37,417 nucleotides of DNA from Pseudomonadota bacterium (lineage in GTDB: Bacteria; Myxococcota_A; Polyangia; Polyangiales; JAKSBK01). Below the pieces are notes generated by a model that was given only the letters and a program-made list of their open reading frames with translations, searched no databases and was not told where the DNA came from. The stretch lies in assembly GCA_022361155.1 (NCBI GenBank), contig JAKSBK010000276.1, forward strand, positions 1 to 37,417, given 5' to 3'. The position numbers were made by a program, and so were the translations under genes. Shown piece after piece: positions 1 to 37,417 of the stretch (position 1 is its first letter; each line of letters begins with the position of its first letter).

Positions 1-293
1 AGGATGTCATGTGAGGTTGTGAGCGTGGCTTTGCCCCGGTTATTATCCAGCACGGGGTGTGCAGCCCATACCCCTTCAACTACACGAGGTCAGCCGAGCC
101 AACCAGATGCACCCCACGGGATGCTTACGTGCGGAAGGCGCGTACGGCCGCGCAAGAAATACCGCGCCGTATTCTGTTGCTCAGGCAGCCATTGGGTTCT
201 CGCGAGAGAAACCCATCCACTCGCGCTCGGATCTCCCTTCTTCGAGCTGCTCGCACAATCCATGTGCCTCATGCCGGCCGAGCTTGTTCAAAC
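1..293. other. Window edge, no gene recognised
   Basis: These 293 bases lie beyond the stop codon of the minus-strand lipoprotein gene and run to the window edge. Short reading frames cross them on both strands, but none shows a credible ribosome binding site, signal peptide or family motif. No tRNA-like cloverleaf or strong terminator stem was seen. Confidence 0.5.
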
Positions 294-2078
294 CTAAGGG
301 AGGCATTGCGTAGAAGATTCACATCCATTGCCTGCGTATCCGTCGCAATTCCAGCGTCCCGCGGGACATACGACCCGCGCGCAGAGACCGACTTGGGGGG
401 AACGCGCAAAGCCCAAATCGGAGAAGCTCGTGCACGCGTATCCCGCCGGACAGTAATCCGCCTCAGGCCAGCAAGACCGCCGCAGAGCGCAATAGTGTCC
501 GGGGTAGTCCGACTGAATCTCATCTCCCCTGCACGTGATCCTCTGCTCGGCATTCTGACACGTGAGGCCCTGGAAGACATTGCCTACACACTGCTCCTCC
601 AACGAGCCACAATCTTGGCTTTTCTCGCAGGTCGCCACGCAGGATCCAGACACGCATGCTTTGTTGCCTGTGCACGTACCACCGCAGCTGTCGGCCCGTA
701 CGCAGGCGAGATCGCCCCCGAGAAGCCCTGGGACCCCGATTCCCTCGCAAGACTGTCCGGTGTTCTGTCCGGGGTTACAGTCGGCGGTGGTCGTACAGGC
801 GGCCAGGCAAATGCCGGTGTGGCAACGCCCGGAGTCGCACTCGTCCGCGTCTGTACACGGATCACCCGGCTGAACGCTGCCCGGAGCGATGCACTCACCC
901 CATAGGTTTGTTGGCCTGCGCGACCCGAATCCACAAACGAGCCCTGCAGGGCAATCGGAATCGCCGAGGCAGTGCAGGACGGGCCGGCACACCGAGGCGT
1001 GGGCGTTCTGGGCGTTCGTATCGCACTGAAAACGCGGCTGCCCGTATCTTGATGGTACTGGACACTCCTGGCTCGACGTGCAGCCGATGCCGCAAATGTC
1101 GCGGTCATCGCACACGCACTCGTTGTTCCAGCACCCGTAGCCGGCGGGGCAGGGGGTCAGGAGGTTGCAGACCATCCCACCGCGCACGCATCTGCCGTCC
1201 GAGGCGCGGCAGGTGTCTTCCGGGACCAGGCAGGCGTCCTGACCGGACGGACACACGCCCTGACCGCCCGGAGGCTGAACGTGAGCGAACACTCGAATCA
1301 AGGCCGGCGAGCCCGTTTCTACCATTGCCGTGGCCGAAAGCTGGTTCAAGCCAGCATCGGGGCCAAGCGTCCAGTCGACCCGCGCGCGGCCGTCGGCATC
1401 GCTGCTCACGGTGCCGGGAGCGACGGATCCGTCGCCGGCAGTGACAGCGAAAGTAACCTCGACACCCGAGACTGGGTTGTCGTACTTGTCCCTGACGATC
1501 GCGACGGGCTGCACGGTCGCTTTCGGCTCGAAGGGGCCCGCAAACTGAAAATGCGGGTCGAATCCCAGTCTGTAGGCAGAGCCCGGCACGGCGGTGGCGG
1601 TGAACTTCGCAAAGATCTGCTTTCCGGTTTTCGGATCGACCGCCCGCGCTTCGAGCGTTTGCTGGAGCTCGGCTCGCGCACCCAGGGTCCAGAAATCGCT
1701 TGCGAGTCCTTGCCGGTTGGTGCGGGCGACCCCGGCGAACACCTTGCCGTTGAGCGGATCGTGGACGACGCCGTTGCCGATGACGATTGTGCCACCCATG
1801 CCGCCGATGCCGAGTATCGGGTACTCGCTCTCGGTCGTCACGACGAAATTGACTGTTCGGTTCCTGAGCGGCCGCCCGTTTTTCCTTACGACCTTGACGA
1901 CCAGGGGCTGCGCAAGCTCGGTCCCGACTTCACCCGTCTGCCCGTCGCCGCTGACGATGAGCATTGACGCCTGCACGGCTATATCCCCTTCGACCTCCGA
2001 CTGCCCGATGCAGCCGCCGAGTAAGACCACGATCAGCGCCGCTACCGGCGCCAGCCACCTGCCTGTGCACATATTCAT
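294..2078 (-). CDS. Large lipoprotein with Ig-like domains and a Cys-rich C-terminal half
   Basis: The protein has 594 residues and is predicted to be a surface-anchored lipoprotein. A short basic start is followed by a hydrophobic segment ending in the lipobox LLGGC near residue 23. Residues about 30-260 hold two beta-sandwich (Big/invasin-like) modules, judged from phrases such as KNGRPLRNRTVNF and DKYDNPVSGVEVTF. The rest carries dozens of cysteines in short EGF-like or dickkopf-like spacings (CPAGYGC, CDDRDICGIGC). The start is fixed by a strong Shine-Dalgarno at 2081-2092. The ATG overlaps the stop codon of the upstream AraC-type regulator, so the two are probably translated together. 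Proteins of this build are common in myxobacteria and usually have no known function; binding or adhesion at the outer membrane is inferred from the domains only. Confidence 0.85.
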   Translation of the reverse strand: MNMCTGRWLAPVAALIVVLLGGCIGQSEVEGDIAVQASMLIVSGDGQTGEVGTELAQPLVVKVVRKNGRPLRNRTVNFVVTTESEYPILGIGGMGGTIVIGNGVVHDPLNGKVFAGVARTNRQGLASDFWTLGARAELQQTLEARAVDPKTGKQIFAKFTATAVPGSAYRLGFDPHFQFAGPFEPKATVQPVAIVRDKYDNPVSGVEVTFAVTAGDGSVAPGTVSSDADGRARVDWTLGPDAGLNQLSATAMVETGSPALIRVFAHVQPPGGQGVCPSGQDACLVPEDTCRASDGRCVRGGMVCNLLTPCPAGYGCWNNECVCDDRDICGIGCTSSQECPVPSRYGQPRFQCDTNAQNAHASVCRPVLHCLGDSDCPAGLVCGFGSRRPTNLWGECIAPGSVQPGDPCTDADECDSGRCHTGICLAACTTTADCNPGQNTGQSCEGIGVPGLLGGDLACVRADSCGGTCTGNKACVSGSCVATCEKSQDCGSLEEQCVGNVFQGLTCQNAEQRITCRGDEIQSDYPGHYCALRRSCWPEADYCPAGYACTSFSDLGFARSPQVGLCARVVCPAGRWNCDGYAGNGCESSTQCLP

Positions 2079-3082
2079 AGCTCCTTCCTCCTGAAGGCCG
2101 AGAGATTCCTGCATCCTCGGACTTTCCGATGCGGCCCGCCATGCCACCGCGGGCGGATGGACACAACTGGATCGTGAAACCGGCTCCAGTAGCAGCCTGG
2201 CGTGAAGCCCACCATGTTTCGAAACACTTTCGTCATGTGCGGCTGATCGGCGAAGCCAGCCGCCAGCGCGATTTGCGCCAAGCTGCTGGCACGTCCGGGC
2301 TGCTTTCGCGCTTCAGCACCCCGGATCGCCGCCATGGCCCGCTCCACCCGGATCCGCTGCCTAAACGCGGACGGAGGCAACCCGTACTCGAGCTTGAAGG
2401 CGCGGGTCAACTCGTAAGGCTTGATGTCCCGCACGCTGCAAAACGAGTCCAGTCTGGTTTCGTCGTGACAGTCGGCTAACGCCGCCCGGAGCTCGCGGGC
2501 TTCTGGGCTCCTGCGGTGCGCGTCGCGGTGGCTCGTCGCGCCCGGCCGCTGCTCGAATCCGCGCAGGGCATCGAAGAACGCAAACAGGGCCTTGAGCGGC
2601 TCGAGCTCCTCACCGGAATTCGTCGGACTTGTGGTCTGGTCGAGTGCCTGGACCACACGGTACATCGCCTGCCACAGGCGGGGATCGTCCAGCTGTTGCC
2701 GGTAGGTTCGCGGCTCGGCGAGACCCCACCTCTCGAGCGCATCCGGTTCGAGCCTCAGGACGCGAAAATCGGCGAGGGGCAGTTGCTCGGTCACGTGCGT
2801 GTCGCCGGGCAGCAGGACCATCAACGACCTGGGCTGCATCCTATAGATCTTGCGGTCAAGCCTCCACCTCTGTCCGGGCCAACGCTCCATGCGTATCGCA
2901 ATACAGAAGGTCAGCGAGCTGTGGAACAGGGACCACAAGCGTCTGGAGCGCGTCACGGTCCACTGCTCGGCGCCCAGCCTAGGGTAGTAGTCGACCACGA
3001 CCCGCTCGGCCGATGCGGGATGATGGTCAGGGCCGCAGGCAGCCGCTTGGTCTTCAGACAGCCGAGTCCTTGTCCGCTTCAT
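2075..3082 (-). CDS. AraC-family transcriptional regulator
   Basis: This 335-residue protein carries a C-terminal double helix-turn-helix typical of AraC/XylS regulators, at about residues 205-300. The two HTH segments are around IKPYELTRAFKLEYGLPPSAF and SLAQIALAAGFADQPHMTKVF, followed by the usual G-F-T-P turn. The N-terminal half (about 30-190) looks like a cupin-type sensing domain, as in AraC proteins that begin with a short arm and a beta barrel, but no ligand can be named. About 40 basic residues follow the DNA-binding domain. The stop TGA overlaps the start ATG of the lipoprotein gene (ATGA), so regulator and lipoprotein form a coupled pair. The regulator may control its own operon, but no operator was identified. 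Confidence 0.88.
   Translation of the reverse strand: MKRTRTRLSEDQAAACGPDHHPASAERVVVDYYPRLGAEQWTVTRSRRLWSLFHSSLTFCIAIRMERWPGQRWRLDRKIYRMQPRSLMVLLPGDTHVTEQLPLADFRVLRLEPDALERWGLAEPRTYRQQLDDPRLWQAMYRVVQALDQTTSPTNSGEELEPLKALFAFFDALRGFEQRPGATSHRDAHRRSPEARELRAALADCHDETRLDSFCSVRDIKPYELTRAFKLEYGLPPSAFRQRIRVERAMAAIRGAEARKQPGRASSLAQIALAAGFADQPHMTKVFRNMVGFTPGCYWSRFHDPVVSIRPRWHGGPHRKVRGCRNLSAFRRKEL
2081..2092 (-). promoter_or_regulatory. Ribosome binding site that sets the lipoprotein start
   Basis: On the minus strand the sequence reads AGGAGGAAGGAGCTATG. AGGAGG lies 8 bases and AAGGAG 2 bases before the ATG at 2078. This doubled Shine-Dalgarno rules out the longer in-frame start at 2147. It lies inside the last codons of the araC-type gene, so the lipoprotein can be initiated while that gene is being translated. 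Confidence 0.75.
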
Positions 3083-3772
3083 CTACGGTTCCACCGGTCG
3101 TGGTGATTGCTCTGCACTCCCTACCGGTGCAGTTCGCCACTCCCTCGTTTCCGGATGCCGAACCTATATCCGTTCGTTCCGACCGCCAAGATGCTGGCGC
3201 GCGCGGTATCCAGGAGAGCGCCAAAAAAATGCAAGGCGGTACAAGGATCGCACCGGTGTAGTCTTCTCCCTACCCGGTGTCAGCGACGCAGGGCTCCCCA
3301 GCTCCTCGGCTCTCCACGCTAATGTCCTGTATCCGAAATCCCGCACATAATTCGCCGGCCCTTGACACCGCTCACGCCATCGATCGCCGTTTGGCCATCT
3401 CCTGGAAATAGCGATGCACTGCATCGAAATTGAACCGCAGCCTGCGTCGATTCGATGACCCGAGCGTCGCCAATTGCTCGCCGACTTATGTACGTAATCA
3501 CGGATACAGGACACTAAGGCGTCGGGTCGGTTCACAATCGCGTTTCCCGCGGGTCCGCCATTCCCGCATATTCGACTGAGACCTTGACCCTACTAAAGCG
3601 GGTCCTGGCAACCGCAGTGCAGGCCAACCGTGCTCCGCCTCGCTTGCCATGAAGACCCCCCTCAACGTCGTACAAGCCCTTACCGGGCAAGGTGCTGCTG
3701 CGGCTGGGCAGCCGCCCGCTGCTCGCGTGCATGCTGGATCAGGTGCGCGCAGCGGATGCGTCGCCGTGCGGG
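3083..3772. other. 690-bp intergenic region carrying a MITE-like element
   Basis: No convincing gene lies here. Reading frames of 60-120 codons exist on the minus strand, but they run through the inverted repeats described below and have no family resemblance. The AraC-type gene start (3082) and the VOC gene stop (3773) bound the region. Apart from the 191-bp inverted-repeat element nothing structured was seen. Confidence 0.5.
3319..3517. mobile_element. 191-bp MITE-like element with CTAA target duplication
   Basis: The element runs from 3323 to 3513. Its ends are perfect 13-bp inverted repeats (TGTCCTGTATCCG at 3323-3335, its complement at 3501-3513). The inverted match continues inward with mismatches: 29 of the first 38 positions agree, and shorter blocks (CGCTC, CATCGA) match beyond that. 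It is flanked by CTAA at 3319-3322 and 3514-3517, which fits a 4-bp target-site duplication. It has no transposase and is too short to encode one. The best reading is a miniature inverted-repeat element mobilised in trans by an IS with the same ends. The parent IS is not in this window and its family is unknown to me. Confidence 0.75.
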
Positions 3773-4567
3773 CTAGTCGGTCGGCACCAGCATCTGGATC
3801 AGGACGAAGTGACCGCCTTGGGGGTCGTGGACGATGGCGAAGCGGGCGAAGTCCTTCATTTCGATCGTTGGACCGTCCTGGCTGCCGCCGAGGTTCTTGA
3901 GCCGCTCGAGGGAGGCGTCCAGGTCGCCGACGCTGAAGTAGACCGCCCAGTGGGGCGGCACCGGGCCCCACTCCTTTTGGATCTCGAGCATGCCGGCAGC
4001 CGGCCGCTCGCCGTTCTTGAAGCTGGTGTAGTCTTGACCGGTGGCACCTTTCTGCACCTCGGAGGTCCAGCCCAACAGGCTTTGATAGAAGTTCTTGGCA
4101 GCCGCAGTATCGGTGGTTTGGAGCTCGTTCCAGCTCCAGCAGCCCGGCTCGTTGACCAGCATGGTTCGGTCGTCTTCTTTGGGCTGCCATAGCGACAATA
4201 CCGCCCCCTGAGGGTCCTTGATCACGGCCATGCGCCCGATGGTCATCACGTCAAAGGCCGGCTGCAGGATCTCGGCTCCGAGCTCCTTGGCGCGTGCCGC
4301 CGCTTGATCCGCGCTGTCGACCGCCACGTAGCTAGCCCAGTGGGGCGGCACGCCTTGACTGCGCATCTGCTCGTTCATGCCGTAGGCCCCGCACACGCTC
4401 TTGCCTTGCTTGAAGAACATGGTGTAGGTGCCTGCATCCCCTGCCGGCATGTCCTGCGCGGTCCAACCGAACAGCTCGCTGTAGAAGGCCTTTGCGGCCG
4501 CGGCGTCGGTGGTCGCCAGGTCGACCCAACAGAAACTGCCTGGAGTGTGCGTGCTCAGCTCAGCCAT
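3773..4567 (-). CDS. Two-domain VOC (glyoxalase/bleomycin-resistance fold) protein
   Basis: The protein has 264 residues and two tandem vicinal-oxygen-chelate domains, roughly residues 5-125 and 135-260. Each starts with the pattern W-x-[DE]-L-x-T-x-D-x-x-x-A-x-x-F-Y and ends with a DPQGA/DPQGG turn followed by a short hydrophobic strand. Bacterial proteins of this build are usually small cytosolic enzymes or binding proteins acting on small or toxic molecules; the substrate cannot be read from sequence. The start ATG at 4567 is preferred because AGGAGG lies 9-10 bases upstream; a longer in-frame start at 4603 lacks such a site. It lies downstream of a truncated transporter gene on the same strand. 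Confidence 0.9.
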   Translation of the reverse strand: MAELSTHTPGSFCWVDLATTDAAAAKAFYSELFGWTAQDMPAGDAGTYTMFFKQGKSVCGAYGMNEQMRSQGVPPHWASYVAVDSADQAAARAKELGAEILQPAFDVMTIGRMAVIKDPQGAVLSLWQPKEDDRTMLVNEPGCWSWNELQTTDTAAAKNFYQSLLGWTSEVQKGATGQDYTSFKNGERPAAGMLEIQKEWGPVPPHWAVYFSVGDLDASLERLKNLGGSQDGPTIEMKDFARFAIVHDPQGGHFVLIQMLVPTD

Positions 4568-4618
4568 CTGAACGTGCCTCCTGTACTCTCGCCATAAGCG
4601 CATACAAAGCGCTCGTGA

Positions 4619-4975
4619 TCAAGAGCCTTGTTGACCCTGTGCCCCAACCGTGGTCCAACGCAACGAGGCGATCCAGGTCCCGAAGTGCAAGGCCAGCAGC
4701 AGCGAGGCGCCCGAAACCCGGGCGCCGAGGGCGCGATCGCGCAGGCAGGCGTGAAGCCCGGCCAGGACCGCGCCCGGCCCGAGGACGGCGAGCACCGCTG
4801 CGGTCACGGCAACGCGCCCGCCCGCCACGAAGGCCGGATCGACGTCGCCGAGGGCGCGAATCACCACCGCCGCGCTGGAGATCGCGAGCACAGCCGTGGC
4901 CAACCCAAGCGCGAGGCGCGTGGCTTTGGGGCGGCCGTCCACGCCGCTTACCATGGCAGGCGAAAGCTCCAACAT
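4619..4975 (-). pseudogene. Truncated EamA/DMT-family transporter (N-terminal part only)
   Basis: The 118 codons encode three hydrophobic segments matching the start of an EamA (drug/metabolite transporter) domain: a first helix ending in VVIRALG, then DPAFVAGGRVAVTA, then LLLALHFGTWIASLRWTTVG. In full-length members the next residues begin a fourth helix and the protein goes on to about 290-300 residues. Here the frame meets a stop within about 7 residues and the DNA passes directly into the upstream region of the VOC gene. About 60% of the gene therefore appears deleted. The start is uncertain (ATG at 4975 or 4954). It lies back to back with the thioesterase gene. Confidence 0.65.
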
Positions 4976-5029
4976 CCAGCGTGGCTGTCCAAACGCATCC
5001 TCGCTGATCAAAGCAGGTCGCCTGCGTGC

Positions 5030-5035
5030 TATGAG
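5030..5035 (+). promoter_or_regulatory. Possible -10 box for a leaderless tesB-like transcript
   Basis: TATGAG ends 8 bases before the GTG at 5044, and there is no Shine-Dalgarno sequence between them. The spacing would put the transcript start at or next to the start codon. The -35 region is not recognisable. Confidence 0.35.
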
Positions 5036-5043
5036 TGCCCGGC

Positions 5044-5928
5044 GTGACGCGTGCACTCGAGCGGTTGCTGCAGGGCCTGGAGCTACGGGAGCTCGAGCCC
5101 GATGTGTATCAGGGCCGCGCTGGCACGCCGCTCGGTCGCGGGCTCTTCGGGGGTCACGTGGCGGCTCAAGCCTTTATGGCGGCTGGCCGGAGCGTGCACG
5201 ATGCTCATCCGCAGTCGCTGCACGCATACTTCTTGCGCGCAGGCGACGTGCAGCAGCCCATCCGCTACGAGGTGACGCGCAGCAAAGAAGGGCGCGCGTT
5301 CAAGGCGCGCACGGTGTGCGCGGTCCAGGGCGGTCAAGAGATCTTGAGCATGCTGGCGTCGTTTCATGTCGACGAGGTCGGGCCCGAGCATCAGGACTCG
5401 ATGCCCCTCGCGAGCGATCCCGAAGACCTGCCCGCGCTGGCCGAGATTGCCGGCAGAGCGCCGGCACACTGGCCCGCGGAAATCGTACAACATCTTCAGC
5501 GTCCCCACCCCATCGAGCTGCGTTTCGACGAGCCTCGGGACCCGCTCGGCTCCCAGGACCGGGTGCCCCGCCAGCGCGTGTGGATCCGCACGAACGGTGC
5601 GCTTCCCGCAGATCCATTGCTGCATGCCGCCATGCTGGTTTATGCGTCGGACTTGACCCTGCTTGGAGCGGCTGTCCGCGCCCAGGGCCAACCCCTGTGG
5701 ACTCGTGTGCTTCGCCTCGCCAGCCTGGACCACGCGTTGTGGTTTCACACGAGTCCGTGCTTCGACGGCTGGGTGCTCTACGATCAGCACAGTCCGGCCG
5801 CTGCCAGCGGGCGCGGCCTGGCGCTTGGGCGCATGTTTGCGAGCAACGGCCGGCTGCTCGCCAGCGTAGCGCAGGAAGGGCTGCTCAGACCGCGTCCGGG
5901 TTTTTCGGAAATGCGAGCGACGGACTAG
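5044..5928 (+). CDS. tesB: Acyl-CoA thioesterase II (TesB-type)
   Basis: The 294-residue protein aligns by eye along its whole length with TesB-type thioesterases, which hydrolyse acyl-CoA to free fatty acid and CoA. It has two hotdog domains. Diagnostic stretches are LFGGHVAAQAF near the N-terminus, LHAYFLRAGD, the inter-domain QRVWIRTNG, the second-domain YASDLTLLG, and SLDHALWFH with the conserved D-H near the C-terminus. The start GTG at 5044 is chosen because VTRALERLL matches where the family begins; an in-frame GTG at 5035 would add three residues. The length is as expected (E. coli TesB 286). It is transcribed away from the truncated transporter and appears to be a single-gene unit. 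Confidence 0.92.
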   Translation: MTRALERLLQGLELRELEPDVYQGRAGTPLGRGLFGGHVAAQAFMAAGRSVHDAHPQSLHAYFLRAGDVQQPIRYEVTRSKEGRAFKARTVCAVQGGQEILSMLASFHVDEVGPEHQDSMPLASDPEDLPALAEIAGRAPAHWPAEIVQHLQRPHPIELRFDEPRDPLGSQDRVPRQRVWIRTNGALPADPLLHAAMLVYASDLTLLGAAVRAQGQPLWTRVLRLASLDHALWFHTSPCFDGWVLYDQHSPAAASGRGLALGRMFASNGRLLASVAQEGLLRPRPGFSEMRATD

Positions 5929-6024
5929 CGAGGTTCATGAGTGAGACCCGTTTTTTGTAGCTGCCAACTCCGGACCGGAACGTGTGATCCGTGGTAGTAC
6001 TGTCCTGGCTCCCTGATTTCGTAC

Positions 6025-6162
6025 ATGAGGCACGATCACGATCACGACCACGACTACGACTACGACTACGACTACGACTACGACTACGACTACGACTACG
6101 ACTACGACTACGACTACGACTACGACCACGACTACGACCACGACTACGACTACGATGTGTGA
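6025..6162 (+). repeat. Hexanucleotide microsatellite (TACGAC type), 21 units
   Basis: From 6031 to 6156 the sequence is 21 uninterrupted 6-bp units of the form [CT]ACGA[CT]: four CAC-GA[TC] units, then mostly TACGAC with two CACGAC interspersed near the end. Read from the ATG at 6025 the tract encodes a 45-residue peptide M-R-(HD)4-(YD/HD)17-V, ending with TGA at 6160. The other frames give poly-Leu/Arg and poly-Thr, or poly-Val on the minus strand. No ribosome binding site precedes the ATG, so translation is doubtful. The tract lies 54 bp before the dehydrogenase start codon, where length changes could affect its expression. Confidence 0.85.
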
Positions 6163-6215
6163 TCGTTCTCCTGGTACATGGATGCAGGTGTGTAGCAAGC
6201 AGGCAGGTAAGTCGA

Positions 6216-6962
6216 ATGCAACATCCTCAGACAAGCAGGCGGCTAGCTGGCCGCCAAGCCCTGATCACCGCGGCGGGTCAGGGGATCGGGCGGGCGATTG
6301 CCACGGCCTTCGCGAGCGAGGGGGCCGACGTACTGGCCACGGACATCGACCAGGCGGCTTTGACGCAGCTTGACGGCTGCCGGACCCGCATCCTCGATGT
6401 TACCGATGGCGCGGCCGTCCAAGGGCTCGCCTCCGAGCTCGAGACGCTGCACCTGCTCGTCAACTGCGCCGGCTTCGTGCACAGCGGCACGATCCTGGAC
6501 TGCGACGAGAAGGCATGGGATTTTTCCTTCAACGTCAACGTCAAAGGCATGTACCTGGTCACCCGCGCCTTGCTGCCCAAGATGCTTGCCTCCGGCGGCG
6601 GCTCGATCATCAACCTTTCATCCGTGGCGAGCTCGATCAAAGGCGTGCCGAACCGTTTCGCGTACGGCAGCAGCAAGGCGGCCATCGTCGGGTTGACCAA
6701 GGCCGTTGCGGCCGATTACGTCGCGCAGGGGATTCGCTGCAACGCGATCTGCCCCGGCACGGTGCAGTCCCCCTCGCTCGAGGCGCGGCTGGCAGCGACC
6801 GGGGACTACGAAAAAGCACGGGCCGATTTCGTGGCCCGCCAGCCCATGGGTCGGATCGGTCGGCCCGAGGAGATCGCGGAGCTCGCGGTCTACTTGGCGT
6901 CCGATTTGTCGGCCTACGCCACGGGTCAGAACTTCGTTATCGATGGAGGTTGGACGGCATGA
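6216..6962 (+). CDS. SDR dehydrogenase, 2-keto-3-deoxy-L-fuconate dehydrogenase-like
   Basis: The 248-residue protein is a classical short-chain dehydrogenase/reductase. It has an N-terminal cofactor loop (TAAGQGIGRA), a D at the end of beta-2 (ATDID, suggesting NAD preference), the NCAG motif, the catalytic Ser (NLSSVASS), and the Y-x-x-x-K pair in AYGSSKAA. It strongly resembles the DHRS6/BDH2 subgroup (GFVHSGTILDC, KGVPNRFAYG, GIRCNAICPGTV). Bacterial members often oxidise 2-keto-3-deoxy-L-fuconate. The ATG at 6216 follows AGGCAGG by about 8 bases; the longer frame upstream runs through the microsatellite and is rejected. The stop overlaps the next gene's start (ATGA). The FAH-family neighbour supports a sugar-acid role, but 3-hydroxybutyrate dehydrogenase activity remains possible. 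Confidence 0.88.
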   Translation: MQHPQTSRRLAGRQALITAAGQGIGRAIATAFASEGADVLATDIDQAALTQLDGCRTRILDVTDGAAVQGLASELETLHLLVNCAGFVHSGTILDCDEKAWDFSFNVNVKGMYLVTRALLPKMLASGGGSIINLSSVASSIKGVPNRFAYGSSKAAIVGLTKAVAADYVAQGIRCNAICPGTVQSPSLEARLAATGDYEKARADFVARQPMGRIGRPEEIAELAVYLASDLSAYATGQNFVIDGGWTA

Positions 6963-7804
6963 AACTGCTACGCTTCGGTCCTGCTGGTCAGGAAAAACCG
7001 GGAATCCTCGACGGCGAGGGCGGCATTCGGGACCTGTCGGCCATCGTGGATGACATCGCTGGAGCGCAGCTGACGCGGCAAGGGTTGGCGCGCCTTGCCG
7101 AGGTGAGGCCCGAGGAGCTACCCAAGGTGGGCGCAGACGTGCGCATTGGACCGTGCGTCGGCCGCGTGGGCAAGTTCATCTGCATCGGCTTGAACTACCG
7201 GGACCACGCCAGGGAGTCCAACTTGGAGCTGCCGAGCGAGCCGGTGGTCTTCGCCAAGTGGACCAGCGCGATTTGTGGTCCCAACGACACCGTCATCAAG
7301 CCCCGGGGCAGCACGAAACTGGATTGGGAGGTGGAGCTCGGCGTGGTGATCGGGGACGGGGGCGGCTACATCGACGAGCGCGACGCAGGCAAGCATATCG
7401 CCGGCTACTGCGTAATCAACGACGTTTCGGAGCGTAACTTTCAGCTAGAGCGGGGAGGGCAGTGGGACAAGGGCAAGGGGTCAGACCACTTCGGACCCAT
7501 CGGCCCTTGGCTCGTCACCCATGACGAGATCGGCGACGACCCCTCGTTACCGCTCTGGCTCGAAGTCAACGGGCGGCGATTTCAGTCGAGCAATACCAAC
7601 AATATGGAGTTTCAACCGAACTTCATCGTCCATTACCTCAGTCAGTTCATGAGCCTGCAACCGGGCGATGTAATCTCGACAGGCACGCCTGCCGGCGTGG
7701 GGCTGGGGCAGGATCCTCCCATCTATCTGAACCCCGGCGATACGATGCGGTTGGGAATCGAGGGCCTCGGCATGCAGGAGCAGACGGTCAGCAGTGCAGA
7801 CTAG
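6959..7804 (+). CDS. FAH-family hydrolase, probably 2,4-diketo-3-deoxy-L-fuconate hydrolase
   Basis: The 281-residue protein belongs to the fumarylacetoacetate hydrolase family, which cleaves C-C bonds in 2,4-diketo acids with a divalent metal. The fold core shows GKFICIGLNYRDHA, the metal-binding E-x-E (DWEVELGVVIG), a D in CVINDVSERNFQ, the K in KGSDHFGPIGPW and the closing motif VISTGTPAGVG. The short N-terminal domain (about residues 1-65) starts MKLLRFGPAGQEKPG, typical of proteins annotated as ureidoglycolate lyase or as the last enzyme of the non-phosphorylated L-fucose route. Its start overlaps the dehydrogenase stop (ATGA). The pair would convert 2-keto-3-deoxy-L-fuconate to pyruvate and lactate if the assignment holds. 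Upstream pathway enzymes are not in the window. Confidence 0.88.
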   Translation: MKLLRFGPAGQEKPGILDGEGGIRDLSAIVDDIAGAQLTRQGLARLAEVRPEELPKVGADVRIGPCVGRVGKFICIGLNYRDHARESNLELPSEPVVFAKWTSAICGPNDTVIKPRGSTKLDWEVELGVVIGDGGGYIDERDAGKHIAGYCVINDVSERNFQLERGGQWDKGKGSDHFGPIGPWLVTHDEIGDDPSLPLWLEVNGRRFQSSNTNNMEFQPNFIVHYLSQFMSLQPGDVISTGTPAGVGLGQDPPIYLNPGDTMRLGIEGLGMQEQTVSSAD

Positions 7805-7829
7805 GAACCAGGAACCAGGGAATCCGGTC

Positions 7830-8966
7830 TTGAAGACGCTCCCACATGCACCGGTAGCCCTGTCGCTGGCCGCGGCGATGGCTGCCACCGCCTGCGGCGC
7901 AAGCAAGGCGCCGGCAGGCAAGCGGGGCGGCACCGGCGAGGTAGACAAGGAGCTTGCGCCTTTGGGTGTGCCCTACCTGGCGGCGGGGGGCGCGCACGTG
8001 TGCGGGGTTACATCGAAGGGAGCGCTGTACTGCTGGGGCAAGCACGCAAAGCAGGCTCCGAAGGCACGCTTCCGGGCGGTCGCAGCCGGCTTCGAGCACA
8101 CGTGTGGCACGCGTACGGAGCCCGGCCGTGCAGGGCAGGTGCAGTGCTGGGGAGCCGAGGGCAAGTCATGGGCCACGGCTCCCCCGGGCGTGTACGTGCA
8201 GCTAGCGGCAGGTCGCCGGCACACCTGCGGCCTTCGCAAGAGCGGTCGCATTCGCTGCTGGGGCAGCAACGACCGGCGCCAGTCCGAGCCACCCGCCGGC
8301 AAGTTCAAGTCCCTCAGCGCCGGCAAGAATCACAATTGCGCTATCGACATGGAGGATACGATCCAGTGTTGGGGGGCGGACAAGAAGGGACAGGTTAGCG
8401 GCTCTCCCCACGGCAAGTACGTGCGAGTAGCGTCCGGCGGCGATACGAGCTGCGCCATCGCGCGCACCGGTGCCGTCGACTGCTGGGGCGCCTCCGACGA
8501 AGCGCAAACCGGCGCGCCCGAGGAGCGCTTTCGGCAGGTCACGCTCGGCCTGGCGCACGGCTGCGGGATCACGGCGGAGTACAAGGCGCGCTGTTGGGGT
8601 GCCAACGACGAGGGGCAGGCTGCGGCTCCCAAGGGGGAGTACCTGCAGCTTTCAGCCGGCTGGTCGCACACCTGCGGTATCGAACGGCGTTCGGGCGAGG
8701 TCCGATGCTGGGGCAACGACTTCTGGGGCGAGACCACGCCGCACGCCAAATTCGCCAAAGTCGAGGTGCCCAAGCCCAAGGCCAGCGTCAAGCTGCCCAA
8801 GCTCAAGCGCACCAAGACGGCTGCCGCCGGCGATTCCGAATCGAGCGCAGCCGTGCAGGCCAGCCTCGCGGTAGTGGACGAAGCTTTCGGCGGCAAGGGG
8901 CGAGCGAGCAAGCCGGCCAAGAAGCGCAAGCACAAGGGCAAGCGCAAGCGCACGAGCAAGCGCTGA
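7830..8966 (+). CDS. Seven-repeat RCC1-like lipoprotein with a basic C-terminal tail
   Basis: The 378-residue protein begins MKTLPHAPVALSLAAAMAATAC, a lipoprotein signal ending at a Cys. Seven repeats follow (about residues 45-300), each of the form [LV]xxGxxHxCG...CWGxxxxGQ with paired cysteines. Seven such units make a complete RCC1/BLIP-II-like beta-propeller. After the propeller comes a Lys/Pro/Ala-rich tail that ends in a dense Lys/Arg run (KKRKHKGKRKRTSKR). The TTG at 7830 is preferred because AGGGA lies 8 bases upstream and it gives a compact signal peptide; an in-frame GTG at 7794 overlaps the hydrolase gene. It probably sits at the outer membrane; the ligand is unknown. Its stop lies 4 bases from that of the convergent kinase gene. 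Confidence 0.85.
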   Translation: MKTLPHAPVALSLAAAMAATACGASKAPAGKRGGTGEVDKELAPLGVPYLAAGGAHVCGVTSKGALYCWGKHAKQAPKARFRAVAAGFEHTCGTRTEPGRAGQVQCWGAEGKSWATAPPGVYVQLAAGRRHTCGLRKSGRIRCWGSNDRRQSEPPAGKFKSLSAGKNHNCAIDMEDTIQCWGADKKGQVSGSPHGKYVRVASGGDTSCAIARTGAVDCWGASDEAQTGAPEERFRQVTLGLAHGCGITAEYKARCWGANDEGQAAAPKGEYLQLSAGWSHTCGIERRSGEVRCWGNDFWGETTPHAKFAKVEVPKPKASVKLPKLKRTKTAAAGDSESSAAVQASLAVVDEAFGGKGRASKPAKKRKHKGKRKRTSKR

Positions 8967-8970
8967 CGCG

Positions 8971-10071
8971 TTATCCGGACGGCGTCAGCTTGCGCAGCTC
9001 GTCAAAGCGCTCCTCGATCGTCTCAACGAGACGAAACTGGGCTCGGCAGCGGTCGCGGTTGTGATGCGGTCGCTTGGTCTTGAAATAGATGTCGCCGTCG
9101 AGGTAATCGGTCAGGAACCGCATACCGATCTCGAGCGTGATCAGCTGGCCCGCGAACGGGAACAGCTCGCGCTCGAGCGGCGTAAGCAGGGCACCCATGG
9201 CTTCGCTATAGCCTCGCGCAAGCGCCTCGTAGAAGGAAGGACGCACGAACACGCGCTCGAGCCGTGTTTCGTCCTCGGGTGTCGCACTCGTGATGGTGCG
9301 GACCATATCGCCGAAATCGTACAGCAGCGAGCCCGGCATGACCGTGTCGAGATCCACCACGCACACGCCCTCGTGGCTCGCCTCGTCGATCAGCACGTTG
9401 TTGAGCTTGGTGTCGTTGTGGGTGATACGGAGCGGAAGATCACCGGATGCCAGTGCGTCCGTCAATCTCGCCATCAACCCGGCGCGCTGGTGCGCGAAAT
9501 CGAGCTCCTCGCTGACGGATCCGGCGCGCCCGTGCAAATCCGCGCGGGCTGACTCGCACATGCGTGCGTAGCGGGTTGGCGTATGATGAAAGCCCGCGAT
9601 GGTCTCGTGCAACTCGGTCGCATCCAGGTCAGCCAGAGAAAGGACGAAGCGGCCGAATGCGCTCGAGGCCTGATACGCGAGCTCGGGCGTTTCAGGAAAC
9701 TCGTACGTCAGCGCGCGGTCGACGAACAGGTAGGTGCGCCAGGCCTCACCGTCGATCAGCGCATGGGAGCCGCCCTGGCGCGCGGGCACGATGGTCAGCG
9801 TCCGTCGTTCGACGTCACGCGCCCCCCCGCGCCGCAGGCTGGCCGCGGCGTGGCCGGTGACCCGTGCGATGTTTTCCATCAGCAGGTCGATACGCGGGAA
9901 CACGCGCTGACTTATGCGCTGGTGAATGTACGACACGCGCTCGCCTGCGCGCTCGTATTGGGCCAAGAAGGTGTCGTTGATGTGGCCGTTGCCATAGGGT
10001 GCCATGGAGATCGGCCGGGCAGCGATGTCGAAGTGACATGCAACGGACTCGAGCGAGCGTTGTTGCGTCAC
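8971..10071 (-). CDS. APH-family sugar kinase, N-acetylhexosamine 1-kinase-like
   Basis: The 366-residue protein has the aminoglycoside phosphotransferase (APH) fold. The catalytic loop is ITHNDTKLNNVLID (H-x-D-x-x-x-x-N) and the metal-binding aspartate lies in VVDLDTVMPGSLLYDFGD. The N-terminal ATP-binding part contains APYGNGHINDTFL and YIHQRISQRVFP. These features match the NahK type, which phosphorylates N-acetylhexosamines at C1. The start is the GTG at 10071, whose GTGA overlaps the stop of the nucleotidyltransferase gene; a longer frame runs back into that gene and is rejected. A sugar-1-phosphate made here would be the natural substrate of its partner. Substrate identity is inferred; other hexoses are possible. 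Confidence 0.87.
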   Translation of the reverse strand: MTQQRSLESVACHFDIAARPISMAPYGNGHINDTFLAQYERAGERVSYIHQRISQRVFPRIDLLMENIARVTGHAAASLRRGGARDVERRTLTIVPARQGGSHALIDGEAWRTYLFVDRALTYEFPETPELAYQASSAFGRFVLSLADLDATELHETIAGFHHTPTRYARMCESARADLHGRAGSVSEELDFAHQRAGLMARLTDALASGDLPLRITHNDTKLNNVLIDEASHEGVCVVDLDTVMPGSLLYDFGDMVRTITSATPEDETRLERVFVRPSFYEALARGYSEAMGALLTPLERELFPFAGQLITLEIGMRFLTDYLDGDIYFKTKRPHHNRDRCRAQFRLVETIEERFDELRKLTPSG

Positions 10072-11024
10072 CGAATGCTCGCCTCGGACCACAACTGCCG
10101 GGGATAGCGACCGGCCGCTACGAGCCGGCGGAGCGCCTCTTGCAGCGTGCGCTTGTCGCCGGCGTAGGTGACGCCGTGCCACCTGTCACTCGTCGCCAAG
10201 ACCTCGACCTGCAGCTTCTGCTCCCGGATGAGCTCATCGACGCACGAGGGCAGATAATACTCCGCACTCAGGCGCCGATCGTTCGGCAGCGTGGTGACGA
10301 ACGAGATCAGGAGCCGCTCGATGTGGCCGAAGATGCCGGGAAAGAAAGCCCAGATGTTCATGGATACCGGCTCGTCGCCGCGGAGCTGCCGCCGGCCGCC
10401 GTCCGGATCGAATTGCCGGGGCCCCTCAGCCGTGTTTCGGATGTCCGTGAGCTCCTCGATACCCTCCAAACGACCTTCGCTGTCGCGGCGACACACGCCC
10501 CTCGCAACTCCCCCGTGCGGCGAAAGGGTGTGCTCCAGCCGGAAGCCAACCAGGGCTGCCCGAAGCGTCGCATCGGCGGCGTCGACCCGGTTGAAGAACG
10601 CGGCAAGCTGGCGAAACGCTTCGAGGCCGTAAAAATCGTCTGCGTTGACCACGGCGAATGGCGTGTCGATGTGCTTGCGGGCCGACCAGACGGCATGTGT
10701 CGTGCCCCACGGTTTGCTGCGGTCGGGCACCGCGGGGCAGGGGCCCGGAAGGTCGTCAACGGCCTGAATCGCGCACTCGATGGGCACCCGGCGACCGAAC
10801 CGCGCATCCATCCTGGCACGGAAGTCAGCGGCGAAATCCCTACGCACGACAAACACCACCTTGCCGAAGCCGCAACGTAGGGCATCGAACACCGAATACT
10901 CCAGGACCGTCTCGCCTCCCTCACCCATCGGGTCGAGCTGCTTGAGCCCGCCGTAGCGACTGCCGAGGCCGGCAGCCAGCACCAGCAATGTCGGTCGTCG
11001 GGTCACCTTTTGGGCCTCATCCAT
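10068..11024 (-). CDS. Sugar-1-phosphate nucleotidyltransferase-like protein
   Basis: The 318-residue protein has the NTP-transferase Rossmann-like fold. The nucleotide loop reads LVLAAGLGSRYGGLKQ, a variant of the usual G-x-G-T-R. A later KPWGTTHAVW lies where the family recognises the base, and VVNADDFYG holds the metal-binding aspartate. The C-terminal third, with ISFVTTLPNDRRLSAEYYLP, is typical of a group found next to NahK-like kinases. It should activate a sugar-1-phosphate to an NDP-sugar. It is first in a two-gene minus-strand unit and is coupled to the kinase by a 4-base overlap. A possible promoter lies at 11035-11062. Nothing downstream in the window obviously uses the NDP-sugar. 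Confidence 0.87.
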   Translation of the reverse strand: MDEAQKVTRRPTLLVLAAGLGSRYGGLKQLDPMGEGGETVLEYSVFDALRCGFGKVVFVVRRDFAADFRARMDARFGRRVPIECAIQAVDDLPGPCPAVPDRSKPWGTTHAVWSARKHIDTPFAVVNADDFYGLEAFRQLAAFFNRVDAADATLRAALVGFRLEHTLSPHGGVARGVCRRDSEGRLEGIEELTDIRNTAEGPRQFDPDGGRRQLRGDEPVSMNIWAFFPGIFGHIERLLISFVTTLPNDRRLSAEYYLPSCVDELIREQKLQVEVLATSDRWHGVTYAGDKRTLQEALRRLVAAGRYPRQLWSEASIR

Positions 11025-11034
11025 GCAGCGCCCA

Positions 11035-11062
11035 TATGTAGACGGTAACTTCCAAGATGCAA
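11035..11062 (-). promoter_or_regulatory. Possible sigma-70-type promoter of the nucleotidyltransferase-kinase pair
   Basis: On the minus strand TTGCAT (11057-11062) and TACATA (11035-11040) are separated by 16 bases. The -10 box ends 10 bases before the ATG at 11024, and there is no clear Shine-Dalgarno sequence, so the leader would be only a few bases long. This is a pattern match only. Confidence 0.35.
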
Positions 11063-11102
11063 GCGCGGCGAGTCACCAACGCCGTAAGGGCGGCGCCATC
11101 TC

Positions 11103-11825
11103 TCAGTTTGCCATCGCTAGAATCGTGAACTGCGCATCGGCCGCGCCCCCATTCGAATGGAAGCACAGCACCCGGACCACGAGGTCGCCGCGGCGGCTCC
11201 AGTGGCCCACCTTGCAGTAGTTATCCCCTGGTCCATAGGCGGTTACTTGGACCGTGCTGCCGCGTTGCTTGTTTTGGGCGAGACGGGGGAAGGTCACATC
11301 GTAGACGCCCAGGCCGTTGCGGCGGATCTGGACCGGGCCGCCCTGGTTGTGGGAGTAGGTCTGATCGGCGGGATAGCTCGCCGTGCCCGGCCTCGAGGCC
11401 CATGCGTACGCCATGCGCGGGCCGGTGCCGCCTGCGAGCGCCAACACGGTGTACTGCGAGTCCCTCGGTCGTCCGCGCCGGCCGAAGCAACCGACGGACA
11501 CCACGAGGTCGCTGCCGTGTGAGCTCCAGTGTAACACCTTGCAGTATGTTGCCCCACTGCCGTAGCTCGTTACCTGTACGTTGCTGCGCCGGCGCGCGAC
11601 TCCGGCGAAGGTCACGTCGTAGCGTCCTTGGCTGCGGCGCTGAATGTGGATGCGGCCGTTGGGATTGTTGGAGTACGTGGGGTCGGGGGTGTAGCTTGGT
11701 GCAGTGGGGTTGTTGGCCCACACGTAGGCGCGTACGGCGGCTTGGGCTTCGGACGGCGCGAACGCCGCTCCCGCTACCAGAATCAATACTGCTGACAGGA
11801 GGCTGTTGTCGATCTTGGCTGTCAT
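11103..11825 (-). CDS. Secreted protein with two tandem about 98-residue repeats
   Basis: The 240-residue protein starts with a signal peptide (hydrophobic LLSAVLILVAGAAFA, likely cut after AQA near residue 29). The mature part is two copies of one domain, about residues 32-131 and 138-240. Each begins AY[VA]WA, passes through PxQTYS/PDPTYS, [HV]IQ[IR]R and YDVTFxxxA, and ends YCKVxHWSxxGxDLVVxVxCF followed by [QF]T[VI]LAxA. Each copy holds two conserved cysteines that could form a disulphide. I do not recognise the family; similar repeat proteins occur as secreted hypotheticals in myxobacteria and actinobacteria. The start is supported by GGAAAGGAAAG just upstream. It is the only gene in its unit. 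Confidence 0.8.
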   Translation of the reverse strand: MTAKIDNSLLSAVLILVAGAAFAPSEAQAAVRAYVWANNPTAPSYTPDPTYSNNPNGRIHIQRRSQGRYDVTFAGVARRRSNVQVTSYGSGATYCKVLHWSSHGSDLVVSVGCFGRRGRPRDSQYTVLALAGGTGPRMAYAWASRPGTASYPADQTYSHNQGGPVQIRRNGLGVYDVTFPRLAQNKQRGSTVQVTAYGPGDNYCKVGHWSRRGDLVVRVLCFHSNGGAADAQFTILAMAN

Positions 11826-11982
11826 GGTTCTTTCCTTTCCAGGACCTGCGCGACGGCTCCAGCTGCACGGCGAGCTTCGTCGCAGGCCAGATCATAAACG
11901 GGTGGCGCTGGTCGTGAACAGCCCCAAGCGTGCCGTCCGGAACGAGGCCGCGCGCTTCATGGCGTCGCGGGGGAATGCCAGA

Positions 11983-12052
11983 GCCGGCGCGCCCGCAGAA
12001 AGGACCGGAGGAATAGCAGCGCTATCTTGAGGATTCTCTCGAGGACGAAAGC
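11983..12052 (+). repeat. Dispersed repeat, copy A
   Basis: This stretch shares the blocks GCCGGCGCGCCCG, AATAGCAGCGC and GAGGACGAAAGC, in that order, with copy C at 29423-29511. It carries about 13 extra bases before the last block. It overlaps the last ten codons of the molybdopterin oxidoreductase gene, so the repeat appears to supply that protein's C-terminal end and stop codon. Confidence 0.6.
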
Positions 12053-14088
12053 GGCTCTGGCGCCGTTGTGGACAGGAACCTCGCTACCTGGACGCGGGCA
12101 TCGTTGTAGCAAGCACCGCGTCCCAGATCGGCCTCGCCATCTGGACACAGCGCGTTGGCCGTGAGGCCGTTGGCTGTGTGCTTGCGCCAAAGCCCCTTGG
12201 GCAACGCCACCGTCCCGGGACGGATCGCATCGGTCACCCGAGCCAAGCATAGGACCTGTGTGTGTGCGTTGAATACGCGAACGGTGCTTCCCGTGCTGAT
12301 GCCGCGGCTGGCCGCGTCGGTGGGGTGAATCTCGGCGCGGGCCTGCCGCTGCCGCAGCTGTCCGAAGGTGGAGGACACCGTGTGGGACGGGGCCGGCGAG
12401 ATGAGCGCGAGCGGGTAGTCCGGCGTGGCGGGATCCGGCTGAAAGGTGTACAGGCCGGCAGGGGTCTGCTGGTCGAGGTGCTGTGGACACAGCTCGATCG
12501 CGCCGCTGGCGGTAAGTGGTCGCGTGTCGAGCATCTGAATCGGCGCGGCCACTTGCGGCGCCGCCATGCCTTGGGCGGCCAGCTCCGCGCGCAGCCGTTG
12601 GGCGTCCTGCGCGCTATCCAGAACCGCCGCGCACAGTTCATCCGATGTGCGCGGATCGTCCGGTTTGGATAGTCCGAGTCGGTCGCACAGCTCCAGGAAG
12701 ACCTCGTAGTTCGGCCGGGCCTGGCCAACAGGTTTCGCTGCCGGCGGCGAGTCAAACAGCCTCATGGCACCGTAGCCGTTTTGCAGCTCTCGGTGCTCCA
12801 AGAACGTGGTGGCAGGGAGCACCACGTCCGCGTACCTGGCCGTATCGGTCATGACCTGATCGTAGACGACGCTGAAGAGATGCTCGGATGCCAGACCGGC
12901 GATCACCCGCGCCTGCTCCGGTGCGGTGGCCACCGGATTGCAGTTGTATACGAACAGCAGCCGAATGGGAGGGTCGCGTAGCTCGGCGAGCGCGCGGCCG
13001 AGCTGCGACATGTTGACTTCGCGTGTAGCGGGCTCGGGCTCGGACACGGCGGTTTCCGAGCTCAGGCCAAAGGCGCGGCTGTTGGACATGGTGAAGCCTC
13101 CGCCGCGGACTCCGAATTTGCCTGCGACCGCGGGTAGGCTCAGGATGGCTGCCGCGGCGCTGCCGCCATTGCGGTTGCGCTCGACACCCCAGCCACACCG
13201 AATCACCGCGGGCGCGCTGTTGGCGTACAGCGCTGCAAGGGCTTCAACCTGCCTCTCGGCGAGGTTGCAGACCTGCGCCGCCCGGGCGATCGGCCACAGC
13301 GAGGCGCGCGCTCGAAGACGTTGCGCACCGAGCGCGTTGGCAGCGAGGAAGGGCCGGTCCGCGCGCCCGTTCGTAAACAGCCAATCGATGAGCGCGAGCG
13401 CGAGCGGCAGGTCGGTGCCCACCCGTGGAGCCAGATGCAGGTCTGCGCGCTTCGCCAGGGGGATCTGGCGGGGATCGATCACCACCAGCTTGGCGCCACG
13501 CCGCTGGGCCTCGCGTACGATAGGCACGAGGTGAATGCCCGTGGCCGAGGGATTGCATCCCCAAACGATGATCAGCTCGGCGTGCACGTAATCCTCGAGC
13601 GCAACTCCGGGCATGGCGCCATAAAGGCCCGTGGCCGCGCTGCTGGTGGGCTTGGCGCAGAAGGTCTCGAGCAGTCGGCTGGCCCTGAGCCTGCGAAACA
13701 AGCGCGCGTCCACGCAGCCGTGCGTCAGCCTTCCGTTCGAGCCCCCGTAGGCGAAGGGGAGAATCGCCTCCCCCCCGTGCTCGTCGCGCACGCGCGCCAG
13801 CTCGCTGCTCACCCGGTGCAAGGCATCGTCCCAGGTCGTCTCACGAAACCGGCCGTCGCCTTTGTTGCCCGTGCGGAGCAGCGGGGCGGCGATGCGATCC
13901 GACCCGTACATGTGCTCGTCGAAACGCCGCACCTTGCCGCAGATGAACGAGCGGGTCAGCGGATTGAGCGCGCTGCCGTCCAATCCGAGCACGCGACCGT
14001 TATCGGTGACGACGTTCAGGCTGCACATATCGGGACAATCGAGCGGGCAAGCCGAGCGAGCGGTCTGTGCGTTCGCGGCCACCGGCAC
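12022..14088 (-). CDS. Molybdopterin-dependent oxidoreductase (formate dehydrogenase/BisC-like)
   Basis: The 688-residue protein belongs to the DMSO-reductase superfamily and should carry a bis-MGD cofactor. The N-terminus has an iron-sulphur motif, CPLDCPDMC followed by FICGK, consistent with a 4Fe-4S cluster. The large cofactor domain spans about residues 60-520 with SSAATGLYG, IIVWGCNPSATG and VIDPR. The C-terminal molybdopterin dinucleotide-binding domain is about 555-665 (EIHPTDAASRGI, GTVALPKGLW). No twin-arginine signal is present, so it is probably cytosolic. Electron partner and substrate cannot be inferred. The start is the GTG at 14088, one base into the stop of the upstream TPR gene (TAGTG). 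The last residues (SSSRESSR) lie inside a dispersed repeat and may not be native. Confidence 0.9.
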   Translation of the reverse strand: MPVAANAQTARSACPLDCPDMCSLNVVTDNGRVLGLDGSALNPLTRSFICGKVRRFDEHMYGSDRIAAPLLRTGNKGDGRFRETTWDDALHRVSSELARVRDEHGGEAILPFAYGGSNGRLTHGCVDARLFRRLRASRLLETFCAKPTSSAATGLYGAMPGVALEDYVHAELIIVWGCNPSATGIHLVPIVREAQRRGAKLVVIDPRQIPLAKRADLHLAPRVGTDLPLALALIDWLFTNGRADRPFLAANALGAQRLRARASLWPIARAAQVCNLAERQVEALAALYANSAPAVIRCGWGVERNRNGGSAAAAILSLPAVAGKFGVRGGGFTMSNSRAFGLSSETAVSEPEPATREVNMSQLGRALAELRDPPIRLLFVYNCNPVATAPEQARVIAGLASEHLFSVVYDQVMTDTARYADVVLPATTFLEHRELQNGYGAMRLFDSPPAAKPVGQARPNYEVFLELCDRLGLSKPDDPRTSDELCAAVLDSAQDAQRLRAELAAQGMAAPQVAAPIQMLDTRPLTASGAIELCPQHLDQQTPAGLYTFQPDPATPDYPLALISPAPSHTVSSTFGQLRQRQARAEIHPTDAASRGISTGSTVRVFNAHTQVLCLARVTDAIRPGTVALPKGLWRKHTANGLTANALCPDGEADLGRGACYNDARVQVARFLSTTAPEPLSSSRESSR

Positions 14089-15398
14089 TAGCGATCGAGG
14101 CCTCGCAAGGCCCTTGTTGCCGCTGCGTTGTCGGGGTCGAGCTCCAGGGCTCGCTCGTAGGCGTGCCGCGCGCGAGCGCGATCCCTTGCCGCCAGGTAGG
14201 CACGCCCCAAGGCGGCGTGGAAGCCCGAGCGGTAAGGCGCCAGCTCCACGGCCCGCGTATAGGCCTCGGTCGCCGCGTGTACGTTGCCCAGAGCGAGCTC
14301 CGCAGCGCCCAATCCGGCATAGCTGCCGGGATGATCGGGTGCCTGTCCGGTGGCCTCTCGATACAGTCGCGCGGCCTCCCGGTAGCGGCGCGCCTGATAG
14401 CGCTTGCGGGCCCGGGCGCGCAGCTGTGCCGCCGGTCCCTCTTCGTGTTCGCCCGCCGTGGGTTGCGAAGCCGAGGGGTGCGCTCGGCGTTCGCGCTGCC
14501 TCGGATGCGTGGCTTCGGTCGGTCCCTGGCTTGTCCGTTCGGCCCCATGCGGGCGGCGAGGCTCGTGAACAACCGGCGCAGCGCGGGCTCGCTCGCGAGG
14601 GTCGGGACCGCCTGCAGGCCCAGATGCCTTCTCCAGGGCGTCTTCGCCCAGTTGCGCCTTGCGGATCACGGTGTCGTTGCCGCCCGTTTGCGTCTGGCCC
14701 GCTGCAGGTTGGCCCTCGCTTGGTTGCCTTGCCCGATGCGGTTCGCTTCGCTTCGTTAGCAGCAACACGCCAAGCGCCGCGGCCACGACGCCGGCGGCTG
14801 CCACGACCACCAGACGGGAAACCGGCAGCCCAAGGCGCGCCGCGAGGTTCGCGATCGGAAACAAAGGCCGCTCGGCGGGGGGCACGCCAACGCTCGCGTG
14901 AGCGGCTTCGATCTTGCCGGGTTGCAGCGCGCGGCTGCTTCCGGGCTCCGGACGCATGGCGGCCGCCGCATATACCTCGGTCGCGGCATCCGGATGGACC
15001 TCCCGCCGAGGATCCAGGCGCCGGGCTAGCGGCATGGCTGTCGCTTGTGGCGAGGCCCCAACCCCCCGGCCTTCGCCGGCTTCGAGCTTCTCGGCCTTCG
15101 GGGCGGCGTCCTTGTGCGGGGCGGCCTGTCCGACGACCTGGATGTCGGCTGCCTCCAGAACCTCGGTCCGGTTGGGCGCCCTGGGTGCGCCTGCGTCGCC
15201 CACCACGTGGATGTCGGCCGCGTCCAGAACCTCGGTCTTGAGGGCGGCGATCCTGTGCGGCGCCGTGTCTTGTTGCGGGCAGGCGGTTTGTTCGCCTGCG
15301 TCGCCCACCACCTGGATGTCGGCTGCCTCCAGAACCTCGGTCCGGTTTGGGCTGGTTGATGCCGGTGGCCCGGGTGGTGCTGGTCCTCGCCTGCTCAC
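14088..15398 (-). CDS. Single-pass membrane TPR protein with repeated TEVL motifs
   Basis: The 436-residue protein has three parts. The N-terminal 180 residues are Pro/Ala-rich and hold three near-identical motifs, TEVLEAADIQVVG at 20, TEVLDAADIHVVG at 55 and TEVLEAADIQVVG at 78, plus weaker versions near 102 and 140. One membrane helix follows at about 196-215 (VVVAAAGVVAAALGVLLL). After a low-complexity linker come about three TPR units at 325-436 (YREAARLYREATGQAPDHPG, HAATEAYTRAVELAP, ARARHAYERALELDPDN). GGAG lies 5-6 bases before the GTG start. Its stop overlaps the start of the oxidoreductase gene. The repeated threonines could be kinase targets read by FHA domains, an inference from similar myxobacterial proteins. 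The partner is unknown. Confidence 0.82.
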   Translation of the reverse strand: MSRRGPAPPGPPASTSPNRTEVLEAADIQVVGDAGEQTACPQQDTAPHRIAALKTEVLDAADIHVVGDAGAPRAPNRTEVLEAADIQVVGQAAPHKDAAPKAEKLEAGEGRGVGASPQATAMPLARRLDPRREVHPDAATEVYAAAAMRPEPGSSRALQPGKIEAAHASVGVPPAERPLFPIANLAARLGLPVSRLVVVAAAGVVAAALGVLLLTKRSEPHRARQPSEGQPAAGQTQTGGNDTVIRKAQLGEDALEKASGPAGGPDPRERARAAPVVHEPRRPHGAERTSQGPTEATHPRQRERRAHPSASQPTAGEHEEGPAAQLRARARKRYQARRYREAARLYREATGQAPDHPGSYAGLGAAELALGNVHAATEAYTRAVELAPYRSGFHAALGRAYLAARDRARARHAYERALELDPDNAAATRALRGLDR

Positions 15399-15793
15399 GA
15401 ATCTCCGCCGGCTTCGCGCTCCAGCGGTGAGGCTAGAGCGGACAGCTCACGCGGTCAAACCGCGACGAGGCGCAACCGCAGCGGCGCTCGACCCCAAGGC
15501 GTCGGGGCCGCGGGAACAGCTTGGGGCAGTCGCTAGCTACATGACGGTGCAAAAGTAGGGGAGGTTTTTCAGTGATTGCGGGGGCTGGATAGCTGGGCGG
15601 CCAACCGAAGCGGCGCTTTTTCCGGGCGAGCCCGAGGCCGGAGTCGGTGGCGGAGGCGGAGAGCCGAGACGGAGATAGAGGGCCGCGGCGGAGGCAGAGG
15701 TTGTGATGCGAGTAACGGCGCGCACATGGATCGGTGCGGCCACGCTATGGTTCTGTTGGGCGCAGTTGTTCGAACCCGTGCTACGCTGGCAGC
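15399..15793. other. Divergent intergenic region, no gene seen
   Basis: These 395 bases separate the minus-strand TPR gene from the plus-strand nucleotidyltransferase pair, so promoters for both should lie here. A purine-rich, GGCGGAGGC-type low-complexity stretch runs from about 15640 to 15710. No reading frame has a convincing family match. A candidate -10 box close to the right edge is listed separately. Confidence 0.5.
15782..15787 (+). promoter_or_regulatory. Possible -10 box for a leaderless transcript
   Basis: TACGCT ends 6 bases before the GTG at 15794, with no Shine-Dalgarno sequence between. The transcript would start at or beside the start codon. The same arrangement is seen before three other plus-strand genes in the window. 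Confidence 0.35.
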
Positions 15794-15985
15794 GTGGATG
15801 CCCTCGAACGTTCAGACATCCTGCTGGACCAGGAGGCAAGTTGCGCGGATAAGCTCGCACAGGCGTTCGAACTGATGGCTGAAGGCTTTGAGCTCAAGCG
15901 TGCAGCGCTCAAGCATCGCGATCCCCAGGCGACAGAGGAGGAGCTCGAGGACGCGTTCTGCGCCTGGTTGTACGCAGAGTCATGA
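15794..15985 (+). CDS. Small protein paired with a nucleotidyltransferase
   Basis: The 63-residue acidic, helical protein (VDALERSDILLDQEASCA at the start, ATEEELEDAFCAWLYAES at the end) is not in a family I can name. Its ATGA overlap with the nucleotidyltransferase start shows the two are expressed together. Short proteins of this size and composition often sit just before MNT/AbiEii-like nucleotidyltransferases. The GTG at 15794 is chosen because a -10-like box lies directly upstream; an in-frame start at 15734 would add a basic, non-helical stretch. It could be the antitoxin or partner of the pair, which is inference. Confidence 0.62.
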   Translation: MDALERSDILLDQEASCADKLAQAFELMAEGFELKRAALKHRDPQATEEELEDAFCAWLYAES

Positions 15986-16566
15986 CCTCCTCGGAGCTGC
16001 TTGACTCGCTGCGCCTTGTCATCGCCGAGCTCTCCACTCGTGGCCGAGGCCATGCGCTTGTCGGCGGCATTGCAGTCTCGGTTCGCGCCGAAGTCCGCTT
16101 CACTCGTGATGTGGATCTGGCAGTGCAGGTCCGAGACGACCCCGAGGCGGAGGTACTTGTTCGCGACCTCGGCCTGCGAGGCTATGTCCCCATTGCCACC
16201 GTGGAACACGAAGCCACCCAGCGCTTGTCGACGGTACGCTTGAAGGCGTCAACGGGCATGAAGATCGACCTGCTCTTCGCTTCGTGCGGAATCGAGCGTG
16301 AGGTTGTAGCGCGGGCGACGCCCGTCGAGCTGCCGGAGGTTGGCTTCGTGCCTGTGGCTGAGCCAGAGGAGCTGCTGGCCATGAAGGTACTGTCGATGAG
16401 CGAACGACGCCTTCAAGATCGGCTGGACGCGCAACGCCTGGTCACGCGCAACCCCGGTCTCGATATCGAGCGGGTCAGAGACAACCTGCGACTGATCACC
16501 GAGCGCGGATACAACCGGCAACGCGACCTGGCCAAAGCGCTGACCGCCCTGCTCGCCGAATTGTGA
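15982..16566 (+). CDS. Nucleotidyltransferase-fold protein (MNT/AbiEii-like)
   Basis: The 194-residue protein shows the minimal nucleotidyltransferase pattern: LVGGIAVSVRAEVRFTRDVDLAV contains the GG pair and the D-x-D metal-binding aspartates preceded by R-x-T. Further on, MKIDLLFAS supplies a third acidic position, and LLAMKVLSMSERRLQDRLD resembles the conserved Lys/Asp segment of AbiEii-type proteins. Such proteins act as toxins (nucleotidylating tRNA or proteins) in AbiE-type systems or as antitoxins in MNT-HEPN systems. Here no HEPN protein is adjacent; the only partner is the 63-residue protein upstream, which overlaps by 4 bases. Whether it is a toxin-antitoxin pair or a metabolic enzyme is open. 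It converges on the cyclo-ligase gene. Confidence 0.8.
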   Translation: MTSSELLDSLRLVIAELSTRGRGHALVGGIAVSVRAEVRFTRDVDLAVQVRDDPEAEVLVRDLGLRGYVPIATVEHEATQRLSTVRLKASTGMKIDLLFASCGIEREVVARATPVELPEVGFVPVAEPEELLAMKVLSMSERRLQDRLDAQRLVTRNPGLDIERVRDNLRLITERGYNRQRDLAKALTALLAEL

Positions 16567-16593
16567 GCGCTTGGGTGAAAACCTGACCTGTTT

Positions 16594-16633
16594 CGTCCAG
16601 ACCCAGAGCTGACCGAGCTCTACCTATTTGGAC
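16594..16633. terminator. Possible bidirectional terminator stem between convergent genes
   Basis: A perfect 6-bp stem AGAGCT/AGCTCT (16605-16610 and 16616-16621) with loop GACCG lies between the convergent nucleotidyltransferase and cyclo-ligase genes. Flanking CGTCC and GGACG can pair as an outer stem. Only a weak T-rich run (CTATTT) follows, so function as an intrinsic terminator is uncertain. Confidence 0.4.
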
Positions 16634-16638
16634 GGGTC

Positions 16639-17283
16639 CTAGGACGTGCCCGCGATGATTCTCGTCTCGGTATCCGTAACCACGATGCTTACGGGCCGAT
16701 CGTGCGCCTCCCTGGGTACCTCCGCGATCAGCTGGAAAGCGTAAGCTAGTGCCACCGTGGTCGCGTCCGGAAGCTGGGCCAAGAGCCGATCGTAAAACCC
16801 CTTGCCGTAACCGATACGGTAGCCCCAGGGGTCCACGGCCAAGGCTGGCACGAGCACCAGCTCGATCCGACAAGCTTCGATCCTGGGAGCGCTGCTTGCG
16901 GGTTGACGTGTCGACCACGGGCCGGGCTCAAGGGCTTCACCCCGTTTCCACGTTCGCACGCTCAGCTCGCCCTCCTGCTCGATGCGAGGCAAGCCCACGG
17001 TCTTGCCTGCGGCCAGCGCATCCTCCAGCACGGCAGACGGATCGGCCTCGCGCAGCACGGGCGCGTATCCGACCACCGTGCCGGCCTGCGCGCAGGCCGA
17101 CAGCTTCATGACGCGATCACAGATGACTGCCGAGCGTGCGCTTACAGCTTGTTTGGGGAGCGCATCCCGAATGGCGCGCATGCTCTTGCGTAATTGTGCT
17201 TTGACCTGCCCGGCGATGGCACGCATCTCCTCTTCGCCCACAGGGGGTGGTCTCCCTTCGGAGTCAGGCTCAGGCTCAGTCAT
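16639..17283 (-). CDS. 5-formyltetrahydrofolate cyclo-ligase
   Basis: The 214-residue protein matches the 5-FTHF cyclo-ligase (MTHFS) family, which converts 5-formyl-THF to 5,10-methenyl-THF using ATP. The phosphate-binding region reads ALAVDPWGYRIGYGKGFYDRLLA, which contains the hallmark G-x-G-[KR]-G-[FY]-Y-D. An N-terminal basic segment (KAQLRKSMRAIRDAL) and VVGYAPVLREADP are also typical. The start ATG at 17283 overlaps the end of the YihY-type gene by 8 bases, so the two are co-expressed. The longer in-frame extension to 17448 only reads the YihY tail in another frame. The length is normal for the family. Confidence 0.92.
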   Translation of the reverse strand: MTEPEPDSEGRPPPVGEEEMRAIAGQVKAQLRKSMRAIRDALPKQAVSARSAVICDRVMKLSACAQAGTVVGYAPVLREADPSAVLEDALAAGKTVGLPRIEQEGELSVRTWKRGEALEPGPWSTRQPASSAPRIEACRIELVLVPALAVDPWGYRIGYGKGFYDRLLAQLPDATTVALAYAFQLIAEVPREAHDRPVSIVVTDTETRIIAGTS

Positions 17284-18691
17284 GTGCCGACGACGACCCG
17301 CTAACCGCCGGCGGGTCAGCAACCGCTTGCGAACTGGCACCGGATCGCGCGGGGACCCTAGGCGGGTGCTCCCTGGGTGGCTCGCCGTTGCCCGCGCCGC
17401 TGGCGACATCGCGCGGGCCGGGCGTTTCCTGCTCGAGGCGTGCAGCAAGCTGCCTTGCCGAAACGTCCATGCTGCCTTCGGTCATGCGCTGCCGCAGCTG
17501 CTTGAGCAGCGGCCAGGTGCCGGCGCGGTCGTGTTCCGGTCGCCAAGGCCCACCGGGTGCCTGCCGGAGCGCTTCGAGGATCTGGGAGACGCGGATGGTA
17601 TCGATGTCACGTGCCGGCACGTAAGTCCGCGCTTGCCCGGCGCGTTCGGAGCGGGCCAACAGGCCCCTGGCGGCAAGCGCTTCCAGCACGTCCTCGGTGA
17701 GCTGCTTTGGCAGGCTTTGCTCGCTGGCGAGCCTCTCGGTCGTCGGCATGGGTCGGCCGTTCACGTACGCGTCGGTCAGACGTGCGAACGCATGCAGGGC
17801 GAGGTGCTCGCGCAGTGCGAAAGGTGGGTCGTGCGGCTCGAGGTTCCAGTCGTAACGAGCTGGATCTGCGTGCGCAGCCGCGACCTCGGCCCCCAACAAC
17901 ACGGCAAGCCAGCTGAGAAACACCCACAGCAGGAACAGCGGGATCGCCGCGAATCCGGAGTACAGCGCATTGTATCGCAGCACACCGACCTGTGCGTAGA
18001 CCCGCAACAGGAACGCGGCGTAGCCGATGGTCCCCGAAACCAACCCTCCCAAGACCGCCGCGGGCAACGGCACGCGGGCATTGGGCATTACAAGATATAG
18101 AAACGTCAGACCCGCAGCCGCGATCAGGACGGACACGACTTCCAGCGCAGTACTGAAGGCGGGATCAAGAAGTCCGGCCCCCGCCAGCAGGATCGTGGCG
18201 GATACGACGCACATGGGTGTGATGAAGAGGATGGCCGCGTAGTCGACCAGCGTGCGGCTGAGGCTGCGGGACCGGCGGACACTGAGAATGTGGTTGAGCG
18301 AACGCTCCACGGCTCGCAGAAGCGCCCACACCACATAGAGCAGGGTCACCAGTCCGACGATTCCCAAGCTGGCCAGATTGGCCTTTTCCACCAGCTCGAG
18401 CACCATGATGAAGGCGTCGCGCAACGTGGCCAGGTGCCTGCCCGACTCGTCGGTCGCGGGCTCGAAGGTGTGGGTCAGCCAGGGTTGCACGACATCGCGG
18501 CTGAAATGGTCGTATCCGCCAAGCCCCTTCATCGTCGCCACCGCGAGCGCCAGCAGGGGCACGAGGGCGAGCACGCTGTCAAAGGACAGTGCCGACGCGT
18601 GCGTCAGCACGTCGTGTCGGACAAAGCCCCTTGGAGCGGCGCGCAAGGCCCGCCATAGCTTCCGAGCCCAGTTTACGCTGCGCCAGTCCAT
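17276..18691 (-). CDS. YihY/BrkB-family inner-membrane protein with a C-terminal winged-helix-like extension
   Basis: The 471-residue protein has six predicted membrane helices between about residues 35 and 295, in the YihY/virulence factor BrkB pattern (ASALSFDSVLALVPLLALAV near the start, then VWALLRAVERSLNHI and LPAAVLGGLVSGTIGYAAF). Family members were once called RNase BN but are membrane proteins of uncertain function. After the last helix there is a cytosolic domain of about 170 residues containing LTEDVLEALAARGLLAR and DTIRVSQILEALRQ, reminiscent of the Rrf2-like winged helix fused to some YihY proteins. The last 50 residues are low complexity. The start ATG at 18691 gives MDWRSVNWARKLWRAL, typical of the family. 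It overlaps the cyclo-ligase start. Confidence 0.87.
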   Translation of the reverse strand: MDWRSVNWARKLWRALRAAPRGFVRHDVLTHASALSFDSVLALVPLLALAVATMKGLGGYDHFSRDVVQPWLTHTFEPATDESGRHLATLRDAFIMVLELVEKANLASLGIVGLVTLLYVVWALLRAVERSLNHILSVRRSRSLSRTLVDYAAILFITPMCVVSATILLAGAGLLDPAFSTALEVVSVLIAAAGLTFLYLVMPNARVPLPAAVLGGLVSGTIGYAAFLLRVYAQVGVLRYNALYSGFAAIPLFLLWVFLSWLAVLLGAEVAAAHADPARYDWNLEPHDPPFALREHLALHAFARLTDAYVNGRPMPTTERLASEQSLPKQLTEDVLEALAARGLLARSERAGQARTYVPARDIDTIRVSQILEALRQAPGGPWRPEHDRAGTWPLLKQLRQRMTEGSMDVSARQLAARLEQETPGPRDVASGAGNGEPPREHPPRVPARSGASSQAVADPPAVSGSSSAHD

Positions 18692-18909
18692 ACGAAGTCC
18701 ACTCGGCTCCCGTCGGTGCTCCGCGCCGCCGTCCCCTGTGTGACCGAGCTTGCGTCCGCACCGCAGCGCTCGCAAGAACGCAGTACGAACTCCTGTAGCC
18801 CCCCGGTCGCTTCGGGACTCTTGCAGGGGGAGCCCGGGGCGCGTAGCGCGCGCTCTTGGCCTGGATCCGACACGTACACCAGGGTACCGCGCGCGCGCAT
18901 TTCGTGCAT
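18673..18909 (-). CDS. Possible small protein upstream of the YihY gene
   Basis: A 78-residue frame begins MHEMRARGTLVYVSDPG and contains a Cys pair (SCERCGAD). It ends 19 bases inside the YihY start. A GGGA lies about 9 bases before the ATG. Composition is reasonable for a soluble protein, but I recognise no family and the overlap with the next gene is long. It could be a real first gene of the yihY unit or chance. Confidence 0.4.
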   Translation of the reverse strand: MHEMRARGTLVYVSDPGQERALRAPGSPCKSPEATGGLQEFVLRSCERCGADASSVTQGTAARSTDGSRVDFVWTGAA

Positions 18910-18991
18910 CTTCTCTGATCCCTGTGAGCCAGCCAAGCTGCACGCCGGCGCAGAAGCAGGGGACAGCGGCGGCTATCTCGCCGAGACCGAT

Positions 18992-19047
18992 CGAGACCGG
19001 CCGCGCAGGGTGGACGCGATCGCCGGAGCGCTCCGGATGGAAAACCG
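18992..19047 (+). repeat. Dispersed repeat, copy B
   Basis: This 56-base stretch starts CGAGACCGGCCG and ends GGAAAACCG. It matches 29423-29479 (copy C) along its length with about eight substitutions and one missing base. It lies in the divergent region between the YihY and gamma-glutamyltransferase genes and encodes nothing recognisable. Confidence 0.65.
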
Positions 19048-19070
19048 CCTGCAATCGAGCCGGCCGCGTG

Positions 19071-19142
19071 TCACAATGCGCCCGGTCATCGCAATGCGGC
19101 TGGATATCGCAATGCGGCTGGATATCGCAATGCGCCCGAAAC
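19071..19142 (+). repeat. Four tandem 18-bp repeats upstream of the GGT gene
   Basis: Four contiguous 18-bp units start at 19071, 19089, 19107 and 19125. The second and third are identical (TCGCAATGCGGCTGGATA). The first and fourth differ in the GGCTGGATA half, reading CCCGGTCA and CCCGAAAC. Every unit keeps the core CAATGCG. They lie 95-166 bases before the ATG of the gamma-glutamyltransferase gene and could be protein-binding sites or a simple replication-slippage array. Confidence 0.8.
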
Positions 19143-19236
19143 CGGCTGGCGCCCTATGGCGGTAGTGTTGGGACCCCATACCTTGGATGCGCGCTCTCGC
19201 CGCCGGTTCGCGTCGTGTTCGACGAGCAGAACCCTC

Positions 19237-20955
19237 ATGGGCAGCCACAGGCGGCCGGCGATCGCGGTCGCGTGCGTCTTGGCAGCGGGCTCACTCGCCG
19301 CGGCGGCAGCACCGCTCGAGCACAGCGGGCAGTACGAGCGCTACGCCGTGGCCTCCGACGAGGCCCAGGCTTCGCGTATCGGCGCTTCGATCTTGCGGCA
19401 GGGCGGCAGCGCGGCGGATGCGGCCGTCGCGACCATGCTGGCGCTCGGGGTGACGATGCCCGCCTCGAGCGGCTTGGGTGGCGGCGGCTTTGCCCTCTAT
19501 TACGAGGCTGCCCGGGACGAGCTCACGTTTCTCGATTTCCGGGAGCGCGCCCCGTTCGGGGCTACGCCCGCGATGTTCACCGAAGCCGAGGCGCGCGGGC
19601 TCGAGCATCCCTCTAGGGTCGGGGGGCTCGCGAGCGGCATTCCGGGCGAGCCTGCGGGGATCGCTGAGCTGCTCAAGCGTTTCGGCAAGCTGCCCCGAAG
19701 GCGCGTGACCGAACCGGCGGCCCGCTTGGCCGAGCGAGGCATCCAGGTGTCGCCCTACGTGGCGCGCCTGAGCGGTTTCGCGGGCGCCGAGCTCGTTCGT
19801 GACCCGCTGGCGCGCCGCTGGTTTGCCCCCGGCAAGAAGACCCTCGAGCCTGGGCGCCGGCTGCGGCGGCCCGCGTTGGCAAAGACCATTCGCAGCCTCG
19901 GCAAATGGGGTGCGAGACCCTTCTATCGCGGCCCGATCGCACGAGCGATCGTGCGTGCCAACCGCAAGGCAGGGGGTATCTTCACCCGCAAGGATCTGGC
20001 CGATTATCGCGTGGTGCACCGAAGCCCGCTCGAGGCGAGCCACTTCGGATTTCGTTGGGTCACGGCGCCGCCACCCAGCGCAGGGGGCTACACCTTGCTT
20101 GCGAGCCTCGCGTTGCTTGAACGCTGGCTGCCACAGCCCGACAAGGCTACAGAAGCCGAGCTGCAGCACGCTCTGGTCGAGTCGTTCAAGGGGCCTTTCC
20201 TGGATCGCTCGCGCTACTTCGGGGATCCCGACCACGTGAAGGTGCCGCTCGGCGAGCTTCGCGCCGAAGCGCACGTGTCCCGGCGTGCACAGCTCTTTCG
20301 TGCCCGGCAGAGTCGGCCGGCCAGCGACTACGCCTCGCCCGTGCGGCGGCGCTCCAGCCAGCCGACCCTCGCATCCGAGGGCGGCGGCACCACGCATCTG
20401 TGCGTGGTTGACGCGCAAGGCAACGTGGCCGCGGTCACCACCACCATCAATCTGCCGTTTGGGGCGCGCTACACGGCTGCGGGGATGATCATGAACGACG
20501 AGCTCGACGACTTCGCACGTGCCGTGGGGGCCCGCAACGCGTTCGAGCTCGAGGGTGGCGCGCCGAACTTGCCCGGGCCAGGACACCGGCCCGTGTCCAC
20601 GATGACTCCCACGATCGCGTTCGGCAAGGAGGGGCCGGCGCTCTGCATCGGGGCCGCGGGAGGCAGCCGGATCGTGACCGGCGTCGCCCAAACGGCTTTT
20701 CGGGTGCTCGTACGCAACGAACCGGTGGCGAGCGCCGTTGCGCGCCCACGGATCCACCATCAGGGCTCCCCGGATGTGCTGCGCTACGAGGAGCAGCTCG
20801 ACCCCGAGGTCGTCAAGCAGCTCGGCGAACGGGGCCACAAGCTAGAGGCAGGCCGCTGGGCCGCCAAGGTCGCTCTGGTCCGCATCCGCACCGAGTCTCC
20901 CCGCCTGATCGCCGCCAGCGACCCTCGCAAAGGAGGCCGCCCGGCGGGCAGGTAG
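19237..20955 (+). CDS. ggt: Gamma-glutamyltransferase
   Basis: The 572-residue protein is a full-length gamma-glutamyltranspeptidase, which cleaves the gamma-glutamyl bond of glutathione and related compounds in the periplasm. A signal peptide covers about residues 1-25 (AIAVACVLAAGSLAAAAA). The large-subunit part includes GGSAADAAVATMLAL and SSGLGGGGF. The autocatalytic cut should fall just before the nucleophile threonine in GGGTTHLCVVD, with the expected D-x-x-G-N-V-A following. The small subunit carries DELDDFA, PNLPGPGHRPVSTMTP and GAAGGSRI, which bind the gamma-glutamyl group. The start ATG at 19237 gives a clean signal peptide; frames further upstream read the repeats. It stands alone as a transcription unit. 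Confidence 0.92.
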   Translation: MGSHRRPAIAVACVLAAGSLAAAAAPLEHSGQYERYAVASDEAQASRIGASILRQGGSAADAAVATMLALGVTMPASSGLGGGGFALYYEAARDELTFLDFRERAPFGATPAMFTEAEARGLEHPSRVGGLASGIPGEPAGIAELLKRFGKLPRRRVTEPAARLAERGIQVSPYVARLSGFAGAELVRDPLARRWFAPGKKTLEPGRRLRRPALAKTIRSLGKWGARPFYRGPIARAIVRANRKAGGIFTRKDLADYRVVHRSPLEASHFGFRWVTAPPPSAGGYTLLASLALLERWLPQPDKATEAELQHALVESFKGPFLDRSRYFGDPDHVKVPLGELRAEAHVSRRAQLFRARQSRPASDYASPVRRRSSQPTLASEGGGTTHLCVVDAQGNVAAVTTTINLPFGARYTAAGMIMNDELDDFARAVGARNAFELEGGAPNLPGPGHRPVSTMTPTIAFGKEGPALCIGAAGGSRIVTGVAQTAFRVLVRNEPVASAVARPRIHHQGSPDVLRYEEQLDPEVVKQLGERGHKLEAGRWAAKVALVRIRTESPRLIAASDPRKGGRPAGR

Positions 20956-21015
20956 CCCGAACAGCTACGATATTCGCCGAGCGGAACCGGGTACTCGTCC
21001 TGTGGGCACTCGGCG

Positions 21016-21267
21016 ATGTCGTCCCACCCTATCCACCGCAACATGTGCATCCCGCGCAACCACAGCTACGACAGGTGGGTGCCTTGGTGTTATCCCTACC
21101 TGGGGTCAGGACCGCCTCCACCGAATGCGACCGATCCCTGGTCTAACGCGCAGGCCGTGGGGATCCTTCCGGGCGGTTCGTTTCAGATTCCTAATCATCC
21201 CAACAGCTATGACTTCTTCTTTCACGACATGAACGACCTCGTGGGCAAGATCCATTCGCACTGGTAG
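21016..21267 (+). CDS. Short hypothetical protein or gene remnant after ggt
   Basis: This 83-codon frame (start MSSHPIHRNMCIPRNHSYD, end FFFHDMNDLVGKIHSHW) is rich in His, Asn, Pro and Trp. The frame is also open back to the ggt stop and reads sensibly there, which would suit the 3' remnant of a longer gene. No ribosome binding site is evident before the ATG. I recognise no family. Confidence 0.4.
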   Translation: MSSHPIHRNMCIPRNHSYDRWVPWCYPYLGSGPPPPNATDPWSNAQAVGILPGGSFQIPNHPNSYDFFFHDMNDLVGKIHSHW

Positions 21268-21306
21268 GAGGCTCTTTTTGGTCAACTGGTTTTGAGGCCA
21301 TCGGCG

Positions 21307-21714
21307 ATGCCTGGGATGATCGGCAAGAGAGCGGGCCCGATGATGCTGGCGCTCTTCAGCGTCGGCGCCTGCCTGGGCGACGATGCAGGTCAGGATGCCG
21401 CCGGACCCTACTGCGTCTCCGCTCCCGGGCGTTCTGCTACGTCCTGCGTGATGGGCGAGATCTGCTTCACAAACCTCGCATGCGGGCCACCGACGCCTGC
21501 TGGCCTGCCGGGGCAGTGCCGTTACAGCAGGCTAGGATCCCCGGCCGCAGACGATAGGTGCCACAAGCTCTGCACCACCAACGTAGATTGTTTCGGAGAT
21601 CAAATGTGCGAAGCTCACATGTTTACCGCACGGTGGGACGGCAGCCGGATCTACTGGATCTGTTGCCCGAGAGGTGGATGCAAGCTGAGCACGAAAATGA
21701 ATGGACCTGCGTGA
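21307..21714 (+). CDS. Cys-rich lipoprotein, first tandem copy
   Basis: The 135-residue protein starts MPGMIGKRAGPMMLALFSVGAC, a lipoprotein signal ending at a Cys, then GDDAGQDAAGPYCVSAPG. The mature part contains about a dozen cysteines with the pattern DDRCHKLC...C...QMCEAH and a C-terminal WICCPRGGC. It is probably an extracytoplasmic, disulphide-stabilised protein. GAGG lies 9 bases before the ATG at 21307. It is paralogous to the next gene, with near-identity in the first 50 residues but not in the centre. Function unknown. Confidence 0.8.
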   Translation: MPGMIGKRAGPMMLALFSVGACLGDDAGQDAAGPYCVSAPGRSATSCVMGEICFTNLACGPPTPAGLPGQCRYSRLGSPAADDRCHKLCTTNVDCFGDQMCEAHMFTARWDGSRIYWICCPRGGCKLSTKMNGPA

Positions 21715-21763
21715 TGGATGTGCAGCTAGGCGGATCGAGCCCCTGGTTTTGAGGCGATCGGCG

Positions 21764-22165
21764 ATGCCTGGGATGATCGGCAAGAGAGCGGGCCTGATGA
21801 TGCTGGCGCTCTTCAGCATCGGCGCCTGCCTGGGCGACGATGCAGGTCAGGATGCCGCCGGACCCTACTGCGTCTCCGCTCCCGGGCGTTCTGCTACGTC
21901 CTGCTCGAAGGATGAAATCTGTTTCACCACAGTTGCCTGCGCGCCGTCGTTCGGGCCGGTTGGTGGCCAGCCGCCATGCGGCCACGCTCCCGGTGGGGGA
22001 CAATCGCCTGCAGCGGACGATAGATGCCACAAGTTATGTATGGCAGGTGCTGGCTGTCCGGGAGATCAAGTTTGTGAGGCCCATAAATTTACGTCATTCG
22101 GAGACGCGCTTGGAACCCACTGGATCTGTTGCCCGAAAGGCGGATGCAAGCCGAGCACGGAATGA
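21764..22165 (+). CDS. Cys-rich lipoprotein, second tandem copy
   Basis: The 133-residue protein repeats the architecture of its neighbour: the lipoprotein signal ends FSIGAC, the same GDDAGQDAAGPYCVSAPG follows, and it closes with DDRCHKLC, QVCEAHKFT and WICCPKGGC. The central loop differs (ACAPSFGPVGGQPPC against ACGPPTPAGLPGQC). The GAGG before the ATG is the duplicated one. A strong stem-loop at 22209-22228 lies downstream and probably ends the transcript of both copies. Confidence 0.8.
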   Translation: MPGMIGKRAGLMMLALFSIGACLGDDAGQDAAGPYCVSAPGRSATSCSKDEICFTTVACAPSFGPVGGQPPCGHAPGGGQSPAADDRCHKLCMAGAGCPGDQVCEAHKFTSFGDALGTHWICCPKGGCKPSTE

Positions 22166-22208
22166 ATGGACCCGCGTGATGGATGTGCTGCAGCTAGCCG
22201 GATCGAGC

Positions 22209-22228
22209 CCCGGCGGATCACCGCCGGG
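22209..22228 (+). terminator. Stem-loop terminator after the lipoprotein pair
   Basis: CCCGGCGG/CCGCCGGG forms a perfect 8-bp GC-rich stem with an ATCA loop. A TTTT run occurs about 15 bases later, so the U-tract is not directly adjacent. It lies between convergent genes (the lipoprotein pair and the DUF2505 gene) and could serve both strands. Confidence 0.5.
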
Positions 22229-22382
22229 CCTCAAGACTGACAGTTTTGCGAGGCTCGATCGCTACGCCTCCCCGCGATAGCACCCCGAAAAAGCGCAGCT
22301 TCGGCCCGCCGCCCAGGTGTCCGGCCCCCGGAGTCATTGACCGCCTCGGCCGATCGAGCCGGAGGCTGCTGATGGATGCGGG

Positions 22383-22880
22383 CTAAAGCCCCTTGTCCGC
22401 GATCCAGCGGTTGGTGAACTCGGCGCCTTTTTCGTAGAAGCGGCGGGTCTGTTGCTCGATGAAGCTCTCGATCATGCCGCCCACGAAGCGCACGTTGGCG
22501 CTGATCTCGATGGACGCGATACGCTCGACCTGCGCCTCGCCGCGCGGTTCGACCCACACCTCGCCCTGGGTCTTGACCTTGTCGGCGCCCGGGGCCTGCG
22601 CCGTGAAGCTGAACTTGCCCGTGGCCGGGTCGTAGACGCCGTCTTCGATGTAGCTCGTCACGTTGCCGAGCGCCTTCTGCACCGGTCCGGGGATCTTCGC
22701 TGGAGGGCTGTTGCGCGTCTTGCGCACGATGCTGCCGTCGGGCTTGCGTTCGAAGGCGAGCTGCGTCCAGTCGTCGAACTTCAGACGCTTGAACTGCTCG
22801 CGGTTGAACTCTTCATCGAAGAAGAGTTCCCAGAAGGTCGCCGGATTCGTGTTGAGGGTGTGTCGGATCGTGGTGTGCAT
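22383..22880 (-). CDS. DUF2505-family (START-like) protein
   Basis: The 165-residue protein resembles DUF2505 proteins of the START/SRPBCC fold, with the usual N-terminal TIRHTLNTNPATFWELFFDEEFN, central VTSYIEDGVYDPATGKFSF and C-terminal helix ESFIEQQTRRFYEKGAEFTNRW. Such folds hold a hydrophobic ligand in a cavity; the ligand here is unknown. It starts 15 bases after the PP2C gene stop on the same strand, so they probably share a transcript. No signal peptide is present. Confidence 0.82.
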   Translation of the reverse strand: MHTTIRHTLNTNPATFWELFFDEEFNREQFKRLKFDDWTQLAFERKPDGSIVRKTRNSPPAKIPGPVQKALGNVTSYIEDGVYDPATGKFSFTAQAPGADKVKTQGEVWVEPRGEAQVERIASIEISANVRFVGGMIESFIEQQTRRFYEKGAEFTNRWIADKGL

Positions 22881-22895
22881 GGCATGGGTTCCTGG

Positions 22896-23882
22896 TCACG
22901 AGCCCGGCGTGTCCTCGGTGCTCCTTGGGGGCTCGCTGGGTGGTTCATCTTGGTCGCCCTCGCGGCGTGCGGATTCGGGGGGGGTGGCGCCGCTCGGGTG
23001 CTCGGTCGGTTTGGCCCTGTGTTCGCGGCCGGTTTCGGCTCCAGCTGCTTCCGTCACGCGGACCAGCACGACCGTCACGTTGTCGTCGCCGCCCGCATCG
23101 TTGGCAAGCTTGACCAGCGCGTCTGCACAGCGCGCCATATCGCCCGCATGACCGTTACATACCTCGGCGATGTGCCGGTCCTCCACCTGGCCGCACAACC
23201 CGTCCGAGCACAACAGGTAGACGTCGCCCGGCTGGGCGATCTCTTTCGCCAGATCGACCGTGACGACGTCCTGCATGCCCAGCGCGCGCGTGATGACGTT
23301 CTTGGGCAGCAGGTCGGTAGCCTCCTTGGGCAGATTGGGCATCATGGCCAGGTAGTCGTTCACCAGCGAGTGATCCTCGGTCAGGCGAAGCAGGTCGCCA
23401 TCGCGCAAGCGATAGGCTCGACTATCACCCACATGGGCCACGTACACCGCGCCGTTGTCCGCCGAGCACACGATGCCCACCACGGTCGTTCCCATGCCGT
23501 GCACGCTGCGGTCCGAGATCGAAGCGTTGAAGATCTGCTTGTTGGCCGTCATGATCGAGGCCTGCAGCCGGTTTTCCTCGGCGCTCAGCTTGGGGTCGAA
23601 GGGGAACGGCCAGGTGGCATCTTCGTTCTCGGTCGCCTCGAAGAACGACGCCATGGCGTCGGCAGCCATCTTGCTCGCGACGTCTCCCGCCTGGTGCCCG
23701 CCCATGCCGTCGGCCACCACAAAGAGGCCGTGCTTCTCCAGAATCAGGAAGCAGTCTTCGTTGTGCTCTCGCTGAAGCCCGACATCGGTACGCCCTACCG
23801 CGGTAACTTTCATCGGAATCGCCGCGCCGTCCTGGTCGAGCCGAGTGGCCGAGTCGAGCTGGGTAGTGGAGGATAAGACCAC
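22896..23882 (-). CDS. PP2C-type protein phosphatase (Stp1-like)
   Basis: The protein (up to 328 residues) is a bacterial PPM/PP2C serine/threonine phosphatase. The metal-binding and catalytic motifs appear in order: REHNEDCF, VVADGMGGHQAGDVAS, GMGTTVVG, VAHVGDSRAYRL, YLLCSDGLCGQV and GGDDNVTVVLV. The catalytic domain ends near residue 275; a Pro/Glu-rich tail of about 50 residues follows. Two starts are possible: GTG at 23882, or ATG at 23813 giving MKVTAVGRTDVG, which matches the family start more closely. It should reverse Ser/Thr kinase signalling, which is extensive in myxobacteria; no kinase gene of that type is adjacent. The DUF2505 gene follows closely. Confidence 0.92.
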   Translation of the reverse strand: MVLSSTTQLDSATRLDQDGAAIPMKVTAVGRTDVGLQREHNEDCFLILEKHGLFVVADGMGGHQAGDVASKMAADAMASFFEATENEDATWPFPFDPKLSAEENRLQASIMTANKQIFNASISDRSVHGMGTTVVGIVCSADNGAVYVAHVGDSRAYRLRDGDLLRLTEDHSLVNDYLAMMPNLPKEATDLLPKNVITRALGMQDVVTVDLAKEIAQPGDVYLLCSDGLCGQVEDRHIAEVCNGHAGDMARCADALVKLANDAGGDDNVTVVLVRVTEAAGAETGREHRAKPTEHPSGATPPESARREGDQDEPPSEPPRSTEDTPGS

Positions 23883-24167
23883 TGCTCAGGTTCCATTACG
23901 GCTACGTACATGTCAACCGAGCCACGTTGGGGGGCGAGCATAGCACGGACACTCGCGCCGCAGCCACACGCTCAAGCCGGGGGCCGGCGCGGCGCTGCTA
24001 CGCGCTCAACATGCACAGGGGTCGAGACCACCGCGCCATCCCAACCCGAACCCATGTTCGGCACCAGTACCGCTTGCCCGGGATCGTGATCGATGGGCGT
24101 CGAGGGCTGGCGGTCGCCGGCAAGGCGGACTGGCCGGCTGCTGGTGCGGCTGCCCGCATGACGGGCG

Positions 24168-26393
24168 TCATCGGTTGCGGGCCCGAGGGCGCCACCCTTG
24201 GCGCGTGACGGTTGCAGGCACGAGCGACGGCCAGCGGCCCGGCTCGGCGAGGTAGCGGTAGCGCGCCCAGTGCGACACAACCCGTCGCACGTAGTTGCGG
24301 GTTTGGTCGATCGGTATCCGCTCGACGAACAAATCGGTGTCGAGCCTGCGAGCTCGCTTGAACCAGCCGCGCACGCGATGCGAGCCGGCGTTGTAGGCCG
24401 CGATGACCAGGACCGCCTGGCCTCGAAACTCGGCATGCAGCCGCGCGCATAGCTGGGCGCCGAGGCGGATATTGAAGGCGGGCTCGAACATGCGCTCGCG
24501 CTCGTAGGCGACACCCAGCGTCGCCGCTACCTTCTTGGCCGTCGCGGGAATCAACTGCAGCAGTCCGATCGCGTTGGCGTACGAGACCACCTCGGGCGCG
24601 AACCCGCTCTCCTGGCGCATGATCGCGTACAGCAGATCGGCCGGGAGGCGGTGGCGTCGCTCTGCAGCCACTACGTGCTGTTCGTAGGGTCGTGGATGCG
24701 CGGCTTGCCATACCCAGCGAGAGCGGCCTCGGGGAGGCTCCGAAAGGCCCTCTCGAGCGTGCGTCAGCACGAGCTCGAGGGGTCGCACCACCTCGCCGAG
24801 ACGAGCGTAGGCCAGCACAAGCGCTTCGGTGTCGCGGCCCGGCGGGGCCCTGCGGCGCAAGGCGGCCTCCTGCGCTCTGAGCGCCCGTACCGCGTCGCTC
24901 GTGAGGCCCAGGTCGCGATAGAAGGCCGCGCCCCGGGGCAGCTCGGTCTCGCTCAAGGGGCTCGAGCTAGAGCTCGCCGACTTCGATTCCGGTGCCGCAA
25001 CGGGTGAGCCGACGGCGCGGCCCAGCTGCTTGAGGCGCGCGCGAGCCAGGAGCGCATACCAGTGCAGCGGCTGCACGGTCAGGGCGCTCCGGAACGCCTC
25101 GATGGCTCCCCGGCGATCACCGCGCCGCTGCCGCGCCCTTGCCGACCAGTACAATCCTCGCGCCCGTACCAGCGCCCGTTTGGAGGTTCGCGCGTAGCGC
25201 TCGAACAGGCCGATCGCGCGCCGGTAGCGGCGAGCTTCGTAGGCCGCGAAGGCCAGTTGCCACAGGCCCTCGCGGGCAAGCTGGGAGGAGTGCTTTGCGC
25301 GCGGACCGGAGACGAAGCGCTGCATGGGGCGCAGCCTGGGAACGCGGGAGCGGAGAGCCAGCCAGGCGGCCAAGTACTCGGCGTGCGCGGCCCAGCGACT
25401 GTTGGGGTAGCGCCTGACGAGCCGGCGGTAGGCCGTCACGGCGGCCTGGTTCCGATCGCTGCGCGACAAGGCACGCGCCGCGTGAAACGCATCCCTGATT
25501 TCGAACGGGCCGCCGAGCCGCGCGGCGCGAGCCAGCACGCGGGCCGCCTGTCGATAATGCGCGCGAGTCCGGTACAGGGCCATGCCGCGCGTGTGCAACC
25601 AGCGGGCCAAATCCTGCCTGCTCGACGGAGGCGTCGCGGCATCCAGCTCGGACAGCGCCTGCCTCGGCCGAGCAAGCTCGAGCCAGCGCTGCGCGCGCTC
25701 GAGACGCTGCTCCCATCCGAATTCGAGCTTGGCACCCAGGCTCGTCAACTGGGATTCGATGGCGCCGGCGGCAGGGTGCTCGGGATTCGACGCAAGCAGG
25801 TTGCGCAGCTCGCCGATGCTCGCACCGGCTCGGCCTTGCCGCCACATGGCCTCGGCGACTGCGACGCGTGCCGCGACCGGATCCAGCCCGTGCTTGGAAG
25901 CCTCCATGAACGGCCGCAGCCGCTCGATCGCCGTCGCCGAGTAGCCGGTAGCGAGGGCACACTCGCCGCTCAACGCTCTCAGCATTGGATCCAGGTTCAC
26001 GTGCTCGTCGAGCTCGGCACGCGCGAGCGCACATTGGCCCGTCCGAGCCAGCGCCCACGCCCGCCTGCGGCGTACATCGTCGCGCACGCGCGCAGGTAGC
26101 TGATCGAGCTCGGTCGGCAGGGTCTCGGCCACCGACTCGAACTTGCCCATGCCCTCCAGCAGGCGCGCCTTCAGATAGCGCGCGCGGGCTTCGAGCCGCA
26201 CGCGCTCCGGTCCCGGAGGCGGAAAGCGCAGCAGCTCGAGCTCGGCAAACGCGCGCTCGTCGTGACCCTCACGCACAAGCTGCGCTACCGCCGCCAGCGG
26301 GTCGGCGGCCTGCGCCAGGGCACGCGGCATCGCGCCGATCAGAACGGTGCCGAGCACGCCGACTGCAACGCCTGTCGTTAGGGCTCGTAGCAA
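24168..26393 (-). CDS. Soluble lytic murein transglycosylase (Slt-like)
   Basis: The 741-residue protein has a signal peptide (VAVGVLGTVLIGAMPRALAQ), a long superhelical region of TPR-like repeats (about 30-560) as in Slt70, and a C-terminal SLT domain at about 590-720. In that domain the catalytic glutamate is in AIMRQESGFAP, followed by SYANAIGLLQLIPATA and VIAAYNAGSHRV, with the late NYVRRV. It cleaves peptidoglycan glycan strands in the periplasm to 1,6-anhydro products. The start is unclear: TTG at 26393 has AGG 5 bases upstream and gives a good signal peptide. The region immediately upstream is dispersed repeat R1. The gene stands alone. Confidence 0.9.
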   Translation of the reverse strand: MLRALTTGVAVGVLGTVLIGAMPRALAQAADPLAAVAQLVREGHDERAFAELELLRFPPPGPERVRLEARARYLKARLLEGMGKFESVAETLPTELDQLPARVRDDVRRRRAWALARTGQCALARAELDEHVNLDPMLRALSGECALATGYSATAIERLRPFMEASKHGLDPVAARVAVAEAMWRQGRAGASIGELRNLLASNPEHPAAGAIESQLTSLGAKLEFGWEQRLERAQRWLELARPRQALSELDAATPPSSRQDLARWLHTRGMALYRTRAHYRQAARVLARAARLGGPFEIRDAFHAARALSRSDRNQAAVTAYRRLVRRYPNSRWAAHAEYLAAWLALRSRVPRLRPMQRFVSGPRAKHSSQLAREGLWQLAFAAYEARRYRRAIGLFERYARTSKRALVRARGLYWSARARQRRGDRRGAIEAFRSALTVQPLHWYALLARARLKQLGRAVGSPVAAPESKSASSSSSPLSETELPRGAAFYRDLGLTSDAVRALRAQEAALRRRAPPGRDTEALVLAYARLGEVVRPLELVLTHAREGLSEPPRGRSRWVWQAAHPRPYEQHVVAAERRHRLPADLLYAIMRQESGFAPEVVSYANAIGLLQLIPATAKKVAATLGVAYERERMFEPAFNIRLGAQLCARLHAEFRGQAVLVIAAYNAGSHRVRGWFKRARRLDTDLFVERIPIDQTRNYVRRVVSHWARYRYLAEPGRWPSLVPATVTRQGWRPRARNR

Positions 26394-26398
26394 AATAG

Positions 26399-26482
26399 CC
26401 TGCCCACCTCACGGGCTCCAAACGCCGCTGGCGGTGCTGCTGCTGCTCGAAATACCACCAGTATTCCTCGTCGTCGCGCCTT
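26399..26482. repeat. Dispersed repeat, copy R1
   Basis: This 84-base stretch (starting CCTGCCCACCTC) matches 27086-27169 with about 13 substitutions. Within it AATAC-CACCA-GTATT (26451-26465) can form a hairpin. Read on the minus strand, one frame gives a protein-like sequence with DDEEYWWYFEQ and RRLEPVRWAG. It ends next to the start of the Slt gene. Confidence 0.75.
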
Positions 26483-26484
26483 TT

Positions 26485-26528
26485 CCTCCTCGAAGTATCC
26501 CCAATACTCCTCGCCGTCGCGCCTCGCC
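26485..26528. repeat. Dispersed repeat, partial copy R3
   Basis: This partial copy directly follows R1 and repeats its right half. The hairpin here is AGTAT-CCCCA-ATACT (26494-26508): compared with R1, both arms have changed together so that pairing is kept. On the minus strand it reads LARRDGEEYWGYFEEE, parallel to R1 but in a different frame. Confidence 0.65.
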
Positions 26529-26644
26529 AGCGGCACCCAGCCCTGACCGCAACTCACCGCAACACACGAGTTGTTCTTCCGCGGGCCCTCACCGCAGGCA
26601 TGCCATGGACAGCAGTGACGCTGGCATGTGCGAGGCGCATTGTC

Positions 26645-26650
26645 TATGCT
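26645..26650 (+). promoter_or_regulatory. Possible -10 box near the lipoprotein start
   Basis: TATGCT ends 9 bases before the ATG at 26660 and no Shine-Dalgarno sequence intervenes. A very short or absent leader is implied. The -35 element is not clear. Confidence 0.35.
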
Positions 26651-26659
26651 GCGCGCGCC

Positions 26660-27067
26660 ATGCGCGGCCTCGTGTGCATTGTATCGTTGGTCGGTTTCGT
26701 ATGCGGCGCTTGCTCCAGCGAGATCGGCGACAGCTGTCAGGGCGACCTAGACTGCGACGTGCAGGCCAATCGGCGCTGCGTCAGAAACTGGCCAGGGGGT
26801 TACTGCTCCGTGCAGGGCTGCGAGCCCGGCTCCTGCAAGGCCTACGATGACTCGGTCTGCGTCACGTTCCGGCCCTGGCGACCGCGTCTGCAGAGCACCT
26901 GGTGCCTCAAGCGCTGCAAGAGCGACAACGACTGCCGGGACGAGTACATCTGCGCGACGCGACAAAGCGATCGGACCTACCTTTCAGGCGCCGCCGACAC
27001 GCACGAGCACGATGGCAGGTTCTGCACCTACGACCCGAGCGCGCTGGCCGAGCCCAGCTCACCCTGA
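26660..27067 (+). CDS. Small Cys-rich lipoprotein
   Basis: The 135-residue protein opens MRGLVCIVSLVGFVCGACSS, a short lipoprotein signal with lipobox VCGAC. The mature part has about 13 cysteines in pairs such as GDSCQGDLDCDV, CEPGSC, WCLKRCKSDNDCRDEYIC and FCTYD, which suggests a disulphide-rich surface domain. The same C-x-x-D-x-D-C-x-x-x-x-C style recurs in the big lipoprotein at the start of the window. No function can be assigned. The gene is flanked by dispersed repeats R1/R3 and R2. A longer in-frame start at 26600 would remove the signal from the N-terminus and is rejected. Confidence 0.8.
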   Translation: MRGLVCIVSLVGFVCGACSSEIGDSCQGDLDCDVQANRRCVRNWPGGYCSVQGCEPGSCKAYDDSVCVTFRPWRPRLQSTWCLKRCKSDNDCRDEYICATRQSDRTYLSGAADTHEHDGRFCTYDPSALAEPSSP

Positions 27068-27085
27068 GGACCCGCCACACCATAA

Positions 27086-27176
27086 CCTGCCCACCTCGCA
27101 GGCTCCAAACGCCGCTCGCTGTGTTGCTCCTGCTCGAAATACCCGCAGTACTCCTCGTCGTCGCGTCTTGCCAGCA
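27086..27176. repeat. Dispersed repeat, copy R2
   Basis: This copy matches R1 from CCTGCCCACCTC through TCGTCGTCGCG, in the same orientation. Its hairpin (AATAC-CCGCA-GTACT, 27138-27152) has one mismatch. The minus strand reads RRDDEEYCGYFEQEQ and RRLEPARWAG in the same frame as R1. R1 and R2 form direct repeats bracketing the lipoprotein gene. Confidence 0.75.
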
Positions 27177-27251
27177 ACGCCTGGGCAGCCGCCTGGTGCC
27201 GATGCCGCGCCTCGCGACCAACAACCCGAAGGCTGATCCTGCAGGGAGCCC

Positions 27252-28211
27252 GTGGCCGTCGTGCCGCTAGGGCTGCCGAACGCGCTGCGCTATCTGCTCG
27301 TGCGCATCGGCCGGGCTGTTGCCACGGTCTTCGGGGTCGTCACGCTCGTGTTCTTGATGGTGCGGGCGATTCCAGGAGATCCTGTCGACGCTATCCTCGG
27401 CGATCAGGCAGCGCCCGAGGATCGTGCGGCGCTCCGGCGTGCCCTCGAGCTCGATCGTCCGGTTGCCGAGCAGTACCTGACCTTTGTCGGCCATGTGGCC
27501 GATGGAAGCTTGGGCTACTCGTTTCGAAAGCGCGGCCAGAGCGTCTCCGGCCTGATCGCGCAGGTGCTTCCGGCGACCCTGGTGCTTGCAGTCAGCGCCA
27601 TGGCGGTGGCCTGGCTTATCGCCATCCCGCTGGGTGCGGTGGCCGCCCTGTACAAGGGTCGAAACCTCGACCGGGCAGCGTCCACCGTGGCGATGCTTGG
27701 GATCGCGATTCCCAACATCTGGCTCGGACCGCTGTTGGTGTTGCTCTTTGGGGTGCAGCTACGTTGGCTACCCTTGCCGGGCGATGACCCTGCCCGCATC
27801 GAAGCGTTGATCCTCCCGGCGTTCACGGTGGGTACGGCGCTCGCGGCGATTCTCATGCGCCAGACCCGTGCCTCGTTGCTCGAAGTGCTCGATCAACAGT
27901 ACATCGTGGCCGCCTGGGCGCGTGGCCTATCGCCCGCCCGCGTGGTGTTCAAACATGCCTTACGCAACGCGCTGCTGCCCGTCATGACCGTGGGGGCGGC
28001 TCAATTCGGCGCCATCCTGTCAGGGACGGTGATCGCGGAGAAGATCTTCGAGCGGCCCGGCCTTGGATTGCTCTTCTTGGAAGGCTTCTTTGACCGGGAC
28101 ATCCCCCTGGTGCAGGGTTGCGTGTTGGTCATCGCGGTGATCTACGTAGCGGTCAACCTGCTCGTGGATCTCGCGTACGGCCTGGTCGATCCCAGGGTGC
28201 GCCTGTCATGA
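27252..28211 (+). CDS. ABC transporter permease, DppB/OppB type
   Basis: The 319-residue inner-membrane protein matches the peptide/nickel permease family. The N-terminus (RYLLVRIGRAVATVFGVVTLVF, then RAIPGDPV) is diagnostic, and the DppB-type membrane segments and the EAA loop follow (RARGL-type: YIVAAWARGLSPARVVFKHALRNALLP, with the conserved A-x-x-x-G). It would form a heterodimer with the next gene's product. The two genes overlap by ATGA. The GTG at 27252 lies just after AGGGAGCCC; an in-frame GTG at 27261 is equally possible. Substrate unknown: no binding protein or ATPase gene lies in the window. Confidence 0.92.
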   Translation: MAVVPLGLPNALRYLLVRIGRAVATVFGVVTLVFLMVRAIPGDPVDAILGDQAAPEDRAALRRALELDRPVAEQYLTFVGHVADGSLGYSFRKRGQSVSGLIAQVLPATLVLAVSAMAVAWLIAIPLGAVAALYKGRNLDRAASTVAMLGIAIPNIWLGPLLVLLFGVQLRWLPLPGDDPARIEALILPAFTVGTALAAILMRQTRASLLEVLDQQYIVAAWARGLSPARVVFKHALRNALLPVMTVGAAQFGAILSGTVIAEKIFERPGLGLLFLEGFFDRDIPLVQGCVLVIAVIYVAVNLLVDLAYGLVDPRVRLS

Positions 28212-29080
28212 GGCGCGAGCATGCACCCGCCAGCGGGCGCGAGCACGCCCCCGGAGTGCGGGTCCCGGCCGGGGTCCTTGTGCCCGGGGTGCGGGTCCCG
28301 GTCGGGCTCCTCATCGTTGCGGTCTTCACGCTGGCGGCGCTTTTGGGGCCGTGGTGTGCGCCGTTCTCCCCGAGCCAGATCGACTTGCTTCACGAGTACC
28401 GGGGTCCCGGCGGGCCGCACTGGTTGGGCACGACCGATAACGGCGTGGACATCCTCAGTGTGCTGCTGCATGGGGCGCGTCTTGCCGGCGTTGTGGGGCT
28501 CTTGTCGGTTGGCGCCTCGGTATGCATCGGAACGCTGCTTGGAGCCTACGCCGGCTTGCGGGGAGGCCGGGTAGACCACGTCGTCACCGGGCTGGCCGAC
28601 CTGGTCCAGGCCTTTCCCGCGATCGTGCTGAACATCGCGATCATGGCGCTGGTGGCGCAACCAGGGGTCGTTCACCTGGTCCTGGCGCTTTCCGCCAACG
28701 GTTGGGTGCTGTACGCGCGCGTGGTGCGTTCGCTGGCGTTGTCGCTGCGGGAGCGCGAGTTCGTGCTCGCGGCTCGTGCTCTTGGTGCGTCCGAGGCGCG
28801 TGTCTTGTTCCGGCACGTGCTGCCCAACGTGGCCGGGCCCCTGGTCGTGCAGGCCACCAGCGGTCTGGGAGCCGCCATCCTGGCCGAGTCGACCCTGTCC
28901 TTCCTCGGCCTGGGGCCGGGTAAGACGGCTTCGTGGGGCGCCTTGCTCGATCAAGGCAGCGCGGTGCTTCTGCGCTTTCCGCACGTGGCCCTGATCGCGG
29001 GAGGGACCATCGCCGTCACCGTGCTGGGCTTCAACCTGGCCGGGGACTGGCTGCGTGACCGCCTTGACCCCACGGGGTGA
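28208..29080 (+). CDS. ABC transporter permease, DppC/OppC type
   Basis: The 290-residue permease pairs with the DppB-type protein. Family marks are PHWLGTTDNGVDILSVLLHGAR, the DLVQAFPAI segment, and the EAA loop EFVLAARALGASEARVLFRHVLPN, followed by AESTLSFLGLG and the C-terminal GDWLRDRLDP. The N-terminal 30 residues are unusual: they contain doubled short motifs (REHAPASG/REHAPGVRV, then GVRVPAG/GVRVPVG) encoded by GTGCGGGTCCCGG repeats, so this end may have grown by slippage. The operon ends here; the next gene is an unrelated kinase-like protein, so the ATPases must be supplied from elsewhere. Confidence 0.9.
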   Translation: MRREHAPASGREHAPGVRVPAGVLVPGVRVPVGLLIVAVFTLAALLGPWCAPFSPSQIDLLHEYRGPGGPHWLGTTDNGVDILSVLLHGARLAGVVGLLSVGASVCIGTLLGAYAGLRGGRVDHVVTGLADLVQAFPAIVLNIAIMALVAQPGVVHLVLALSANGWVLYARVVRSLALSLREREFVLAARALGASEARVLFRHVLPNVAGPLVVQATSGLGAAILAESTLSFLGLGPGKTASWGALLDQGSAVLLRFPHVALIAGGTIAVTVLGFNLAGDWLRDRLDPTG

Positions 29081-29110
29081 CGCGCGGCCGGAGGTTCACG
29101 CAAGCGGTTC

Positions 29111-29124
29111 GCTGCAATTGCAGC
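29111..29124. promoter_or_regulatory. Perfect 14-bp palindrome
   Basis: GCTGCAATTGCAGC is a perfect palindrome lying 31 bases after the permease operon stop codon. It could be a dimeric regulator's binding site or chance. No second copy was noticed in the window. Confidence 0.3.
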
Positions 29125-29260
29125 AAAGGTGACCGGGCCCGAGCGGGCTGTCACACTCGCTGGAGCCCGCATCGGTCGCCAACTTCCGAGCGAGCCGCTG
29201 GACGGGTGGATCGGGTAGCCGGATCGGGCCTGTGGCTCCGAGTCGGCTGCACAGCAACGG

Positions 29261-30811
29261 TTGCGGCTGGAGGCTGGTGACCGATGCGGGCGCGATCGTC
29301 GCTGCGTAGTTGTCGGTCGCACCCGCCGGAGAGGCGACGGACGACCCATGTTGCCGGGAGTGGTTGCAGTTGTGGATACCAGAGTAGCCGCGCTCCTTAG
29401 GGCCCGTCCCAGAACAACTGGCCGAGACCGGCCGTGCCGGGTGGATGCGATTCGCCGGCGCGCCCGGAGGAAAAACCGTAATAATAGCAGCGCCATTGCG
29501 AGGACGAAAGCCGCGAGCGCGCCGCCCTGCACGGCCGCAACCGAGCGAGCTGTTCTTGGATGGGCCCTTAGCTTGGTCGCCGCCTCGAGCCTGGTCGCCC
29601 CGACCGCCTGTGCGCAGATTCCTCGGGACGGCCCGTGCGTCGATGCGGCGGCGGCCGCGTGGGGGCCGGGCTGCCGGGAGCCGGAGCCGTCGCGGGCCGA
29701 CCCGCAATCACCCGGGCCCGATCCGACTGGCGAGGACGGGCTGCACAACCCGGGGCGGCGGCCGGTGCATCCGAAGGCTCCTTGTCGATCCAGGCACGCC
29801 AGCCCGGAAACTCGGCTCGAGCTTCCGGTCGGTTGTAGGCCGAGCTTGCCCCAGCGGCCCTGGCCCGGCAACGATTCGGGGTTTCTCGGAATGCCCGAGG
29901 AAGCGGTGCTGGATCGCCTGATCCAGGGCGAGGTGGCGAAAGTGCAGCCGGGTCGTGGAGGACGCAGCTTGGCGTTTCGGCTGACGCTCGAGGACGGAAC
30001 CCAGGGCTACTTCAAGCCGGAGCAGAGCTTTTCCGGCGCCCTGTGGTTTGCCGAGGTGGCTGCTTACCATCTTGACCGCGCCCTCGGTCTGAGGCGCGTG
30101 CCGCCGGTGGTCACGCGCCGCCTGCCCTGGTCGCTGCTGCGCAGTGCCGCTGCGCGCAATCCCCATCGAGACGAAATCGTCATCGACGCCGAAGGCTACG
30201 TGCGCGGCGCGTTCATCTGGTGGCTGCCCCGGAAACTGGCGCGTTTGAATACGCCTCCCGAATGGGAACGTTGGTTGCGCATCCGGCCCTGGGGCTACTG
30301 GCACGTGACCCCTTACCAGCGGCCTCGGCTGTACGTCGAGGCGCTGCGGCGACGCAACAGGGGCATCTTGCCGCACAAGCCGCGCAGGCGGGCGCCTGAG
30401 CAGCCCGATCCGCCGGAGCGAGCCGCAGAGCTGTCCGACATGGCCGTGTTCGACTACCTGACGCTCAACATCGACCGTTGGGGGGGCAACAACGTCAACG
30501 TGCTCACCTACGGCCCGGAAGGTCCCCTGATCTTCCTCGACAACGCGGCCGGCTTTGCCAAGGGCCGCCAGCAAAACGGCTTGATGGAGGACCGCCTGCA
30601 GGTGGTGCAGCGCTTCCGTGCCCAGACGATCGAACGCGTGCGCAGTCTCGACCTGGCAGACCTCAAGGAACGACTCGAGCGCGAAGCCCACGGCCCGCTG
30701 CTCGACCAGCATCGCTGGCAGGGATTGCTGCAGCGGCGCACCGCGCTGCTCGAGCACGTGGCCGAGCTTGAAGAGGCTCACGGTAGTGCCGCGGTCTTGG
30801 CGTGGCCTTAG
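29261..30811 (+). CDS. Four-jointed/Fam20-like secreted kinase (start uncertain)
   Basis: Numbered from the TTG at 29261 the frame has 516 residues. The conserved domain (about 210-500) resembles animal Four-jointed (FJX1) proteins of the Fam20/HipA kinase clan. A candidate ATP lysine is in GYFKPEQ (K252) and a Glu in FAEVAAYHLDRALGL (E265). The catalytic stretch is VFDYLTLNIDRWGGN (D398, D405), with the second metal ligand in LIFLDNAAGF (D427). A hydrophobic stretch (WALSLVAASSLVAPTAC, about 101-117) looks like a secretion or lipoprotein signal, so the protein probably acts outside the cytosol. Residues 1-95 overlap dispersed repeat C and are doubtful; the minimal start is ATG at 29891. Fam20-type members phosphorylate proteins or sugars; the substrate here is unknown. 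Confidence 0.75.
   Translation: MRLEAGDRCGRDRRCVVVGRTRRRGDGRPMLPGVVAVVDTRVAALLRARPRTTGRDRPCRVDAIRRRARRKNRNNSSAIARTKAASAPPCTAATERAVLGWALSLVAASSLVAPTACAQIPRDGPCVDAAAAAWGPGCREPEPSRADPQSPGPDPTGEDGLHNPGRRPVHPKAPCRSRHASPETRLELPVGCRPSLPQRPWPGNDSGFLGMPEEAVLDRLIQGEVAKVQPGRGGRSLAFRLTLEDGTQGYFKPEQSFSGALWFAEVAAYHLDRALGLRRVPPVVTRRLPWSLLRSAAARNPHRDEIVIDAEGYVRGAFIWWLPRKLARLNTPPEWERWLRIRPWGYWHVTPYQRPRLYVEALRRRNRGILPHKPRRRAPEQPDPPERAAELSDMAVFDYLTLNIDRWGGNNVNVLTYGPEGPLIFLDNAAGFAKGRQQNGLMEDRLQVVQRFRAQTIERVRSLDLADLKERLEREAHGPLLDQHRWQGLLQRRTALLEHVAELEEAHGSAAVLAWP
29423..29511 (+). repeat. Dispersed repeat, copy C
   Basis: This is the most complete copy. Its first 57 bases match copy B (18992-19047) and its last 55 match copy A (11983-12052). 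On the minus strand copies A and C both read AAFVL...ALL..LRxFLRARR, a hydrophobic stretch ending in arginines. It lies in the uncertain 5' region of the kinase-like gene. Confidence 0.65.
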
Positions 30812-30905
30812 GGCCCGCAAGACGCCCCGACCACCCGGCCTCGGGGTTGCCACCGGCTGCCACCTGTATCACTCCGATCCAGACTGCCCGCTCCGCTCTG
30901 GCTGC

Positions 30906-30911
30906 TAGACT
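30906..30911 (+). promoter_or_regulatory. Possible -10 box for a leaderless small gene
   Basis: TAGACT ends 7 bases before the ATG at 30919, with no Shine-Dalgarno between them. This is the clearest of the four TANNNT-then-start arrangements in the window. Confidence 0.4.
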
Positions 30912-30918
30912 GCCATCA

Positions 30919-31107
30919 ATGCCCAGCAGAGACTCCCTCCATGCCCTCGTCGATGACCTCGCCGAGCAAGAGCTTGTGGCAGCCAAACGCTACCTTCATA
31001 TAGGTAACGCCTGGCGCCAACGGCCATCGCCGTATGAAAGCGTGCGCGGCGGGAACAGCGGCGGTTTTGCGAACGACAAACCCTTAGCGGTTGCGGCGGC
31101 AAGGTGA
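30919..31107 (+). CDS. Small soluble protein, LVDxL-type helix-rich
   Basis: The 62-residue protein begins MPSRDSLHALVDDLAEQEL and continues VAAKRYLHIGNAW. This is a short amphipathic pattern (LhxLVDxLxExELxxAxRYL) seen in many small bacterial proteins, some of which are antitoxin-like. The tail is Gly/Asn/Ala rich. Its stop codon lies 6 bases before the GH5 start codon and just overlaps that gene's ribosome binding site, so coupling is possible. Function unknown. Confidence 0.6.
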   Translation: MPSRDSLHALVDDLAEQELVAAKRYLHIGNAWRQRPSPYESVRGGNSGGFANDKPLAVAAAR

Positions 31108-31112
31108 GTAAG

Positions 31113-32672
31113 ATGAGGCATGTGTTCTTTTTGACTGGTCTCCTCGTATGCAATTCGACCTATGCTCAGATAAGTGTCGATGATTTCAATGGATTTAACT
31201 GGGCCGATCGGCGGGATAATTTCGTAGACGGTATAATTGAGGTGTCAGGGATGAACGGTGGCATTACTGACGTGGAAATCGACGCCCTCGCCGACCGCGT
31301 ATGCAGTGCATTCAAAACGATAGGGCGCGGGAACACGGTAAGGTTCCCCGTAAACGCCGCGACCGTGTCGAACGTCTCATGGTGGACTAAGTACAAGCGC
31401 CTCATCGACAGGGTCATCGGTGTGCACGGCATGAAGGTCATCCTGGCCTATTGGGAGGCGAGCAACTCCAAGGACGGCCGCGTCGACAATTCCAATAACT
31501 GGAAGAAGATGTGGATGACGATCGACGCCGAATACGGCAACAATCCCATGGTCTACATGGAGCCCATGAACGAGCCGCACGGCTACAGTCGGAACGCTCT
31601 GCTTGATCTCTATCGGGACTTCCGGAGATTCATGACCAACCTCCCGGCCGAACGCACGATCTGTGACGGCACCGGGTACTCACAGAACGTTGCTGCGATC
31701 GGGGATGATCCGCGCGTGGCCGGCTGCCTGTTCAGTTTCCACCTGTACCACTGGTTCGGTTCCCAAACGGGTGAACAGGGCTGGACCGATAGGTTCAATC
31801 GGGGGGTCGGCAAATTCGCCTCGCGCACGATCGTGACTGAATGGGGATCGGAATGTACCCAGGGTCATGACTACAGCATGGCGAGCAGCGATAACAAGAT
31901 CAGCTATATCCGGGCGATGTCAAGGAGGATCAACGAGCTGAAGATGGGGAGCGTCTATTGGCCCGGGATCCGTGACTACGACGATTGGTTCCGCATCTTC
32001 GATAGTAGTGCCAATCCCACTACGGTCACGAACCAGTCGATGCTGGAGCGGATTCATCTGTCGTTTGGTGACACGAGCAGCGCGGGCAGCGGTGGCTTCG
32101 GCGGCCATTCCGGGAGCGCGGGCGTTGGCGGGGGTGGTGTAGGCGGAGCCACCGGTGGCGCGGGACTGGGAGCTTCCGGGGTGGGGGGCGTGGCCGGCGT
32201 CACGGCGGCGGGCGGCGGACCTGCGGGGATGGGAAGCGCGGGAACAGCCGGTGGTGTGGCAGGCACGTTGGGCATGGCGGGCGTCGGGGGAGTAGCTGGG
32301 CTCGCCGGGGCAGCGGCCGGAACAGCCGGTGGTGCGGGTGCGGCCGGTAGCGACGCAGGCCTGCCGGCAGCAGGCGGTGCTGTGGCGCCGGACCCGGCTC
32401 CCCGCGCGAGCGCGGCGATACCTCAGGAGCAGGGTTGCGGTTGCAGCGTCCCGGGTGGAAGGGGCAGGAAGCCAGGGTGGCAGGCCTGGCTGCTTGCCGC
32501 GCTCGGTGCAGCGCTTGTGGTGCGGCGGCGGCGGAAACCGAAAGAAGTAAGAACAGGACGGCCGTTTTTGGGGATTGGCGGCGTCGCTTCGCTCAGGCGG
32601 CCCGCCTCCGCAATCGGACCTCGGCCTCCGCATCGGCCCTCGCCTTCGGCCTCGGGCTCGCTCCGACGATAA
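31113..32672 (+). CDS. GH5-type glycoside hydrolase with Gly/Ala linker and MYXO-CTERM tail
   Basis: The 519-residue protein has a signal peptide (MRHVFFLTGLLVCNSTYA) and a GH5-like TIM barrel at about 20-315. The acid/base glutamate is in YMEPMNEPHGY and the nucleophile in IVTEWGSEC, as in cellulases and related beta-glycanases. A Gly/Ala/Val linker of about 100 residues follows, then QGCGCSVPG, a membrane helix (AWLLAALGAALVV) and RRRRK: a MYXO-CTERM anchor. The frame runs 44 residues past the arginines, which is unusual. Start ATG 31113 follows AAGGTGAG by about 5 bases; GTG 31104 is an alternative. The catalytic part is visibly less GC-rich than its surroundings, suggesting transfer of that domain. 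The polysaccharide substrate is unknown. Confidence 0.85.
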   Translation: MRHVFFLTGLLVCNSTYAQISVDDFNGFNWADRRDNFVDGIIEVSGMNGGITDVEIDALADRVCSAFKTIGRGNTVRFPVNAATVSNVSWWTKYKRLIDRVIGVHGMKVILAYWEASNSKDGRVDNSNNWKKMWMTIDAEYGNNPMVYMEPMNEPHGYSRNALLDLYRDFRRFMTNLPAERTICDGTGYSQNVAAIGDDPRVAGCLFSFHLYHWFGSQTGEQGWTDRFNRGVGKFASRTIVTEWGSECTQGHDYSMASSDNKISYIRAMSRRINELKMGSVYWPGIRDYDDWFRIFDSSANPTTVTNQSMLERIHLSFGDTSSAGSGGFGGHSGSAGVGGGGVGGATGGAGLGASGVGGVAGVTAAGGGPAGMGSAGTAGGVAGTLGMAGVGGVAGLAGAAAGTAGGAGAAGSDAGLPAAGGAVAPDPAPRASAAIPQEQGCGCSVPGGRGRKPGWQAWLLAALGAALVVRRRRKPKEVRTGRPFLGIGGVASLRRPASAIGPRPPHRPSPSASGSLRR

Positions 32673-32712
32673 CACCCCCGGGGACTACGGCCCGCGGTTC
32701 GTGCGTATCAGC

Positions 32713-34014
32713 TCACGACAGGCTCTGGGGCTGCACCACGTCGAGATGCCCCTGGCCGTTGCAGCGTGTGAAGCGCAGCCCGTAACGCTGCTCGAGCGTC
32801 GTGCGCATGGCGGGGGTGAGAAACCCAGGAGGCTTGGGACCCAACTGGATACCCTTGACACCCAGACTGAGCAGGGTGAGCAGCACGGCCACGGCTTTCT
32901 GTTCGAACCAGCTGACAACAAGCTCGAGGGGCAGGTCGTTGACCGAACACTCGAACGCCCGGGCAAGGGCGCTCGCCACGCGGAGCGCCCCATAGGCATC
33001 GTTGCACTGCCCCATGTCGAGCAGCCTTGGTAGTCCCAGCAGCGTGCCGTAGTCGTAGCCTCTCAAACGGTACTTGCCGCAGCCTAGTGTAAGAATGAAG
33101 GTGTCTTTGGGCGTGCTCTGAGCGAAGTCGCTGAAATAGTTGCGGCCCCGCTCTGCGCCATCGCAGCCACCGATCAAGAAGAACTTGCTGACCTGACCCT
33201 GCTTGACCGCGTCGATCAGCGCGTCGAGCTTGCCCGCCAACACGGAATGGTGAAACCCGATGGTCGAGCGTCCTGCAGCAACCTCCGGCAACGGGTCGCA
33301 TTCGCGAGCTTTGTCGATCACCTGCGAGTAGTCGTCTTTCGGCAACAAGGTCGCACCCGGCACTGCGGTCACACCGGTGGTAAAGAGCCGCTCGGCGTAG
33401 GACTCTCTGGGGATCAAAACGCAGTTCGTGGTTGCCACGATGGGGCCGCCAAAGCTCGCGAATTCCCACTTCTGCTCTTGCCAGGCTCCGCCAAAATGCC
33501 CGGCCAGATTGGGATGCCCCTCGAGTGCCGGATACATGTGGGCCGGCAGCATTTCGCCGTGGGTATAGACCTTGATGTCCGTACCTTCGATCTGATGCAA
33601 AAGCACATTGAGATCGTACAGGTCGTGGCCGGTGACGAGCACGCCAGGCCCCGCTTCGGTGCCTTCCCGCACCTCGGTCGGCGCTGGAGCACCGAAGGCT
33701 GCTACGTGGGCGGCGTCCAGCATCTCCATGACGCTGTAATTGTGTCGGCCACATTCCAGGCACAGCGCGAACAGCGACTCGGGATCGAAGTTCACGTTCG
33801 TCATGGTTGCGAACAGCGCCCTTTCCAGGAAGGCCGCTACGCCCTCATCGTGTCGGCCGAGCTTGCGGGCGTGGTGGGCATAGGCGGCCATGCCTTTGGC
33901 CCCGTAGAGCAGCAGTTCCTGCAGGGCCTGCACCTCCTCGGTCTTGCCGCAGACACCTGGACTCGTAACACACCCGGTGCCGTGGGCCGTCTGCTCACAC
34001 TGGTCACAAAACAT
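32713..34014 (-). CDS. hcp: Hybrid cluster protein (hydroxylamine reductase), short form
   Basis: The 433-residue protein is an Hcp, an iron-sulphur-oxygen hybrid cluster enzyme linked to NO and hydroxylamine detoxification. The N-terminal cluster motif is C-x2-C-x8-C-x6-C (FCDQCEQTAHGTGCV...GVC). The hybrid-cluster ligands are all visible: H in GHDLYDL, E in HGEMLPA, C in TTNCVL, C in GGCDGA, C in LGCGKYR, C in GQCNDAY and E in WFEQKA. It is about 115 residues shorter than E. coli Hcp (550) because the segment between the first helical bundle and LLYGAKGMAAYA is missing, as in class III Hcps. The start ATG 34014 gives the family's MFC beginning. No reductase partner (hcr) lies nearby. Confidence 0.92.
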   Translation of the reverse strand: MFCDQCEQTAHGTGCVTSPGVCGKTEEVQALQELLLYGAKGMAAYAHHARKLGRHDEGVAAFLERALFATMTNVNFDPESLFALCLECGRHNYSVMEMLDAAHVAAFGAPAPTEVREGTEAGPGVLVTGHDLYDLNVLLHQIEGTDIKVYTHGEMLPAHMYPALEGHPNLAGHFGGAWQEQKWEFASFGGPIVATTNCVLIPRESYAERLFTTGVTAVPGATLLPKDDYSQVIDKARECDPLPEVAAGRSTIGFHHSVLAGKLDALIDAVKQGQVSKFFLIGGCDGAERGRNYFSDFAQSTPKDTFILTLGCGKYRLRGYDYGTLLGLPRLLDMGQCNDAYGALRVASALARAFECSVNDLPLELVVSWFEQKAVAVLLTLLSLGVKGIQLGPKPPGFLTPAMRTTLEQRYGLRFTRCNGQGHLDVVQPQSLS

Positions 34015-34407
34015 CCGATGGATCCTTCCTGTAGGGAGCTTGTGGCGACGCCCGTCGAAAAGGCGAAAAAGATGCGCTGCAACGAGCCTTCGCCGTGCTT
34101 GCAAGCAAAGTTTGCGTCTGCCCTGGTCCGGCCACGCCGCGGTGTTGCATGCACCGATTGCGATAGGACCTCTTCATCAAAGAGCGCTGCGTCCAAAGCG
34201 TGCGTGACCCTGTTGAGCGCCGAAGCAAGACTCGGACCAAATGCACGCGGCGCGTGGATGGTCGTGGTCGCATGGGCGACCCGTTGCGCCGCGCAGCAAC
34301 GGCCGTCCCGCTCAATGCCGCCGGCGGGTGCGGGCCAACCCAATCGGGCCCGCCAGGCTCGATTTCACGCGATCGCGCGCGGCCTTGTCATGGAGTGCGG
34401 GGCGTCC
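34015..34407. other. Intergenic region between rplQ and hcp
   Basis: These 393 bases follow the alpha operon and precede hcp on the minus strand. They should contain the operon's terminator and the hcp promoter. A 7-bp stem lies at 34330-34353. I looked for FNR-like or NsrR-like palindromes near the hcp start and did not find a clear one. No gene is supported. Confidence 0.5.
34330..34353 (-). terminator. Possible terminator stem after rplQ
   Basis: GCGGGCC and GGCCCGC (34330-34336 and 34347-34353) pair perfectly across a 10-base loop, 54 bases beyond the rplQ stop. No U-tract follows on the minus strand, so it may not act as an intrinsic terminator. Confidence 0.3.
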
Positions 34408-34887
34408 CTACTCCCCCGGAAGCAGCTCGATCCGAGCCACCGGCGCGTTGTCGCCACGCCGTGGGAGCTTCTTGGTGATCCGGGTATAGCCGCCACCTTT
34501 GCCCGACTGCACACGCTTCATATAGCGCGGTGCAATCTCGTGAAAGAGCTTGTGTATCAGGTCGGTTTCTTCGACGCCCCCGTCGGCCAACGTCCGCGTG
34601 CCGCGCCGCGGCAGAAACCGCGCGGCGTTTCGCTGCGCGTGCATGCGTCGCGCAACCGCCTTCTGCCGTCTCCCTTCGTCGAGCTTGCCCACGTCGACGT
34701 CCAGATCCTCACCCAGGCGGGTCGCATACGTGATCAAGCGCTCCGCCACCCGCCGCAATTCCTTGGCCTTGGCGTCCGTTGTGTCGATAGCCTCGTGCAG
34801 CACCAGGTTTCCCGCCAAGTTGCGCAGCATGGCTCGTCGATGACTGGTGTTACGACTGAATTTTCGACCTGCCTTGCGGTGTCTCAT
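34408..34887 (-). CDS. rplQ: 50S ribosomal protein L17
   Basis: The 159-residue protein has the L17 start MRHRKAGRKFSRNTSHRRAM and the core VLHEAIDTTDAKAKELRRVAERLI. It is longer than E. coli L17 (127) through an insertion rich in Gln/Arg in the middle and the C-terminal segment after TRITKKLPRRGDNAP. The ribosome binding site (AGGT) is weak. It is the last gene of the alpha operon, 43 bases after rpoA. Confidence 0.96.
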   Translation of the reverse strand: MRHRKAGRKFSRNTSHRRAMLRNLAGNLVLHEAIDTTDAKAKELRRVAERLITYATRLGEDLDVDVGKLDEGRRQKAVARRMHAQRNAARFLPRRGTRTLADGGVEETDLIHKLFHEIAPRYMKRVQSGKGGGYTRITKKLPRRGDNAPVARIELLPGE

Positions 34888-34930
34888 GCTGACCGTACCT
34901 ATTGGCTAAGCGCCGTTTTCAAACCCCATT

Positions 34931-35956
34931 CTAATTCGCGTTTTGCTGTTGCTTCCAGCGCTCCAGCATCTGCGGCCAATTGTCGATACGCATGCCCAGC
35001 TGCAGCCCCATGTCTGCCAAGATTTCTTTGATTTCCTTGAGCGATTTGCGACCAAAATTCTTGGTCTTGAGCATTTCAGCTTCCGAGCGTTGAACCAGCT
35101 CCCCGATCAAGTGAATGCTGGCGTTCTGCAGGCAATTGGCGGAACGTACGGAAAGCTCGAGCTCCTCGACAGTACGAAACAGATTCTCATTGAGCGGATC
35201 CTCTTGCGGCTGGTCGCGTGTGTCCGGTTCGGACTCTTCCTCGAAGTTGATGAACACGCTGACCTGATCCTTGATGATCTTGGCCGCATAGGCCAGCGCG
35301 TCGGCGCCTCGGACGGCTCCGTTGGTCCACAGCTCCAGCGTGAGCTTGTCGTAGTCGGTCATCTGACCGACGCGCGCGTTCGTCACGCTGTAGTTCACTT
35401 TGCGAATCGGCGAAAACAGGGCGTCGATGGCCACCGTTCCGATGGACATCGTCGCCGACTTGTTGCGTTCCGCCGGCACGTATCCGTGACCCGAGTTGAT
35501 GGTCAGTTCGGCGGAAAAGCGCCCACCTCTCGCCACGGAACAGATGGCGAGCTCGGGATTGAGGATTTCCACCTGATCGGTGACCTGGATATCCGCCGCC
35601 GTAACCTGCGCAGGACCTTCGCAATCGATGTCGAGACGATAGGTCTTCGGCTGCTCGGTGCGAACCACCACCTGCTTGAGGTTGAGCACGATGTCCGTAA
35701 CGTCTTCGGTGACATCCGGTACGGACGTGAACTCGTGTAGCGCGCCGTTGATCTTGACCGCCGTGATGGCCGCTCCCTGCAGCGAGGAGAGCAGCACCCG
35801 GCGCAACGCGTTACCGAGCGTCAAGCCGAACCCGCGCTCCAAAGGCTCGCAAGTGAATTTGCCATAGGTATCCGAAAGGGTTTCCGGATCTGGCTGAACC
35901 ACTTTTGGTTTGATTAGCTCGCGCCAATTGCGCGCAATCGTGGAGGATGTCGGCAT
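34931..35956 (-). CDS. rpoA: RNA polymerase alpha subunit
   Basis: The 341-residue protein is a full-length alpha subunit. The N-terminal assembly domain covers about residues 1-235 ([25 protein letters not shown], then [11 protein letters not shown]). The linker is acidic ([16 protein letters not shown]) and the C-terminal domain, about 262-335, carries the DNA/activator-binding segment [34 protein letters not shown] just before the ATG fits a strong ribosome binding site. It lies between rpsD and rplQ as in other bacteria. Confidence 0.97.
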
Positions 35957-35999
35957 GGTTCTCCTCTAATCGGACTGATCCTAATGCTCGTGAGATGTG

Positions 36000-36626
36000 T
36001 TACCGCGAATAGAACTCAACGATGAGCTGCTCCTGAATGGGAAGTGTTATTTGCTCCCGGCTCGGAAGAGCCTTTACAGTAGCCGTCAGGTTCTCTCGGT
36101 CGACCGCTAGCCACTCGGGCGGCTCCCGGCGTCCCGCAACTTCGAACGCCTGCTCGATGCGCAGCTTCTTCTTGGATTTCTCACGCACCTCGATCGTGTC
36201 GCCGGGCTTCACCAAGAAGGAGGGAATGCTCACCGTACGCCCGTTGACCGCCACGTGTTTGTGGCGTACCAGCTGGCGGGCGTCGGTGCGCGTGGCTGCA
36301 ATCCCGAAACGATAGACGGCGCTGTCCAGGCGCCGCTCCAGCAGTCTCAGGAGATTCTCTCCTGTGACCCCTTTGCTTCGATCAGCCAGTTCGAAGTAGC
36401 GGCGGAACTGACGTTCGAGCAGGCCGTAGATGCGGCGGACCTTCTGCTTCTCCCGCAGCCGCACCCCGTACTCCGTGAACTTGATGCGACGCTGCCCATG
36501 GGTGCCCGGGGGGTAGGGCCGGCGATCAAAGGAGCATTTGTCCGTGTAGCAGCGCTCCCCCTTGAGGAAGAGCTTGAGATTCTCACGCCTGCAGTGCTTG
36601 CAAACAGGGCCGATATAGCGTGCCAT
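36000..36626 (-). CDS. rpsD: 30S ribosomal protein S4 (zinc-binding form)
   Basis: The 208-residue protein has the S4 N-terminus with four cysteines, C9-x2-C12-x13-C26-x4-C31, so it is the zinc-binding (C+) type. The S4 RNA-binding domain begins near residue 97 ([27 protein letters not shown]). AGGAG lies about 9 bases before the ATG. In other bacteria S4 represses its own operon; no regulatory structure was traced here. Confidence 0.97.
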
Positions 36627-36650
36627 GGAGTCTGTCTCCTGAGATCTGCC

Positions 36651-37046
36651 TTAGACGCGACGTCGCTTGGGTGGACGGCAGCCGTTGTGAGGTATGGGCG
36701 TCACATCGCGAATAAGCGTGACCCTCATACCCGTGGCCTGGAGCGCTCGAAGCGCGGTTTCGCGACCCGCCCCCGGACCGTTGACGAAGATCGCGACCGT
36801 GCGAACGCCGTGGTCCTGGGCGCGTCGCGAAGCGTCCTCCGCTGCTAGCTGCGCCGCAAAGGGTGTGCTCTTTCGAGAGCCTTTGAAGCCGCGGGCACCA
36901 GCGCTGGACCAGGAAACCACATTGCCCCGCACGTCCGTAATCGTCACGATGGTATTGTTGAAAGTAGACTGGATGTGGGCGATTCCGGTCGGGATGTTCT
37001 TGCGGCTTTTCTTCTTGCCCTTGGTGCTCTTAGCGGCTTTTGCCAT
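36651..37046 (-). CDS. rpsK: 30S ribosomal protein S11
   Basis: The 131-residue protein has the S11 core ([21 protein letters not shown], then [20 protein letters not shown]) and the C-terminal [19 protein letters not shown] Lys-rich N-terminus precedes it. AGGAGG lies just upstream of the ATG. It follows rpsM by 26 bases. Confidence 0.97.
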
Positions 37047-37072
37047 CTCGTCCTCCTGAACGCGTCGGCGGG

Positions 37073-37417
37073 CTACTTCCTTCGGGAGAGCACGCCACGC
37101 TTTGGTCCCTTGCGGGTTCTGGCGTTGGTGTGCGTCCTCTGGCCCCGCGCCGGAAGTCCCCTGCGGTGCCTGAGGCCGCGATAGGACCCAAGATCCATGA
37201 GCCGCTTGATGCTCACTTGCACCTCGCGTCGCAGATCACCTTCGACCTTGTAGTTCGCGTCGATCGTCTCCCGGATGCGTCTGATCTCCGCGTCGCTCAG
37301 CTGCTCGGTGAGCTTGTCTTCTTGGATCTCGGCCTGGCCGCAGATCGCTTTGGCTCGAGCCTGGCCGATTCCGTAAATGTAGCGCAAGGAGATCACGATG
37401 TGCTTGCGAGCGGGGAT
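37073..37417 (-). CDS. rpsM: 30S ribosomal protein S13, 5' end cut by the window edge
   Basis: The readable 114 residues begin [18 protein letters not shown] and end in the basic tail [16 protein letters not shown]13 normally starts with about 8 more residues (M-A-R-I-A-G-V-type), so only the very N-terminus lies outside the window. The helix-hairpin-helix [13 protein letters not shown] and [16 protein letters not shown] are intact. Confidence 0.95.

Follow-up and report, generated by a model that had tools for sequence, protein, structure and literature searches.

The open reading frame (ORF) at positions 29261-30811 on the plus strand of the window, the 37,417-nucleotide stretch of DNA from a myxobacterium-type bacterium that we analyzed, specifies a Fam20/Four-jointed-clade kinase related to animal Golgi enzymes, an assignment confirmed by sequence profiles. 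With a probability that we place near two in three, this ORF represents a family of exported, protein-directed kinases of the Fam20/Four-jointed type that is tied in related genera to a putrescine operon. The proposal builds on features computed here, namely the family assignment, catalytic residues that do not vary, N-termini of export type among the orthologues, and a recurrent gene order in which the kinase precedes genes for agmatine deiminase (aguA) and N-carbamoylputrescine amidase (aguB).

A bacterial member of the Fam20/Four-jointed clade

The ORF comprises 516 numbered residues, and its conserved Fam20/Four-jointed-type kinase domain runs from a DSGFLG sequence to the stop codon (residues 205-516; 29873-30808, plus strand). 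The domain can be aligned from end to end with those of 24 orthologues, to which it is 34-54% identical. In Pfam, the ORF matches the Fam20C model PF06702 at E 5.5e-7 with 29.9 bits (32.0 bits for the domain), above the curated gathering cut-off of 26.8 bits, and the same model is matched at E ≤ 1e-3 by 24 of the 25 orthologues. FAM198 and HipA_2 are also matched by the ORF, both below their cut-offs (11.1 bits versus 27 for HipA_2).

When the single sequence was compared with solved structures using phmmer, FAM20C was recovered at E 4.5e-9, and the only significant matches were FAM20C, FAM20A, Hydra Fam20B, and C. elegans Fam20 (ceFam20). A profile of the 25 orthologues matched FAM20C (E 2.9e-29), zebrafish Fam20C (3e-25), ceFam20 (2.7e-23), FAM20A (8e-23), and Hydra Fam20B (2.4e-20) in the PDB, a search in which no kinase family other than Fam20 was significant and nothing else fell below 0.1. 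A wider, 21-sequence profile gave the same outcome, with Fam20 kinases alone significant among solved structures. The first-pass annotation had arrived at a Four-jointed/Fam20 identity by reading the motifs GYFKPE, FAEVAAYHLDRALGL, FDYLTLNIDR, and LIFLDNAAGF; all lie in frame and carry the residue numbers it gave them, and the identity itself is now backed by the Pfam and PDB profile searches. An AlphaFold2 model computed from a three-sequence alignment (the window protein, L044, and L045) has a mean pLDDT of 42.7, too low for the model to speak for or against the fold.

Conservation of the active site

Four residues had been named beforehand as conserved, and each is invariant across the 25 orthologues. 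K252 of GYFKPE (30014-30016) is the predicted ATP-anchoring lysine of strand β3 and aligns with the FKP of FAM20C, and E265 in FAEVAAYHLDRALGL (30053-30055), invariant also in the wider set, corresponds to the helix C glutamate of canonical kinases. D405 of NIDRW (30473-30475) is the predicted catalytic base, equivalent to the aspartate of NMDR/NQDR in FAM20C/ceFam20, and D427 of LDNAAGF (30539-30541) is the predicted metal-binding, DFG-type aspartate, which aligns with LDNGRGF of FAM20C; all four codons lie on the plus strand, and in the A1 numbering the residues are K48, E61, D201, and D223. The orthologue alignment places D405 and D427 in register with the NxDR and LDN/H motifs of the solved Fam20s. 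The glycines of the GxGG loop, N403, R406, W407, and D398 are likewise invariant in the 25 orthologues. By alignment, D398 and R406 correspond to human FAM20C D451 and R459, both of which are listed as sites of Raine syndrome changes (PMC7948968).

The chain numbering of ceFam20 is offset by 59, so that its helix C glutamate is Glu218 and the arginine of its LDHGR motif is Arg390, as these residues are named in the literature (PMC5865150). In animal Fam20s the lysine is paired with a special acid, ceFam20 Glu213 or hmFam20 Asp152, whose position is occupied by Ala, Gly, or other residues in the bacterial orthologues; with this acid replaced, its role would be expected to fall to the canonical helix C glutamate.

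Relationship to the animal secretory kinases

The bacterial family has in common with FAM20C, the Golgi casein kinase, the lysine, the helix C glutamate, the catalytic aspartate, and the metal aspartate, but it is missing the conserved disulfides of the FAM20C type. Whereas the animal Fam20s proper carry four conserved disulfides and the Glu213/Asp152 acid, the bacterial proteins have neither, and the window domain and most orthologues contain no cysteine at all. The DRH of FAM20C is DRW in the bacterial family, in which the loop between β3 and helix C is short. The clash motifs of Fam20C (D-F-F-Y-F-S/T-D, CxYYC, and an arginine after LDHG) are absent from the 25-orthologue alignment, Ala or Gly standing in place of the arginine three residues past the metal aspartate, and for this reason we do not file the kinase as a FAM20C orthologue.

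These motifs exclude a disaccharide from Fam20C, and the absence of the CxYYC loop and the arginine is one of several observations that would fit the main rival to a protein-directed enzyme, an exported, Fam20B-like kinase of glycans or small molecules that acts on a sugar of the envelope or of an exopolysaccharide. Among the Fam20 enzymes of animals, the basal ones are xylosylkinases (PMC5865150), and in the window the kinase gene precedes a GH5 glycanase gene. By profile, the bacterial kinase shares its fold family with FAM20B, the glycosaminoglycan xylosylkinase (see the Hydra Fam20B match above). However, the FAM20B residues that contact Gal-Xyl are missing as well, with tryptophan, two residues after the catalytic aspartate, at the position of His301 and Ala or Gly where Lys321 would be; the GH5 neighbor is not conserved; and the C-lobe appears closest to that of FJX1, a protein kinase. 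We regard a glycan or small-molecule kinase as unlikely, and favor a protein-directed enzyme.

The pattern FDYLT.N.DR ... FLDN.AG is found in the C-lobes of both the window kinase and Four-jointed/FJX1, the animal Golgi kinase of cadherin domains. In Smith-Waterman comparisons, the window C-lobe gave z scores of 13.0 against FAM20C, 11.6 against ceFam20, and 17.5 against a sequence that we take to be the human FJX1 C-lobe, verified at two peptides; FAM20C scored 6.3 against the same FJX1 sequence. The two peptides, RLVSNLFSL (304-312) and ELAALADPHAQLLQRRLDFL (401-420), are published (PMC4633155), both fit its letters, and each predicts the position of the other exactly. Since the remainder of the segment is unverified, the apparent greater closeness of the window C-lobe to FJX1 than to FAM20C is a strong lead and not a test. 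No FJX1 structure was found in the solved-structure set. The bacterial kinase is shorter than FJX1, without the insert that follows NxDR, and differs also at its N-terminus, where the type II Golgi anchor of Four-jointed/FJX1 contrasts with a Sec- or lipoprotein-type signal in the bacterial family.

Among bacterial proteins of the wider Fam20/CotH group, the CotH spore-coat kinases act on proteins of surface structures (PMC9758233, PMC7821199); CotH was not among the Pfam matches of the window kinase or its orthologues.

Phylogeny and distribution

Phylogenetic analysis attaches the animal sequences beside the bacterial subfamily of the window kinase and not beside a second bacterial subfamily, a split supported at 98/93 in the whole-domain tree. 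In a tree of the C-lobe, FJX1 groups with the animal Fam20s at 90/91, where long branches meet, and the alternative grouping of FJX1 with the bacterial sequences is not rejected (p-AU 0.376). The second subfamily, which leans toward HipA_2, is widespread in the phylum, and the window genome encodes a paralogue belonging to it (L014, contig C443, 5280-6140, minus strand).

Of the 379 genomes sampled from the phylum, 104 contain a kinase match at E ≤ 1e-3 when both subfamilies are counted, and the close subfamily is present in several families of the order. A scan of a plasmid collection returned no kinase match, scans of viral contigs with two alignments returned one marginal fragment only, and a scan of one contig collection returned two loci, both labeled Deltaproteobacteria. 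The locus on JAADHO010000282.1 (L045) and locus L055 (genome G028) seem to come from one contig and were counted once. In two distant relatives (L079 and L080), a formylglycine-generating/sulfatase-modifying-factor domain (PF03781) precedes the kinase domain within one ORF, and in a third (L081) a TPR match takes its place.

Gene neighborhood

Clustering of the ORFs around kinase genes revealed a recurring arrangement in which the kinase is followed on the same strand by a protein of ~332 residues and then by one of ~290 residues. The first matches agmatine deiminase (TIGR03380) at E 1e-66 and 2e-77 in the two proteins tested, both of which score under the NCBIfam equivalog cut-off; the second matches N-carbamoylputrescine amidase (TIGR03381), with one of the two proteins tested above the cut-off. 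These models are among the best family matches of the two neighbors. Of 29 orthologous loci, 17, spanning 9 genera and 4 families, have aguA-aguB shortly after the kinase. In 14 of them no more than ~60 bp separate the kinase stop codon from the start of aguA on the same strand, in the other 3 the distance is up to 2.1 kb, and aguB follows in 16 of the 17. Neither the window locus nor 8 orthologous loci with enough downstream sequence show the linkage, and its distribution on the tree requires at least 8 changes.

The window genome has lost this linkage, and its aguA-aguB genes lie on other contigs with no kinase adjoining them. Two contig ends in this genome (L095 and L096, on C162 and C158) share 388 bases of aguA that are 92% identical, an overlap that points to a mixture of strains, a duplication, or a break in the assembly.

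The surroundings cited earlier for the window kinase, a transporter operon before it and a glycanase after it, are real, and comprise oppB-oppC-type permease genes (27252-29080, plus strand; BPD_transp_1 in both, OppC_N in the second) and a GH5 glycanase gene with a MYXO-CTERM tail (31104-32672, plus strand; PF00150, E 4.8e-13; TIGR03901). They are nonetheless incidental: neither oppBC nor GH5 occurs in any orthologue neighborhood cluster, and as no orthologue shares them, both were rejected as functional partners. A PP2C-type protein phosphatase gene (22896-23882, minus strand) lies ~5.4 kb upstream of the kinase ORF, and the orthologues give no sign of linkage to such a gene.

Putative export signals in the family

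Putative signal peptides were called by a hydropathy heuristic with shuffled controls. In 26 of 29 other loci of the subfamily, the 110 residues before the domain include a 14-residue segment whose hydropathy reaches 1.9 or more, in 21 of these at p ≤ 0.05 relative to shuffles, and the three loci under the mark have a lipobox-type cysteine motif. Lipoboxes, such as LAFAAGC, LVIGC, and LTVAAC, accompany many of the orthologue segments and are followed by a Pro/Ala-rich, low-complexity linker. Export of the kinase family, as predicted from these N-termini, is thus well supported.

These segments also weigh on the alternative of an ordinary HipA-like kinase that stays in the cytoplasm, with chance hydrophobic stretches encoded by GC-rich upstream DNA passing for signals. 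The bacterial kinase shares a broad clan with HipA/HipA_2, and the weak HipA_2 match improves in the sister subfamily; the N-terminus of the window copy consists of repeat DNA; and the products of the conserved neighbors aguA and aguB are cytoplasmic enzymes. Yet signal-like segments, with lipoboxes and low-complexity linkers, recur at the same place in nearly all orthologues, Fam20C scores exceed those of HipA_2 by many orders of magnitude, and the conserved neighborhood is devoid of a HipB-like gene, none having been found among the conserved neighbors of the kinase orthologues. A cytoplasmic HipA-like kinase is accordingly highly improbable, and export of the family is the more probable reading.

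The N-terminus of the window copy

Secretion, which the first-pass annotation had proposed for the window protein, is well supported for the family, with its predicted Sec- and lipoprotein-type signals; it does not carry over with the same force to the window copy, whose 5′ end has been overwritten by repeats. An interspersed, MITE-like repeat of ~176 bp with terminal inverted repeats of ~21 bp (CCTTAGGGCCCGTCCCAGAACA ... TGTTCTTGGATGGGCCCTTAG, the inverted ends being seen in copies) occupies 29396-29571 and overlaps the 5′ part of the ORF, corresponding to residues 46-104. The genome contains ~14 more near-full-length copies at 73-84% identity and many partial ones; other copies measure ~190 bp. 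A second interspersed repeat of ~110 bp (29728-29837, residues ~157-192), of which the genome has five or more further copies at 75-78% identity, separates the hydrophobic segment from the kinase domain. We rejected the idea that the N-terminal ~200 residues form a protein domain, because the genomic matches of this region are repeats.

The hydrophobic segment noted previously before the domain does exist, as AVLGWALSLVAASSLVAPTACA at residues 97-118 (29549-29614, plus strand), and is a possible signal peptide with a hydropathy of 1.69, a value equaled or exceeded by 2.5% of shuffles. Its first 8 residues (one-third) are, however, the end of the ~176-bp repeat, which makes export of the window copy uncertain; the remainder, LVAASSLVAPTACA, is located where a signal peptide would be. 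Apart from a TTG within the segment, the nearest in-frame ATG, GTG, or TTG is GTG 29441. The conserved domain begins with the FLG motif at residue ~205 (29873), upstream of ATG 29891; before the motif, the DNA is not a conserved coding region. Codon-position composition is coding-like, with second positions low in G+C, no earlier than about residue 211. The start of the ORF is judged not to be a gene start. Either the element inserted into a signal peptide and the frame still supplies one, for example from GTG 29441, or export of this copy would be impaired.

A stronger version of the second option is that the window copy is a decaying relic, its operon and signal peptide lost to repeat insertion, which yields no functional exported protein. 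The extension of the first repeat into the hydrophobic segment, the presence of the second in the linker, the position of the conserved FLG motif upstream of the sole nearby ATG, and the separation of the kinase from aguAB would all be expected of such a relic. The domain is nevertheless intact, with every catalytic residue in place and a coding-type codon composition (G+C of 0.74/0.51/0.79 by codon position), and neither repeat interrupts the reading frame. We consider decay of this copy rather unlikely, although with the linkage lost and the 5′ end overwritten it may be mistargeted. This reading is about the window copy and is compatible with our preferred explanation of the family.

Proposed mechanism and implications

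Under the preferred explanation, the family kinase would be exported by the Sec pathway, often to be anchored as a lipoprotein, and would act as a Mn/Mg-dependent Ser/Thr kinase, most likely outside the cytoplasm, as its family suggests. The phosphate would come from a metal-bound nucleotide held by K252 and E265, with D427 binding the metal and D405 serving as the base, and would be transferred to Ser or Thr of envelope or secreted proteins, a glycan being the less likely acceptor. In related genera, we infer from the gene order that the kinase is co-transcribed with the agmatine deiminase and N-carbamoylputrescine amidase genes, and this apparent single transcript would probably tie use of the kinase to conditions in which putrescine is made. 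The mechanism is weakest on two points, namely where an extracytoplasmic kinase would obtain its nucleotide and what the putrescine genes mean. The periplasm does not ordinarily provide ATP. A more specific version, which we regard as doubtful, holds that these enzymes are Polyangiales-type surface lipoproteins, co-expressed with putrescine synthesis, that use outside ATP, for example from lysed prey, to phosphorylate proteins of the envelope or of neighboring cells, and that they are ancestral or sister to the animal secretory kinases.

A study of the Legionella kinome described the FAM20 cluster as eukaryotic- or Metazoa-specific (PMC9758233), and reviews of Fam20 describe animals only. In literature on Fam20 with myxobacteria, agmatine deiminase, or bacterial secreted kinases, in which subscription papers were thinly covered, no description of the bacterial branch was found; given that coverage, and because the Pfam model already recognizes such proteins, an unseen mention is possible.

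The export signals of the relatives and their usual operon with putrescine genes suggest that bacteria may have their own counterpart to the extracellular phosphorylation of animals. With its wide distribution and export-type signals, the bacterial branch is a candidate outgroup for the origin of the secretory-pathway kinases, and offers a direct test of kinase reactions beyond the bacterial cytoplasm. As a disulfide-free enzyme, it can be made in E. coli for studies of mechanism and structure, and the conserved kinase-aguA-aguB gene order provides an unexpected handle on its function.
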